This document shows positions 1-50,103 of a stretch of 50,103 nucleotides of DNA, piece after piece. The notes under the pieces were generated by a model. The model had not been told where the DNA came from, searched no databases, and saw nothing but the letters and a program-made list of their open reading frames with translations. The position numbers and the translations under genes are program-made. Source of the DNA: Sulfurimonas crateris (GTDB taxonomy: Bacteria; Campylobacterota; Campylobacteria; Campylobacterales; Sulfurimonadaceae); contig CAMCYC010000013.1 of NCBI GenBank assembly GCA_945883795.1, forward strand, positions 1-50,103, read 5' to 3'. The first letter of the stretch is position 1; each line of letters opens with the position of its first letter.

Positions 1-107
1 CCAAGACGAATTTCGAGTTTGTTCAGTTGTTCGCTAAATTCTAGCAATGCCACTACAACTGCCTCTTCACCTTGATGATATAACTCTCGTGCTTCTTTTT
101 CTGTCAT
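1..107 (-). CDS. IS66-family transposase (TnpC), N-terminal fragment
   Basis: Partial gene running off the left edge, with its ATG at 105-107. The 35 visible codons start MTEKEARELYHQGEEAV and continue with LLEFSEQLNKLEIRL. This matches the N-terminal helical segment of IS66 transposases, which precedes the 'GQNSxNSSKPPS' motif that would lie just outside. The DDE catalytic domain is not visible, so intactness cannot be judged. Family recognition rests on this short but characteristic segment. Confidence 0.75.
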   Translation of the reverse strand, partial: MTEKEARELYHQGEEAVVVALLEFSEQLNKLEIRL

Positions 108-163
108 ATATTCCTCAAAGCAATTTTTATTCCTATTTTTTTAGAGGGGTGCTGAATGGTTAC
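1..163 (-). mobile_element. IS66-family insertion sequence, end fragment
   Basis: The window opens inside an IS66-type element. The 5' part of its transposase gene is read on the minus strand, and about 56 bp beyond its start codon lies a plausible element end at 163. Read inward on the minus strand the end begins GTAACCATTCAGCACCCC, and IS66-family ends characteristically begin GTAA. The expected 8-bp target duplication would be AATTTGGG (164-171), but the other end is outside the window. The insertion sits about 50 bp upstream of the dnaX start, so it may have displaced the dnaX promoter. Confidence 0.65.
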
Positions 164-212
164 AATTTGGGTAAAATAACAAAATTGTTTTACTAAAAAA
201 TGGAGTTATGAT

Positions 213-1850
213 TTGAAAGCAAGTTCTGAAGTATTAGCACGAAAATATCGCCCCTCAAACTTTGATGAGCTTATTGGACAAGAGACAGTTGCACAAACTT
301 TATCACTTGCATTAGATTCAAATCGCCTCTCTCATGCTTATCTTTTTTCTGGTCTAAGAGGAAGTGGAAAAACTTCTACTGCACGCATCTTTGCAAAAGC
401 GCTCATTTGTGAAAAGGGGATAACACATCAACCATGTGGCATTTGCCAAAACTGTGTTTTATCTTTGCAAAACCGTCATATGGATATTGTGGAGATGGAT
501 GGTGCATCTTCAAGAAAAATTGACGACATCAGAGATTTAATCGAACAAACCAAATACAAACCTACAACTGCTCGATTTAAAATATTTATTATAGATGAAG
601 TGCATATGCTTACAAAAGAGGCGTTTAATGCTCTACTCAAAACCCTCGAAGAGCCTCCATCATATGTAAAATTCATACTTGCAACAACCGACCCACTCAA
701 ACTTCCAGCAACAATTTTGAGTCGTACACAACATTTTAGATTTAAAAGTATTGCAACTAATAAAATCGTAGACCATTTAGCACATATCCTTCATCTTGAA
801 AATATCGAATACGAAAAGAATGCTTTAGAAATTTTAGCCAGAAGTGGTAATGGAAGTTTAAGAGATACCCTTACACTCCTTGACCAAGCGATTATATATT
901 CCAAAAATCATGTAGATGTTCTCACCGTAACTGACATGCTCGGTCTCGTTGACCCTAAATTTATTACAGACCTTTTTAGTGCAGTATTTGCAAAAGATTA
1001 TGGACAGTTAGTAAAATACACAAAAATTTTGGAAGAATATGAAGCGGAGATGGTTGTAGATGAACTCATTGCTTATTTAAAAGAACGAATGTACAATCAA
1101 GACGCACTTTTTTCTACACTCATTTTGGATAGATTTTTTCGAATACTGAGTGATTCAAAATATCTCTTTAGTATTAATGCAGATGGCTCATTTGTACTCT
1201 CACTTATCTTTTTTAAAATGATTGAAGCACTTCGCATAAAAGAAGTTGACCAAATGATAGAGTCTTTACAAAAAGAGTTGCATAAACCAGAATTAGCAAT
1301 CAACACAAAAAAAGTAATACAAGAAAGTCCAATTCCAGAAGTTGTAAAAGGAATAAAAAATGAAGATACATTATTTCAGACTCTTATATATAAAATAAAA
1401 GATAAAAATTCCCAAATTGGAGAATGTTTTACTCAAAGTATTTCGTTTATTTCCCATGAAAATAATATTTTAACATGGGAAAGTTGTGCAAATGAAGAAT
1501 GTAAAACTTCTCTCAAACATGGATATGGTGTCATTAAACAATTTGTCAAAGAAGTTTATGGCTTTGAAACAAGTATAAAGAATATTCCTTGCTCAAAAGA
1601 GGAAAAGAATATTATACCCGCACCTTTTCAATCAGAAAAAGCAATAGAGCAACCAAAAATGCAAGAACCTCAAATCTCTTCCATGATAGAAGAAGTAGAG
1701 ATAGGTGGAAGCCAAAGCTGTATAACAAATTGCTCAAGTGATGAATCAATAAAAGAGATTAATGGTTCAGATATAAGAGATGAGCCTATGGTACAAAAAG
1801 CGATTGAGATGTTTGAAGCTACAAAAGTAACGATTCAATCAAAGATTTAG
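213..1850 (+). CDS. dnaX: DNA polymerase III subunit gamma/tau
   Basis: Clamp-loader ATPase that loads the sliding clamp and organises the replisome. The N-terminal AAA+ module has Walker A (GSGKTS, about 50-55), a zinc-binding set of Cys66, Cys75, Cys78 and Cys81, Walker B (IIDEVH, 126-131), sensor 1 (ATTD, 157-160) and an SRT box at 170-172. The collar domain ends near residue 365, followed by a low-complexity tau-like tail to 545. The start is TTG at 213, with GGAG at 202-205. The ATG at 208 is out of frame and meets TGA at once. The run A AAA AAA G at 1307-1314 lies at the collar/tail boundary and could be a frameshift or slippage site giving a short gamma form (inference). Confidence 0.95.
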   Translation: MKASSEVLARKYRPSNFDELIGQETVAQTLSLALDSNRLSHAYLFSGLRGSGKTSTARIFAKALICEKGITHQPCGICQNCVLSLQNRHMDIVEMDGASSRKIDDIRDLIEQTKYKPTTARFKIFIIDEVHMLTKEAFNALLKTLEEPPSYVKFILATTDPLKLPATILSRTQHFRFKSIATNKIVDHLAHILHLENIEYEKNALEILARSGNGSLRDTLTLLDQAIIYSKNHVDVLTVTDMLGLVDPKFITDLFSAVFAKDYGQLVKYTKILEEYEAEMVVDELIAYLKERMYNQDALFSTLILDRFFRILSDSKYLFSINADGSFVLSLIFFKMIEALRIKEVDQMIESLQKELHKPELAINTKKVIQESPIPEVVKGIKNEDTLFQTLIYKIKDKNSQIGECFTQSISFISHENNILTWESCANEECKTSLKHGYGVIKQFVKEVYGFETSIKNIPCSKEEKNIIPAPFQSEKAIEQPKMQEPQISSMIEEVEIGGSQSCITNCSSDESIKEINGSDIRDEPMVQKAIEMFEATKVTIQSKI

Positions 1851-1856
1851 CTAGCC

Positions 1857-1883
1857 ATAAAAATCCCGAAAAAGGGATTTTAT
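1857..1883. terminator. bidirectional Rho-independent terminator (dnaX / FlgO gene)
   Basis: A hairpin with AAAATCCC pairing to GGGATTTT around a short A-rich loop lies directly between the convergent stop codons of dnaX (1850) and the FlgO-family gene (1899). A-runs on one side and T-runs on the other allow it to end transcripts in both directions. Confidence 0.7.
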
Positions 1884-1898
1884 GCTATATGAAATTGT

Positions 1899-2489
1899 TT
1901 AGTTAGAAAGTGAAATTTTATTCGGCATAAAATCTAAAATACGATTCTCTGCATGAGAAATTCTTCTTACTAAAGTTTTAGGTATAAATATCTGAGCAGT
2001 AGAAAATACAATATGAGTTTTAAGATTAATCATTCTAGCATTTACGACTGTACCTGTTTTAAACTCTGTATAAGTACCTGTTAAAGCATAATCTACATTC
2101 AAACTAGTTTGAAGTGTTGATATATCACGGCTAAATAAAAAATCTCCATGTGGATCAATTTTAATTTTATCCATTGTTTTAAAATCGATAACCTTATATC
2201 CTCTTACTTGCATCTCATGAATTAAGTTTTCACTTAATATATTACTTATACGAGATGTAGCTTTTAAATTATCTACAGAAACAAAAGAAGTGATAGCAAT
2301 AATCAATTTTTCAATATCTCCAAAATCTTTATTTTGTGTCAATTGGTCAGCTAAAGTACTTACGAGTTGATTTAAAATTCCTGCATCATTATCAGATGAA
2401 CGGATATAACGAGCTTCTATCATCTCATTAGCACTAAGATTTATTTGTAAAAACAGTACAGTAACTATTAATAAGAATAATTTTCGCAT
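1899..2489 (-). CDS. FlgO-family outer-membrane/periplasmic protein
   Basis: The protein has a signal peptide (MRKLFLLIVTVLFLQINLSA) followed by a FlgO-like domain. Recognisable segments are LADQL near the N-terminus, ITSFVSVDNL, then SENLIHEMQVRGYKVIDFK and a late LTGTY strand. FlgO proteins belong to the outer-membrane flagellar/motility accessory set described in Vibrio; here that role is inferred. An ATG six codons upstream exists, but the TGGAGGAAG segment inside that extension is an ideal ribosome site for the ATG at 2489. That start also overlaps the stop of the upstream lipoprotein gene by one base (TAATG), indicating translational coupling. No lipobox is seen. Confidence 0.75.
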   Translation of the reverse strand: MRKLFLLIVTVLFLQINLSANEMIEARYIRSSDNDAGILNQLVSTLADQLTQNKDFGDIEKLIIAITSFVSVDNLKATSRISNILSENLIHEMQVRGYKVIDFKTMDKIKIDPHGDFLFSRDISTLQTSLNVDYALTGTYTEFKTGTVVNARMINLKTHIVFSTAQIFIPKTLVRRISHAENRILDFMPNKISLSN

Positions 2490-2839
2490 TATCTTCCTCC
2501 ATTGCAATTAGATATGTTATCACAACCTGTGCTTTGCATGTCACTATTACAATTAGAAACTCTTCTTTCCGTTACTGTAAATCCACAAAGACCATGGCAT
2601 GTATCATTATAATTTACAAAGCGAACTTTTTTAGCACAGTTGTTAACAGGTTCTTCTTTTTCACAAGAATCACATTCCATTCTTCCATCTTTATCTATAT
2701 AAACACTCACAGGTGTTGATACTGACACTGGGGTCGATACATTCATAGGCGTAGAAACTGCTATATTTCTAGAACCTGTAGAACAACCTGACATCATAAA
2801 TATCAGCAATAAACTAGATGTAATAAAACTTTTTTTCAT
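2489..2839 (-). CDS. Cys-rich lipoprotein with STPVSV repeats
   Basis: A 116-residue protein of unrecognised family. It has a lipoprotein signal peptide ending in a clear lipobox (MMSGC, Cys19), so the mature protein should be lipid-anchored. The segment after the anchor contains tandem STPMNV/STPVSV units. The rest carries many cysteines (CDSC, NNC, DTCHGLC, SNC and others), suggesting disulfides or metal binding. It lies between another Cys-rich lipoprotein gene and the FlgO-family gene on the same strand and is coupled to the latter, so a cell-envelope role alongside FlgO is inferred. Confidence 0.75.
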   Translation of the reverse strand: MKKSFITSSLLLIFMMSGCSTGSRNIAVSTPMNVSTPVSVSTPVSVYIDKDGRMECDSCEKEEPVNNCAKKVRFVNYNDTCHGLCGFTVTERRVSNCNSDMQSTGCDNISNCNGGR

Positions 2840-2870
2840 TTAAACCCTCCAATTTTTTTCTAAAAATTAT

Positions 2871-3215
2871 TTAATAATAACTTCTCAAATTAGTATAACC
2901 ACAAGAATTATGGACACATCTAGACTCTCTAATTTGTCTTTCACATCTTGTAGAACAACAAGAGGTATTACAATTATCAATCCGTCTTACTTGTTGTTGA
3001 ACACATCTCGTAGAATAAGAATTAGTACAACCATCATTTGCATAATTAACCGACGGCTCATTTTGCATCTGCATACCAGAAGGAAAATTATAATTAATTT
3101 CCTGAGTTGTTTTAATAATAGGCGCATCATCTCTACCTAAATCCATCGGCTGTATAGTACAACCAGACACTAGAAACATAAGCAATCCTATAAGTAAAAT
3201 GAAACTTTTTTTCAT
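2871..3215 (-). CDS. Cys-rich lipoprotein, first gene of the FlgO operon
   Basis: A 114-residue protein of unrecognised family. Its signal peptide ends at a lipobox (LVSGC, Cys19). The C-terminal half is unusually rich in Cys and Arg (RCVQQQVRRIDNCNTSCC, then RCERQIRESRC and HNSCGY), with a different spacing from the next gene. A strong ribosome site (AAAGGAGG) precedes the ATG, and a TATAAT box lies about 30 bp upstream, so this gene heads the three-gene unit. The gap to the next lipoprotein gene is 31 bp. Function unknown; disulfide cross-linking in the envelope is a guess. Confidence 0.75.
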   Translation of the reverse strand: MKKSFILLIGLLMFLVSGCTIQPMDLGRDDAPIIKTTQEINYNFPSGMQMQNEPSVNYANDGCTNSYSTRCVQQQVRRIDNCNTSCCSTRCERQIRESRCVHNSCGYTNLRSYY

Positions 3216-3245
3216 TTTAAAACCTCCTTTTTTTTAACTATAAAT

Positions 3246-3251
3246 ATTATA
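3246..3251 (-). promoter_or_regulatory. -10 box upstream of the lipoprotein/FlgO operon
   Basis: TATAAT on the minus strand within ACGCTATAATATT, 31 bp upstream of the ATG at 3215. It lies in the 80-bp gap downstream of serS, implying independent transcription. No clear -35 box is visible, as is usual for Campylobacterota promoters. Confidence 0.5.
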
Positions 3252-3295
3252 GCGTCTCTAATATCGACAATAATATAAAGAGCGTTAATAAAAAT

Positions 3296-4552
3296 TTAAT
3301 AAGATATATTAATATAAGGTTCTAAAGCTTTTGGAATATCTATACTTCCATTTTCATTTTGAAAATTCTCCATAATAGCAACCATAGTTCTCCCAACCGC
3401 CAAAGAAGAGCCATTAAGAGTATGTACAAAACTATTTTGTTTACCATCCTTATAACGAATTTTTGCTCGTCTTGCTTGAAAATCCCGTGTATTTGAAACA
3501 GATGATATTTCTCGATAAGTATTTTGCCCTGGTAACCACACTTCTAAATCAATAGTTTTAGCTGCTCCAAAACCTAAATCACCTGTACACAAAGTAACCA
3601 AACGGTGAGGAAGTTCAAGGGCAGTTAATAAATCTGATGCACATGCAACCATCTCCTCAAAAATTTTATCACTCTCTTGTGGTTTTGCAAATGCAACAAG
3701 TTCAACTTTATGAAATTGATGTTGTCTTATCATCCCTCGTGTATCACGACCGCCTGCACCTGCTTCTTTTCTAAAACATGATGTATATGCAGTCATTTTT
3801 TTAGGCAATTCTTCAGCTAAAAGTATCTCATTTTGATAAAGGTTTGTAACTGGAACTTCTGCAGTTGGAATTAAAAAAAGCTCTTGAGAATCAATTTTGT
3901 ATAAATCATCTTCAAATTTTGGAAGCTGTCCAGTACCTTCAAGTGCTGTACGATTTACAATCGCAGGAACGCTTACCTCTTCAAAACCTCTTTTTGAATT
4001 AAAATTAAGCATGAAGTTAATAAGTGCTCTCTCAAGTTTTGCACCCATACCAAAAGAAACGCTAAAACGACTCGTTGCCAATTTTACACCTCTTTCAAAA
4101 TCAATCCAACCATTTTGTTCTGCCAATTCCCAATGTTCTTTTGGGACAAAAGTAAATTCTCGTGGAGTTAAAACTTTTTTTATTTCCACATTATCATGTT
4201 CATCAATTCCATCTGGAACATCATCATCCGGTATATTTGGTATCGCCATGGCAATTGTTTCCAACTCTTCTTGACAAATTCTCTGAACTTCTAATGCATC
4301 ATTAATACGCAACTTATTTTCATCAACTCTCGTTTTGAGTTCGCTAACATCTTTACCTTCACGCTTATAAATACCAAACTCTTTACTCATCGTGTTCTGT
4401 GCTGCCTGAAGTGTCTCAAAATCAATTTTAGCAACCTTTAACTCTTCGTTTTTAAGTTTGAGTTTTTTGAGAAGCTCTTCATCTACGCCCTTTCGAATAA
4501 GTTTTGTACTTACTTCATCAAAGTTTTTTTGTAATAATTTTAAATCAATCAT
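3296..4552 (-). CDS. serS: serine--tRNA ligase
   Basis: Charges tRNA-Ser with serine. The 418-residue length is normal. An N-terminal antiparallel coiled-coil arm (about 1-105, with the [14 protein letters not shown] start) is followed by a class II synthetase core. Motif 2 is seen in [21 protein letters not shown], and motif 3 near the C-terminus contains [21 protein letters not shown]. It is a single gene with its own promoter, and nothing unusual was noted. Confidence 0.96.
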
Positions 4553-4578
4553 CTATTTTACCTATGTTTATTTGCGCA

Positions 4579-4584
4579 ATTATA
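4579..4584 (-). promoter_or_regulatory. -10 box for serS
   Basis: Minus-strand TATAAT in the context TATGGATATAATTGCG, 27 bp upstream of the serS ATG. Spacing to the start is short but workable. Confidence 0.45.
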
Positions 4585-4609
4585 TCCATACCTTTCTACA
4601 CAAATAATA

Positions 4610-4795
4610 AAAATAAGACAAAAGATTGAGGAATTTGCTGTTCAAACAAGTTTAAATAAGAGTAATAATAGATTTGTAAGAAGATATTTTTATGAGAGGT
4701 ATTCTATTAAAGAATTAAAAGTTACCCAGATTTCTCATTACTTTTTATCCTCAAAAAATGACTTTATCAAGCACTTTATTGAAGATATAAAATAA
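4610..4795 (+). pseudogene. possible relic of an unidentified gene
   Basis: The 356-bp gap between serS and the next gene holds a stop-free plus-strand run from 4544 to 4795 without a convincing start codon. The downstream part reads as plausible protein (KIEEFAVQTSLNKSNNRF, then YERYSIKELKVTQISHYF, ending KHFIEDIK and TAA). It looks like the C-terminal remnant of a gene whose 5' end is lost. The family is not recognised, and it could also be chance in AT-rich DNA. Confidence 0.3.
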
Positions 4796-4870
4796 CGACT
4801 AATCTAAGTTTAAAAATTGTTAAGTTCATAAAATTGTTAAGTAAAAAAATTATAAATTATATTATAGAAT

Positions 4871-4902
4871 AATAATCTGATGTTAAAATGCATCAGATTA
4901 TT
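4871..4902 (-). terminator. Rho-independent terminator of the small secreted protein gene
   Basis: A perfect 12-bp inverted repeat (AATAATCTGATG / CATCAGATTATT, loop of 8) lies 6 bp past the stop codon of the minus-strand gene ending at 4909. It is followed on the minus strand by T-rich sequence. Confidence 0.7.
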
Positions 4903-4908
4903 GACTAA

Positions 4909-5133
4909 CTATTTAGAACAATAAAGCTTTGCTCTATTTTCATATGATTTTAGTGTTTTCTGAGCATAAGCATCAGTACGCATATTTTGCTCATAAACTG
5001 CAATTTTTTCTTGAAATACTCCACATAATCTTTGCTTTTCACTCGAAGAACTAGTCGTTGAAGATGCAAAAACATCTGATGTAAACATCAAAGATAACAC
5101 TGATAAAACCATTGATTTTGAAATATTTTTCAT
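4909..5133 (-). CDS. small secreted protein of unknown function
   Basis: A 74-residue protein with a signal peptide (MKNISKSMVLSVLSLMFTSD, cleavage near VFA-SS). A Ser/Thr-rich linker (STTSSSSEK) follows, then a short mature domain with two cysteines (RLCGVF and KLYCSK at the end) that could form one disulfide. The family is not recognised. A normal ribosome site and its own perfect terminator hairpin support it as a real single gene. It is divergent from the DHH gene, with a palindrome in between. Confidence 0.6.
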   Translation of the reverse strand: MKNISKSMVLSVLSLMFTSDVFASSTTSSSSEKQRLCGVFQEKIAVYEQNMRTDAYAQKTLKSYENRAKLYCSK

Positions 5134-5214
5134 ATTAATCCTTTTTATTTTTTATACGCCAAAATTATAGTTGATATTTTTAAATAAGTCAATATGATAA
5201 TAAATATAATATAT

Positions 5215-5239
5215 TTTTATTACAATCGCTGTAATAAAA
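5215..5239. promoter_or_regulatory. perfect 10-bp palindrome in a divergent promoter region
   Basis: TTTTATTACA, a 5-base spacer ATCGC, then TGTAATAAAA. It is centred midway between the divergent starts at 5133 and 5326, about 82 and 87 bp from each. There is no T-run characteristic of a terminator, so an operator for a dimeric regulator is plausible (inference). Confidence 0.4.
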
Positions 5240-5325
5240 TTATTTTTCGCTTCTATACAGAAAAGTTCAATGAAATTAAGATAAAATTAGCAAATTAAAA
5301 TAATTATAATAATAAGGAAACTAGA

Positions 5326-6252
5326 ATGGCAGAAAAATTTAGACTTGTAACTAGAAGTGATATGGATGGTTTAGTGTGTGCAGTTATATTAAAACAACTT
5401 AATTTAATCGATGAAATTACATTTGTGCATCCTAAAGATATGCAAGATGGAACAATCAATATAACTTCAAACGACATTATCACAAATCTTCCTTATGTAG
5501 CACAAGCGCATTTAGTGTTTGACCATCATGAGAGTGAAACAATCAGAAATAAAAAAGCAGATAATCATATTATTGTAGCAGATGCTCCAAGTGCTGCAAG
5601 AGTTGTTTATGATTATTACGGTGGTGCACAAAAACTTCCAAATATTAAAGAAGACATGATGATTGCTGTTGATAAAGCAGATTCTGCACAGTTTACTATC
5701 GATGATATATTAAATCCAAAAGGATGGGAACTTCTTAGTTTTCTCATGGACTCAAGAACTGGACTTGGAAGATTTAGAGAATTTACAGTATCCAACTATC
5801 AACTTATGATGAATCTTATTGATTACTGTATAAATCATACTATCGAAGAAATTATGCAACTTCCAGATATTGTTGAAAGAGTTGAACTTTTTAATAAATA
5901 TGCAGATGATTTTAAAGCACAAGTAGTGAGATGTTCTACTATTTATGACAATCTTATAGTTCTTGATTTAAGAAACGAAGAGATTATCTATCCTGGAAAC
6001 CGTTTTATGATTTATGCACTTCATCCTGAAACCAATATATCTATCCATGTTTTATGGGGATTTCAAAAACAAAATACTGTGTTTGCAACTGGAAAATCAA
6101 TTGTAAATAGAAGTTCAAATACAAACATTGGTGAATTAATGCTTAAATATGGTGGTGGCGGTCATAATGCTGCTGGAACATGCCAAATAGCAAATGAAAA
6201 AGCTGAAGCTGTTTTAAAAGAATTAGCAACAATTATCACTCAAGAGGGATAA
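5326..6252 (+). CDS. DHH-family phosphoesterase (exopolyphosphatase/NrnA-like superfamily)
   Basis: Metal-dependent phosphoesterase of the DHH/DHHA1 superfamily, 308 residues. Metal-binding motifs are seen at SDMDG (11-15) and FDHHES (65-70; Asp66, His67, His68). The C-terminal substrate-binding GGGGHNAAGTC motif is near 274-284. Members hydrolyse polyphosphate, pAp, nanoRNA or cyclic dinucleotides, and the substrate cannot be chosen from sequence alone. It is a single gene ending in a clear terminator. A polyphosphate link with the PPK2 gene elsewhere in the window is possible but unproven. Confidence 0.85.
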   Translation: MAEKFRLVTRSDMDGLVCAVILKQLNLIDEITFVHPKDMQDGTINITSNDIITNLPYVAQAHLVFDHHESETIRNKKADNHIIVADAPSAARVVYDYYGGAQKLPNIKEDMMIAVDKADSAQFTIDDILNPKGWELLSFLMDSRTGLGRFREFTVSNYQLMMNLIDYCINHTIEEIMQLPDIVERVELFNKYADDFKAQVVRCSTIYDNLIVLDLRNEEIIYPGNRFMIYALHPETNISIHVLWGFQKQNTVFATGKSIVNRSSNTNIGELMLKYGGGGHNAAGTCQIANEKAEAVLKELATIITQEG

Positions 6253-6256
6253 TTAT

Positions 6257-6283
6257 AATGCTTGGCTTTTTTAGCCGAGCATT
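6257..6283. terminator. bidirectional terminator
   Basis: An 11-bp stem AATGCTTGGCT / AGCCGAGCATT with one T-G wobble and a T-rich loop. It lies between the convergent stops of the DHH gene (6252) and the DJ-1 gene (6290). Confidence 0.75.
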
Positions 6284-6289
6284 ATTAAT

Positions 6290-6847
6290 CTAACAAAAAT
6301 TAGCCAAAAGTCCAGATTTTAAGTTGTTATAAACTTTTTCACCTTTAATTTTTCTCACTATTTCTAAAGCAAAACATATTGCTGTTGCAGGTCCCCGAGA
6401 GGTTAAAATATTTGCATCTTCAACAACCATAGCTTCATCACCTAAATAGTTTCCATTTTTTATTTCTGTTTCAACCGATGGATAACATGTATATTTCTCT
6501 TTTAAAACACCAGCTCTATCAAGCACATAAGGAGCTGCACAAATAGCGCCAATTTTTTTACCTTTTTTATTCATCTCTTTTAATATACTTTGTACATTTT
6601 CGTCATCTGCAAGAAGATATGTTCCACCCCAACCACCAGGTAAAACTATCATCTCTAATTCATCAACATGAATACTATTTATTTCTATATCTGTTTGAAT
6701 AATAATTCCATTTGCACCTTGAACTAGAGTTTTTGAATCTAAAGAAGCGACTAAAACATCAATACCAGCCCTTCTTAAAACATCTATAATACTGACAGCT
6801 TCAATCTCTTCAAACCCTGTAGCCAATGGCACTAAAATTTTATTCAT
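6290..6847 (-). CDS. DJ-1/PfpI family protein
   Basis: A 185-residue flavodoxin-like protein of the DJ-1/ThiJ/PfpI superfamily. The reactive nucleophile-elbow cysteine is in KIGAICAAP (Cys103), with the partner acidic residue in GFEEIEAV (Glu14 region) and the LPGGWGG loop. Relatives act as glyoxalase/deglycase-type or oxidative-stress proteins; the actual substrate is unknown. It lies 18 bp downstream of a small cytochrome gene on the same strand, so the two are probably co-transcribed. Confidence 0.9.
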   Translation of the reverse strand: MNKILVPLATGFEEIEAVSIIDVLRRAGIDVLVASLDSKTLVQGANGIIIQTDIEINSIHVDELEMIVLPGGWGGTYLLADDENVQSILKEMNKKGKKIGAICAAPYVLDRAGVLKEKYTCYPSVETEIKNGNYLGDEAMVVEDANILTSRGPATAICFALEIVRKIKGEKVYNNLKSGLLANFC

Positions 6848-6865
6848 AACAAATCCCTAGACTTT

Positions 6866-7294
6866 TTAGTTTTGTTCCCAGTCACGAACAAGATTGTGGC
6901 ATCTAAAACATTGAGCTTCAATATTTAAATATGCTTTTTGTGCTTGCATTTGTGCTTGTATCGGTTTAATAGTTTTATCAACCGCAATAGCATTTATTTC
7001 CTCAATATATTTATCTATCATCTCTGCACTATTAATTGCTATATCTGCTTTATATTTAAGTGCTTCTGGCAATAATTTAGTAATAATTTCTTTATTTCCT
7101 AAAGTTGTATCAACCGATTTTTTAAAATTTGTGAGCGCTTCTACAGCTTTTTCTTTATTATTCGTTAAAAATCCATAACGAACTGAAGATAAAGTGCTTG
7201 ACAAACTACTCATGTCATGTTTTAAATCACTACCATTCACATTTGCAACCAAACCTAAACCAACCAATAAACCAACTACTGTTTTTTTCAACAT
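6866..7294 (-). CDS. periplasmic c-type cytochrome with C-terminal haem site (cytochrome c'-like)
   Basis: A 142-residue protein with a signal peptide (MLKKTVVGLLVGLGLVANVNG), a helical body, and a single CFRCH haem-attachment motif near the C-terminus (Cys129, Cys132, His133). A haem motif at the end of a helical bundle is the arrangement of class II cytochromes such as cytochrome c'. Electron transfer or small-ligand binding in the periplasm is inferred. It is probably transcribed with the DJ-1 gene. Confidence 0.75.
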   Translation of the reverse strand: MLKKTVVGLLVGLGLVANVNGSDLKHDMSSLSSTLSSVRYGFLTNNKEKAVEALTNFKKSVDTTLGNKEIITKLLPEALKYKADIAINSAEMIDKYIEEINAIAVDKTIKPIQAQMQAQKAYLNIEAQCFRCHNLVRDWEQN

Positions 7295-7381
7295 ATTAAC
7301 CCTTTTTTTCGTATTTAAAATACTTTTATAGATTTTACAAACTTCTTATTTAAAATTATATAAAAATTTGATAATTTGAAA

Positions 7382-7678
7382 CTATTCATTAATTATATAA
7401 TCCACAACTTTTGACTCGACAGTAACATCTTTGATAAGACTCACAACTTTTAAATGTTCTTCATGAATCACATATTCTTTTAAATCAGCTTCATTCTCAA
7501 AAGTACTATATAATGATAAGTCAAAAGCTCTTTGTGATTCGTTAAAATTAATACCAACTTCAATGGATTTCAAAACTTCTATTGTTTTTTCTAACTTTTC
7601 CAATTGACTTTGCACTTCTGCCATGTTTAAAGCTTTATTCTCATCTTTAAACTTAAACATCACAATATGAACAACCAT
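7382..7678 (-). CDS. Dabb (stress-responsive alpha/beta barrel) family protein
   Basis: A 98-residue dimeric ferredoxin-like-fold protein. It starts MVVHIVMFKFKDE and has FDLSLYSTFENEADLKEY and YVIHEEHLKVV, which are signatures of the Dabb family. Function is unknown in most members. Single gene, no clear operon partner. Confidence 0.85.
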   Translation of the reverse strand: MVVHIVMFKFKDENKALNMAEVQSQLEKLEKTIEVLKSIEVGINFNESQRAFDLSLYSTFENEADLKEYVIHEEHLKVVSLIKDVTVESKVVDYIINE

Positions 7679-7764
7679 ACTTACACCTCGTCTAATTTGT
7701 AGTAATTTTATCTATAACTTTATTAAAATCACGAGTTTAATATATATTTTTCCAAAAAAATGAA

Positions 7765-8586
7765 TCATTCAAATACCGAGAAAACTTTTTTGATTAAATC
7801 ACTATTTTGAAGAAGTGGATTATTCCTAATCTCTTTTTCTTTATCTTCTATCATCACCATGATTCCATCAATAGATTTTCCAGTTACATAATCAGTTAAA
7901 TTCTGCTCTCTATCACTTGGTAACAATCCGCCATATCCAAGCATGTTTGCTGTACCAGATACATATTCATTCTTAAGTACACCAGCATTATTTTTATAAA
8001 ATGCTTGAAAAGCATCATAATATTTTGCAACACTATTTTCTTCCATACTTTTTTCAACAATTGGAGCTATGGTAGAGCTTAAATCTTTGGTCGTTGTAGC
8101 TCTAAAGTAATCTGTTGCAGCTTTATTTGAACCTGATAAAATCTTTTTAGCATCATCTATGCTCATGTCAGCGATACTGTTAGCAAATATTTTGGCTGTT
8201 TTTGGGGCTGCTTGTGTTGCTGCATTATTAAGTGATAAAACTAGATTATCTACATATTTTTGTCCGCCCACTTTATTGACTAAATCAGCCATTTTTTGCA
8301 TATCTTCTGGCAATATAATTTTTGTAAGTGGATTATTCAGATATCCATTTTCTTTACCTAATGCTTCTATTGCATAACTCACACCTTTATTTAAAGCCTG
8401 TTTTAATGCTCCATTCATATCTGTTAAAGACAAATTCGTATCTACATTTTTAGTACTTGATTGTGTTGGTAGCACAGTTTGTTGTTTTATTTCATTTAAT
8501 CCATTTGAGAGTGTATCCATAAAACCTGCATTTAAAACGGTTGTTCCTAGCACTAAACCACTCATTATAACTTTTGTATATCTCAT
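7765..8586 (-). CDS. DUF4197 family secreted protein
   Basis: A 273-residue protein with an N-terminal signal peptide (about 1-20, ending near LNAGF) and an all-helical body. Sections such as ALKQALNKGVSYAIEALGKE, PLTKIILPEDM and KSIDGIMVMIEDKEKEIR are typical of DUF4197. The role is uncharacterised; periplasmic location is predicted. It follows gpsA by 10 bp on the same strand, so it is probably in the same transcript. Confidence 0.85.
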   Translation of the reverse strand: MRYTKVIMSGLVLGTTVLNAGFMDTLSNGLNEIKQQTVLPTQSSTKNVDTNLSLTDMNGALKQALNKGVSYAIEALGKENGYLNNPLTKIILPEDMQKMADLVNKVGGQKYVDNLVLSLNNAATQAAPKTAKIFANSIADMSIDDAKKILSGSNKAATDYFRATTTKDLSSTIAPIVEKSMEENSVAKYYDAFQAFYKNNAGVLKNEYVSGTANMLGYGGLLPSDREQNLTDYVTGKSIDGIMVMIEDKEKEIRNNPLLQNSDLIKKVFSVFE

Positions 8587-8596
8587 TTTTTTCCTT

Positions 8597-9487
8597 TTAT
8601 TTTGAAAGTAAATCTTTTAAGCTCTCTTGTGGATTTTTACCCTCTAGCATCTCGTAAACTTCTCTTGCTATGGGTAAATACAAACCTTTTTGTCTTGAAA
8701 TCTCTCGAAGAGCGTATGCTGTTCCAATCCCCTCTGCTACTTCTCCTAACTCCTCTAAAATAATTTCTTTACTTTTGCCGTGTGCTAAGCCAATTCCTAC
8801 GCGAAAATTTCGAGACATAGTTGATGAAGCCGTTAAAAACAAATCTCCTGCTCCACTTAGACCTATAAAACTTTCCTCTTTTGCTCCAAAGCTCAAACCA
8901 AATCTTTGCATCTCAACTAAACCACGAGAGATAAGTGCAGCGGCAGCGTTTTTACCAAGCCCTAAACCTTCGCAAATTCCAGCAGCTATGGCTATTACAT
9001 TTTTATAAGCACCTGCAACCTCTGCTCCCATGACATCAGTTGAAGTATATGTTTTAATAAAAGATGGAAATAAAGAGCTTATTTTATGACTAAGTGATTC
9101 ATTAGAAGAGTTGATTACAAGTGCCGTGGGCAAAGATTGCATCACTTCTGTAGCAAAGGATGGACCTGATAAAAAAGCTATATTGGTATGGGGAACATAT
9201 TTTTCATATATCTCATTTAAAAATTTTCCACTTCCAGCCTCAATCCCTTTTGAAGCTACCAAAATTTTTTGATTAGTAAATACAAAATTATTTTTAAGCC
9301 ACAAACCAATCTCTTGCACTGGAACTGTTATTACTAAATATTCACATTTCAAAACTTCTTGTAAACTTACAAAATTTTCAAGCTCTCTTACGGTTCGTGA
9401 AGTTATCAACACTTTATTTTTTTGAGAGAATGCAAATGCTAATGCCAATCCCCATTTACCTGCTCCAATGACTCCAACTGACGACAT
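8597..9487 (-). CDS. gpsA: glycerol-3-phosphate dehydrogenase [NAD(P)+]
   Basis: Makes sn-glycerol-3-phosphate from dihydroxyacetone phosphate for phospholipid synthesis. The dinucleotide-binding motif GVIGAGKWG is at 5-13, and the catalytic-region segment VAGAYKNVIAIAAGICEG follows the central LSGPSFA motif. The length of 296 is slightly short for the family (about 320-340) but both domains are present. Its start lies inside the 3' end of the upstream RCK gene (32-bp overlap), so expression is coupled to it. Confidence 0.95.
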   Translation of the reverse strand: MSSVGVIGAGKWGLALAFAFSQKNKVLITSRTVRELENFVSLQEVLKCEYLVITVPVQEIGLWLKNNFVFTNQKILVASKGIEAGSGKFLNEIYEKYVPHTNIAFLSGPSFATEVMQSLPTALVINSSNESLSHKISSLFPSFIKTYTSTDVMGAEVAGAYKNVIAIAAGICEGLGLGKNAAAALISRGLVEMQRFGLSFGAKEESFIGLSGAGDLFLTASSTMSRNFRVGIGLAHGKSKEIILEELGEVAEGIGTAYALREISRQKGLYLPIAREVYEMLEGKNPQESLKDLLSK

Positions 9488-10187
9488 TATGTTTTTCTCC
9501 TACTACTTTTTCAAACTCTTCTATATCTGACTCATAACCAACAATTATAAACATATCGGCTTCACTTATTATATGATGTTTTATCTTTGATGAATATATA
9601 AATTCACTATTCATATCTTCTTCTACAATAGCCAAAACAATCACCCCGTATTTTTTATCCCAATCTATATCGGAAAGTGATTTACCAAGATAATAATTAG
9701 AATTATTCATTTTTACTTTAAAAATTTTCAATTCACCACTTTCAAAAAGAATTCTATGAAAAACCTCTTTAACTATCGGTTTTTCTAACATCTCTGTAAT
9801 CATCTCAGCAGTTGTTTGAACAAGAGGTATCACTTTATTTGCTCCTGCCATTTGAAGTTTACTTGCTGTTTCTTTATTGTTTGATAATGCAATAATATTC
9901 AAACTTGGAAATGAAGAACGCAAAGAGATAGTTAAAAAAATATTTTCCGCATTATCCTCTAAAACACTAAAAGCGATAGAGTTTTCAATATCAATATCAT
10001 CTGTAATAACATCCCATTTATCGCTTAAATCAAAGCTTTTTATCTCAAATTCTGATTTATTTTTTAATCTATCAACCTCGCTCTCCAAACTAAAAATATA
10101 AATTTTTTTATAATTATTTTTAATATTTTTAGCTATTTCAAAAGCATAATCGTTATATCCAAAAATTAAAGCAGTTGTATTTTTCAT
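9456..10187 (-). CDS. RCK (TrkA-N/TrkA-C) domain protein, partner of the K+ channel
   Basis: A 243-residue cytosolic protein with a Rossmann-like N-terminal half (ALIFGYNDYAFEIAKNI, with the nucleotide-binding Gly region partly degenerate) and a C-terminal TrkA-C-like region (about 150-230) with DMFIIVGYESDIEEFEK. There are no membrane segments. It overlaps the K+ channel gene upstream by 4 bp. It therefore probably acts as an extra regulatory subunit of that channel, gating by nucleotide or ion binding (inference from context and family). Confidence 0.8.
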   Translation of the reverse strand: MKNTTALIFGYNDYAFEIAKNIKNNYKKIYIFSLESEVDRLKNKSEFEIKSFDLSDKWDVITDDIDIENSIAFSVLEDNAENIFLTISLRSSFPSLNIIALSNNKETASKLQMAGANKVIPLVQTTAEMITEMLEKPIVKEVFHRILFESGELKIFKVKMNNSNYYLGKSLSDIDWDKKYGVIVLAIVEEDMNSEFIYSSKIKHHIISEADMFIIVGYESDIEEFEKVVGEKHNVVSWSHWSR

Positions 10188-11749
10188 ACTTTCATCTTTT
10201 TATGTAAATATTTTTCAAATTCTCGAATAAATATAGAGTTCCCAATCACCAAAAGATAATCACCACTTTGAAGTAAAGTGCTATCAATTGGATTAAAAAG
10301 GAATCTCTTCTTCTCTTTTTTATATATTCCAAGTAATATAACTCTAAATTTAGAATTATGAAGTTCAGTTACAAATACAATATTTTCACTCATCCTTACA
10401 TCTATCAAAATTTCTTCAATAGCAACTCCATAATAATCATTTCTCAAAGCATGAATCACCTCAAAAGCAACAGGACGACCTATCAGCTCTTTAGAAATAA
10501 GTCCAACCAAACCTTTTGGATACAGTATCTCACTCACACCTGCAAATTCAAGTTTTTTACGATTAATATCATCCATAAGTAAGGAAATAATGTTTATCTC
10601 TTTATTTAATGAACGAACAGTAAGGGTTGTATATACATTTTCAACATCACTCTCTCGCAAACATAAAATTGCTTTTACTTGCGTTTTTAAATCAATTCCT
10701 ATTTTTTTATAACTTTCTGTAAGACCTGGGTCATAATTGAGTGCAACTAAGCCATCTCTTTTAGCATTTTCAATTCTAAAAGGCTCTTCATCTAAAACAA
10801 TAACATTATTACGAGCATTTTGAAGCTTTTTAGCAACCTCCTTGGCTACACTTTCGTAACCACATATCAAATAAAATTGTTTGAGTTTTCTAATATCTTC
10901 AATAGTTCTTACCTCTTTTATCTCATCAAGTTTTTCAGTTAAAGCCGAAACAACAATAGAAGTAGTAAACGCTAAAACACCAATGCCAGCAGTTATAACA
11001 AACATAGCAACAACTCTTCCTTCTATTGTAATAGGAGTAATATCTCCATAACCAACTGTCGAAATTGTTACAATAGACCAATATACAGCTTCAAAAAGTG
11101 TATTCACTGGCGAATCTGGGTTATTAGCTTCCATGACATAAATAAGAATAGACGAAACAGAAATAACAATTGAAGCAAACATCAATAAAATAAAAAATTC
11201 AAACTTTTTTGTAGATAAAACAGAAGTAAAAATTTTAAAACTATTGGTATATCGAAAGAGTTTAAAAACCCTAAAAAGAACAAATAAACGAAGCAGTCTT
11301 AGTTCATGGAAAAACGGTAAAATCGCTAATAAATCAATAATTGCTTTTACAGAAAAAATAAAATTCAATTTTACTTGAATTATTTTAAAAAAAGTTTTAG
11401 AAAGAGAAAATTCTCTTCCTAGCATAAACGCATGTTCACTACTATTGACAATAATTTCAGTAATGCTACTACTTATCCAAAAACGAAATAAATACTCAAT
11501 AAAAAAGATAATAGAAATAACATAAGTATTAAAAAGTTCTATATCTTTTGGAACATTAGACTTCACCTCAGCTATCAAAATAGCAACACTTACAAAAATA
11601 AGGGATATCATCAAAATATCAAAATATTTTTTATACTGATATTTATCATTTTCTAAAATGTCATAAAAAAATCGTTTTACATGTTGATATGATTCCAGCG
11701 TATTTAAAAAATAAGCAAAATCAACAATAAAACGACTTATAAAGCCCAT
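10184..11749 (-). CDS. voltage-gated-like potassium channel with RCK domain
   Basis: A 521-residue six-helix channel. Membrane segments begin near 43-61 and 75-92. An S4-like helix bears regularly spaced arginines (RLLRLFVLFRVFKLFR, 151-166). The pore has the selectivity filter TVGYGD (231-236), followed by S6 (about 245-270). The cytoplasmic part from about 290 holds TrkA-N (FYLICGYESVAKEVAKKL) and TrkA-C (about 440-515). It passes K+ under control of the RCK ligand. It sits 2 bp downstream of gatB and overlaps the second RCK gene by 4 bp. Confidence 0.9.
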   Translation of the reverse strand: MGFISRFIVDFAYFLNTLESYQHVKRFFYDILENDKYQYKKYFDILMISLIFVSVAILIAEVKSNVPKDIELFNTYVISIIFFIEYLFRFWISSSITEIIVNSSEHAFMLGREFSLSKTFFKIIQVKLNFIFSVKAIIDLLAILPFFHELRLLRLFVLFRVFKLFRYTNSFKIFTSVLSTKKFEFFILLMFASIVISVSSILIYVMEANNPDSPVNTLFEAVYWSIVTISTVGYGDITPITIEGRVVAMFVITAGIGVLAFTTSIVVSALTEKLDEIKEVRTIEDIRKLKQFYLICGYESVAKEVAKKLQNARNNVIVLDEEPFRIENAKRDGLVALNYDPGLTESYKKIGIDLKTQVKAILCLRESDVENVYTTLTVRSLNKEINIISLLMDDINRKKLEFAGVSEILYPKGLVGLISKELIGRPVAFEVIHALRNDYYGVAIEEILIDVRMSENIVFVTELHNSKFRVILLGIYKKEKKRFLFNPIDSTLLQSGDYLLVIGNSIFIREFEKYLHKKMKV

Positions 11750-11751
11750 AT

Positions 11752-13176
11752 TTATCCAAGCTTTGCTTTGAGTAATTCATTTACCGTTTGAGGATTTGCA
11801 CTCCCTTTTGATTCTTTCATAACTTGACCTACAAAGAAACCAAAAAGCTTATCTTTGCCTCCTCTATATTGTTCTGCTTTGTCACCGTTTGCAGCAATTA
11901 CTGCATCACAAATAGCTTCAATTGCACCTATATCACTTACTTGTTTTAGTCCAAGTTTCTGGATAACACTATCAACATCATCTGCATTTTCCATCAAATA
12001 GTCAAGAACCTCTTTTGCAGCTTTACCACTAATAGTCCCATCTTCTATTCGCTTCACTAAAGCACCAAGTTTTTTAGCATCTACTGGAGAATTTGTAATA
12101 TTCATCTCCCCTTTTAAACGACCTTGCAACTCTGTTGTAAGCCAAGTAAGTGCATTTTTGGCAGTAATTCCCTCTTGCATCATGGTCTCAAAAAAGTGTG
12201 CCATCTCAACAGCAGAAGTCACAACACTTGCACTGTAATCATTCATGCCATAATCTTTTATAAATCGTGCCATCTTTTGGTCTGGAAGTTCTGGAATAAC
12301 ACTAAATTTTTCTAGCATCTCATCACTCACTACAGCTTTAAGCAAATCTGGTTCTGGAAAATAGCGATAATCCGCAGCTTCCTCTTTACCTCTCATGGAA
12401 CGGGTTTCTTGTTTTGTTTGGTCAAAAAGTCTTGTTTCTTGACAAATCTCTTTGGCATAAACACCATCTTCCCAAGCTTCCACTTGACGAGCAACTTCAA
12501 GCTCTATCGCTTTTTGAATAAACTTAAAAGAGTTGATATTTTTTATCTCGACACGAGTATAAAGTTTTTCATCCCCTTTTGGACGGATAGATACATTCAC
12601 ATCTACTCTAAAAGAACCCTCTTGCATGTTTGCATCACCGATATCCAAATAACGAATAATCGAATGTAATTTTTTAAGATACAAAATTGCCTCTTCGGCA
12701 CTTCGCATGTCAGGCTCTGAGACTATCTCCAAAAGTGGTGTTCCTGCACGGTTCAAATCCACTTTTGAAATATCTCCATCATGGATATTTTTTCCTGCAT
12801 CTGCTTCTATATGAGCACGATTAATACGGATAGTTTTATGAGAACTATCCTCAAAATCTATACGCAACACGCCATGCTCAACAATTGGAGTATAGAGCTG
12901 TGTAATTTGATAAGCACTTGGACTATCTGGATAAAAATATGATTTTCTATCAAAATAGGATGTTTGGTTAATTCTAGCACCAATAGCAGTTCCAAGCATA
13001 ATAGACTTATGAAGAACTTCTTTATTTAAAACAGGCAAAGCACCTGGAAGTGCTAAACAAGTAGGGCAAGTATTTGTATTTTGAACATGATTAAAACTCG
13101 TTGGACACGAGCAAAAAAGTTTTGTTTTTGTATTTAATTGTACATGGACTTCAAGACCGATAACTACTTCAAACAT
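11752..13176 (-). CDS. gatB: aspartyl/glutamyl-tRNA amidotransferase subunit B
   Basis: Subunit of GatCAB, which converts Glu-tRNA-Gln (and Asp-tRNA-Asn) to the amidated forms. It is 474 residues. The start [22 protein letters not shown], the [12 protein letters not shown] segment, the catalytic-core Cys pairs, and a C-terminal YqeY-like helical domain (about 330-474) all match GatB. It heads a unit with the K+ channel, RCK, gpsA and DUF4197 genes; gatA and gatC are not nearby. Confidence 0.96.
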
Positions 13177-13206
13177 AAGGTTCCTTAATGATAAATAATA
13201 ATCGTT

Positions 13207-13212
13207 TATTCT
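13207..13212 (-). promoter_or_regulatory. extended -10 promoter of the gatB operon
   Basis: Minus-strand TTTGCTAGAAT (TGn plus TAGAAT), 31 bp upstream of the gatB ATG. The position fits a sigma-70 promoter for the gatB-K+ channel-gpsA unit. Confidence 0.5.
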
Positions 13213-13258
13213 AGCAAACTTTTACTAAACTTCCATTAAGTTCCCTTCAATTTCAGCT

Positions 13259-14071
13259 TTATAAACTTTTCGCTTGTTGCTTATCCATCAATCTTAATTC
13301 TTGTTCTACTGAAAAAACAGTTTTTATATCTTTTTCATAAAGTAAATTCTCATTTTTACCATCATACTCTACTTGTGAAAGTATCAGTTTCATAGTTTCC
13401 ATTCGAGCTTTATGTTTGTCATTTGAGCGAACAATATGCCAAGGTGCTGCTTCATGGTTTGTTTGTTGCAACATTTTGTATTTTGCATCTGAAAATTGGT
13501 CCCACATGCTTTGTGCTTGTAAATCAATCTCACTGAGCTTCCATTGTCTAAGTGGGTCAGTGCGTCGCTCTTCAAAACGAAAAGCCTGTTTTTGTTTAGT
13601 TACACTAAAATACAATTTCACTAAAATAATTCCATCTTCCACTAATGCCTCTTCAAACGGCATAACATTTTTCATAAACACATCATATTCTCTTTGTGTA
13701 CAAAAACCAAAAACAGATTCTACCATGGCACGGTTATACCAACTTCTATCGAATAATAAAATCTCTCCACTGTGAGGAAAATGTTTGACATAGCGTTGAA
13801 AATACCATTGAGAACGCTCTTGTTCAGTTGGTTTTCCAAGAGCAATAATGCGGTAATGTTTTGGATTCATGTAACGGCTTACACTCCCTATTACACTTCC
13901 CTTCCCAGCAGCATCACGACCCTCAAAAAGAACGATTAATCGTAACTTCTTTTTTTCTACATGTTGTTGCAGTTTTACAAGTTCTGCTTGATATGATTCA
14001 AGTTCAACATTTTGAGCGTACAAAGTAAGCGCTTCTTGTTGCTGTTTTTCGTTCAAAATATAATTTTCCAT
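13259..14071 (-). CDS. ppk2: polyphosphate kinase 2 family protein
   Basis: A 270-residue one-domain PPK2, which transfers phosphate between polyphosphate and nucleotides. Walker A is in FEGRDAAGKGSV (about 50-60), Walker B/DRSWYNR at 108-114, and the lid is RRTDPLRQWKLS. All key residues look intact. It lies 14 bp downstream of the ATP-grasp ligase-like gene, so it appears to be the last gene of the retropepsin/transglutaminase/ligase operon, an unusual link. Direction (ATP/GTP synthesis or polyphosphate synthesis) cannot be decided. Confidence 0.92.
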   Translation of the reverse strand: MENYILNEKQQQEALTLYAQNVELESYQAELVKLQQHVEKKKLRLIVLFEGRDAAGKGSVIGSVSRYMNPKHYRIIALGKPTEQERSQWYFQRYVKHFPHSGEILLFDRSWYNRAMVESVFGFCTQREYDVFMKNVMPFEEALVEDGIILVKLYFSVTKQKQAFRFEERRTDPLRQWKLSEIDLQAQSMWDQFSDAKYKMLQQTNHEAAPWHIVRSNDKHKARMETMKLILSQVEYDGKNENLLYEKDIKTVFSVEQELRLMDKQQAKSL

Positions 14072-14085
14072 CTATCACCTTTTTT

Positions 14086-15030
14086 TTAAATTAACGAGAC
14101 ACTATTCATGCTAAATGCTACTCTCTCTTTGGCATTGCGAATATCTTTTTGGGCATCTATAAAACTAATTCTTCCTCGAAGCCCCTTGTCATTAGCAATC
14201 TGAATAGCGAGTCCTGGACGGGCGTTCAATTCTAATAACAATGGTCCCATATTTTTATCAAACACAATATCAGCACCCAAATATCCCAAACCTGTCATGT
14301 CATACGACAATGAAGCTATATTTAAAATCTCTTCCCATCTTGGGATATGTAAACCAGAAAAATCGTAACCTGTGTCTGGATGCTTTTCAACTGGTCGATT
14401 ACGCACAACCGCATTTATCGCTTTTCCAGTTTTTAAGTCAATTCCCACACCCACAGCACCTTGATGTAAATTTGCTTTTCCATCACTAGAACGGGTTGGA
14501 CAACGCATCATCGCCATGACTGGATAGCCCCGATATACAATAATTCTAATATCTGGTACACCTTCGTAACTATACTTTGCAAACATTGGATCAAAAACAA
14601 CTAGTTTTTCGATAATGACTATATCATAACGACCACCCAAAGAATAAAGACCACTGAGTGTATTGGAAATATGTCGTCTTAAATCTTCTAAAGTAAGCAC
14701 ATCACCACTTGCTTTTACAAAATGGTCACCATTTCTATGTGTAATAACAATAATCCCTTTACCACCACTTCCATGATTTGGTTTAATTACAAAATTTTCA
14801 TATGGAAGGAGTATGTCATGTAAGTTTTTGAGTTGAGATTGAGATTCCACTGTGGAGTAAAGTTCTGTCACTGCTATCCCAACATCATGAGCAATCTTTT
14901 TTGTTATTATTTTGTTATCCACAAGAGGATAACTACTTCGTTTATTATATCTACCAATTAATTCTACATTTCTGTAGTTCATCCCCACAACACCTTTTTT
15001 TTGCAATTTTGCAAACGATGTGAACCACAT
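14086..15030 (-). CDS. alpha-L-glutamate ligase-like ATP-grasp protein (RimK-related)
   Basis: A 314-residue ATP-grasp enzyme. ATP-binding segments are NFVIKPNHGSGGKGIIVI (about 95-112), IIEKLVVFDP and the metal-binding LLELNARPGLAIQIAN near 275-290. It belongs to the family named 'alpha-L-glutamate ligase-like' that accompanies an inactive transglutaminase/7TM protein and a retropepsin-like protein in many proteobacteria. It probably forms a peptide or amide bond, with unknown substrate. It is separated by 1 bp from the 7TM gene. Confidence 0.85.
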   Translation of the reverse strand: MWFTSFAKLQKKGVVGMNYRNVELIGRYNKRSSYPLVDNKIITKKIAHDVGIAVTELYSTVESQSQLKNLHDILLPYENFVIKPNHGSGGKGIIVITHRNGDHFVKASGDVLTLEDLRRHISNTLSGLYSLGGRYDIVIIEKLVVFDPMFAKYSYEGVPDIRIIVYRGYPVMAMMRCPTRSSDGKANLHQGAVGVGIDLKTGKAINAVVRNRPVEKHPDTGYDFSGLHIPRWEEILNIASLSYDMTGLGYLGADIVFDKNMGPLLLELNARPGLAIQIANDKGLRGRISFIDAQKDIRNAKERVAFSMNSVSLI

Positions 15031-15031
15031 G

Positions 15032-16567
15032 TTATTTGCCTAAAGGTGAAAAACGGATAAGTTCGCTTAATCGGTAACCTGTATATCTACCAATAAGAAT
15101 AATGATAGAAAGGATAACTAATAAAAGTTCTGGAAAGTTAAAAGTAATATATCTCACCATCACATTATCCATAGCAAAATAAGCAATTACTGCAACAATA
15201 AGAGAACCTCCACCTTGTGTAAGTGCTTCATGGCTACCCTCTTCTTCCCATAATATTGACATTCTTTCTATTGTCCATGACAAAATAATCATAGGAAAAA
15301 AAGTGATTTTCAACACCTCATCCATCCCCAATCTATAACTTACAATAGACATAATTGACATAATAGCGACCACAACGATAATAACAGCAGAAATCCTCGC
15401 AACAAGTAATAATTGAAGTTTTGAAAGATAAGTTCGAACAAATAAACCTGCTCCGATGATTACAATAAATAACAATATTCCACTCAAAAGTGTTGTTTGA
15501 ATAAACGCCAAAGAGAACAAAATAGGCATAAAAGTTCCCATAGTTCTAAAGCCAATCAGGATACGCATAATTACAACGATTAAAGCACCAATCGGAACAA
15601 GAAGTATCTGTTTAAATGCATTTTGCTGTAATGATGGAAGCGTATAAAGGGAAAAATTTAAAAATTCTGCATTTGCATCTTTAATCATATTTTTAGCGAT
15701 AGTTGTTGCGGAAACTTTTGTTTCTGTGACTGAAAATCTAAGTTTTGCTTTACTCTCACCTTTTGTAATAAGAAGTGGAGAATTTCCCTCATGCCAAACA
15801 AAAAAATTGCTAGATTGGGTTATTTGACCATCTTTTAAACTATATAAATACCATTTATTTGCAAATTTTACTCGAAGCATAGTGATAAGCATACGGTCTT
15901 TTTGTCCATCTAATAACTCAATCCCTCGTAGCTTATGAAATACAATATTTTGATGTTGTAAAATTGCACTTATAAGAGAAATTTTTGTTTCACCTTTAAT
16001 TTTCAAAAGTGTGTTGATAGGTTCTATTGTCTGTTTTGCATTAAAAAGTGTAATCAATTCTGCAACAAATGTAACATCATCGGCAGAGTGTTTATGGACA
16101 TAATCAATCAGTGTTTTGACTGCATTTTGCTCAGATTCGTCCCATAACCCTATTTGAGAATCTTTTATTCCACTAGAAAGAAGTTCTAATTCCTGAGATG
16201 AAGCAGTATACAAAGTGTCTGATAAAATTGTGATTTTATAATAAATCTTTGTTGCTTTGTCCAACTCTCGTTTTGCCCAAGTTGCTCTATCAAGATTGTT
16301 ATCATGAGAGATTGTGTATCCAAAATCTCCAGAATCCACTTCATTTGAAATAATTTTCATCCCATCTTGAGGCTTTGGAAGAGAAAGTGAAACCACAATA
16401 GGGTTTTTTGTTTTTTGTAATTCTATTGAAGATGTAACAGTAAAAAGTGACTTTTTTTCATGTGGAGTCAAAGGAACATCTAAGTACACAACTTTATAAA
16501 AAGCTATAGAAATACCTAACATGGAAAGAATAAATACAATAAAAAAAAGTTGAAATTTTGATGACAT
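15032..16567 (-). CDS. inactive transglutaminase domain protein with seven transmembrane helices
   Basis: A 511-residue protein. One N-terminal helix (about 8-28) is followed by a large extracytoplasmic region (about 30-320) related to the inactive transglutaminase family, then a C-terminal 7-helix membrane domain (about 330-500). The catalytic Cys-His-Asp triad of true transglutaminases is not apparent. It abuts the retropepsin-like gene (1-bp overlap at 16567) and the ligase-like gene. Relatives in this three-gene arrangement have been connected to envelope or osmotic stress; that role here is inference. Confidence 0.85.
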   Translation of the reverse strand: MSSKFQLFFIVFILSMLGISIAFYKVVYLDVPLTPHEKKSLFTVTSSIELQKTKNPIVVSLSLPKPQDGMKIISNEVDSGDFGYTISHDNNLDRATWAKRELDKATKIYYKITILSDTLYTASSQELELLSSGIKDSQIGLWDESEQNAVKTLIDYVHKHSADDVTFVAELITLFNAKQTIEPINTLLKIKGETKISLISAILQHQNIVFHKLRGIELLDGQKDRMLITMLRVKFANKWYLYSLKDGQITQSSNFFVWHEGNSPLLITKGESKAKLRFSVTETKVSATTIAKNMIKDANAEFLNFSLYTLPSLQQNAFKQILLVPIGALIVVIMRILIGFRTMGTFMPILFSLAFIQTTLLSGILLFIVIIGAGLFVRTYLSKLQLLLVARISAVIIVVVAIMSIMSIVSYRLGMDEVLKITFFPMIILSWTIERMSILWEEEGSHEALTQGGGSLIVAVIAYFAMDNVMVRYITFNFPELLLVILSIIILIGRYTGYRLSELIRFSPLGK

Positions 16568-17097
16568 TATTGCACCTCTCTCGTTGGCTTTGTAATATCA
16601 TTTTGACTTACATCCACAACAAAATGGTCATACAAAAAATTGACACCAATCAACATGCGATAGTTAAAGTTACTACGATCAGTAAGTGTCACTTCTACCA
16701 CTTGAGTCACATTTCCAAGTGTCACTTTCAACTTAATAACAGGTCTTCGCATCGAAGCTGAACCATGCTGTTTTATAAGAACAAAATTTACAATTTTATG
16801 CTTTACTAATACTCCATTAAGTACAAAAACTGCCCAATCTACGCCATCTTCATTAATAATCTGTAGATTTTCAGCATCTAGTGATGTTGTATTAGCACCT
16901 GTATCAATTCTGGCTTCTACTAGAATATTTTCTGGATATAATACAACTGGTTCAGTCTTACCTATAACTTGCTTTGACTTGTTGTTAATGGCATTATCTT
17001 CATCCACATATTCAGCGGGTTTTTCTGCAGCAAACAAGTTAGAAAGAGAAAACGACAACAAAAGAGCAAACAAAACTTTAGAAAGATTTTCTACCAT
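16567..17097 (-). CDS. retropepsin-like aspartic protease family protein (annotated elsewhere as 'ATP-dependent zinc protease')
   Basis: A 176-residue protein with a signal peptide (about 1-24). Its single aspartic-protease-like active-site motif is in EARIDTGANTTSLDA (Asp65-Thr66-Gly67), as in viral retropepsins that work as dimers. Other fold markers are VVLYPENILVEARIDTG and the late MLIGVNFLYDHFVVDV. Predicted periplasmic. It is the first gene of the unit with the 7TM protein, the ligase-like protein and PPK2. Confidence 0.85.
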   Translation of the reverse strand: MVENLSKVLFALLLSFSLSNLFAAEKPAEYVDEDNAINNKSKQVIGKTEPVVLYPENILVEARIDTGANTTSLDAENLQIINEDGVDWAVFVLNGVLVKHKIVNFVLIKQHGSASMRRPVIKLKVTLGNVTQVVEVTLTDRSNFNYRMLIGVNFLYDHFVVDVSQNDITKPTREVQ

Positions 17098-17128
17098 ATA
17101 ATTCCCTACTTTTAAAAAAAATTATCGC

Positions 17129-17134
17129 ATTATA
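17129..17134 (-). promoter_or_regulatory. extended -10 promoter of the retropepsin-7TM-ligase-PPK2 operon
   Basis: Minus-strand CGTGATATAATGCG (TGn-TATAAT), 32 bp upstream of the ATG at 17097. A second TATAAT (17203-17208) lies further upstream. The spacing and extended motif make this the best candidate. Confidence 0.55.
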
Positions 17135-17259
17135 TCACGACTTAATAATTTCAAAATAAAATGTTTTCGACACAATATATTATTATTTTTTAAAATATAT
17201 GAATTATAGTAGCATTCTTAAAAAAACAATGTTACTGACTTTTAGAGACTTATTTGTTT

Positions 17260-19104
17260 TTAAATTTTTTGATTTACTTCAGTAGAAACACTCAATAAAT
17301 TTCTTGGAAGAGCAATATTAAAACATGCTCCATCCTTAATATTGCGGACACTTAATCTACCTTGCATCTGCTCATCAATAATTATTTTACTCATGTAGAG
17401 TCCAATTCCTGTACCATTTTTACTTTTTGTACTAAAATAAGGGTCAAAAATTTTTTTGATAATATTCTCTGGAATTCCACCAGCATTATCTATAATATCT
17501 ATATTAAAATCTTTTTCATTCAGTGAACATAGAATCTTTATTTTGGGATTTTCTATCTCAAAACGCTTAAATTCATCAAGAGAATTTTTGACTATATTTA
17601 GTAAAACTTGGTTAAATTTAGATTGTGATAAAGTGACTTGGGTATCTGCTTGTAAATTGTTTTTATACTCTATTATGATATTACAATACACATCTTTAAT
17701 AACTGAGTCAAGAAGTCCCAAACTCATTTGAAAGATAGCTTCTAAACTTAATCTCTCTTCATTCTCTTCATTTTTAAAAAAGTTTCTAAAGTCATCAATT
17801 GTTTTATTTAAATAACGGATAATTTGATTTGATTTTTCATTAGAAGCCAATAAATCCTCTTTTTTTAACTCTCCTAAACTCGCTTGTATTTTCAATTTAA
17901 GATTGATAGACGATAAAATGGTTAAAGGTTGTCTCCATTGATGTGCAATCATGCTAATCATCTCACCCATACTTGCAAGTCTTGATTGCTCTTGTAATAA
18001 TTCAGATTGTTTTTTTATCTCTGTGATATCATTAAAAACTATAACCTCTTCTCTCTCTTGTCCTGTTTCAAATATAGGACCACTTGACACCACTTCATAA
18101 TATCTTTCTACTCCGAATTTATCGATAATACAAGCGATATGAATCTTAGTTTTATTGGCTACAATATATTGACTCCATCGCATCCCTTCCATTATCGGTT
18201 GAAGATATTTTTGTCCCTCTTTTTCTATAAACATCTCACAAATACAGTGATAGTGTTGTTTAAAATCTTTTATATCTTTATAGTCATGTAAATCAAAAAA
18301 TTTTTTATTAATATTCACAAGATTTTTCCCATCTGTTATTACTACTATCGTATGAAGAGAATTAAAAATTGTTTCTTGCCTAATTGTTTCTTTGTGAGAA
18401 GATGTAATATCATTAAAAGAGAATAAACTATATCCACCTTCCAACTCTGTACTACTCGCATAATAGTATTTTTGTTCATGTTTATAGATTTTATCTAATG
18501 GATTATTGGTAAATTTATGATTTATAATAAAATCATAAATTTCATCATTTTTAAAAAATGTATTTAATTTTTTTGTATCTTCTATTTTATGAAACATTAA
18601 TTTAGCACTATTATTTGATTCAAAAATATTAAAGAATGGGTCAACAACTATTTGTGCCTCTTTGGACGCATTTAATAATGAACCTATGAATCTATTTCTC
18701 TTTTGAAGCTCTTTTTTTACTCTAATTGATTCAAAATAATTCAACAGTTGCGATATGAATAATTCATTATTAATTGGCTTAGAGATAAAACCTATCGCAC
18801 CAACTCTTGAACCTTGAATTTGAAACTCTTCAGCATTTTCAATCGCAGAGAGTAAAATCACAGGAATATCTTTTGTTTTAGGCGTACTTTTAATAATTTT
18901 TGTAAATTCAAATCCATCCATTTGTGGCATGTAGACATCACTGATTATCAAATCTATCTCTTTTGTTTCAATTATCGCTAAAGCCTCTTTAGCACTTTGT
19001 ACCGTTAAAATATTATGTCCAAAATTCTCTTCAAGTATCGTACTCATAATAATTAAGTTTATCTCTATGTCATCAACAATTAAAACATTATATATATTGT
19101 GCAT
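17260..19104 (-). CDS. hybrid protein: response-regulator receiver, PAS, histidine kinase
   Basis: A 614-residue cytosolic protein. An N-terminal REC domain (about 5-122; acidic Asp10/Asp11 in IVDD, phospho-acceptor Asp in IISDVYMPQMDGF) is followed by two PAS-like segments (about 145-240 and 250-375). The kinase H-box MIAHQWRQPLTIL and ATPase motifs (N-box NIVKNSLDEF, G1 DNAGGI, G2 GTGIGLYMSKII) come last. There are no membrane helices. It is the last gene of the chemosensory cluster, 14 bp after cheB, so it may receive phosphate from, or feed, the same array. Confidence 0.9.
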   Translation of the reverse strand: MHNIYNVLIVDDIEINLIIMSTILEENFGHNILTVQSAKEALAIIETKEIDLIISDVYMPQMDGFEFTKIIKSTPKTKDIPVILLSAIENAEEFQIQGSRVGAIGFISKPINNELFISQLLNYFESIRVKKELQKRNRFIGSLLNASKEAQIVVDPFFNIFESNNSAKLMFHKIEDTKKLNTFFKNDEIYDFIINHKFTNNPLDKIYKHEQKYYYASSTELEGGYSLFSFNDITSSHKETIRQETIFNSLHTIVVITDGKNLVNINKKFFDLHDYKDIKDFKQHYHCICEMFIEKEGQKYLQPIMEGMRWSQYIVANKTKIHIACIIDKFGVERYYEVVSSGPIFETGQEREEVIVFNDITEIKKQSELLQEQSRLASMGEMISMIAHQWRQPLTILSSINLKLKIQASLGELKKEDLLASNEKSNQIIRYLNKTIDDFRNFFKNEENEERLSLEAIFQMSLGLLDSVIKDVYCNIIIEYKNNLQADTQVTLSQSKFNQVLLNIVKNSLDEFKRFEIENPKIKILCSLNEKDFNIDIIDNAGGIPENIIKKIFDPYFSTKSKNGTGIGLYMSKIIIDEQMQGRLSVRNIKDGACFNIALPRNLLSVSTEVNQKI

Positions 19105-19118
19105 TCATTTCCCCCTAT

Positions 19119-20174
19119 TTATTTTTTATTAAGTACTCGCACAATAGATTCTACAATGTTATCTAATGGTTCTACAGCACTTACAGCACCTATATCAATA
19201 GCAACTTTTGGCATACCCCAAACTACAGATGATTTTTCATCTTGTGCTATTGTCATGGCTCCATTTTGTTTCATGTTGAGCATACCTTTTGCTCCATCAC
19301 TTCCCATGCCTGTGAGTATCACTCCAATAGCATTTGCGCCAACATGCGTTGCTACAGAGTTAAAAAGCACATCTACAGAGGGTCTATGTCCGCTCACTTT
19401 TTTGCCTGTTCCAAGTTTTATTCTATAATTTCCACCATCACGACGCACAACACCATGCAATTCGCCTGGCACTATTAGCACTCTTCCTCGACCTATAATA
19501 TCTCCATCTTCCGCTTCTTTAACCTCAACTTCACTGATACTATTGAGTCTATCGGCAAATGCTTTTGTAAAACCACCAGGCATGTGCTGAACAATTATAG
19601 TTCCAGGAATATTTTTGGGGAATTTACTTATAAGCTCAGATAAAGCAACTGTTCCACCCGTAGATGCACCAATTGCAATAAGTTTATTTGTTGTCTCTGC
19701 TAAAGCGTAGCTTTTTGTTATGAGCATAGTAGAGATACTAGCCTTTTCTTTTCTAGCCATAATTCTGGCGTTCATATTTGAACTCGCCACCATTTTTACT
19801 TTTGAAATCAACTCTTTTTGAATTTTATCAATCCCATCATAAATGTTTGAATGGGGTTTTGCGATGTAATCAATAGCTCCAGCCTCCAAAGCATCAAATG
19901 TCACCTGTGCGCCACTTTGAGTTAGAGATGAAACCATCAAAACAGGAGTTGGAAAATATTTCATCAGTTTTCTCAAAAAACTGATTCCATCCATGCGAGG
20001 CATCTCAACATCCAAACAAACAACATCTGGTTTTAGCTGAATTATTTTATCTCTTGCAACATAAGCATCAGGGGCAGTTCCTATTATCTCTATCTCGGGG
20101 TCTTTACTTAAAACATCTTTTAAGACTGTTCTTGCAGTTGCACTATCATCGACTATTAGAACCCGAATTGCCAT
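19119..20174 (-). CDS. cheB: chemotaxis protein-glutamate methylesterase/glutaminase with REC domain
   Basis: Removes methyl groups from receptor glutamates. The N-terminal receiver (about 3-125) has LIVDDSATA and the acceptor Asp in CLDVEMPRMDG. The C-terminal esterase has the catalytic Ser in AIGASTGGT, His in VQHMPGGFT and Asp in GMGSDGA. It is complete at 351 residues. A REC-bearing CheB is notable because the flagellar CheB of several Campylobacterota lacks a receiver. It lies 11 bp downstream of cheD. Confidence 0.96.
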   Translation of the reverse strand: MAIRVLIVDDSATARTVLKDVLSKDPEIEIIGTAPDAYVARDKIIQLKPDVVCLDVEMPRMDGISFLRKLMKYFPTPVLMVSSLTQSGAQVTFDALEAGAIDYIAKPHSNIYDGIDKIQKELISKVKMVASSNMNARIMARKEKASISTMLITKSYALAETTNKLIAIGASTGGTVALSELISKFPKNIPGTIIVQHMPGGFTKAFADRLNSISEVEVKEAEDGDIIGRGRVLIVPGELHGVVRRDGGNYRIKLGTGKKVSGHRPSVDVLFNSVATHVGANAIGVILTGMGSDGAKGMLNMKQNGAMTIAQDEKSSVVWGMPKVAIDIGAVSAVEPLDNIVESIVRVLNKK

Positions 20175-20185
20175 TTAGAAACTCC

Positions 20186-20659
20186 CTATGATTCAGTTTT
20201 TTGGACATATTTTAGAATTACACGACCCGTATGTGATTCCAAAGAGATTTTTCTTCCTCTCGTACCACCCAAATCACTTGCTAAAATTTTTATTTTATAT
20301 TCACTAAGAACATGCTGGGCTATTTGAATATTTTTATCTCCAACCAATAAATTTTTTGAAGAATCAAAGTTATTAGGACTTGCACCACCAAACACTTTAG
20401 CAATCATATTTCTTCTCTCACAACCAACCGCTTCCATCGCTTCTACAAGTTTTGCGATTGCAATATTTCCATATTTTGGACTCGCTAAACCATCATTATT
20501 CCAAAGTGGTAATAAATAATGATTCATTCCAGAAATTTGCATTTTGGCATCATACAAACATACTGCCACACATGAGCCAAGAACTGTTTGGATAACAGTA
20601 GGACGAACTGCTACAAAAAGCTGACTAGAATGAATATATTTTCGTTCTAAATCTAGCAT
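20186..20659 (-). CDS. cheD: chemoreceptor glutamine deamidase CheD
   Basis: A 157-residue protein. Catalytic Cys in TVLGSCVAVCLYD, His in SGMNHYLLP and the nearby Thr of TVLGSC match CheD. It deamidates receptor glutamines and can interact with CheC-type phosphatases, none of which is seen here. Its start overlaps the stop of the upstream kinase-like gene by one base. Confidence 0.93.
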   Translation of the reverse strand: MLDLERKYIHSSQLFVAVRPTVIQTVLGSCVAVCLYDAKMQISGMNHYLLPLWNNDGLASPKYGNIAIAKLVEAMEAVGCERRNMIAKVFGGASPNNFDSSKNLLVGDKNIQIAQHVLSEYKIKILASDLGGTRGRKISLESHTGRVILKYVQKTES

Positions 20660-21543
20660 TAAAATTCCTCAGATGACTCATCTGTTGCAAATAAAAAGTC
20701 ATCATCGCCAAAAAGTCCACATCCGTCTACTACCGATTTTGCTAAACTAATCTCAAAAGTAGTACCTTTTGAAAGCTCACTTTCAAAGTTTAATGTTCCA
20801 TCTAACATGGTAACTAAATCATTTACAACAGACAAACCAAGACCTTGTCCTCTATGAATTCTATTCATGCCACTATGTGCTTGATAAAAGCGTTTGAAAA
20901 TATTTTCTTTTTCATGTTCACTAATACCTTCACCAACATCTTTGACGATAATTTTAATATCATTTATCTCTTCAAATATTTCTATTATAACTTTAGTATT
21001 GGCGGGAGAAAATTCAATAGCATTGGAGATAAGATTTAGAAGAATAAGATACAATTTTTCACGGTCTAAATAAAGTTCACTTTCACAAGCAATATTAGAT
21101 AAAAGAATAATATTTTTATATAAAATTGGATACTGAAGCTCCTCTTTTATTTGGAGTAAAATATCAAAAAAGTTTATTCTTGAAGTTTGAATATCCATAG
21201 TTCCAGATTCTATATCGGCTGCTGTTATAATATTTTTTATCTGAAAACTCAGCATCAAAGATTCTTCATAAAGAGATTGTCCAATAAATTGAACTTTTTC
21301 ATCTTTACTTGATTTAATAAGTGATTTAGATAAACTTATCATGCTAAAAAGTGGATTATTAAATTCGTTTTTGATGATTGACATAAACTTACTACGATTT
21401 TCTTCTGATTTTGACAATTTTTTATTAATCTCTTCAAGATTTTTCATCATATTTTTACTGTCTGCTATAATTGTATCTCGCTCAGTAAACCTATTTTTTA
21501 TCTCATCTAAAAGCATCTCATTGGAAATTTTACTTAAATTCAT
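20659..21543 (-). CDS. histidine-kinase-like protein lacking the phospho-acceptor His
   Basis: A 294-residue soluble protein. An N-terminal coiled coil (about 10-50) leads to a HisKA-like helix where the usual H-E-[LF]-R-[TN]-P reads KNEFNNPL. Asn59 occupies the His position. The ATPase domain is intact (N-box LLNLISNAIEFSP, G1 KDVGEGI, F-box IFKRFYQ, G2 GQGLGLSVV). It may therefore bind ATP without autophosphorylating, acting as a scaffold, phosphatase or CheA modulator (inference). It lies between cheR and cheD, with a 1-bp overlap to cheD. Confidence 0.85.
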   Translation of the reverse strand: MNLSKISNEMLLDEIKNRFTERDTIIADSKNMMKNLEEINKKLSKSEENRSKFMSIIKNEFNNPLFSMISLSKSLIKSSKDEKVQFIGQSLYEESLMLSFQIKNIITAADIESGTMDIQTSRINFFDILLQIKEELQYPILYKNIILLSNIACESELYLDREKLYLILLNLISNAIEFSPANTKVIIEIFEEINDIKIIVKDVGEGISEHEKENIFKRFYQAHSGMNRIHRGQGLGLSVVNDLVTMLDGTLNFESELSKGTTFEISLAKSVVDGCGLFGDDDFLFATDESSEEF

Positions 21544-21563
21544 ATTTCTTTTATCCTCATTAT

Positions 21564-22409
21564 TTATTGTTTTCTGTAAATAGATGGTTGTTCAAGTTTT
21601 AAAGTTCCATCTTTCATCGTGACCAAACTTTCACTATGACCTATAAAAAAAAGTCCATTTTTTAAAAGTTTGGTAGATAAATTATTTACAACTGCATTTT
21701 TTGTTTCTTTATCAAAATATATCATCACATTTCTACAAAATATTTTGTCAAATCTCGGTGGCAATATAGAATAATCACCATACACAAGATTAAAACTTCT
21801 AAAAGTAACCATAGCTTTTATAAATGGCTTTATCTCATAAAAAAGTTGCATTCCATTCTTGGTAGAGATATTTCGTTTATCAAAATACTTTTGAAGCATA
21901 ACTTTTGGTAAAGCACCAATCTCTTGCTCTGTATATAATCCATCTATAGCTTTTTTTAAAATCTCTTCTGAAATATCAGTTGCTAAAATTTTAATATCCC
22001 AACTTTGAGGATTTTTTAGAGTTGAAAGTAAAAAAATAGCAATTGTATACGGCTCTTGTCCACTCGAACATGCTGCCGACCAAATACGAAGTGTTTTTTT
22101 ATCTTTTAATTCTATTTTTTTTATTTCATGTTCTAAAAAATCCCATTGAGATTGTTCTCTAAAAAAACTTGTCACATTTGTACTTATCTCATTGATGAGC
22201 ATAATAATTTCTTCGCCTGTATCATCATTTGATAGATATTCAAAATAGGCATTAAAAGAGTCTAGATTTAAATCTCTGAGTCTTTTTGAAAGTCTACTTC
22301 TAACAAGCATGATTTTATGCTCTGCAAGATGAATTCCAACCTCTTTATAAACGAATTCGCTTAATGATTTAAACTCAGATTTTGAAATTTCATACCCTGA
22401 CATTTTCAT
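21564..22409 (-). CDS. cheR: chemotaxis protein-glutamate O-methyltransferase
   Basis: A 281-residue SAM-dependent methyltransferase that adds methyl groups to MCP glutamates. It has an N-terminal helical domain with SRLSKRLRDL. The SAM site IWSAACSSGQEPYTIAI is followed by ILATDISEEIL and the FCRNVMIYFDKE motif. The start overlaps the 3' end of cheA by 4 bp. Confidence 0.96.
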   Translation of the reverse strand: MKMSGYEISKSEFKSLSEFVYKEVGIHLAEHKIMLVRSRLSKRLRDLNLDSFNAYFEYLSNDDTGEEIIMLINEISTNVTSFFREQSQWDFLEHEIKKIELKDKKTLRIWSAACSSGQEPYTIAIFLLSTLKNPQSWDIKILATDISEEILKKAIDGLYTEQEIGALPKVMLQKYFDKRNISTKNGMQLFYEIKPFIKAMVTFRSFNLVYGDYSILPPRFDKIFCRNVMIYFDKETKNAVVNNLSTKLLKNGLFFIGHSESLVTMKDGTLKLEQPSIYRKQ

Positions 22410-24544
22410 GTATTCGCTCCTGAATCTAAATAATCCCTAATCCCCTCAATATTAAGAATAAGTGCAATATGTCCAGTACCTAAAATAGCGACTCCTGAAA
22501 TCTCTTTAATATTATTACTCAAAAGTCCAAGAGATTTAATCACAACTTGCTGTCTTCCAGTGAGTTCACTCACCTGTAAAACATAACGACCTCTGTCATG
22601 GTCTATACAAATAAGAGTTGATTTTTCAAAAGGTATTATCTCTTGAGAAAGATTTAATAATTGGTTGAGTCTTACAATTGGTAAAATTTCACCTCGAAAG
22701 TTAATAAATTCACCTCGACCCTTGACATGATGTATATTAGATAAAATAGGACTAAAAGATTCCACAACTGATAATATTGGAACAATTAATACCTCATCAC
22801 CCACTTTAACAGTAAGACCATCTATAATAGCAAGTGTAAGAGGTAAAATAATTCTAAATATCGAACCAATACCAAACTCAGTTTCTACTGTTATTTTTCC
22901 TCTTAGCTCTTCGATAGATTGTTTTACCGCATCAAGTCCAACACCTCTTCCACTAATATCTGTGATAGTACTTGCAGTAGAAAAACCAGCCAGAAATAAA
23001 AAATCTATAATCTCATCATCTGTATAATAAACACCTGCTTTTGCTATCCCTTTTTCTAAAGCTTTTTGTAAAATTATTTTTGTATCAATCCCTCTGCCAT
23101 CATCTCTTATTTCTATGACAAAAGAGCTTCCTCTATGCGAAGCGCTCAACCAAATATTACCAATTGATTCTTTACCTGCACTCACCCTTTGTTCAGCTGA
23201 AGGTTCAATCCCATGGTCAACTGAATTTCTCAAAAGATGGATAAGTGGTTCAGAGAGTTTATCAACCATTGTTTTATCAACTTCGGTATCTTCTCCACTC
23301 AAAATAAGTTCAATCTCTTTACCTGTTTTAATACTCACATCACGAACAACTCTTTTCATTTTCAAAAAAGTATCTTTAATCGCAACCATGCGTAAACCCA
23401 TCACTTTACTTTGGATTAATCGTGTTGATTTTCCAAGCATGTCAAGGTATTGATTTAATTCATTATTATTAAGTGCATGAATTTGCTCATTTTGACTAAT
23501 ATAACTTTGAGCAATCACAAGCTCCCCAATAGAATCAAAAAGTTCATCCAGTTTTATAGATTCAACTCTTATTGTGCTTTTGACTTTATCGGTTGATTTT
23601 ACAAAAAGCTCTTCCGTTGGTATCACCGCTGGAGAACTCTTATTCTCTACAATCACTTTTGTTTCATGAATAAGCTCTTTTGGTCTAGTTTCTTTTTTTT
23701 GCATAATATTTTGAATATCATTGAGTGTAATAGTGGTAATACTAATCTCATGCTCTTCTGCAATAAATTCAAAAACATCTTGAATATCCATTTCGTCGGC
23801 ATCACTCAACAAATAAAGGCTAATCTGTTTTACAAAAGAGACTTCTGTATTAAAATCATCTAAGTATGGAACATTTTCATCTATTACATAATAAGAAAAT
23901 AGTATTTCACCGAGTTCTTTTAAAAGTCTAAAAAATATTTGATGATTATAACCTCGAAGATAAATATCATGGTCAAGGTTCATGACAATATTATAAATTT
24001 TTTGATTCTCTATCGCTTTATCTTCATAATTAAATCCACTTTTTTTCAACATATCAGACAATTCTTCAATGTTGATTTTTTCATTATGTTCATATTTTAT
24101 ATATGGACTAATATCTTCTAAAATATCTACAACAGGAATAATCTCTTGTGGATTTAATTCTATGGCAAGTGCGACTTTTATTTCATTTAAAATTTTGTCA
24201 TAATTTTGAGGATATTCGTTACGCCCCGCTTCTTCGTAAGCAAAAACATTTTCCACAATATCAAAAGCACGGATAAATAAATCTGCTTCATTTTTTTCTA
24301 AAACCATTCCCTCTTTTCGATAAATAGAGAGTAAGTCCTCAAAATAATGGACAAAGCCTCCAAGTTTAGTAAAACCAAAAGAGTTTGCATTCCCTTTTAA
24401 AGTGTGAATTCCTCTAAAGATATCATTAATAATATGCTTATCATTAGGAGTTTCTTCAAGATTTAAAAGTTTTGGTGCTATTTCTGATAAGATTTCTTTA
24501 CATTCATCTAAAAAAATTTCCATGACTCTATCATTTTTGTTCAT
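22406..24544 (-). CDS. cheA: chemotaxis histidine kinase CheA
   Basis: A 712-residue kinase. The P1/Hpt domain has the phosphorylated His in RGIHTLKGNANSFGF (His47). A variable middle region (about 150-300) contains LDHDIYLRGYN and may be a P2-like domain. Dimerisation (about 330-395), ATPase (LRNSVDHGIE, DDGRGID, GRGVGLDAV) and a CheW-like domain (about 570-705) follow. No C-terminal REC domain is present, in contrast with the CheA-REC fusions of flagellar systems in many Campylobacterota. It lies 3 bp downstream of the STAS-like gene. Confidence 0.96.
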   Translation of the reverse strand: MNKNDRVMEIFLDECKEILSEIAPKLLNLEETPNDKHIINDIFRGIHTLKGNANSFGFTKLGGFVHYFEDLLSIYRKEGMVLEKNEADLFIRAFDIVENVFAYEEAGRNEYPQNYDKILNEIKVALAIELNPQEIIPVVDILEDISPYIKYEHNEKINIEELSDMLKKSGFNYEDKAIENQKIYNIVMNLDHDIYLRGYNHQIFFRLLKELGEILFSYYVIDENVPYLDDFNTEVSFVKQISLYLLSDADEMDIQDVFEFIAEEHEISITTITLNDIQNIMQKKETRPKELIHETKVIVENKSSPAVIPTEELFVKSTDKVKSTIRVESIKLDELFDSIGELVIAQSYISQNEQIHALNNNELNQYLDMLGKSTRLIQSKVMGLRMVAIKDTFLKMKRVVRDVSIKTGKEIELILSGEDTEVDKTMVDKLSEPLIHLLRNSVDHGIEPSAEQRVSAGKESIGNIWLSASHRGSSFVIEIRDDGRGIDTKIILQKALEKGIAKAGVYYTDDEIIDFLFLAGFSTASTITDISGRGVGLDAVKQSIEELRGKITVETEFGIGSIFRIILPLTLAIIDGLTVKVGDEVLIVPILSVVESFSPILSNIHHVKGRGEFINFRGEILPIVRLNQLLNLSQEIIPFEKSTLICIDHDRGRYVLQVSELTGRQQVVIKSLGLLSNNIKEISGVAILGTGHIALILNIEGIRDYLDSGANT

Positions 24545-24547
24545 TTT

Positions 24548-24811
24548 TTATCCTCTGATATCTAATGACATGGAACCAATTCCATTAATATGTTTCACAA
24601 CTTCAGCAAGAAAAGGTATGTTTATATCTGGATTTGTTTTTCGTATAGAATACAAAAGTGAGAATAAAGCACTCGATTCAATACCATCTTCATAACTAAC
24701 TACAATCTCTTTGATTGTATCGATATGCTCTAATATCTCTTTTGCCAAAGCAGATAATTCTTTATTATCTGTTTTGCCATTAATTGTCAGTATATCATCC
24801 CTTAAATTCAT
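24548..24811 (-). CDS. small STAS-like protein in the chemosensory cluster
   Basis: An 87-residue protein. The pattern of strand (DILTINGKT), helix, strand (IKEIVVSYE), then DGIESSALFSLLYSIRK resembles the STAS fold, where the conserved 'DSSG' loop carries the phosphorylatable Ser; here it reads IESSAL. STAS proteins act as anti-anti-sigma or partner-switch modules. It is locked between an MCP gene (1-bp gap) and cheA (3-bp gap), suggesting a stoichiometric partner of the array. Family assignment is tentative. Confidence 0.5.
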   Translation of the reverse strand: MNLRDDILTINGKTDNKELSALAKEILEHIDTIKEIVVSYEDGIESSALFSLLYSIRKTNPDINIPFLAEVVKHINGIGSMSLDIRG

Positions 24812-24812
24812 C

Positions 24813-26822
24813 TTAAAATTCTCTTAAATCATCATCATCAAGTGGTAAAATTTGCGATGGTTTTTTTACTGTTGCTACTGTTAGATTTCGAGGTTTTGTT
24901 GCTTTAAAAGTAGAGAATGTATTCTTACCTTTTGTTTGATTTTGTTGGTGGTGCATTACACTTTTAGCTCCAAAAGTTGTGTCAGTTTTAATCCCAAAAA
25001 TATCTGCCAAATCTGCAATAGTTGCTTTCATAGATACCGCTTGTGCACTCATCTCTTCACTTGCTGCTGCACTCTCTTCAGAATTACTTGCAATAACTTG
25101 TGTGACAGAATCCACTTGACTCATAGCTTCACTTAATTGATTCATACCCGTAGTTTGCTCTTTTGATGCAATTGCAATTTCACCTACAATATCACCTGTT
25201 TTTTTCACTTTATCCAAAATTTCAATAAAAGCTTTATTTGTTTGTTCCGTGATTTGATTCCCTTTGCCCACATCATTTATTGATTTTTCGATAATTGCTG
25301 CCGTATCTTTTGCCGCTTCTGCACTTCTTCGTGCAAGGTTTCTCACCTCTTCTGCAACGACTGCAAAGCCCAAACCATGTTCACCAGCTCTTGCTGCTTC
25401 AACTGCTGCATTTAATGCTAAAAGGTTTGTTTGAAAAGCTATCTCATCAATTGTTTTAATAATATTGGATATTTTTCTACTGCTGTCATTAATTTCCAAC
25501 ATGGAAATACTGAGTTTTTGAATATGCTCATATCCCATTTTTGCAGCTTGATTTGCATCTTTACCAAGCATGTCAGCCTCTCTTGCATTTTCACTATTTT
25601 GCTCAATGGTTGCTTTTATCTGTGTAAGAGAACTTGTAATTTGTTCTACTGAAGCAGATTGTTCTTGTGCACCTTCTGCTAATTGTTGTGATGATGAACT
25701 GATTTGATTTGCAGCACTTGCTACTTGTTCAGCATTTTCACTTACATCATTTACACTTCCTCTAATAAGATTCATAAGCTGTCTTACCATAAAAAATGCT
25801 ATAACAATTGCTAAAGAAATACCACCGACTGCAACGCCTATATTAATATTTTTAATTTCTCTATAATTAATATCACTCTTAACTTTTGCCTCATCCATAC
25901 TTTTTTCGTTATATTGAGAGATGTCTGCAATTTTTGCTCTTGCACTTTCTACAAATTCTCTTGCTTGATTTTGGGAAAGTTCTATTGCTCTTTGATTAGA
26001 ATTTTGTTGTGTCAATGCTAATATTTGTGATTGAATAGTATCAAATTCGCCCAATGCTGTTATAGTTCTATCCAATAAATCTAATTGCTCTGTTTGCTCT
26101 TTACTAATAATTTTTTTAAGATTTACTGTATTTTCATAGGCATCTTTTAAAAATTCATTTGACCTATCCACTAAAATTTGCATCTCTTTATCATTAGTTT
26201 CAATCAATGCTCTTCCTGCATCTCTCACTGATTTTAAAATATTCGATTCCATTGAAGAGATAATTGCAAGTTGATTAAGACTATTTCTTGATTTTTCATC
26301 CAGTTTTTTATTGAGTTCATTTTGAACATTTGTTTTTAAATCATCCGTCAATTCATCAACTATCATGATATATTTTTTAGCATCACCATTTAAAAGCTTT
26401 TTCGCTTTTACATTTGAATTTTCTCTACTAAAAGCTGCTACTTTTTTAAAAACTTCAATATAATTTTCATACTCTGTCTTAAAAGCATCAAGCGTTGCCT
26501 TATTTACATTTGAAACCAAACTTCGCAATTCAACACTATAAGTATCTAGTGAAGTTCTAGCTAAATCAAAATTCTTTTGATAAGTATCCATTTCCTCTTC
26601 TGTATCAGATAAAATCATATTTTTTTCAGCTCGTTGCATCTCTATAAGATTTTGTTGCACTTTACCACTTAAAAAAACTTTTCTTGCTTCATTGTCAACA
26701 AGAGAATTTAAACTGTCATTGATATTTCCAGCACCTCTTATTCCAAACCACGCAATCGTACTGCTTACCACGACTAATACGGCAACAATCATTACTAACT
26801 TTTGAGTAAATGTCATATTCAT
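24813..26822 (-). CDS. methyl-accepting chemotaxis protein with 4HB sensor domain
   Basis: A 669-residue receptor. TM1 is at about 8-30. A periplasmic helical-bundle sensor follows (about 35-325, long coiled helices, probably 4HB or a related bundle), then TM2 (about 327-347) and a signalling domain with hairpin tip [21 protein letters not shown]. No clear HAMP domain is seen after TM2. The C-terminus is an extended tail ending [10 protein letters not shown], which could tether CheR/CheB. It is between cheW and the STAS-like gene and is probably the dedicated receptor of this cluster. Confidence 0.93.
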
Positions 26823-26824
26823 CT

Positions 26825-27334
26825 CTATCCCTTATTTTTTTCTATTTCTATCACATTGTGAAGTTCAGCCTCTGAAAATATCTTTTTTAAATCAACTATC
26901 ATAACTACACCATTACTTGTTTTTGCCATATATTTTAAAAAACCTGTATCAATAGCTGTTCCAAATTTTGGTGGTGGTGCCATTTCGCTTTGGCTAATAT
27001 TAAGAACATCAGCGGTTCTATCAACAATAAAACCGATTAAATTCTCATCCACAATCCCTATAATAATGGTAGTTCTTTCATTGTATGCTAACTCTTGTAA
27101 TTCAAATTTTAAACGAATATCTATAATTGGAATAACTAAACCTCTAAGATTAATAACCCCTTTTACAAAAAATGGCATTTTTGGCACTTTTGTAAATTTC
27201 ATCATGGCAATAATCTCTTTAACATCTAAAATTTCAATCGCATACATCTCTTCATTTATTTCAAATGATAAATACTTTTCAGCACTTGATACATTGACCT
27301 TCTTTTTATCTGTTTTTTTTTGGAGTGTAGCCAT
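26825..27334 (-). CDS. cheW: chemotaxis adaptor CheW
   Basis: A 169-residue CheW-domain protein. The fold markers [20 protein letters not shown], the [18 protein letters not shown] segment and [11 protein letters not shown] are clear. It links receptors to CheA. It lies 1 bp downstream of the CheY-like gene and 2 bp upstream of the MCP gene. Confidence 0.95.
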
Positions 27335-27335
27335 C

Positions 27336-27722
27336 TTAAATCCCTAAAACTTTTTTGATTGCCATCACTATTTTTTCATTACTAAAAGGTTTTACAACCC
27401 AGCCTGCGATACCTATCTCTTTGCCTGATTGTTTTATCTCAGCAGAGTTTTCAGTTGTAAGTGCCAAAATTGGTTTTTGTCTTACAGAATCAATAGCTTT
27501 TAAATTTTGCGCCAACTCTAGACCTGTCATCTGTGGCATATTTATATCTGTAAAAAGCATATCATATTCAATGACACCCCTTTGTACTTTTTCTAAAAAC
27601 TCGACTGGATTTGAAAAAGTAGAAAAGACTATACTTCCATTCTCCACCAACTCTTGGACTGCTAATTCTACTGAAGCTAAAACTGCTTTACTGTCATCTA
27701 CAAATACTACTTTTTTTGCCAT
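27336..27722 (-). CDS. CheY-like single-domain response regulator
   Basis: A 128-residue stand-alone receiver. Acidic residues Asp9 and Asp10 (VFVDDS), acceptor Asp59 (FTDINMPQMTG), Thr in LALTTE and Lys111 (VVKPF) are all present. It is presumably phosphorylated by the clustered CheA. Whether it acts on the flagellar motor or on another output is unknown. First of the tight cheY-cheW-MCP run. Confidence 0.93.
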   Translation of the reverse strand: MAKKVVFVDDSKAVLASVELAVQELVENGSIVFSTFSNPVEFLEKVQRGVIEYDMLFTDINMPQMTGLELAQNLKAIDSVRQKPILALTTENSAEIKQSGKEIGIAGWVVKPFSNEKIVMAIKKVLGI

Positions 27723-27743
27723 TATCTTTCCTTTTTCTTTAGT

Positions 27744-29177
27744 TTAATTTTTCTTACTTATTTGTGGAACTGTGATTTCAAAACATGCGCCACCATCGAT
27801 ATTTAAAACTTTTATCTTCCCTTTTATCTGATTTTCAACAATATCTTTTGACATGTAAAGTCCAAGTCCTGAACCATTTTTTGATTTTGTTGAAAAATAT
27901 GGTATAAAAATTTTATCAATTATTTCATCACTTATCCCTCCACCATTATCTAAAATACGCATAACGATTTGTTCTTTTTCATCTATATGAATTGAAGTTA
28001 GGATTCTTTTTTTCTCAATAGTTGTATTGGCTCTGAGTGCATCCGCACTATTTTGAAAAATATTGAGTAGCACTTGGTCCAATCTATCGTCCACCATGCT
28101 ATCACCACTATTATTTTCAAAAACAAATTCAATAAAACCACTTTCTAAAATTGGTAATACAATATTACTTACATTATTAAATAAAGTTGCAACAAAAATA
28201 GGGTTCCCTTTTTTTTCTTTGAAATAATCTTGAAAATTATCTATTGTTTTTGAAAGATGTTGAATAATAGATTTTGTTTTATTAAAATCAATAACAAAAC
28301 TATCTTTACTCAAAACACCAAGCTCATGTTGAATCTTCATTTTTGAAAGTATTGTGATAACAGTGGTTAAAGGTTGTCTCCATTGATGCGCTATCATAGC
28401 TATCATCTCACCCATAGAAGCTTGTTTTGCTTGAGCGAGAAAAAGTTTATTTTTTCTTTCAAGCTCTTTAAATGCTTCAATATTTTTCACTACGATAAGC
28501 ATTTTTGTTTCATTAAAATATTGAAAGATAGTTTCTGTCCAGACTAATGAACCGTCTTTTCTAATACATTGTTTTTCAATTTTTTGTGCAATTTGTGTTG
28601 TTCTTGCTTTTGCCAAAGTGTCACAATTTGCTTGTATAAATTCAGATACAGTGAGGTTGGAACATCGCTCTTGTTTTATCTCTTCAAGTGTATATCCAAG
28701 TAAATCCAAAATATAAGGATTTGCTTCTAAAAAATACCCCGTATTATCTACAAAAGCAATCCCAGTATTTACAGTTTCTATCACAAGCCTAAACTCTTCA
28801 AGTAATTCCAAATTTGCTTTATGGAATTGTTCCATTTTTTTTCTATCTGTAATATTAAAACGGATAGATTTATACCCAACTATATTATGGCTAATATCAA
28901 AAAGTGGTTCAATAGTAGATTCAACCCAATAGTAATCACCATCTTTTTTTCTATTTTTTACTTCACCATTCCAAATTTTACCCATGCTAATACTTTTCCA
29001 AAGCTCTTTAAAAACTTCACTCTTCATATCAGGATGGCGAACAATATTATGTGACTTGCCTATAAGTTCTTCTTTTGTATAACCACTAATAGTGCAAAAA
29101 GCATTACTAACATCTGTGATAATACCATTTTTATCAGTCGTGCTAGTAATATAGTATTTATCCTCAATTCTCATCAT
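27744..29177 (-). CDS. PAS-domain sensor histidine kinase
   Basis: A 477-residue soluble kinase with two PAS domains (about 15-125 with SNAFCTISGYTKEELIGKSH and a PAC segment; about 130-240 with NTGIAFVDNTGYFLEANPY). The H-box is MIAHQWRQPLTTV (about 265), followed by ATPase motifs (NIFQNSADALR, LDNGGGISDEI, GSGLGLYMSKDIVE). No membrane segments. The preceding REC gene ends on its first base (29177), so the two are coupled and probably form a two-component pair. Confidence 0.92.
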   Translation of the reverse strand: MMRIEDKYYITSTTDKNGIITDVSNAFCTISGYTKEELIGKSHNIVRHPDMKSEVFKELWKSISMGKIWNGEVKNRKKDGDYYWVESTIEPLFDISHNIVGYKSIRFNITDRKKMEQFHKANLELLEEFRLVIETVNTGIAFVDNTGYFLEANPYILDLLGYTLEEIKQERCSNLTVSEFIQANCDTLAKARTTQIAQKIEKQCIRKDGSLVWTETIFQYFNETKMLIVVKNIEAFKELERKNKLFLAQAKQASMGEMIAMIAHQWRQPLTTVITILSKMKIQHELGVLSKDSFVIDFNKTKSIIQHLSKTIDNFQDYFKEKKGNPIFVATLFNNVSNIVLPILESGFIEFVFENNSGDSMVDDRLDQVLLNIFQNSADALRANTTIEKKRILTSIHIDEKEQIVMRILDNGGGISDEIIDKIFIPYFSTKSKNGSGLGLYMSKDIVENQIKGKIKVLNIDGGACFEITVPQISKKN

Positions 29178-30163
29178 TAAAATATTTCCAATGCTTCTTC
29201 GCTAAGATGTATATTTAAAACATTATGCTTTAACTGCTCAATAGAACTATTTAAAGAATCTTCCAAATAATGAATGTCTATAGAATCTTTATAAATAAAA
29301 GTGCTATCTATAAACCTTGAAATATCATCATAAATAAACTCTAAAATTTTAAACTGATTCATTTGCTTTTCACTCAGTATTGAATAATCTAAAGTTTCTA
29401 TAAAAGATGCAAGCTCAAAAAGAGAAAGCGTCATATTTTTCATAGCTTCAATTTGAGAAAGTATTGTATGCATCTTTCGTAAAACGGCACTTATTTCATG
29501 CAGAACTTCTTTTGTAATTTTATTCGTATATATAAGTTCAACAAAATATCCAAACTCTTCTTTAAGTTCTATAAGAATAATAATCTCGTCTAAAATAGCC
29601 GCCCAAAGAACTTCATCTTCTTCAAGTGTTCTCGCAAAATCTTTCCCAGTCATAGGCACATGTCCCAAACCTCGTGGAATAATTTTTGAATTTTTCACTG
29701 TTAGCGTATTTTCATTCTTTGAACTAAACAACTCCGTTGGATTTTCTTTATATGCTCGAGATAAAACTATCTCTTCTGCAACTTTTAATAAACGGTATAA
29801 AAGCTCATGGTCATCAAAAGGTTTATGGATAAATTGACGGATACCAATATCTACAAGCTCAACGAGATAAGAGACTTCACTATGCGCAGTTAATATTATA
29901 ATATTTTGATGTTCATCAATATCCTTAATTTTACGACTCAAATCAATACCATTCAAAAAAGGCATTGTTATATCACTCATGACAATATCAAAACTCCCAT
30001 TTTTATATAACTCCAAACCTTCTCTTCCATTGTATGCAAACTCAACATTTTTAAAAAACATTTTAGATATCTCGACAAGCTCCTCATTTAAGCTTCTATC
30101 GTCTTCTACTATTAAGAGCGTTAAGTCTTTTGCAAAAACTTTTAATTCAACAGAAATATTCAT
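29177..30163 (-). CDS. response regulator with N-terminal REC and unrecognised C-terminal region
   Basis: A 328-residue protein. The REC domain (about 12-130) has LIVEDD, acceptor Asp in IVMSDITMPFLNG, ILTAHSE and HKPFDDHE. The C-terminal 190 residues are helical and acidic, without a DNA-binding, GGDEF or HD-GYP motif that I can recognise. It may be a protein-interaction output. It is the first gene of the chemosensory unit, upstream of the PAS kinase. The 258-bp divergent region before it separates it from mgtE. Confidence 0.85.
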   Translation of the reverse strand: MNISVELKVFAKDLTLLIVEDDRSLNEELVEISKMFFKNVEFAYNGREGLELYKNGSFDIVMSDITMPFLNGIDLSRKIKDIDEHQNIIILTAHSEVSYLVELVDIGIRQFIHKPFDDHELLYRLLKVAEEIVLSRAYKENPTELFSSKNENTLTVKNSKIIPRGLGHVPMTGKDFARTLEEDEVLWAAILDEIIILIELKEEFGYFVELIYTNKITKEVLHEISAVLRKMHTILSQIEAMKNMTLSLFELASFIETLDYSILSEKQMNQFKILEFIYDDISRFIDSTFIYKDSIDIHYLEDSLNSSIEQLKHNVLNIHLSEEALEIF

Positions 30164-30421
30164 ATCTCACACAGCCTCCATGATTTTACTATTTTTTTTA
30201 ATTGCTTATTAACCTGAATTGTATACTTCTTTTAAATCACTTTATTATCGATTCTAATTAAGAAAGATTATCAAATCCAGATTATTATGAAAAAGTATAG
30301 CGAAAATCAAATGAGGATTAGAAATTTTAAAAGATAAAAAGGGCTATCTAACATTATTTGATTCTAAGTTTTTGAGTGTATTATTCAAAATTGAAAAGAT
30401 TTCTTTTACAAAAGGGAAAAA

Positions 30422-31792
30422 ATGGCAGAAAACTCAAATATAGACACAATTGAATTAATCAATAAAATATCTTATGAATTAGAAGAGTATTCCGCTGATA
30501 ATACAACTATTCACCCTTATGATATATCTGAATTATTATTAGAACTTAGAGATATAAGCGATATTGAATATCTCAAAATTATCAAACAAATTCCGCATGA
30601 ACTCTTTGCTGAAGTTCTCTCGGAAATGCCTGATTATGTACAAGAAGAGATAAGTGAACTCTTAAGCATTAAAAAACTAGCAGATATTACCTCCAAAATG
30701 GATACTGATGATGCAGCTACTTTCCTTCAAATTATCAGTGATGAGCATGAAGATACTGCCAATAAAATCCTTGAGACTTTCGATAGTGAAGACAAAAAAA
30801 TTATTGAACAACTTATTGCCTATAGCGAAGATGAAGCTGGTTCTTACATGCAAACAGAGCTTTTTAGTGCTAATATTAATGAGAAAATTGGCGATTCATT
30901 AAAAAGATTAAAAAAGCTCAAAGAAACAGATGAAGTCAGTAATATTTGGCATGCACATTTAGTAGATAATGATGGAGTTTATGTAGGTTCTGTTGGTCTT
31001 GAAGAGCTTATTATCTTTGAACATGATTTAAAATTTAGTGATATACCATCGGATAAATTTAAAAATTATCATATTAATCATAAAGCAGATATTGATGAAG
31101 CTGTAGAGATGTTTACAAACTACAATCTATCAAGTCTTCCTGTTGTGAATGAACATGAAAAGCTTTTGGGAAGAATCACCTCAGATGATATTTACGATAT
31201 TATCCAAGAAAGTGCAACAGAACAAATCTATAACATGGCAGGTGTTAATGATGATGCAGAGCAAGAGGAAGATTTCTTTCAAATCGGAAAAACAAGAGCT
31301 ATCTGGCTTGGAATTAACCTCATCACAGCTATAGCCGCTTCACTCGTTATTAGTTTGTTTGATTCAACTATTCAATCTATTGTAGCCCTTGCAGTGCTTA
31401 TGCCAATTGTTGCTTCAATGGGTGGAAATGCTGGAACACAAACACTTACAGTTACCGTTAGACAAATGGCTTTAGGTGAGATTGAAGGGAGTGATGCAAA
31501 AAAAACAATTTATAAAGAGGTATTATTATCATTGATAAATGGTTTATTATTTGCGGTTATTATTGGAGTTGTTTCCTATTTTTGGTTTCATATCCCTCTA
31601 CTTGGAGTCGTAATTGCATTATCTATGATTATTAACTTATTTAGTGCTGGTTTTTTTGGAGCATCTATCCCTCTCATTTTACAAAAACTAGATATTGACC
31701 CCGCAGTTGGAAGTACCGTACTTCTCACAACAGTGACAGATATAGTAGGATTTTTTAGCTTTTTAGGGCTTGCAACACTTATATTATTATAA
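30422..31792 (+). CDS. mgtE: magnesium transporter MgtE family
   Basis: A 456-residue protein. The N-terminal MgtE_N helical domain (about 20-130) contains LLSIKKLADITSKMDTDDAA. A CBS pair follows (about 135-260, with SSLPVVNEHEKLLGRITSDD), then five membrane helices (about 290-456) with the pore motif MPIVASMGGNAGTQTLTV. It takes up Mg2+, gated by Mg2+ binding to the CBS/N domains. It precedes a CaCA exchanger by 14 bp, forming a divalent-cation pair. Confidence 0.95.
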   Translation: MAENSNIDTIELINKISYELEEYSADNTTIHPYDISELLLELRDISDIEYLKIIKQIPHELFAEVLSEMPDYVQEEISELLSIKKLADITSKMDTDDAATFLQIISDEHEDTANKILETFDSEDKKIIEQLIAYSEDEAGSYMQTELFSANINEKIGDSLKRLKKLKETDEVSNIWHAHLVDNDGVYVGSVGLEELIIFEHDLKFSDIPSDKFKNYHINHKADIDEAVEMFTNYNLSSLPVVNEHEKLLGRITSDDIYDIIQESATEQIYNMAGVNDDAEQEEDFFQIGKTRAIWLGINLITAIAASLVISLFDSTIQSIVALAVLMPIVASMGGNAGTQTLTVTVRQMALGEIEGSDAKKTIYKEVLLSLINGLLFAVIIGVVSYFWFHIPLLGVVIALSMIINLFSAGFFGASIPLILQKLDIDPAVGSTVLLTTVTDIVGFFSFLGLATLILL

Positions 31793-31806
31793 AAGGAATA
31801 AAAAAA

Positions 31807-32967
31807 ATGGAAGATGGCGAACAGGTTAAGGCAAATAAGTTTAAATATTTCATAGATGATTATTGGGATATTTTTTTAGGAATAATTTCTATAGTTTTAG
31901 CATTTTATTTTCATGAGCATCATAAAATGATTATTTCAACTTTATTTGCCGCAATAAGTATAGGAAGTTTATCAATTACCGTTTCAGAAATAGCAGAGAT
32001 ACTCTCAGAAAAATTACAAGAGCCTTATGGAAGTTTTGTCTTAACGCTGAGTGCTGTTATTGTAGAAATAATCCTTCTTTATCTCATTCTTTTACAAGTG
32101 CATCAATCACCAGAAGTTTTAAATACCGTCAAAGGCGGAATAATCTCCGCTGTTATTGTAGACATGAATGTACTTTTAGGTCTTGCAGTTTTTTTAGGTG
32201 GGCTTAAATTTAGACAACAAGAACACAACAAAGAAACATCAAGTGCTTACACAACTATTCTATTTGTAGCCTCTGTTGCTCTTTTAGTCCCTAGCCTCCT
32301 TGGACAATCAGCACAACATACGCACCAACAAGTCTTAGACGCTTCGATACTTATCGCCTTTGTCCTTTTTGTTTTTTATGTCATCATTGTAATTTTTCAA
32401 ACAAAAACACATACACATTTTTTTAAGCAAACGGCTAGAAGCAGAATTTTTAGACTTAAACGAAAAATGAAAGAGGAAGATACAAATCAAGAAGATGATT
32501 ATATTTTTGAAAAATTTAATAATTTTGGACTTATTTTCTCTATTTTTATATTTATAGCAATTATAGCTCTTGGTGCAGAAGTGTTCGCAAATGATGGAGT
32601 AAAACTAGCAAAAGAGTATGGAGTATCAGCTGGTCTTTCTGGTTTGCTTATAGCCATTGTAGCAGTCTCTCCAGAGATAGTAACAGCTATAAAAGCTGCC
32701 AAAAATGATGAGATTCAAAGAGTTGTGAATATCGCTATGGGAGCTTCAACTGTTTCTATTTTGTTGACAGTTCCTATTTTAATGCTACTTGCATTTTATA
32801 GCCATATCCCACTTTCGCTTGACTTCAACCCACTCGAAATTGGAGCATTAATTTTAACAATTTTACTTGTTTCCAAAACTACAGATGATGGACATACCAA
32901 CTACTTTGAAGGGATTTCCCATCTCATGTTTTTTGCGGCGTATGTTATTATTGCGGCGTATTATTAA
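31807..32967 (+). CDS. CaCA-family cation exchanger (ChaA-like Ca2+/Na+:H+ antiporter)
   Basis: A 386-residue membrane protein with about 10-11 helices. Two inverted alpha-repeats carry GSFVLTLSAVIVEI (about 75-90) and AIVAVSPEIVTAIKAAKN (about 280-300). A cytosolic charged loop (about 215-235) lies between them. ChaA-type relatives export Ca2+ or Na+ in exchange for protons; specificity is not determinable here. Co-transcribed with mgtE. Confidence 0.88.
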   Translation: MEDGEQVKANKFKYFIDDYWDIFLGIISIVLAFYFHEHHKMIISTLFAAISIGSLSITVSEIAEILSEKLQEPYGSFVLTLSAVIVEIILLYLILLQVHQSPEVLNTVKGGIISAVIVDMNVLLGLAVFLGGLKFRQQEHNKETSSAYTTILFVASVALLVPSLLGQSAQHTHQQVLDASILIAFVLFVFYVIIVIFQTKTHTHFFKQTARSRIFRLKRKMKEEDTNQEDDYIFEKFNNFGLIFSIFIFIAIIALGAEVFANDGVKLAKEYGVSAGLSGLLIAIVAVSPEIVTAIKAAKNDEIQRVVNIAMGASTVSILLTVPILMLLAFYSHIPLSLDFNPLEIGALILTILLVSKTTDDGHTNYFEGISHLMFFAAYVIIAAYY

Positions 32968-33044
32968 TGTTTCAATACTCTTCATTAATTGAAAAGTTTA
33001 GTTTAGATAAAATCTATTTTTATATTAAATAAGGTATACCGCTT

Positions 33045-33146
33045 ATGAATGATTTAATAAATACTCAATATTTTAAGGAGTATAGAAAAGAGCTTGGATT
33101 TAGTAGACAAGATGATGTCAAAATTTTTTTGGTGCCAAAGATATAA
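33045..33146 (+). pseudogene. N-terminal fragment of the restriction endonuclease, frameshifted
   Basis: A 33-codon ORF (MNDLINTQYFKEYRKELGF then SRQDDVKIFLVPKI) whose TAA overlaps the ATG of the next ORF by one base. In the other frame the end reads on naturally as FFGAKDIMPTIDFN, so one extra base in the A4T7 tract (33119-33129 area) would fuse the two ORFs. It is therefore best seen as the first exon-like piece of a broken or phase-variable endonuclease. An independent leader peptide is less likely. Confidence 0.55.
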
Positions 33147-33829
33147 TGCCAACGATTGATTTTAATTATATAGAGCTTTTAAATAATCGACTTATAGAAA
33201 TAATCAAAAAATTAAATAATTTAGTGACTAAAGAAATATTTCTCTCTGATATTGAAAAATTTTGTACAGAAAATATTCACAATATTTTTCAAAAATTAAA
33301 AGATAACAATATCATTGAAAGACTTAATAATCAAGGTAGAAGACCTGAACAAGTATATTTTTCTTGGATGAGAGGGTATATAATTTCAAGCTATTTTTTA
33401 AAAGCAGTCAGCAAATTTTTTAATGTTCCTCTCGAAAATATCTCATTAATTGGGGATGATGATTTGATAAATATAGAATCATTTAAACGAACTCCTACAG
33501 CTGATTTGGAAATAATATTAGAAGATAAAAGTAAATTAAGAATAGAAGTGCAATCAGGATTTCAAGGGATTAATGACATCAAGCAACATAAAGTTCTTGA
33601 AGCAAAAAAGATAGCTCAAGAAAAAAATATCTCTTCTCTAGCGATTCATTTTGATTTATTTAATGGACAAGTTGCATTTCTATCTCTCGATAATATTGAA
33701 GATGACAGTGTAAACTGGATTACAAGACAACAAATGGAAGGTCAAACTGTTTTTAATATTGATCAAAATTATTTTGTATGGAAACTTACAGAAAATCTAC
33801 CAAAATTTAATGATATATTTACAAAATAA
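33146..33829 (+). CDS. type II restriction endonuclease (body), probably missing its N-terminus by frameshift
   Basis: A 227-codon ORF directly before a cytosine-5 methyltransferase gene (2-bp gap). A PD-(D/E)xK-like core is suggested by TADLEIILEDKSKLRIEVQSG (about 110-130: Asp, then Glu-x-Gln). Other segments such as GRRPEQVYFSWMRGY and INDIKQHKVLEAKKIA look conserved, but I cannot name the subtype or target site. No good ribosome site precedes ATG 33146; it overlaps the stop of the 33-codon ORF, so translation would depend on coupling or on a frameshift. If the shift is real the enzyme is probably inactive unless slippage restores it. Confidence 0.7.
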   Translation: MPTIDFNYIELLNNRLIEIIKKLNNLVTKEIFLSDIEKFCTENIHNIFQKLKDNNIIERLNNQGRRPEQVYFSWMRGYIISSYFLKAVSKFFNVPLENISLIGDDDLINIESFKRTPTADLEIILEDKSKLRIEVQSGFQGINDIKQHKVLEAKKIAQEKNISSLAIHFDLFNGQVAFLSLDNIEDDSVNWITRQQMEGQTVFNIDQNYFVWKLTENLPKFNDIFTK

Positions 33830-33831
33830 AT

Positions 33832-34938
33832 ATGCGAACAATCAAAGTTTTAGATTTATTTGCAGGAGTTGGAGGTCTTAGCTATGGCTTTGCACATGAT
33901 GATAATTTTCATATAATCGCAGCAAATGAAATTTTACCAGACATGGCAAAGGCTTATTCATTGAATCATCCATCAGTAAAAGTATATAATTGTGACATAA
34001 AAGATTTCGGGCTTCTTAATCTTCAAACTGATTTCAAAATTCAAAAAAATGATATTGATTTAATTATTGGTGGTCCACCATGCCAAGCATTTTCAACCGT
34101 TGGCAAAAGACTTATTGATGACCCACGAGGAAAACTCTTTCAAGACTACTATAGGATACTCAAGGAATTAAATCCTAAAATATTTTTATTTGAAAATGTA
34201 AAAGGACTTTTGTCAATGCAGAAAGGGGAATTACTAAAAACAATTTTATCCCTTTTTGAATCACTTGGTTATAAAGTAAAATATCAGGTCTTAAACGCTG
34301 CAGATTATGGTGTACCTCAAGTTCGTGAAAGATTAATTATTATTGGTACAAAGCTAAAATCAGAATTCCAATACCCAAAAAAAACACATTCAAATCAAGA
34401 GAATAATCTCTTTAGTGAAAATTTAAAGCCATATCTAACACTTTCAGAAGCTATAAGTGACTTACCTTTTATTAAAAGCGATGCAGTGAGTTTTGAATAT
34501 AGTAGTCAAGAAAAAAATGAATTTCAAAAACTTATGAGAGTAAATGCACCAAAAAAATTAATGGACCACAATTCACCTAAAAATAATGATAGATTAATTC
34601 GTCTTATGGAATGTCTACCAGATGGAGGAAGTCCAGAAGATGTACCAGAAGAGTTACGACCTACAAGTGGTTTTAAAAATACCTATTGCAGGTTATGGTG
34701 GGAGAGACCATCTCCGACAATTACAAGAAATTTAAGTACTCCATCATCATCAAGATGTATCCATCCAAAGGTAGCAAGACCTTTAACTACGAGAGAAGGA
34801 GCAAGAATACAATGTTTTCCTGATGATTATATTTTTTATGGTTCAAGAAGTTCTAAAAATTTACAAATTGGCAATGCAGTACCTACTTTCCTATCTATTG
34901 CACTCAAAAATTCAATTAAAATTCACTTTCAAAATTAA
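33832..34938 (+). CDS. DNA (cytosine-5-)-methyltransferase of a type II R-M system
   Basis: A 368-residue C5 methyltransferase. Motif I is DLFAGVGGLSYGF (7-19), motif IV GGPPCQAFSTVGKR with the catalytic Cys, motif VI FENVKG, motif VIII VRERLIIIG, and motifs IX-X LTTREGARIQCFPDDY and GNAVP near the end. The target-recognition region (about 250-300) includes the variable LPDGGSPEDVP stretch; its DNA target cannot be read by eye. It appears complete, so it could protect the genome even if its partner nuclease is broken. Confidence 0.93.
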   Translation: MRTIKVLDLFAGVGGLSYGFAHDDNFHIIAANEILPDMAKAYSLNHPSVKVYNCDIKDFGLLNLQTDFKIQKNDIDLIIGGPPCQAFSTVGKRLIDDPRGKLFQDYYRILKELNPKIFLFENVKGLLSMQKGELLKTILSLFESLGYKVKYQVLNAADYGVPQVRERLIIIGTKLKSEFQYPKKTHSNQENNLFSENLKPYLTLSEAISDLPFIKSDAVSFEYSSQEKNEFQKLMRVNAPKKLMDHNSPKNNDRLIRLMECLPDGGSPEDVPEELRPTSGFKNTYCRLWWERPSPTITRNLSTPSSSRCIHPKVARPLTTREGARIQCFPDDYIFYGSRSSKNLQIGNAVPTFLSIALKNSIKIHFQN

Positions 34939-34968
34939 TAAAAAATTTAATATTATAAAAGGCTTACC

Positions 34969-36237
34969 ATGGTGATTCCAACTGATTTATTAAAAGATAA
35001 AAAGATACTTTTAGGTGTAACTGGTTCTATTGCTATTTACAAATCCTTAGAATTAGTGCGACTTTTTGTGAAAGCGGGAGCAGAGGTTAAAGTTGTCATG
35101 AGTGAATCAGCAAAAAAATTTATCACTCCGCTTACCTTTGAAACACTCAGCTCAAACCAAGTGCTAGATGACACCAACGAATCATGGGCAAATAGCCATA
35201 ATCATATCAAAATAACCCAATGGGCAGATTTATTTGTGATAGCTCCAGCCACTGCAAATACTATTGCAAAACTTGCAAATGCAATAGCAGATAATATCCT
35301 TTTACAATGCGCCCTTGCCTATCCGCATCTCAAAATTCTGGCACCATCAGCAAATACCAACATGATAAAAAATCCAATCACACAAGCAAATCTCAAAATG
35401 CTTGCTATTGCAAATTATGAAATTTTGGGTACACAAACAAAAGAGCTTGCATGTAAAACTACAGGCGATGGTGCAATGGCTGAACCTCTCGACATTTTTT
35501 ACAAAGCCGCAAAAGCACTTCTTCATGAAGAGTTTTGGGAGAGTAGAATGGTAATAGTCACAGGTGGCGGAACAATAGAAAAGATAGATGAAGTGCGTTA
35601 TATCTCAAACTTTTCAAGCGGTAAAATGGCTTCGAGTCTTGCCACTGCACTCTATTGCAAAGGTGCTGATGTCAATCTTATTGCAACAAGATTTGAATCA
35701 GATTTACCCAAAGAGATGCACAAAATCGAGGTAGAAAATACACAAGAGATGCTAGAATATTTGGTTGATTCGATACGCATCGCAAAAAAAGGGAAACTCT
35801 CCAAACCAACACTCATGCGAGATGAGCATATCCATCTTATTCAAAAAAAGCCCTATCTTTTCATGGCAGCGGCTGTGAGTGACTATACGCCAGAATTTGT
35901 ACAAAGCGGAAAACTTAAAAAAGAGATGCTTGGAGAAAACTGGGAACTTAAAATGAAAAAAAATAGAGATATTTTAAGTACACTTGACAAAGATGGGATT
36001 GTAACTATCGGTTTTAAAGCGGAAATGGATATAGAAAATGCAGTTGCAAATGCTTCAAAAATGTTAGAAAATAAAAAACTCGATGCCGTCTGCTTAAATA
36101 TTCTCAAAGACTCTTCAAGTTTTGGTAGCGATACAAATACAATAGAGTTTATAAGCAAAGAAAAACAAGAATCAATTCCTCAAGCAGATAAACTGAGTGT
36201 AGCGTTTGAGATACTAAAGTACGCAAAAAATCTATGA
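34969..36237 (+). CDS. coaBC: bifunctional phosphopantothenoylcysteine decarboxylase / phosphopantothenate--cysteine ligase
   Basis: Two steps of coenzyme A synthesis in one 422-residue protein. The N-terminal flavin-dependent CoaC part has GVTGSIAIYKSLELVRL, the active-site SHNHIKITQWADL and the ANTNMIKNP segment. The C-terminal CoaB part begins near 195 with VTGGGTIEKIDEVRYISNFSSGKMA and contains FMAAAVSDYTP and KMKKNRDIL. It is the first gene of a plus-strand unit; its stop overlaps the next start by 4 bp (ATGA). Confidence 0.96.
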   Translation: MVIPTDLLKDKKILLGVTGSIAIYKSLELVRLFVKAGAEVKVVMSESAKKFITPLTFETLSSNQVLDDTNESWANSHNHIKITQWADLFVIAPATANTIAKLANAIADNILLQCALAYPHLKILAPSANTNMIKNPITQANLKMLAIANYEILGTQTKELACKTTGDGAMAEPLDIFYKAAKALLHEEFWESRMVIVTGGGTIEKIDEVRYISNFSSGKMASSLATALYCKGADVNLIATRFESDLPKEMHKIEVENTQEMLEYLVDSIRIAKKGKLSKPTLMRDEHIHLIQKKPYLFMAAAVSDYTPEFVQSGKLKKEMLGENWELKMKKNRDILSTLDKDGIVTIGFKAEMDIENAVANASKMLENKKLDAVCLNILKDSSSFGSDTNTIEFISKEKQESIPQADKLSVAFEILKYAKNL

Positions 36238-36986
36238 GTTTTTCTTTATCTCAACTTACATCTTTAACAAAGCTTCTTGCAACAAATCCCAATGAAGTAA
36301 AAGCACTTGTAAAATTAGTTTCTGTTGATGTGCTCAAATCACTTGGAGAGGCAAAATACACTGTTTTAGTAGATAATAAAACACTCACAGCCCAAAGTGA
36401 AAAACCTCTCGCTGAAGGGGTAAAATACTGGTCACAACTCACACAACCAAAAAATAGCCATGCACAGCTTTTACATCCACAAAAAATGCCACAGCAACTC
36501 GAAAATATTCAAAATTCAAATATTAGATATTCCCTAAAAGAGCTACAAACCCTAATAATATCTCCAAAACCTGAGACCATATTAAAACAAAATTTATTAG
36601 AAAATTTAAGCAATGCACAAACAAAAGAGCAGTTTTCAAATGCTTCGAATCTTTTACTCTCATTACAAAACAACATTTTTACAATTCCCATGTACCACGA
36701 GAACCGTTTTGCTATTTTGCAATTTAAAAAAAGGTACAATAAGAAATCAAAAACAACTCAGCTTGATTTTTATGCAGCACTTGAATTTTTAGGTCCTATT
36801 TCAGGTGTTGTAACACTTGAAGATGGTTGTATCGATGTTTCATTACATGTTGCTTTTAGTACAACAAAAATTTTTTTGGAGAACGATATGGAAAATTTTT
36901 CTTATAATGTAAATATATCTCTTATTGAAGATATCCAACCGCTCTACATTACAACTAACAACTCAATTTTGGATATAAGTATATGA
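36234..36986 (+). CDS. FliK-like (hook-length control-type) protein
   Basis: A 250-residue protein. The N-terminal part (about 38-75: AKYTVLVDNKTLTAQSEKPL) resembles the small beta domain in FliK-like proteins, and the C-terminal region (about 180-230: FLGPISGVVTLEDGCIDVSL) resembles the FliK C-terminal domain. The family call is tentative. Ribosome access is by overlap with coaBC (ATGA) and its own stop overlaps uppS by 4 bp, so it belongs to a housekeeping operon, not a flagellar one. Confidence 0.5.
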   Translation: MSFSLSQLTSLTKLLATNPNEVKALVKLVSVDVLKSLGEAKYTVLVDNKTLTAQSEKPLAEGVKYWSQLTQPKNSHAQLLHPQKMPQQLENIQNSNIRYSLKELQTLIISPKPETILKQNLLENLSNAQTKEQFSNASNLLLSLQNNIFTIPMYHENRFAILQFKKRYNKKSKTTQLDFYAALEFLGPISGVVTLEDGCIDVSLHVAFSTTKIFLENDMENFSYNVNISLIEDIQPLYITTNNSILDISI

Positions 36987-37660
36987 ATACAGCAACACAT
37001 ATAGCAATCATCATGGATGGAAATGGGCGTTGGGCCGAATTACAAGGCAAAAATAGGGTCAAAGGGCATGAAGTGGGTGCGCAAATTGTCAAAGAGATAA
37101 CCACCTATTGCTCAAACAATAAAGATATACAAAGATTAACGCTTTATGCTTTTTCAACTGAGAATTGGAAAAGACCAAAATTGGAAGTTGAATTTTTAAT
37201 GAAACTTCTAGAACAATATCTCAAAAGAGAACTCCCTGTGTATCTTGAAAATAATGTCCGTTTTGAGCCAATAGGCGACCTTAAAGCATTTTCAAAATCT
37301 TTACAAAAAACAATCAAAGATGTAGAGGAAAAAACTGCTCATTGTGATGGTTTAGTACAATCTTTAGCACTCAATTATGGAGCGCAAAATGAGATGCTTC
37401 GAGCAATAAATAAACTCAAAAATACTCAAGAAACTATAACGCTTCCTATGCTCTCAGATGCACTTGATTGTAAACAAGATGTTGATATTCTCATTCGAAC
37501 AGGTGGAGACCATAGACTTTCAAACTTTTTACTTTGGCAATCAGCTTATGCAGAGCTTTTTTTTACCAACACTTTATGGCCAGATTTTACTATAGGTGAA
37601 TTAGAAAGTATACTCAAAAAATTTACAAAAATTGAACGCCGTTTTGGAGGTTTAAAATAA
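36983..37660 (+). CDS. uppS: polyprenyl (undecaprenyl) diphosphate synthase
   Basis: A cis-prenyltransferase making the C55 lipid carrier for peptidoglycan and surface sugars, 225 residues. Motifs are IIMDGNGRWAE (catalytic Asp12), KGHEVGAQIV, LTLYAFSTENWKR and LIRTGGDHRLSNFLLWQSAY. All expected residues are present. It overlaps both neighbours slightly. Confidence 0.96.
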   Translation: MNTATHIAIIMDGNGRWAELQGKNRVKGHEVGAQIVKEITTYCSNNKDIQRLTLYAFSTENWKRPKLEVEFLMKLLEQYLKRELPVYLENNVRFEPIGDLKAFSKSLQKTIKDVEEKTAHCDGLVQSLALNYGAQNEMLRAINKLKNTQETITLPMLSDALDCKQDVDILIRTGGDHRLSNFLLWQSAYAELFFTNTLWPDFTIGELESILKKFTKIERRFGGLK

Positions 37661-38472
37661 TGGAATTAGTTTTTGCTTTTATTTTTGGAGCGGTAATTGG
37701 TTCATTTTTAAATGTAGTAATTTTAAGAATACCAAAAGATGAATCTATTGTTTTTCCATCTTCACACTGCTATACATGTGGCAATACACTCAAACCTTGG
37801 TATAACATTCCAATTTTTTCATGGATTTTTTTACGGGGAAAATGCGCTTATTGTAGTGCAAAAATATCTCTCCAATACCCTCTAATCGAACTTTTTTCAG
37901 GGATTATCTTTGTACTTTTGGCAAATAAGTTTGGAATTAATCTTAATATTTTTTTAGTTGCTTTGAGTTTTTTAATGCTTTTAGCACTCTCCATGATAGA
38001 TTTAAAATATAAAATGGTTCCAGATAGCCTCAATCTTTTAGCGCTATTTTTTGCTATATTTGGAGCTTGGAGTATTGAAGGATTATTTACAAACTTTCAA
38101 AATGCCTTGTTATTTGCAGGTGGTTTTACGCTACTAAGATTTGCACTTTCCTATATTTTAACCTCATCTGCACATAGACATGCCAAAAAAACAATAACTT
38201 CATGGACAAAAAACTACCATACTTACCCTTTTATAGAAGCTATGGGCGAAGGAGATATTATGGTGAGCGCAACCATGGGTGCACTTCTTGGACTCAAACT
38301 CACACTTGTTGCTATCTTTTTTTCTGCTCTTTTAGCACTTCCTATTATGCTTGTACAAAGAAAAGTAAGCGAAGAAAATACAATCCCTTTTGTCCCTTTT
38401 TTAGCCTTAGCCACATTTTTAGTTTATCTCTTTGATACGCCAATTTTATCTTACATCGAGGCAAATTATTAA
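37660..38472 (+). CDS. pilD: prepilin peptidase (type IV leader peptidase)
   Basis: A 270-residue integral membrane aspartic peptidase/N-methylase that processes type IV pilins and pseudopilins. The Cys-pair motif CYTCGN...CAYC lies in the first cytoplasmic loop (about 38-68). The two active-site Asp regions are SMIDLKYKMVPD (about 112-123) and AMGEGDIMVSATMGALLG (about 193-210). Several hydrophobic helices are predicted. Co-transcribed with uppS. Confidence 0.94.
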   Translation: MELVFAFIFGAVIGSFLNVVILRIPKDESIVFPSSHCYTCGNTLKPWYNIPIFSWIFLRGKCAYCSAKISLQYPLIELFSGIIFVLLANKFGINLNIFLVALSFLMLLALSMIDLKYKMVPDSLNLLALFFAIFGAWSIEGLFTNFQNALLFAGGFTLLRFALSYILTSSAHRHAKKTITSWTKNYHTYPFIEAMGEGDIMVSATMGALLGLKLTLVAIFFSALLALPIMLVQRKVSEENTIPFVPFLALATFLVYLFDTPILSYIEANY

Positions 38473-38474
38473 TT

Positions 38475-39494
38475 ATGAAAAGACTCCAAAAATATATTAT
38501 TGCAAATCTCTCACTCTTATTTTTTACAATTTTTTTACCCCTTTTTTCTATAGCTTCTGTTATTTTTTTAATAAAACTTGCAACTTATACCTCAATAATT
38601 CAACTTACCATTTGGGAGATGACAAAACTTTATTTTTTCATTTTACCTGAGATTTTATTTTATACTTTACCTGTCACTTTTTTTGTAGCGGCGACACTTT
38701 CAGTTTTTAAACTCTCGACAGATAATGAGATTGTTGTCCTTTTTGCACTTGGAATTCACCCTTCATTTATTGTCAAAACACTCATCAAACCTGCTCTCAT
38801 TTTATGTGTCCTTTTGATTTTTGATTTTTTTATCCTTTTTCCACATGCCACTGTTTTATCCAGTAACTTTGTGTCTTATAAAACAAGTGAAGCAAAATTC
38901 AATCTCTCAGCTTCAGAATTTGGACATAGTTTTGGAAATTGGCTACTTTATGTAGGTAAGAATAACGCTAATGGCACTTATGGCGATATATTTTTGTTCA
39001 ACAAAAACAAAAAAGAGGAGATTCTCATTGGTGCAAAAAATGCACAAATTATAAATAATGGCGGTATCTTACGACTCAAACTCAGCCAAGGCGAAGGGTA
39101 TAGTTACTCAAAAGAAAAGTTTTCCCAAATAAATTTTGAGACCATGTTTATTAATGATACACTAACGACTGACCTTACAATCTATAGAACACCAATAGAA
39201 TATTGGCTCTCATCTGATAGAAAAGAGAGCAAAAAGCAGATGTTTATCACGGATACACTTTTGAGTATTTTTCCACTTATCAGTTTATTTTTAATAGCGG
39301 GAATAAGTATCGTCCATATAAGACAGCAACAAGGCAAAGTTTATCTCTATATGTTTTTAAGTTTAGCTCTTTATTATAGTGCCGTTATTGGTCTTCAAAA
39401 TCTCTTATCTTTTTATACAATTCCCGTTGTTACTATCAGTTGGATGGCTCTTGCATACATAGTGTATAAAAAAAATGTACTCAGTAGATTCTAA
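38475..39494 (+). CDS. LptF/LptG family lipopolysaccharide export permease
   Basis: A 339-residue protein with N-terminal helices (about 10-35, 52-72, 95-118), a periplasmic beta-jellyroll-like middle (about 130-245) and C-terminal helices (about 250-335), the YjgP/YjgQ layout. It would be half of the LPS-extracting ABC transporter, with LptB and the partner permease encoded elsewhere. LptF versus LptG cannot be separated by eye. Its last base is the first base of truA. Confidence 0.88.
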   Translation: MKRLQKYIIANLSLLFFTIFLPLFSIASVIFLIKLATYTSIIQLTIWEMTKLYFFILPEILFYTLPVTFFVAATLSVFKLSTDNEIVVLFALGIHPSFIVKTLIKPALILCVLLIFDFFILFPHATVLSSNFVSYKTSEAKFNLSASEFGHSFGNWLLYVGKNNANGTYGDIFLFNKNKKEEILIGAKNAQIINNGGILRLKLSQGEGYSYSKEKFSQINFETMFINDTLTTDLTIYRTPIEYWLSSDRKESKKQMFITDTLLSIFPLISLFLIAGISIVHIRQQQGKVYLYMFLSLALYYSAVIGLQNLLSFYTIPVVTISWMALAYIVYKKNVLSRF

Positions 39495-40204
39495 TGAGAT
39501 ACGCAATTACTCTTGCTTATAATGGCACAAACTTTTTTGGTTCGCAAATACAAAAAGAGACAAATAATACTGTATTTGGAACAATAGAACATATTCTCAA
39601 ACAACTTGGAATTGATGAAAAAGTTGTCGTTTCTGGAAGAACAGACAGAGGTGTTCATGCAACTGCACAGGTGTGTCATGTTGATTTACCTCCATTTTGG
39701 GATGATATAGCAAAATTCAAAAAAGTTTTAGAAAAAATGGTTCCTGCTTCTTTACAAATAAAAAAAATTCAAAAAGTAAATGATACATTCCATGCAAGAT
39801 ACAGTGCAAAAAAAAGAGTGTATAGATATATTATTAAAGAGGCAAAAAGCAACCCTTTTGAAGAGAGTTTTGTAACTTTTTTAGAAGATGTAAACTTTGA
39901 GCAAATAGAAAAAAATATCAAACTTTTTTTAGGTGAACATGATTTTAAATACTTTATGAAAACGGGAAGCGATAGTAAAAGTACAACGCGGATTATTTAT
40001 CGAGCTTTTGCCTATAAACACAAAGGTTTTTTCATTTTAAATTTTGAAGCAAACGGATTTTTAAGAAGCCAAATCAGGCTTATGGTGGGAGCGCTTTTAA
40101 AACTTACAGCAACACAAATACAAGAGCAAATTGAGGGAAATAAAATCCATAAAATTAAACCTGCATGCTCAAATGGTTTGTATCTTGCCAGAATTAAATA
40201 TTAA
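39494..40204 (+). CDS. truA: tRNA pseudouridine(38-40) synthase
   Basis: Modifies uridines 38-40 in the tRNA anticodon arm, 236 residues. The start MRYAITLAYNGTNFFGSQ and the catalytic Asp in VVSGRTDRGVHATAQV (about residue 52) fit, as does ANGFLRSQIRLMVG. It overlaps the convergent lyase gene by 11 bp at its 3' end, with no terminator between them. Confidence 0.96.
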   Translation: MRYAITLAYNGTNFFGSQIQKETNNTVFGTIEHILKQLGIDEKVVVSGRTDRGVHATAQVCHVDLPPFWDDIAKFKKVLEKMVPASLQIKKIQKVNDTFHARYSAKKRVYRYIIKEAKSNPFEESFVTFLEDVNFEQIEKNIKLFLGEHDFKYFMKTGSDSKSTTRIIYRAFAYKHKGFFILNFEANGFLRSQIRLMVGALLKLTATQIQEQIEGNKIHKIKPACSNGLYLARIKY

Positions 40205-41156
40205 GTAAAGCTAAAGCACCTTTATAAATTGGTTCGTCTATAAAGCCATACTCTTCATCCACAAAACCAGCAATCCCTTCAGCTTGATGCATCTCAAAAA
40301 GTTTGATAATCACTTTTGCTCTTTGTATCTCTTTTTCTTCATTCACAAAAACCTGATTCACAAGTAATACTTGTTTAGGTGAAATACACCCTTTTGCATC
40401 ATATCCCATCTGCTTTTCCAAAGCTATCCATGCCAAAAAAACATCAAGGTTTAAAAATTCTTGATACACAAATGATACAGGCTTTACATGCATAGATTTA
40501 CAAGTGATAAGAAAATGAGAAAGCATATAAAGCATAGTTGGATTCTCTATTTGAATAAGACTTTGCGGAAGTTGCATATCAGCAAAAAGGTCTAAAATAC
40601 CAAGATACATACAAGTCACTTTTTTATTGACTCTCAGTGAAGCCAGATTATGCCATGCAGAGGCTGTTTCAATCGAGAGATGTAACTCTGTTTCATCATG
40701 TAAGAGTGCTAAAATATTTCGTACCTCTTGTTGATTTCTAATCTTTGGCACCCGAATCGCATCTGGCATAAACTGATTTAAATAAGTAATCTCCTCATAA
40801 CCACCCTCATCAAGAGCATTTACCCGCACTACAAGTTTTTTGTTACTTTGTCTATGATGTCTTAAAAATATTGCACACAATACAAGTGCAAACGGTTTGT
40901 CTTCTTTGCTTACTCCATCTTCAAGATTTAAGATAATACAATCAGCCTCAAGTGATTCTATCTTCATTAAATGTTTTATATTATTACATGAAAGCATTAA
41001 AGCAGAACGAAAATTATTTTTTTTATTAACCTCTCTAAAGAGTGGTATTGCTAATTTATCCAACGCACTTAAATCTCGTTTTTGATACGCTTTTTGAACT
41101 AAAATTAAAAAATCATTTGACACTTTTTTTTGCCTTTTTAGAATTTTTTTCATCAT
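40194..41156 (-). CDS. HpcH/HpaI aldolase / citrate lyase beta-like protein
   Basis: A 320-residue protein related to the CitE/HpcH TIM-barrel family. It contains LEADCIILNLEDGVSKEDK, then KKLVVRVNALDEGG and HLSIETASAWHNL and a late MGYDAKGCISPKQVLLVN. These hold the metal- and CoA-acid-binding residues of the family. The substrate is unknown. Its start lies 44 bp inside the cytochrome gene, which would couple them. It converges on truA with an 11-bp overlap. Confidence 0.8.
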   Translation of the reverse strand: MMKKILKRQKKVSNDFLILVQKAYQKRDLSALDKLAIPLFREVNKKNNFRSALMLSCNNIKHLMKIESLEADCIILNLEDGVSKEDKPFALVLCAIFLRHHRQSNKKLVVRVNALDEGGYEEITYLNQFMPDAIRVPKIRNQQEVRNILALLHDETELHLSIETASAWHNLASLRVNKKVTCMYLGILDLFADMQLPQSLIQIENPTMLYMLSHFLITCKSMHVKPVSFVYQEFLNLDVFLAWIALEKQMGYDAKGCISPKQVLLVNQVFVNEEKEIQRAKVIIKLFEMHQAEGIAGFVDEEYGFIDEPIYKGALALLNI

Positions 41157-41475
41157 CTTGATGCAAAAATAGATACAATGAACTTATCTCTAAATCTGTC
41201 AAAAAATATCGTGGCATCCCACCTATTCTACTGCTAAGAGCTTTATAAAAATGTTCGTATTGTAACTGATTTATAGCAGAACCACCAAAACTTTTTTTGA
41301 CATCTTTATGGATATAAGTTGCAACAATTTTCCCCTCACCTTTATCACCATGACAAAGCTGACAGCCTATTCCACGAGGGTCTTTATAAAGTCTAGCAGC
41401 ATATTCAAGCGGTGTAATAAAAGAGGTCTCGCAAAAAAGTAAATATGGAAAAAGGAGGAATATTAAATATTTCAT
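41113..41475 (-). CDS. small secreted c-type cytochrome
   Basis: A 120-residue protein with a short signal peptide (MKYLIFLLFPYLLFC, cleavage near CET), one CQLCHG haem motif and a downstream axial-ligand Met region (GGMPRYFLTDLEISSLYLFL), a class I cytochrome c layout. A longer reading from 41562 would place 29 charged/aromatic residues before the signal peptide, so the internal ATG at 41475 is chosen. The charged C-terminus (KKAKKSVK) extends into the lyase gene. Confidence 0.8.
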   Translation of the reverse strand: MKYLIFLLFPYLLFCETSFITPLEYAARLYKDPRGIGCQLCHGDKGEGKIVATYIHKDVKKSFGGSAINQLQYEHFYKALSSRIGGMPRYFLTDLEISSLYLFLHQDDEKNSKKAKKSVK

Positions 41476-41501
41476 GGTAAAGCGACCTATTATTATTTGA
41501 T

Positions 41502-41510
41502 TGCTATAAT
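41502..41510 (+). promoter_or_regulatory. extended -10 promoter of the folD-trpB unit
   Basis: TGCTATAAT in the 62-bp gap between divergent genes, 27 bp upstream of the folD ATG. TGn plus a consensus TATAAT is a strong sigma-70 signal, and the ribosome site GAGGG follows. Confidence 0.6.
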
Positions 41511-41537
41511 ACCAAAAATATAATTTATGAGGGTTAA

Positions 41538-42398
41538 ATGCAAATTCTTGATGGTAAAGCACTTTCTCAAAAAATAGAAGAAGAGGTCAAAAAAGGTGTA
41601 AAGGAGTTCAAAATTTCTACTGGTTCAGTTCCAGGTTTAGCTGTCGTTTTAGTAGGTCATGATGCAGCAAGTCAAGCGTATGTGAGTATGAAAAAAAAGG
41701 CTTGTGATAGAGTTGGTTTTTATTCAGTAACACATGAAATGCCTGAAGATATTTCTCAAGAGGCGATAGAAAACACAATTACCATGATGAATAAAAATCC
41801 AAATATTGATGGTATTCTTATCCAGCTTCCACTCCCCGCCCAAATAGATACAACAAAAATCCTAGAACTCGTAGACCCAAGCAAAGATGTCGATGGTTTT
41901 CACCCTTATAATGTGGGAAGATTAACAACAGGACTTGATGGATTTGTACCATGCACGCCACTTGGTGTTATGGAACTTTTAAAAGAGTACAACATAGATG
42001 TAAAAGGGAAAAATTGCGTTGTTGTTGGAGCTTCAAATATTGTTGGAAAACCTATGGCATCTTTACTTTTAAATGCAAATGCAACTGTTGAAATTTGCCA
42101 TATTTTTACAGATGATTTAACAAAACATACGCTGGGTGCAGATATTTTATTTGTTGGCGTAGGTGTGATTAACCTCATCAAAGAAAATATGGTAAAACAA
42201 GACGCTATCATCATCGATATTGGAATTAATAGAACTGAAAGTGGAAAACTTGTAGGTGATGTAGATTATGAAAATGTGAGCCAAAAATGTTCTTATATTA
42301 CTCCCGTTCCAGGTGGTGTTGGACCTATGACAATTGCCATGTTATTAAGTAATTCACTCAAAGCTGCAAAAATTAACGCAAAAGAGAAAATAAAGTAA
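41538..42398 (+). CDS. folD: methylenetetrahydrofolate dehydrogenase/cyclohydrolase
   Basis: One-carbon metabolism enzyme, 286 residues. Motifs YVSMKKKACDRVGF (catalytic Lys), GILIQLPLP and the NADP-binding VVGASNIVGKPMASLLL all fit. The C-terminal YITPVPGGVGPMTIAML is diagnostic. It heads a plus-strand unit with lepB directly after it (no gap). Confidence 0.97.
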   Translation: MQILDGKALSQKIEEEVKKGVKEFKISTGSVPGLAVVLVGHDAASQAYVSMKKKACDRVGFYSVTHEMPEDISQEAIENTITMMNKNPNIDGILIQLPLPAQIDTTKILELVDPSKDVDGFHPYNVGRLTTGLDGFVPCTPLGVMELLKEYNIDVKGKNCVVVGASNIVGKPMASLLLNANATVEICHIFTDDLTKHTLGADILFVGVGVINLIKENMVKQDAIIIDIGINRTESGKLVGDVDYENVSQKCSYITPVPGGVGPMTIAMLLSNSLKAAKINAKEKIK

Positions 42399-43208
42399 AT
42401 GAAAGAGTTTTTAAAAAAATCGTATAAATTTTCCAATTCATGGACTGGAACTATCATTATAGTTTTATTTGTTATCTTTTTTATAGCACAAGCTTTTAGA
42501 ATCCCTTCAGGCTCTATGAAAGATTCACTCTTAATTGGAGACCACCTTTTTGCAAAAAAATTTGCGTATGGTATTTCAATGCCACATATCCCATTTTTAG
42601 AACTTTCCATTATGCCATGGAGCGATAAACTTCGTCTTATAGATGGAGATAAACCCCAAAGAGGTGATATTGTAATTTTTCGCTATCCAAATAATATTCA
42701 ACAACACTTTGTAAAACGGTGTGTAGCACTTCCAGATGATGAGCTTTTTGTTTTAAACAAAGATTTATATCTTCACCAGAGTGAAGGTGATGAATGGATT
42801 AAAAATAATTTTCCAGAAGAAGATAGAGTTGTTTATGATGGCAAAATATGGGTGAAAAACCCTTATACAAAACAACATCCTGGAATCCACCATGATAATA
42901 AAATTACCAATAATGGAAAATATCCACAACAACTCTTTAATTTTGCTCCAATTAAAGTTGAAAAAAATAGCTATTTTATGATGGGTGATAACCGAGACCA
43001 TTCGAATGATAGCCGTTTTTGGGGAAGTGTTCCTTATGACAATATTGAAGGTACACCTTGGTTTATCTACTTTTCAATTGATGAAAACTGGGAAATTAGA
43101 TGGGATAGAGTTGGCAAAACTCCAACGGATTTAGAATCTTCCGAACATTTAGATTTGGCTAGAGATATAAGAATAAAAGAAGATAAAGCTGACCATGGAA
43201 TCTATTGA
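42399..43208 (+). CDS. lepB: signal peptidase I
   Basis: Membrane peptidase that removes Sec/Tat signal peptides. It has 269 residues with one membrane segment (about 17-33). The catalytic Ser39 is in RIPSGSMKDSL and the general-base Lys in FVKRCVALPDD. The late GDNRDHSNDSRFWG box is present. It starts immediately after folD and overlaps the M50 protease start by 14 bp. Confidence 0.96.
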   Translation: MKEFLKKSYKFSNSWTGTIIIVLFVIFFIAQAFRIPSGSMKDSLLIGDHLFAKKFAYGISMPHIPFLELSIMPWSDKLRLIDGDKPQRGDIVIFRYPNNIQQHFVKRCVALPDDELFVLNKDLYLHQSEGDEWIKNNFPEEDRVVYDGKIWVKNPYTKQHPGIHHDNKITNNGKYPQQLFNFAPIKVEKNSYFMMGDNRDHSNDSRFWGSVPYDNIEGTPWFIYFSIDENWEIRWDRVGKTPTDLESSEHLDLARDIRIKEDKADHGIY

Positions 43209-43872
43209 TATTTTAAAAATTGCGGGAACAGTTTTGGCTTTAGCGGTTGCTATTATTGGACATGAGATTATGCATGGTTGGGTGGCTTATAAATATGGAG
43301 ATATGACTGCCAAAAATGCTGGAAGACTCTCTATTAATCCTCTGACTCATGTAGATTTAGTAGGTACAATTATCGTCCCATTAAGCATGTACTTTTTACC
43401 AATACTTCTTGGTGGAGATAGTGGATTTTTGTTTGGCTGGGCAAAACCTGTTCCTGTAAACATGGCAACTGTAATAAATAGAGGTGGCTATAATGCAGCT
43501 ATACAAGTTGATTTAGCAGGAATAGTTTATAATTTCACCCTTGCAGTTTTTGCTTCTATTGCAGTAGTGAGCATGGATAATCCGACCAATGCAGATAGTT
43601 TAATATATATCTTTATTTATATTTTCATCTTTCAATTACTTGTAATTAATGTCGTTTTAGGAGTCTTTAATTTACTCCCAATTCCACAATTTGATGGTGC
43701 ACATTTTGTAATGCATCTGGCACTCAAAAACAAAATCAATGGAGTTGCAGAATTTTTTTATAAAACTGAGAGATATGGGATTATTATCGTTTTAATTGTT
43801 CTTATGACCCCACTCAAAGATTATTTGCTACTCCTTCCAGTGCAAACAATTTTACATCTACTACTATCATAA
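43195..43872 (+). CDS. site-2 protease family (M50) membrane metallopeptidase
   Basis: A 225-residue membrane protein. The zinc motif HEIMH (His23, Glu24, His27) is in the first helix, and the third ligand region NLLPIPQFDGAHFV is at about 160-173. No PDZ domain, so it is the short type. Substrate unknown; intramembrane cleavage of an anti-sigma factor or remnant signal peptide is possible. It overlaps lepB by 14 bp, which links it to signal-peptide processing by context. Confidence 0.9.
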   Translation: MESIDILKIAGTVLALAVAIIGHEIMHGWVAYKYGDMTAKNAGRLSINPLTHVDLVGTIIVPLSMYFLPILLGGDSGFLFGWAKPVPVNMATVINRGGYNAAIQVDLAGIVYNFTLAVFASIAVVSMDNPTNADSLIYIFIYIFIFQLLVINVVLGVFNLLPIPQFDGAHFVMHLALKNKINGVAEFFYKTERYGIIIVLIVLMTPLKDYLLLLPVQTILHLLLS

Positions 43873-43891
43873 AATAATAAGGGAAAAAAAT

Positions 43892-44332
43892 ATGAAATTT
43901 TATATCGCTACAGACCATGCTGGAATTGACCTCAAAGATTATACTGTCGAACTTTTAAAAGAAAAAGGGCATGAAATTATAGATTTAGGACCATTTTCAA
44001 AAGATAGAGTTGATTATCCTGATTATGCAGTTAAAGTTTCACAAGCTGTTTTACAAGATAGTGATGCACAAGGAATTCTCATTTGTGGTTCTGGAATTGG
44101 TATGAGCATGGCTGCAAATCGTCATGTAGGTATTCGTGCAGCTTTATGCCATGACGCTTATACAGCAACTGTGGCTCGTGGACATAATGATGCTAATGTT
44201 TTATGTTTTGGTGAGAGAATTGTTGGAAAAGGTGTTACAGAATCAATACTTGATGCTTGGATTGCAGGAGATTTTGATGGCGGTAGACATATCCAACGAG
44301 TTGCAAAAATAGAAGCTATACAACCCGCTTAA
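43892..44332 (+). CDS. rpiB: ribose-5-phosphate isomerase B
   Basis: Interconverts ribose-5-P and ribulose-5-P. It has 146 residues. The start YIATDHAGIDLKDY, the active-site Cys in ILICGSGIGMSMAANR, His in LCHDAYTA, and RGHNDANVLCFGER all match RpiB/LacAB. Preceded by a good GGGAAAAA ribosome site. Confidence 0.96.
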   Translation: MKFYIATDHAGIDLKDYTVELLKEKGHEIIDLGPFSKDRVDYPDYAVKVSQAVLQDSDAQGILICGSGIGMSMAANRHVGIRAALCHDAYTATVARGHNDANVLCFGERIVGKGVTESILDAWIAGDFDGGRHIQRVAKIEAIQPA

Positions 44333-44342
44333 AGGAAAGCTT

Positions 44343-44675
44343 ATGTTTTGGGAATGGTCACTTTTAACAATTTTATCTATACTTTCTATTTATCTCTTTG
44401 TGAAAATGTTTTACTTCAAAAGCATTACAAATAAAGAGCAAAGAAGTAATGATTTGATGAAATTAACACTGCAAGAAGCAGAAATACTTATACGAAAATA
44501 TCAAATACAGTTACAACGGGCACTTGGAAATGTTGATATTTTAAGTGAAGAGATGACAAAACTAAGAAATGAATTGAAACTTTTAAAATCAAGAAATACA
44601 AAACATCGCCAAGAGGCAGAACGCCTCAATGGTAAAATTAAAGCACTAGAGACTCGAATAGATGCTCTTATATAA
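44343..44675 (+). CDS. small membrane-anchored coiled-coil protein, unknown function
   Basis: A 110-residue protein with one N-terminal membrane segment (about 5-22) and a long helical heptad-rich remainder (LQEAEILIRKYQIQLQRALG, then EEMTKLRNELKLLKSRN). The family is not recognised. It sits 10 bp after rpiB and 9 bp before apt in the same unit, so it is expressed with housekeeping genes. Confidence 0.75.
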   Translation: MFWEWSLLTILSILSIYLFVKMFYFKSITNKEQRSNDLMKLTLQEAEILIRKYQIQLQRALGNVDILSEEMTKLRNELKLLKSRNTKHRQEAERLNGKIKALETRIDALI

Positions 44676-44684
44676 AGGAATAAC

Positions 44685-45233
44685 ATGCAACTCAGTTCTG
44701 AACATAGAAAAATAATTGAAGACTCTATTAGAGATATCAAAGATTTTCCAAAACCAGGGATAATTTTTAAAGACATCACGACCCTTTTAAATAATAAAGA
44801 GGCGTATTCTATTTTAATGAATCATCTTTATGAAAAATACAAAGAATACAATCTAGATTATATAGCTGGAATTGATGCACGAGGTTTTATCTTTGGTGCA
44901 ACTTTAGCTCAAATGCTTGGTCTTGGTTTTGTCCCAATTAGAAAAAAAGGGAAACTTCCATACACCACTATCAGTGAAAAATACTCTTTGGAATATGGTA
45001 TAGATGAGATAGAGGTGCATATAGATGCTTTTAGTAAAATCCAAAATGCAAGGGTACTTCTTATGGATGATTTAATAGCAACTGGTGGTACAGCAAACGC
45101 TGCAGCAACACTTGTAAATCAAGCTGGTGCAAACTGTGTTGAAGCTTGTTTTATTATAGGCTTAAACTTTTTAGACGGTATCAAAAATCTCGAACAAAAA
45201 ACAGCCGTTTATTCTATTATAGAGGTGAACTAA
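44685..45233 (+). CDS. apt: adenine phosphoribosyltransferase
   Basis: Salvages adenine to AMP using PRPP. It has 182 residues. [16 protein letters not shown] at the start, [17 protein letters not shown], and the PRPP loop [18 protein letters not shown] are all present. Its stop overlaps the trpB start by one base (TAATG). Confidence 0.96.
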
Positions 45234-46435
45234 TGTATATCCCTAAAGCTTCAAAATTTGACCCAGATGAAAATGGACACTTTGGTATTTTTGGTGGCAG
45301 ATATGTTCCTGAAACACTTATGCCTGCACTACTCAAACTCAAAGAGGAGTATGACCTTATCCGTTTTGATAAAGATTTTTGGACTGAAGTTCATTATTAC
45401 CTCAAAGATTATGTTGGTCGTCCCTCTCCACTTTATTTTGCAGCCAATATCTCAAAAGAGCTTGGTGCAAAAATATACTTAAAACGGGAAGATTTAAATC
45501 ACACAGGTGCACATAAAGTAAATAATGTTATCGCTCAAGGGCTGATGGCAAAAAGACTCGGCTATAAAAAAATTATTGCAGAAACTGGTGCAGGACAACA
45601 TGGTGTGGCAACTGCAACAATTTGCGCTCTTTTAGATTTGGAATGTCAAATTTTTATGGGTTCAAAAGATGTTGCCCGTCAAGAGCTTAATGTTTTTAGA
45701 ATGAAGCTTTTAGGGGCAAAAGTAAATAGTGTCGAGAGTGGAAGTAAAACGCTCAAAGATGCCATGAATGATGCAATCCGTCACTGGGTTACCAATGCAA
45801 GAGATACTTTTTACATCATAGGTACTGTTGCAGGTCCGCACCCATACCCCATGATGGTAAGAGATTTTCAGGCAATTATTGGCTATGAAGCAAGAATGCA
45901 AATTTTAGAAAAAGAAAACCGTTTACCTGACTATGTCATCGCTTGTATTGGTGGTGGTTCAAACGCTATTGGAACATTTCAACATTTTTTAGAAGATGAA
46001 GAGGTAGAGTGTATCGGTATTGAAGCTGGTGGTCTTGGGATTGAAACAGATAAACATGGATGTTCACTCGAAAAAGGTCGCCCCGGAGTTTTACATGGAC
46101 AGATGAGCTATTTACTTCAAGATGAAGATGGGCAAATTCTAGAAGCACACTCTATATCTGCTGGACTTGATTATCCAGGAATTGGACCTGAACACGCTTT
46201 TCATCATGATAATAAATCTGTCAGCTATGATAATGTCACAGACCAAGAAGCACTTGATGCGTTTGTATGGCTCTCACAAAAAGAGGGAATTATTCCTGCT
46301 TTTGAAACTGCACATGCAGTTGCATATCTCAAAAAGATGCCAAATATAAAAGATAAACTTATCATCGTAAATCTCTCTGGTCGTGGTGATAAAGATATGA
46401 TTCAAGCAAAAAATTTACTCCATTTTGATGAGTAA
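45233..46435 (+). CDS. trpB: tryptophan synthase beta chain
   Basis: PLP enzyme joining indole and serine, 400 residues. It begins [20 protein letters not shown]. The PLP Lys is in [10 protein letters not shown], the phosphate-binding GGGSNAIG loop and HEHAFH-type GPEHAFHHD segment are present. A longer in-frame start at 45146 would read through apt; the ATG at 45233, with GAGGTG seven bases before it, is chosen. No trpA lies next to it. Confidence 0.96.
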
Positions 46436-46515
46436 AGTTTAATATAAAATTATAATTCAGGGATTATTTATCAAATATGCAATAAAATCATGATAGTTTA
46501 CATCTAGGGGTTAGC

Positions 46516-48060
46516 ATGAATTTTGCAGTATTATTTGGTCAATATGATGGATTATCTTCTGTCATTAGAAACAACTTTGAACGAGAGGCGAGGAGTGCTG
46601 ATAAGGTTTTTATCTATATTTTCTTAATCAATTGGATTATAGTTGGATTTGTATCTTCTCTCACTTATGATACTTATTTGTTTGGAATTATAGGTGGGGG
46701 CGTGCTTACTGGATTTGCTTTTTTGGCGTACACTTTTTTTAAGGGAACTTCTTTTTCTCGTATTCTTATTGGTATGCTTATTATGGGATTTCCTATGATT
46801 ATGATTCAACAACATTTAGGGCGTATTGAGATGCACTTTCATGTATTTGTTGTCTTAGCTTTTATGTCTTTATATAAAGATATTTTACCTGTTATTGCAG
46901 GTGCATTAACAATTGCAGTCCACCACTTACTTTTTACCTATTTACAACTCAGTGATAGCAGTATAGCAGGTAATAAAATTATTATTTTTAACTATGGTTG
47001 CGGGTGGGATATTACTTTTTTACATGCTGCTTTTGTTATTTTAGAGGCTGCTGTTTTAATCTACATGGTCTTCATGATTACAAAACAATATCTAAGTTCA
47101 CTAGAAGTCATAAAAAGTGTTAATACAATCACGCAAAGTAATGATTTAACCCTTCATGTAAAAAGTAATACTGTCCAAGGTGTTGCATTTTCAGAATTTA
47201 TCTGTTCTTTACGAGCTATTATCAATATAGCAAAAACATCAGCACATGAAACAGCACAAATCACACATACTATTAAAACTATCACTGATAGGCTTGATAA
47301 AAGTGCAACAAAGCAACATAGTTCTATTTGTCAAATTACAAAAGAGAGTAAATTAATGCAAGAGGAAATTCATCAAACAGACCAAGATATTCAAAATGCA
47401 AAAGTGCGTTTAGATGAAGCCAATAACAATCTTCAAAATATTGGGACAAAAATAACACACTTTTCTCAAAATATAGAACAAACTGCTGAAATTGAAAATA
47501 GCATGTCTTCTAAACTCAACGAACTTACGCACTCGGCAAAGGAGATAAAAAACATCTTAACTGTTATCTCAGACATAGCAGAACAAACAAATCTTCTCGC
47601 TTTAAATGCAGCCATAGAAGCAGCCAGAGCGGGTGAGCATGGAAGAGGATTTGCTGTTGTAGCCGATGAAGTAAGAAAACTCGCAGAGAGAACACAAAAA
47701 TCTCTTGCCGAAATACAAGGGAGTGTCAATGTTGTTGTACAATCAATAAATGATACCAGCGATAATATGAATGCTAATGCGAAGAATATCACGCAACTTA
47801 GTTTAGATTCTAATGACATGCGTTCACTCTTAACAAAAACAATCCAAATCGTAAATGAGACTGCAAAATTATCTGGAAAATCTTCTCAAGAATTTGCTAA
47901 AAATATCTCAAAACTTGAAACCTTAGTAAGTACAATAAATAATGTTGAAGCATTAACAACTGAAAGTTTTACTAATATTCAAGAGATTGTAAAAACAATA
48001 AATTCACTTATGCACAGTACTCAAGAACTCAATAAAGAGTTAGATACTTTTAAGAGTTAA
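46516..48060 (+). CDS. methyl-accepting chemotaxis protein with His-rich multi-pass membrane sensor
   Basis: A 514-residue receptor. The N-terminal 190 residues form about six membrane helices without a periplasmic domain. They hold conserved-looking histidines in [20 protein letters not shown] and IAVHHLLF and FLHAAFVVLE. A HAMP-like stretch (about 200-235) and a coiled-coil signalling domain follow, with tip [21 protein letters not shown]. The histidines could bind metal or haem, giving redox or energy sensing (inference). A single gene with AGGGGT ribosome site. Confidence 0.9.
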
Positions 48061-48131
48061 AAAAATATTCCCCCTTGATTATGGGGAGTATGATTCTAGG
48101 GTGTCGAAATCCAACCATTTCGCCTCTAAAA

Positions 48132-48249
48132 ACCCACATTCATCATGTGCTTCCTTGAAAGTCCATAAAATAGGGCTTTTCAGGAAGTTATGTAGTGTAG
48201 ATAAACCCCAGAAAATAGGGCTTTAAAATTTCATATGATGAATGTGGGT
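48132..48249. mobile_element. MITE copy 1 (118 bp, ACCCACATTCATCA terminal inverted repeats)
   Basis: The element starts ACCCACATTCATCATG and ends CATATGATGAATGTGGGT, giving inverted ends of at least 14 bp. It is flanked by AAAA on both sides, consistent with a 4-bp target duplication. It has no coding capacity. Inside are two copies of AAAATAGGGCTTT. A second copy lies at 49849-49976. Confidence 0.75.
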
Positions 48250-48336
48250 AAAAAACTTCCCCACTTTTCAGAGTAAATCACATATTCAAATAAAAAAGTA
48301 CTAAACTATTAAAAATATAAAATAAGAGAGTGTCCT

Positions 48337-48513
48337 ATGCTACAAAGTTCAAAAATCTATCAAATTTTTTAGATTTGGAAAAGAAAGGCAATAAATAGAG
48401 CTGCTGAAGGAAGAAAATGCAGAAAGACGACACAGCGCCATAAAAAAACAATAGCTAAATTAAAACTTGCTTTCATCACACAATTTCTAAAATTAAAATC
48501 ATTTATTTTATAA
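48337..48513 (+). pseudogene. small degenerate ORF with in-frame TAG
   Basis: Reads MLQSSKIYQIF, TAG, then IWKRKAINRAAEGRKCRK, TTQRHKKTIAKLKLAF and to TAA in the same frame. The Lys/Arg-rich composition looks like real protein, not random AT-rich sequence. It lies between the left end of the IS1634 remnant and its transposase. The family is not recognised; it may be a passenger or host relic. Confidence 0.3.
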
Positions 48514-49401
48514 TAAAAAATAACTTATAAAAAACAAATTTTTTAACTCTATAAGAGAACGATATTTGCTTATGTACACACAAATTCTTAGAATAAAAGG
48601 ATTAAAGAGATGCAATATAGCGCAAAAGTAGTGGACCATTTGGGATTAATAGCTGGCATGGTCGAAGAACTGGGAATTGTAGAAACAATTGATAAGGGTG
48701 CGACTTGTTAGATAGTGAAAAGCTATCTTGTTATCAATCATAAAATTGATAATAAACTAATTACTTGAAGAGTAGAATGATAGGGTAACGCCTTGAAATG
48801 CTCTCTCTGATACTACGGATAGCGGTAATCTTCGTTAAAAGAGAACTGTTATAAGCCCGTTGAAGTCGGCTAAGAGGATACCCTAACTCATACTTGTGTA
48901 TGAAAGGAAATGCGAACCAGAGGTGGTCGAGTATCTGATAGGTCGGGAGTCTATAAAATAACTATGATGAGAATGTGCTAAGCACTGACGAATCTCCGAA
49001 TGTACGGTTCTAAACAATTAATATACAGAAATGTATATACTACTTAAAGTAGGGTGAGAGTGGATGAGTAAATATCCTTGTTATGAAAATCCATATAATG
49101 TTACAGGCACTATCAAACTCACAGGACTAGAGGAAACATCTAAGGTTATATGGAAAGATAAAGTAATTGGAACAAGGTAAGCTTAGAATATGGAGCTTTA
49201 ACGAGCTATGAAGTATTGGGATATATAAATTCGCAAGATAGTAAAATCTCTTAATCTAAGTGAAAGTGAAGCCACTACCGCTGATAGCTTTTGTAATGAG
49301 AGAAGGAGGAAAGGGCTTTAGTCGAATTTATTTGACACAAATAACATAAAACTAAATATCAAAGATTCGAGTAAGACTAAAAGAGGCGAAATTCAGCAAT
49401 G

Positions 49402-49454
49402 AAAGGAGACCGACTTTGAGTAAATCAGAGAACCCAAAGAAGCAAAACTGCTAG
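49402..49454 (+). pseudogene. remnant start of the intron-encoded maturase ORF
   Basis: AAAGGAG (49402-49408) followed seven bases later by TTG at 49416 and the codons LSKSENPKKQNC before TAG. Group II introns begin their maturase/reverse transcriptase ORF in domain IV with just such a ribosome site. The lysine/asparagine-rich start fits an IEP N-terminus, so the rest has likely been deleted (inference). Confidence 0.4.
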
Positions 49455-49521
49455 TAATCTGTAACTAAGGGTGCTTTGTATTTATTAGGTTATGTGTTAG
49501 ACAGTTAAATAAATCCGATGG

Positions 49522-49558
49522 AACGCCGTGTGCGGTGAAAGTCGCACGCACGGTGTGA
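49522..49558 (+). ncRNA. group II intron domain V catalytic hairpin
   Basis: The hairpin begins AACGCCGTGTGCGGTGAAAG and returns with TCGCACGCACGGTG. It has a GAAA tetraloop, a two-base bulge and a CGC-type catalytic triad, the hallmarks of domain V. Stem pairing looks intact, so the ribozyme core may still be active in trans. Confidence 0.85.
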
Positions 49559-49770
49559 ATGGGGGGAAAAGTTGGAGATTGCATCAAAGATTTACCTATC
49601 CATATCGATACCGCAAGACACAGATAAACGCCATTTGACTATTGGGCAAGTTGTTAAAGCACTTATTAGGTTCCTTCTAAAAAAGTGTGGGTAATCATCA
49701 ACCTAAATGTTCCTAAATTTGTCATTAACTAAAGTAAAGTTACAGTCAATACCTTAGCCAAAAAATATCC

Positions 49771-50103
49771 CTAAGCAGCCTCCTGAGACGGATGAATAGC
49801 CCCAAGATTGGCAATTTTAGAAAAAACCTTCTGAATTAAATATTCATTACCCACATTCATCATGTGCTTCCTTGAAAGTCCATAAAATAGGGCTTTTTAT
49901 GAAGTTATGTAGTGTAGATAAACCCCAGAAAAGCCCAAAAAATAGGGCTTTAAAATTTCATGTGATGAATGTGGGTCATTAGCTAAATTCGGAACTAATT
50001 TAAATACCTCAGTGACATATTTAAGCCCATGATATCGAGCTTTTAAATCAAGAACACTCATCTCTTTCATCTCAGGATTATTACGCAAAGCATGAGAAAA
50101 ATT
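49771..50103 (-). pseudogene. unidentified gene, 3' part, interrupted by MITE copy 2
   Basis: Read from the right edge the protein runs NFSHALRNNPEMKEMSVLDL, KARYHGLKYVTEVFKLVPNL, AN, then is broken by the MITE at 49849-49976. Removing the MITE and one copy of its 4-bp duplication gives AN-EYLIQKVFSKIANLGAIHP then SQEAA and stop at 49771, with the frame kept. In the present sequence the MITE encodes a readthrough to a premature stop at 49897. The family is not recognised, and the gene continues beyond the window. Confidence 0.65.
49849..49976. mobile_element. MITE copy 2 (128 bp) inserted in a gene
   Basis: Same ends as copy 1 (ACCCACATTCATCATG ... CATGTGATGAATGTGGGT). The direct repeats CATT at 49845-49848 and 49977-49980 are the target duplication, confirmed by the frame restoration of the interrupted gene. 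Compared with copy 1 it has about 10 extra bases creating an AAGCCC/GGGCTT hairpin, so the two copies have diverged. It encodes no protein. Confidence 0.85.

Follow-up and report, generated by a model that had tools for sequence, protein, structure and literature searches.

The window, that is, the whole 50,103-nt stretch of Sulfurimonas crateris DNA analysed here, carries on its plus strand, at 48698-49605, a group IIB intron of 908 nt (GTGCGAC...CCATAT) without an open reading frame (ORF), as indicated by Rfam matches, exon-intron pairings and relatives. Its sequence is best read as that of an intron which very probably lost its maturase by deletion and is most likely stranded and decaying, with splicing competence retained in principle. 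Such an intron appears ordinary in kind, and a little unusual in being stranded in a draft genome in which no RT is found.

Intron identity and core structure

The intron begins with GTGCGAC at 48698 and ends with ...CCTATCCATAT at 49605, so that both the GUGYG 5' end and the AY 3' end are present (GTGCG...AT). Its DI core (48752-48957, plus strand) matches Rfam family RF02004 (group-II-D1D4-5) with 167.1 bits (E 8.5e-38), and DV together with DVI (49521-49605, plus strand) matches RF00029 with 60.4 bits (E 1.7e-9); both scores exceed the Rfam gathering cut-offs by far, and the RF00029 match stops exactly at the 3' end of the intron. The two models leave the rest of the intron uncovered, and a permissive Rfam rescan added only a weak DV match from another family. 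When DV-DVI was folded without constraints, the branch-point A at 49598, eight bases before the 3' end, came out bulged. No ORF of at least 60 aa occurs inside the intron, and no frame for an intron-encoded protein is left.

The intron retains nearly all the base pairs that the DI model predicts, and DV, the DVI bulge and EBS1-3 are likewise intact. The DIVa region is kept in sequence, but its fold is no better than that of shuffled sequences (z -1.5 and -0.2), and a minimum-free-energy fold of the whole intron did not recover the group II fold. Taken at the level of sequence, 48698-49605 is a genuine group II intron whose ribozyme core looks splicing-competent. The first-pass annotation had already recognized an ORF-less group II intron with a bulged A eight bases before its end, and both points hold; the covariance-model search, set beforehand as the check that could refute the identification, returned matches to the DI and DV-DVI models.

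Exon-intron pairings and intron ends

The ends were examined in 11 related introns inserted at different host sites, whose alignment columns were compared with exon offsets with no positions preset. The top pair of this unsupervised scan was EBS1 (CCTTGT, 49076-49081, plus strand) with IBS1 (ATAAGG, 48692-48697, plus strand), the six bases that close the 5' exon. EBS1 and IBS1 are paired at 66 of 66 positions across the 11 introns (shuffled mean 30.9; 0 of 50,000 shuffles as good), and EBS2 (CAATT, 49015-49019, plus strand) and IBS2 (AATTG, 48687-48691, plus strand), which covary, are paired at 49 of 55 (shuffled mean 26.4; no shuffle as good), the pair counts being firmer than the shuffle numbers, which ignore kinship among the introns. 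A seventh EBS1/IBS1 pair is also possible in the window copy. The 3' exon opens with IBS3 (C at 49606), and the single column of the scan that pairs best with this base is 49130 (EBS3, G, plus strand), correct in 10 of the 11 introns. In IIB introns EBS3 lies outside the EBS1 loop, whereas IIA introns use the base adjoining EBS1; the intron is assigned to subgroup IIB because its third pairing site stands apart from EBS1.

Together, these EBS/IBS pairings fix both predicted intron ends to the base. They agree with the end of the RF00029 match. Full-length related introns share the same 5' and 3' ends, where differing ends had been named beforehand as a second possible refutation, and the boundaries 48698 and 49605 and the EBS1/IBS1 pairing proposed in the first-pass annotation are retained. 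In the relatives, too, the joined exons form an open frame through the junction, as in the helicase gene that hosts the Aliarcobacter copy.

Full-length relatives and loss of the maturase

Genomes of the class hold full-length introns of about 2.7 kb that are 76-78% identical to the window copy and encode a protein of 614-620 aa with RVT_1 and HNH domains, which scores above the cut-off of the group II RT-maturase model. A scan with the DV sequence retrieved 71 stretches from species genomes and 3 from viral contigs. Among the 38 loci with a 5' part upstream of DV, a maturase match was found in 34 and none in 4 (L060, L061, L066 and L121), of which L061 alone was checked end to end. Within the genus, close DNA relatives amounted to nothing but short DV matches in four other genomes. 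One locus (L037, genome G256) carries a truncated 5' intron copy at 1342-1571, about 2.4 kb upstream of a full-length copy (3715), and the two copies have nearly the same 5' exon.

The closest relative is L074 (DSAK01000175.1, an Epsilonproteobacteria MAG), an intron of 2728 nt that is 85% identical and contains a maturase ORF of about 617 aa. The 85% identity holds over intron positions 1-752, corresponding to 1-753 of L074, and 739-908, corresponding to 2558-2728, which leaves the window copy short of about 1.82 kb of maturase ORF. The deletion junction (49436-49449, plus strand; AAAGAAGCAAAACT) aligns to both sides of the stretch missing relative to L074, and this overlap of 14 bases lies within a short imperfect direct repeat. 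Such a double alignment is as expected of a deletion at a short imperfect repeat, and it is from the repeat that we infer the deletion mechanism. Remnants of the maturase gene can be recognized by alignment to the full-length relatives: a ribosome-binding site (AAGGAG, 49403-49408, plus strand) and a start region (49416-49451, plus strand) comprising TTG and 11 codons, (M)SKSENPKKQNC, followed by a stop. After these, the last maturase codons leave traces in another frame. The own RT-maturase ORF that characterizes mobile (retrohoming) group II introns is thus absent, having been lost. The first-pass annotation correctly called the intron ORF-less, but its account of a compact intron was incomplete: the window intron is, judging from these alignments, a deletion derivative of a standard maturase-bearing intron rather than a distinct compact type.

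The host transposase

The host gene encodes an IS1634-type transposase (DUF4277). Its first 29 codons and one further nucleotide make up the 5' exon (48610-48697, plus strand), the intron interrupting the frame in phase 1, and the 3' exon (49606-49667, plus strand) continues with codons 30-50, after which homology to intact transposases stops. Joining the flanks gives MQYSAKVVDHLGLIAGMVEELGIVETIDK-A-IPQDTDKRHLTIGQVVKALI and restores the transposase frame. The restoration is real, but as the independent evidence for the boundaries that it had been taken to be it is weak, because a fixed 50-codon frame also stays open in about 9.5% of random excisions of comparable length. Frame restoration alone should therefore be used with caution, and it is the covariation of exon-intron pairings that fixes the ends. 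Stronger than the open frame, among the sequence comparisons, is the gap-free alignment of the junction to the DUF4277 profile (Pfam; E 3.2e-12, profile 3-47) and to intact IS1634-type transposases such as that in genome G304 (57% of 42 residues). The earlier placement of the intron in an IS1634-type transposase therefore stands; left out of it was that the host is a 5' fragment ending after codon 50.

Past codon 50 homology is gone and the frame closes eight codons later, while intact relatives run on; the host transposase thus is, as far as its sequence tells, a dead and incomplete 5' fragment, and with the coding sequence truncated at this point no functional gene can be regained by splicing. 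No further IS1634-type N-terminus was found in the genome, and among 135 congeners and 397 class genomes no empty IS1634 site came closer than 42-54% protein identity. A MITE-like repeat of about 127 bp lies on both sides of the intron-bearing fragment (window positions 48132-48248 and 49849-49975); it has terminal inverted repeats (CCCACATTCATCA...) and 14 matches in the genome, several of them 100% identical. In G304, on the minus strand of L151 (1051-3110), a group II-like RT ORF of 480 aa directly precedes the start of an IS1634-type transposase ORF.

Search for a maturase partner

The genome is a draft of 2.41 Mb in 126 contigs with a completeness of 99.85%, and drafts can lose repeated intron copies. 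No second copy of the window intron is present in these contigs. RVT_1 gave no match in the draft at E<=1, while the controls were detected, and a search with a maturase alignment likewise gave none; the same search finds RTs in 14 of the 135 congeners. The first-pass annotation had taken the intron for a satellite that depends on a related intron at another genomic site and had proposed a search for full-length relatives with an intron-encoded protein. That search came back empty in the 126-contig draft, and the satellite claim is not borne out by a 99.85%-complete assembly with neither a second copy nor an RT, subject to the caveat that attaches to drafts.

Genome-wide, three DV-DVI motifs were detected, namely that of the window intron and two on contig C89. 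The latter belong to a pair of group II introns that are of a different type (RF02012), arranged head to tail on the minus strand (G000:C89, L011, 5996-5004). The first ends at 5850, its upstream part being cut off by the contig end, and the second is complete (846 nt, 5849 to 5004), has no ORF and gives no RT match. A maturase may sit in the missing part of the first, contig-end-cut intron. At G000:C79:6464-6489, 26 bases are identical to the 3' end of a C89 intron, and the surrounding stretch that was examined contains no DV match. In a congener locus (L168, G097:C184, 1750-2439), an RT frame with a VRYADDF motif extends to a DV-DVI related to the C89 introns, which suggests that a maturase of the C89 type may exist in a congener.

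Alternative explanations and proposed history

One alternative is that the intron is an active satellite, the short copy splicing and moving with a maturase supplied in trans by a full-length relative in the same genome. ORF-less bacterial introns are rare and nearly always co-reside with related maturase-bearing introns (PMC4424553), and domain IV still opens with the ribosome-binding site and the start region; but with one copy, no RT by either RVT_1 or maturase alignment and three DV-DVI motifs in the genome, this is quite unlikely. It is also unlikely that the intron acts as a ribozyme in its own right, splicing efficiently with no need of a maturase, like C.te.I1 of Clostridium tetani. 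Here the intact landmarks, the assembly without an RT and the existence of a precedent (PMC3919590) are set against a host gene that is a dead fragment, in which selection for splicing is not visible.

The same dead host gene and the lack of a maturase would fit a relic that has already lost splicing, and EBS/IBS pairs and DV could last a while unselected. The parts that were tested are undecayed, however, with DV, the DVI bulge, EBS1-3 and nearly all DI pairs intact, so that a splicing-dead relic is possible but doubtful. Misassembly of a full-length copy, with the maturase ORF dropped in error, is very improbable: the draft is in 126 contigs and the junction lies within a short repeat, but some 14 imperfect shared bases are as a rule too short to mislead an assembler, both flanks have diverged by 15% from L074, and the contigs hold no RT fragment elsewhere.

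As no maturase is found and the host transposase is truncated, the intron is most likely a stranded, decaying element. Its history may be outlined as follows. An intron of the maturase-bearing Campylobacterota lineage would have entered an IS1634-type transposase gene, probably by retrohoming while a maturase was at hand, with the pairings pointing to a target selected through base pairing of EBS1, EBS2 and EBS3. Either before or after this insertion, the domain IV maturase ORF would have been lost in the deletion of about 1.82 kb. The remaining ribozyme could in principle excise itself, either inefficiently on its own or helped by a maturase in trans, and could not move by itself. Since the intact parent, the precise deletion and a draft genome without an RT are all available for comparison, the step from mobile to stranded is testable: does the ribozyme splice alone, and is it rescued by the maturase of the parent?

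Comparison with known systems

Full-length group IIB introns encoding an RT-HNH protein are present in several Campylobacterota, namely L074, an Aliarcobacter MAG (L089/G409), a Sulfurospirillum MAG (L098), G360 and G256. The window intron shares with them its ends, DI, EBS/IBS positions and DV-DVI, at 76-85% nucleotide identity; they differ in being 2.7 kb long, in encoding a maturase of 614-620 aa, which the window copy has lost, and in residing in other host genes. The ORF-less intron L061 (753 nt, Nitrospiraceae MAG) resembles the window intron in its DV subgroup, end motifs and lack of a maturase, but only short stretches align and EBS2/IBS2 is unsupported in L061.

In a survey later than the review PMC4424553, 888 of 13,041 introns were without a maturase (PMC8919778). 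C.te.I1 of C. tetani was, at the time of review, the sole known exception to the co-residence of ORF-less introns with a related maturase (PMC4424553; PMC3919590). Like the window intron, this group II intron lacks an ORF, and its genome has no group II RT (PMC3919590). Its splicing has been demonstrated, it shows no trace of a maturase, and it has been linked to the alternative splicing of a surface-layer gene (PMC3919590), whereas the window intron, known from sequence alone, has a maturase remnant and a dead host gene. There is a small chance that the window intron joins C.te.I1 as the second natural example in bacteria of group II introns that persist and splice where the genome has no group II RT at all; if so, it would be one in which a recent loss of the maturase is visible and the parent is known to the base. 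As it stands, the window intron adds to the known ORF-less group II introns, and the draft without an RT is its only unusual side.
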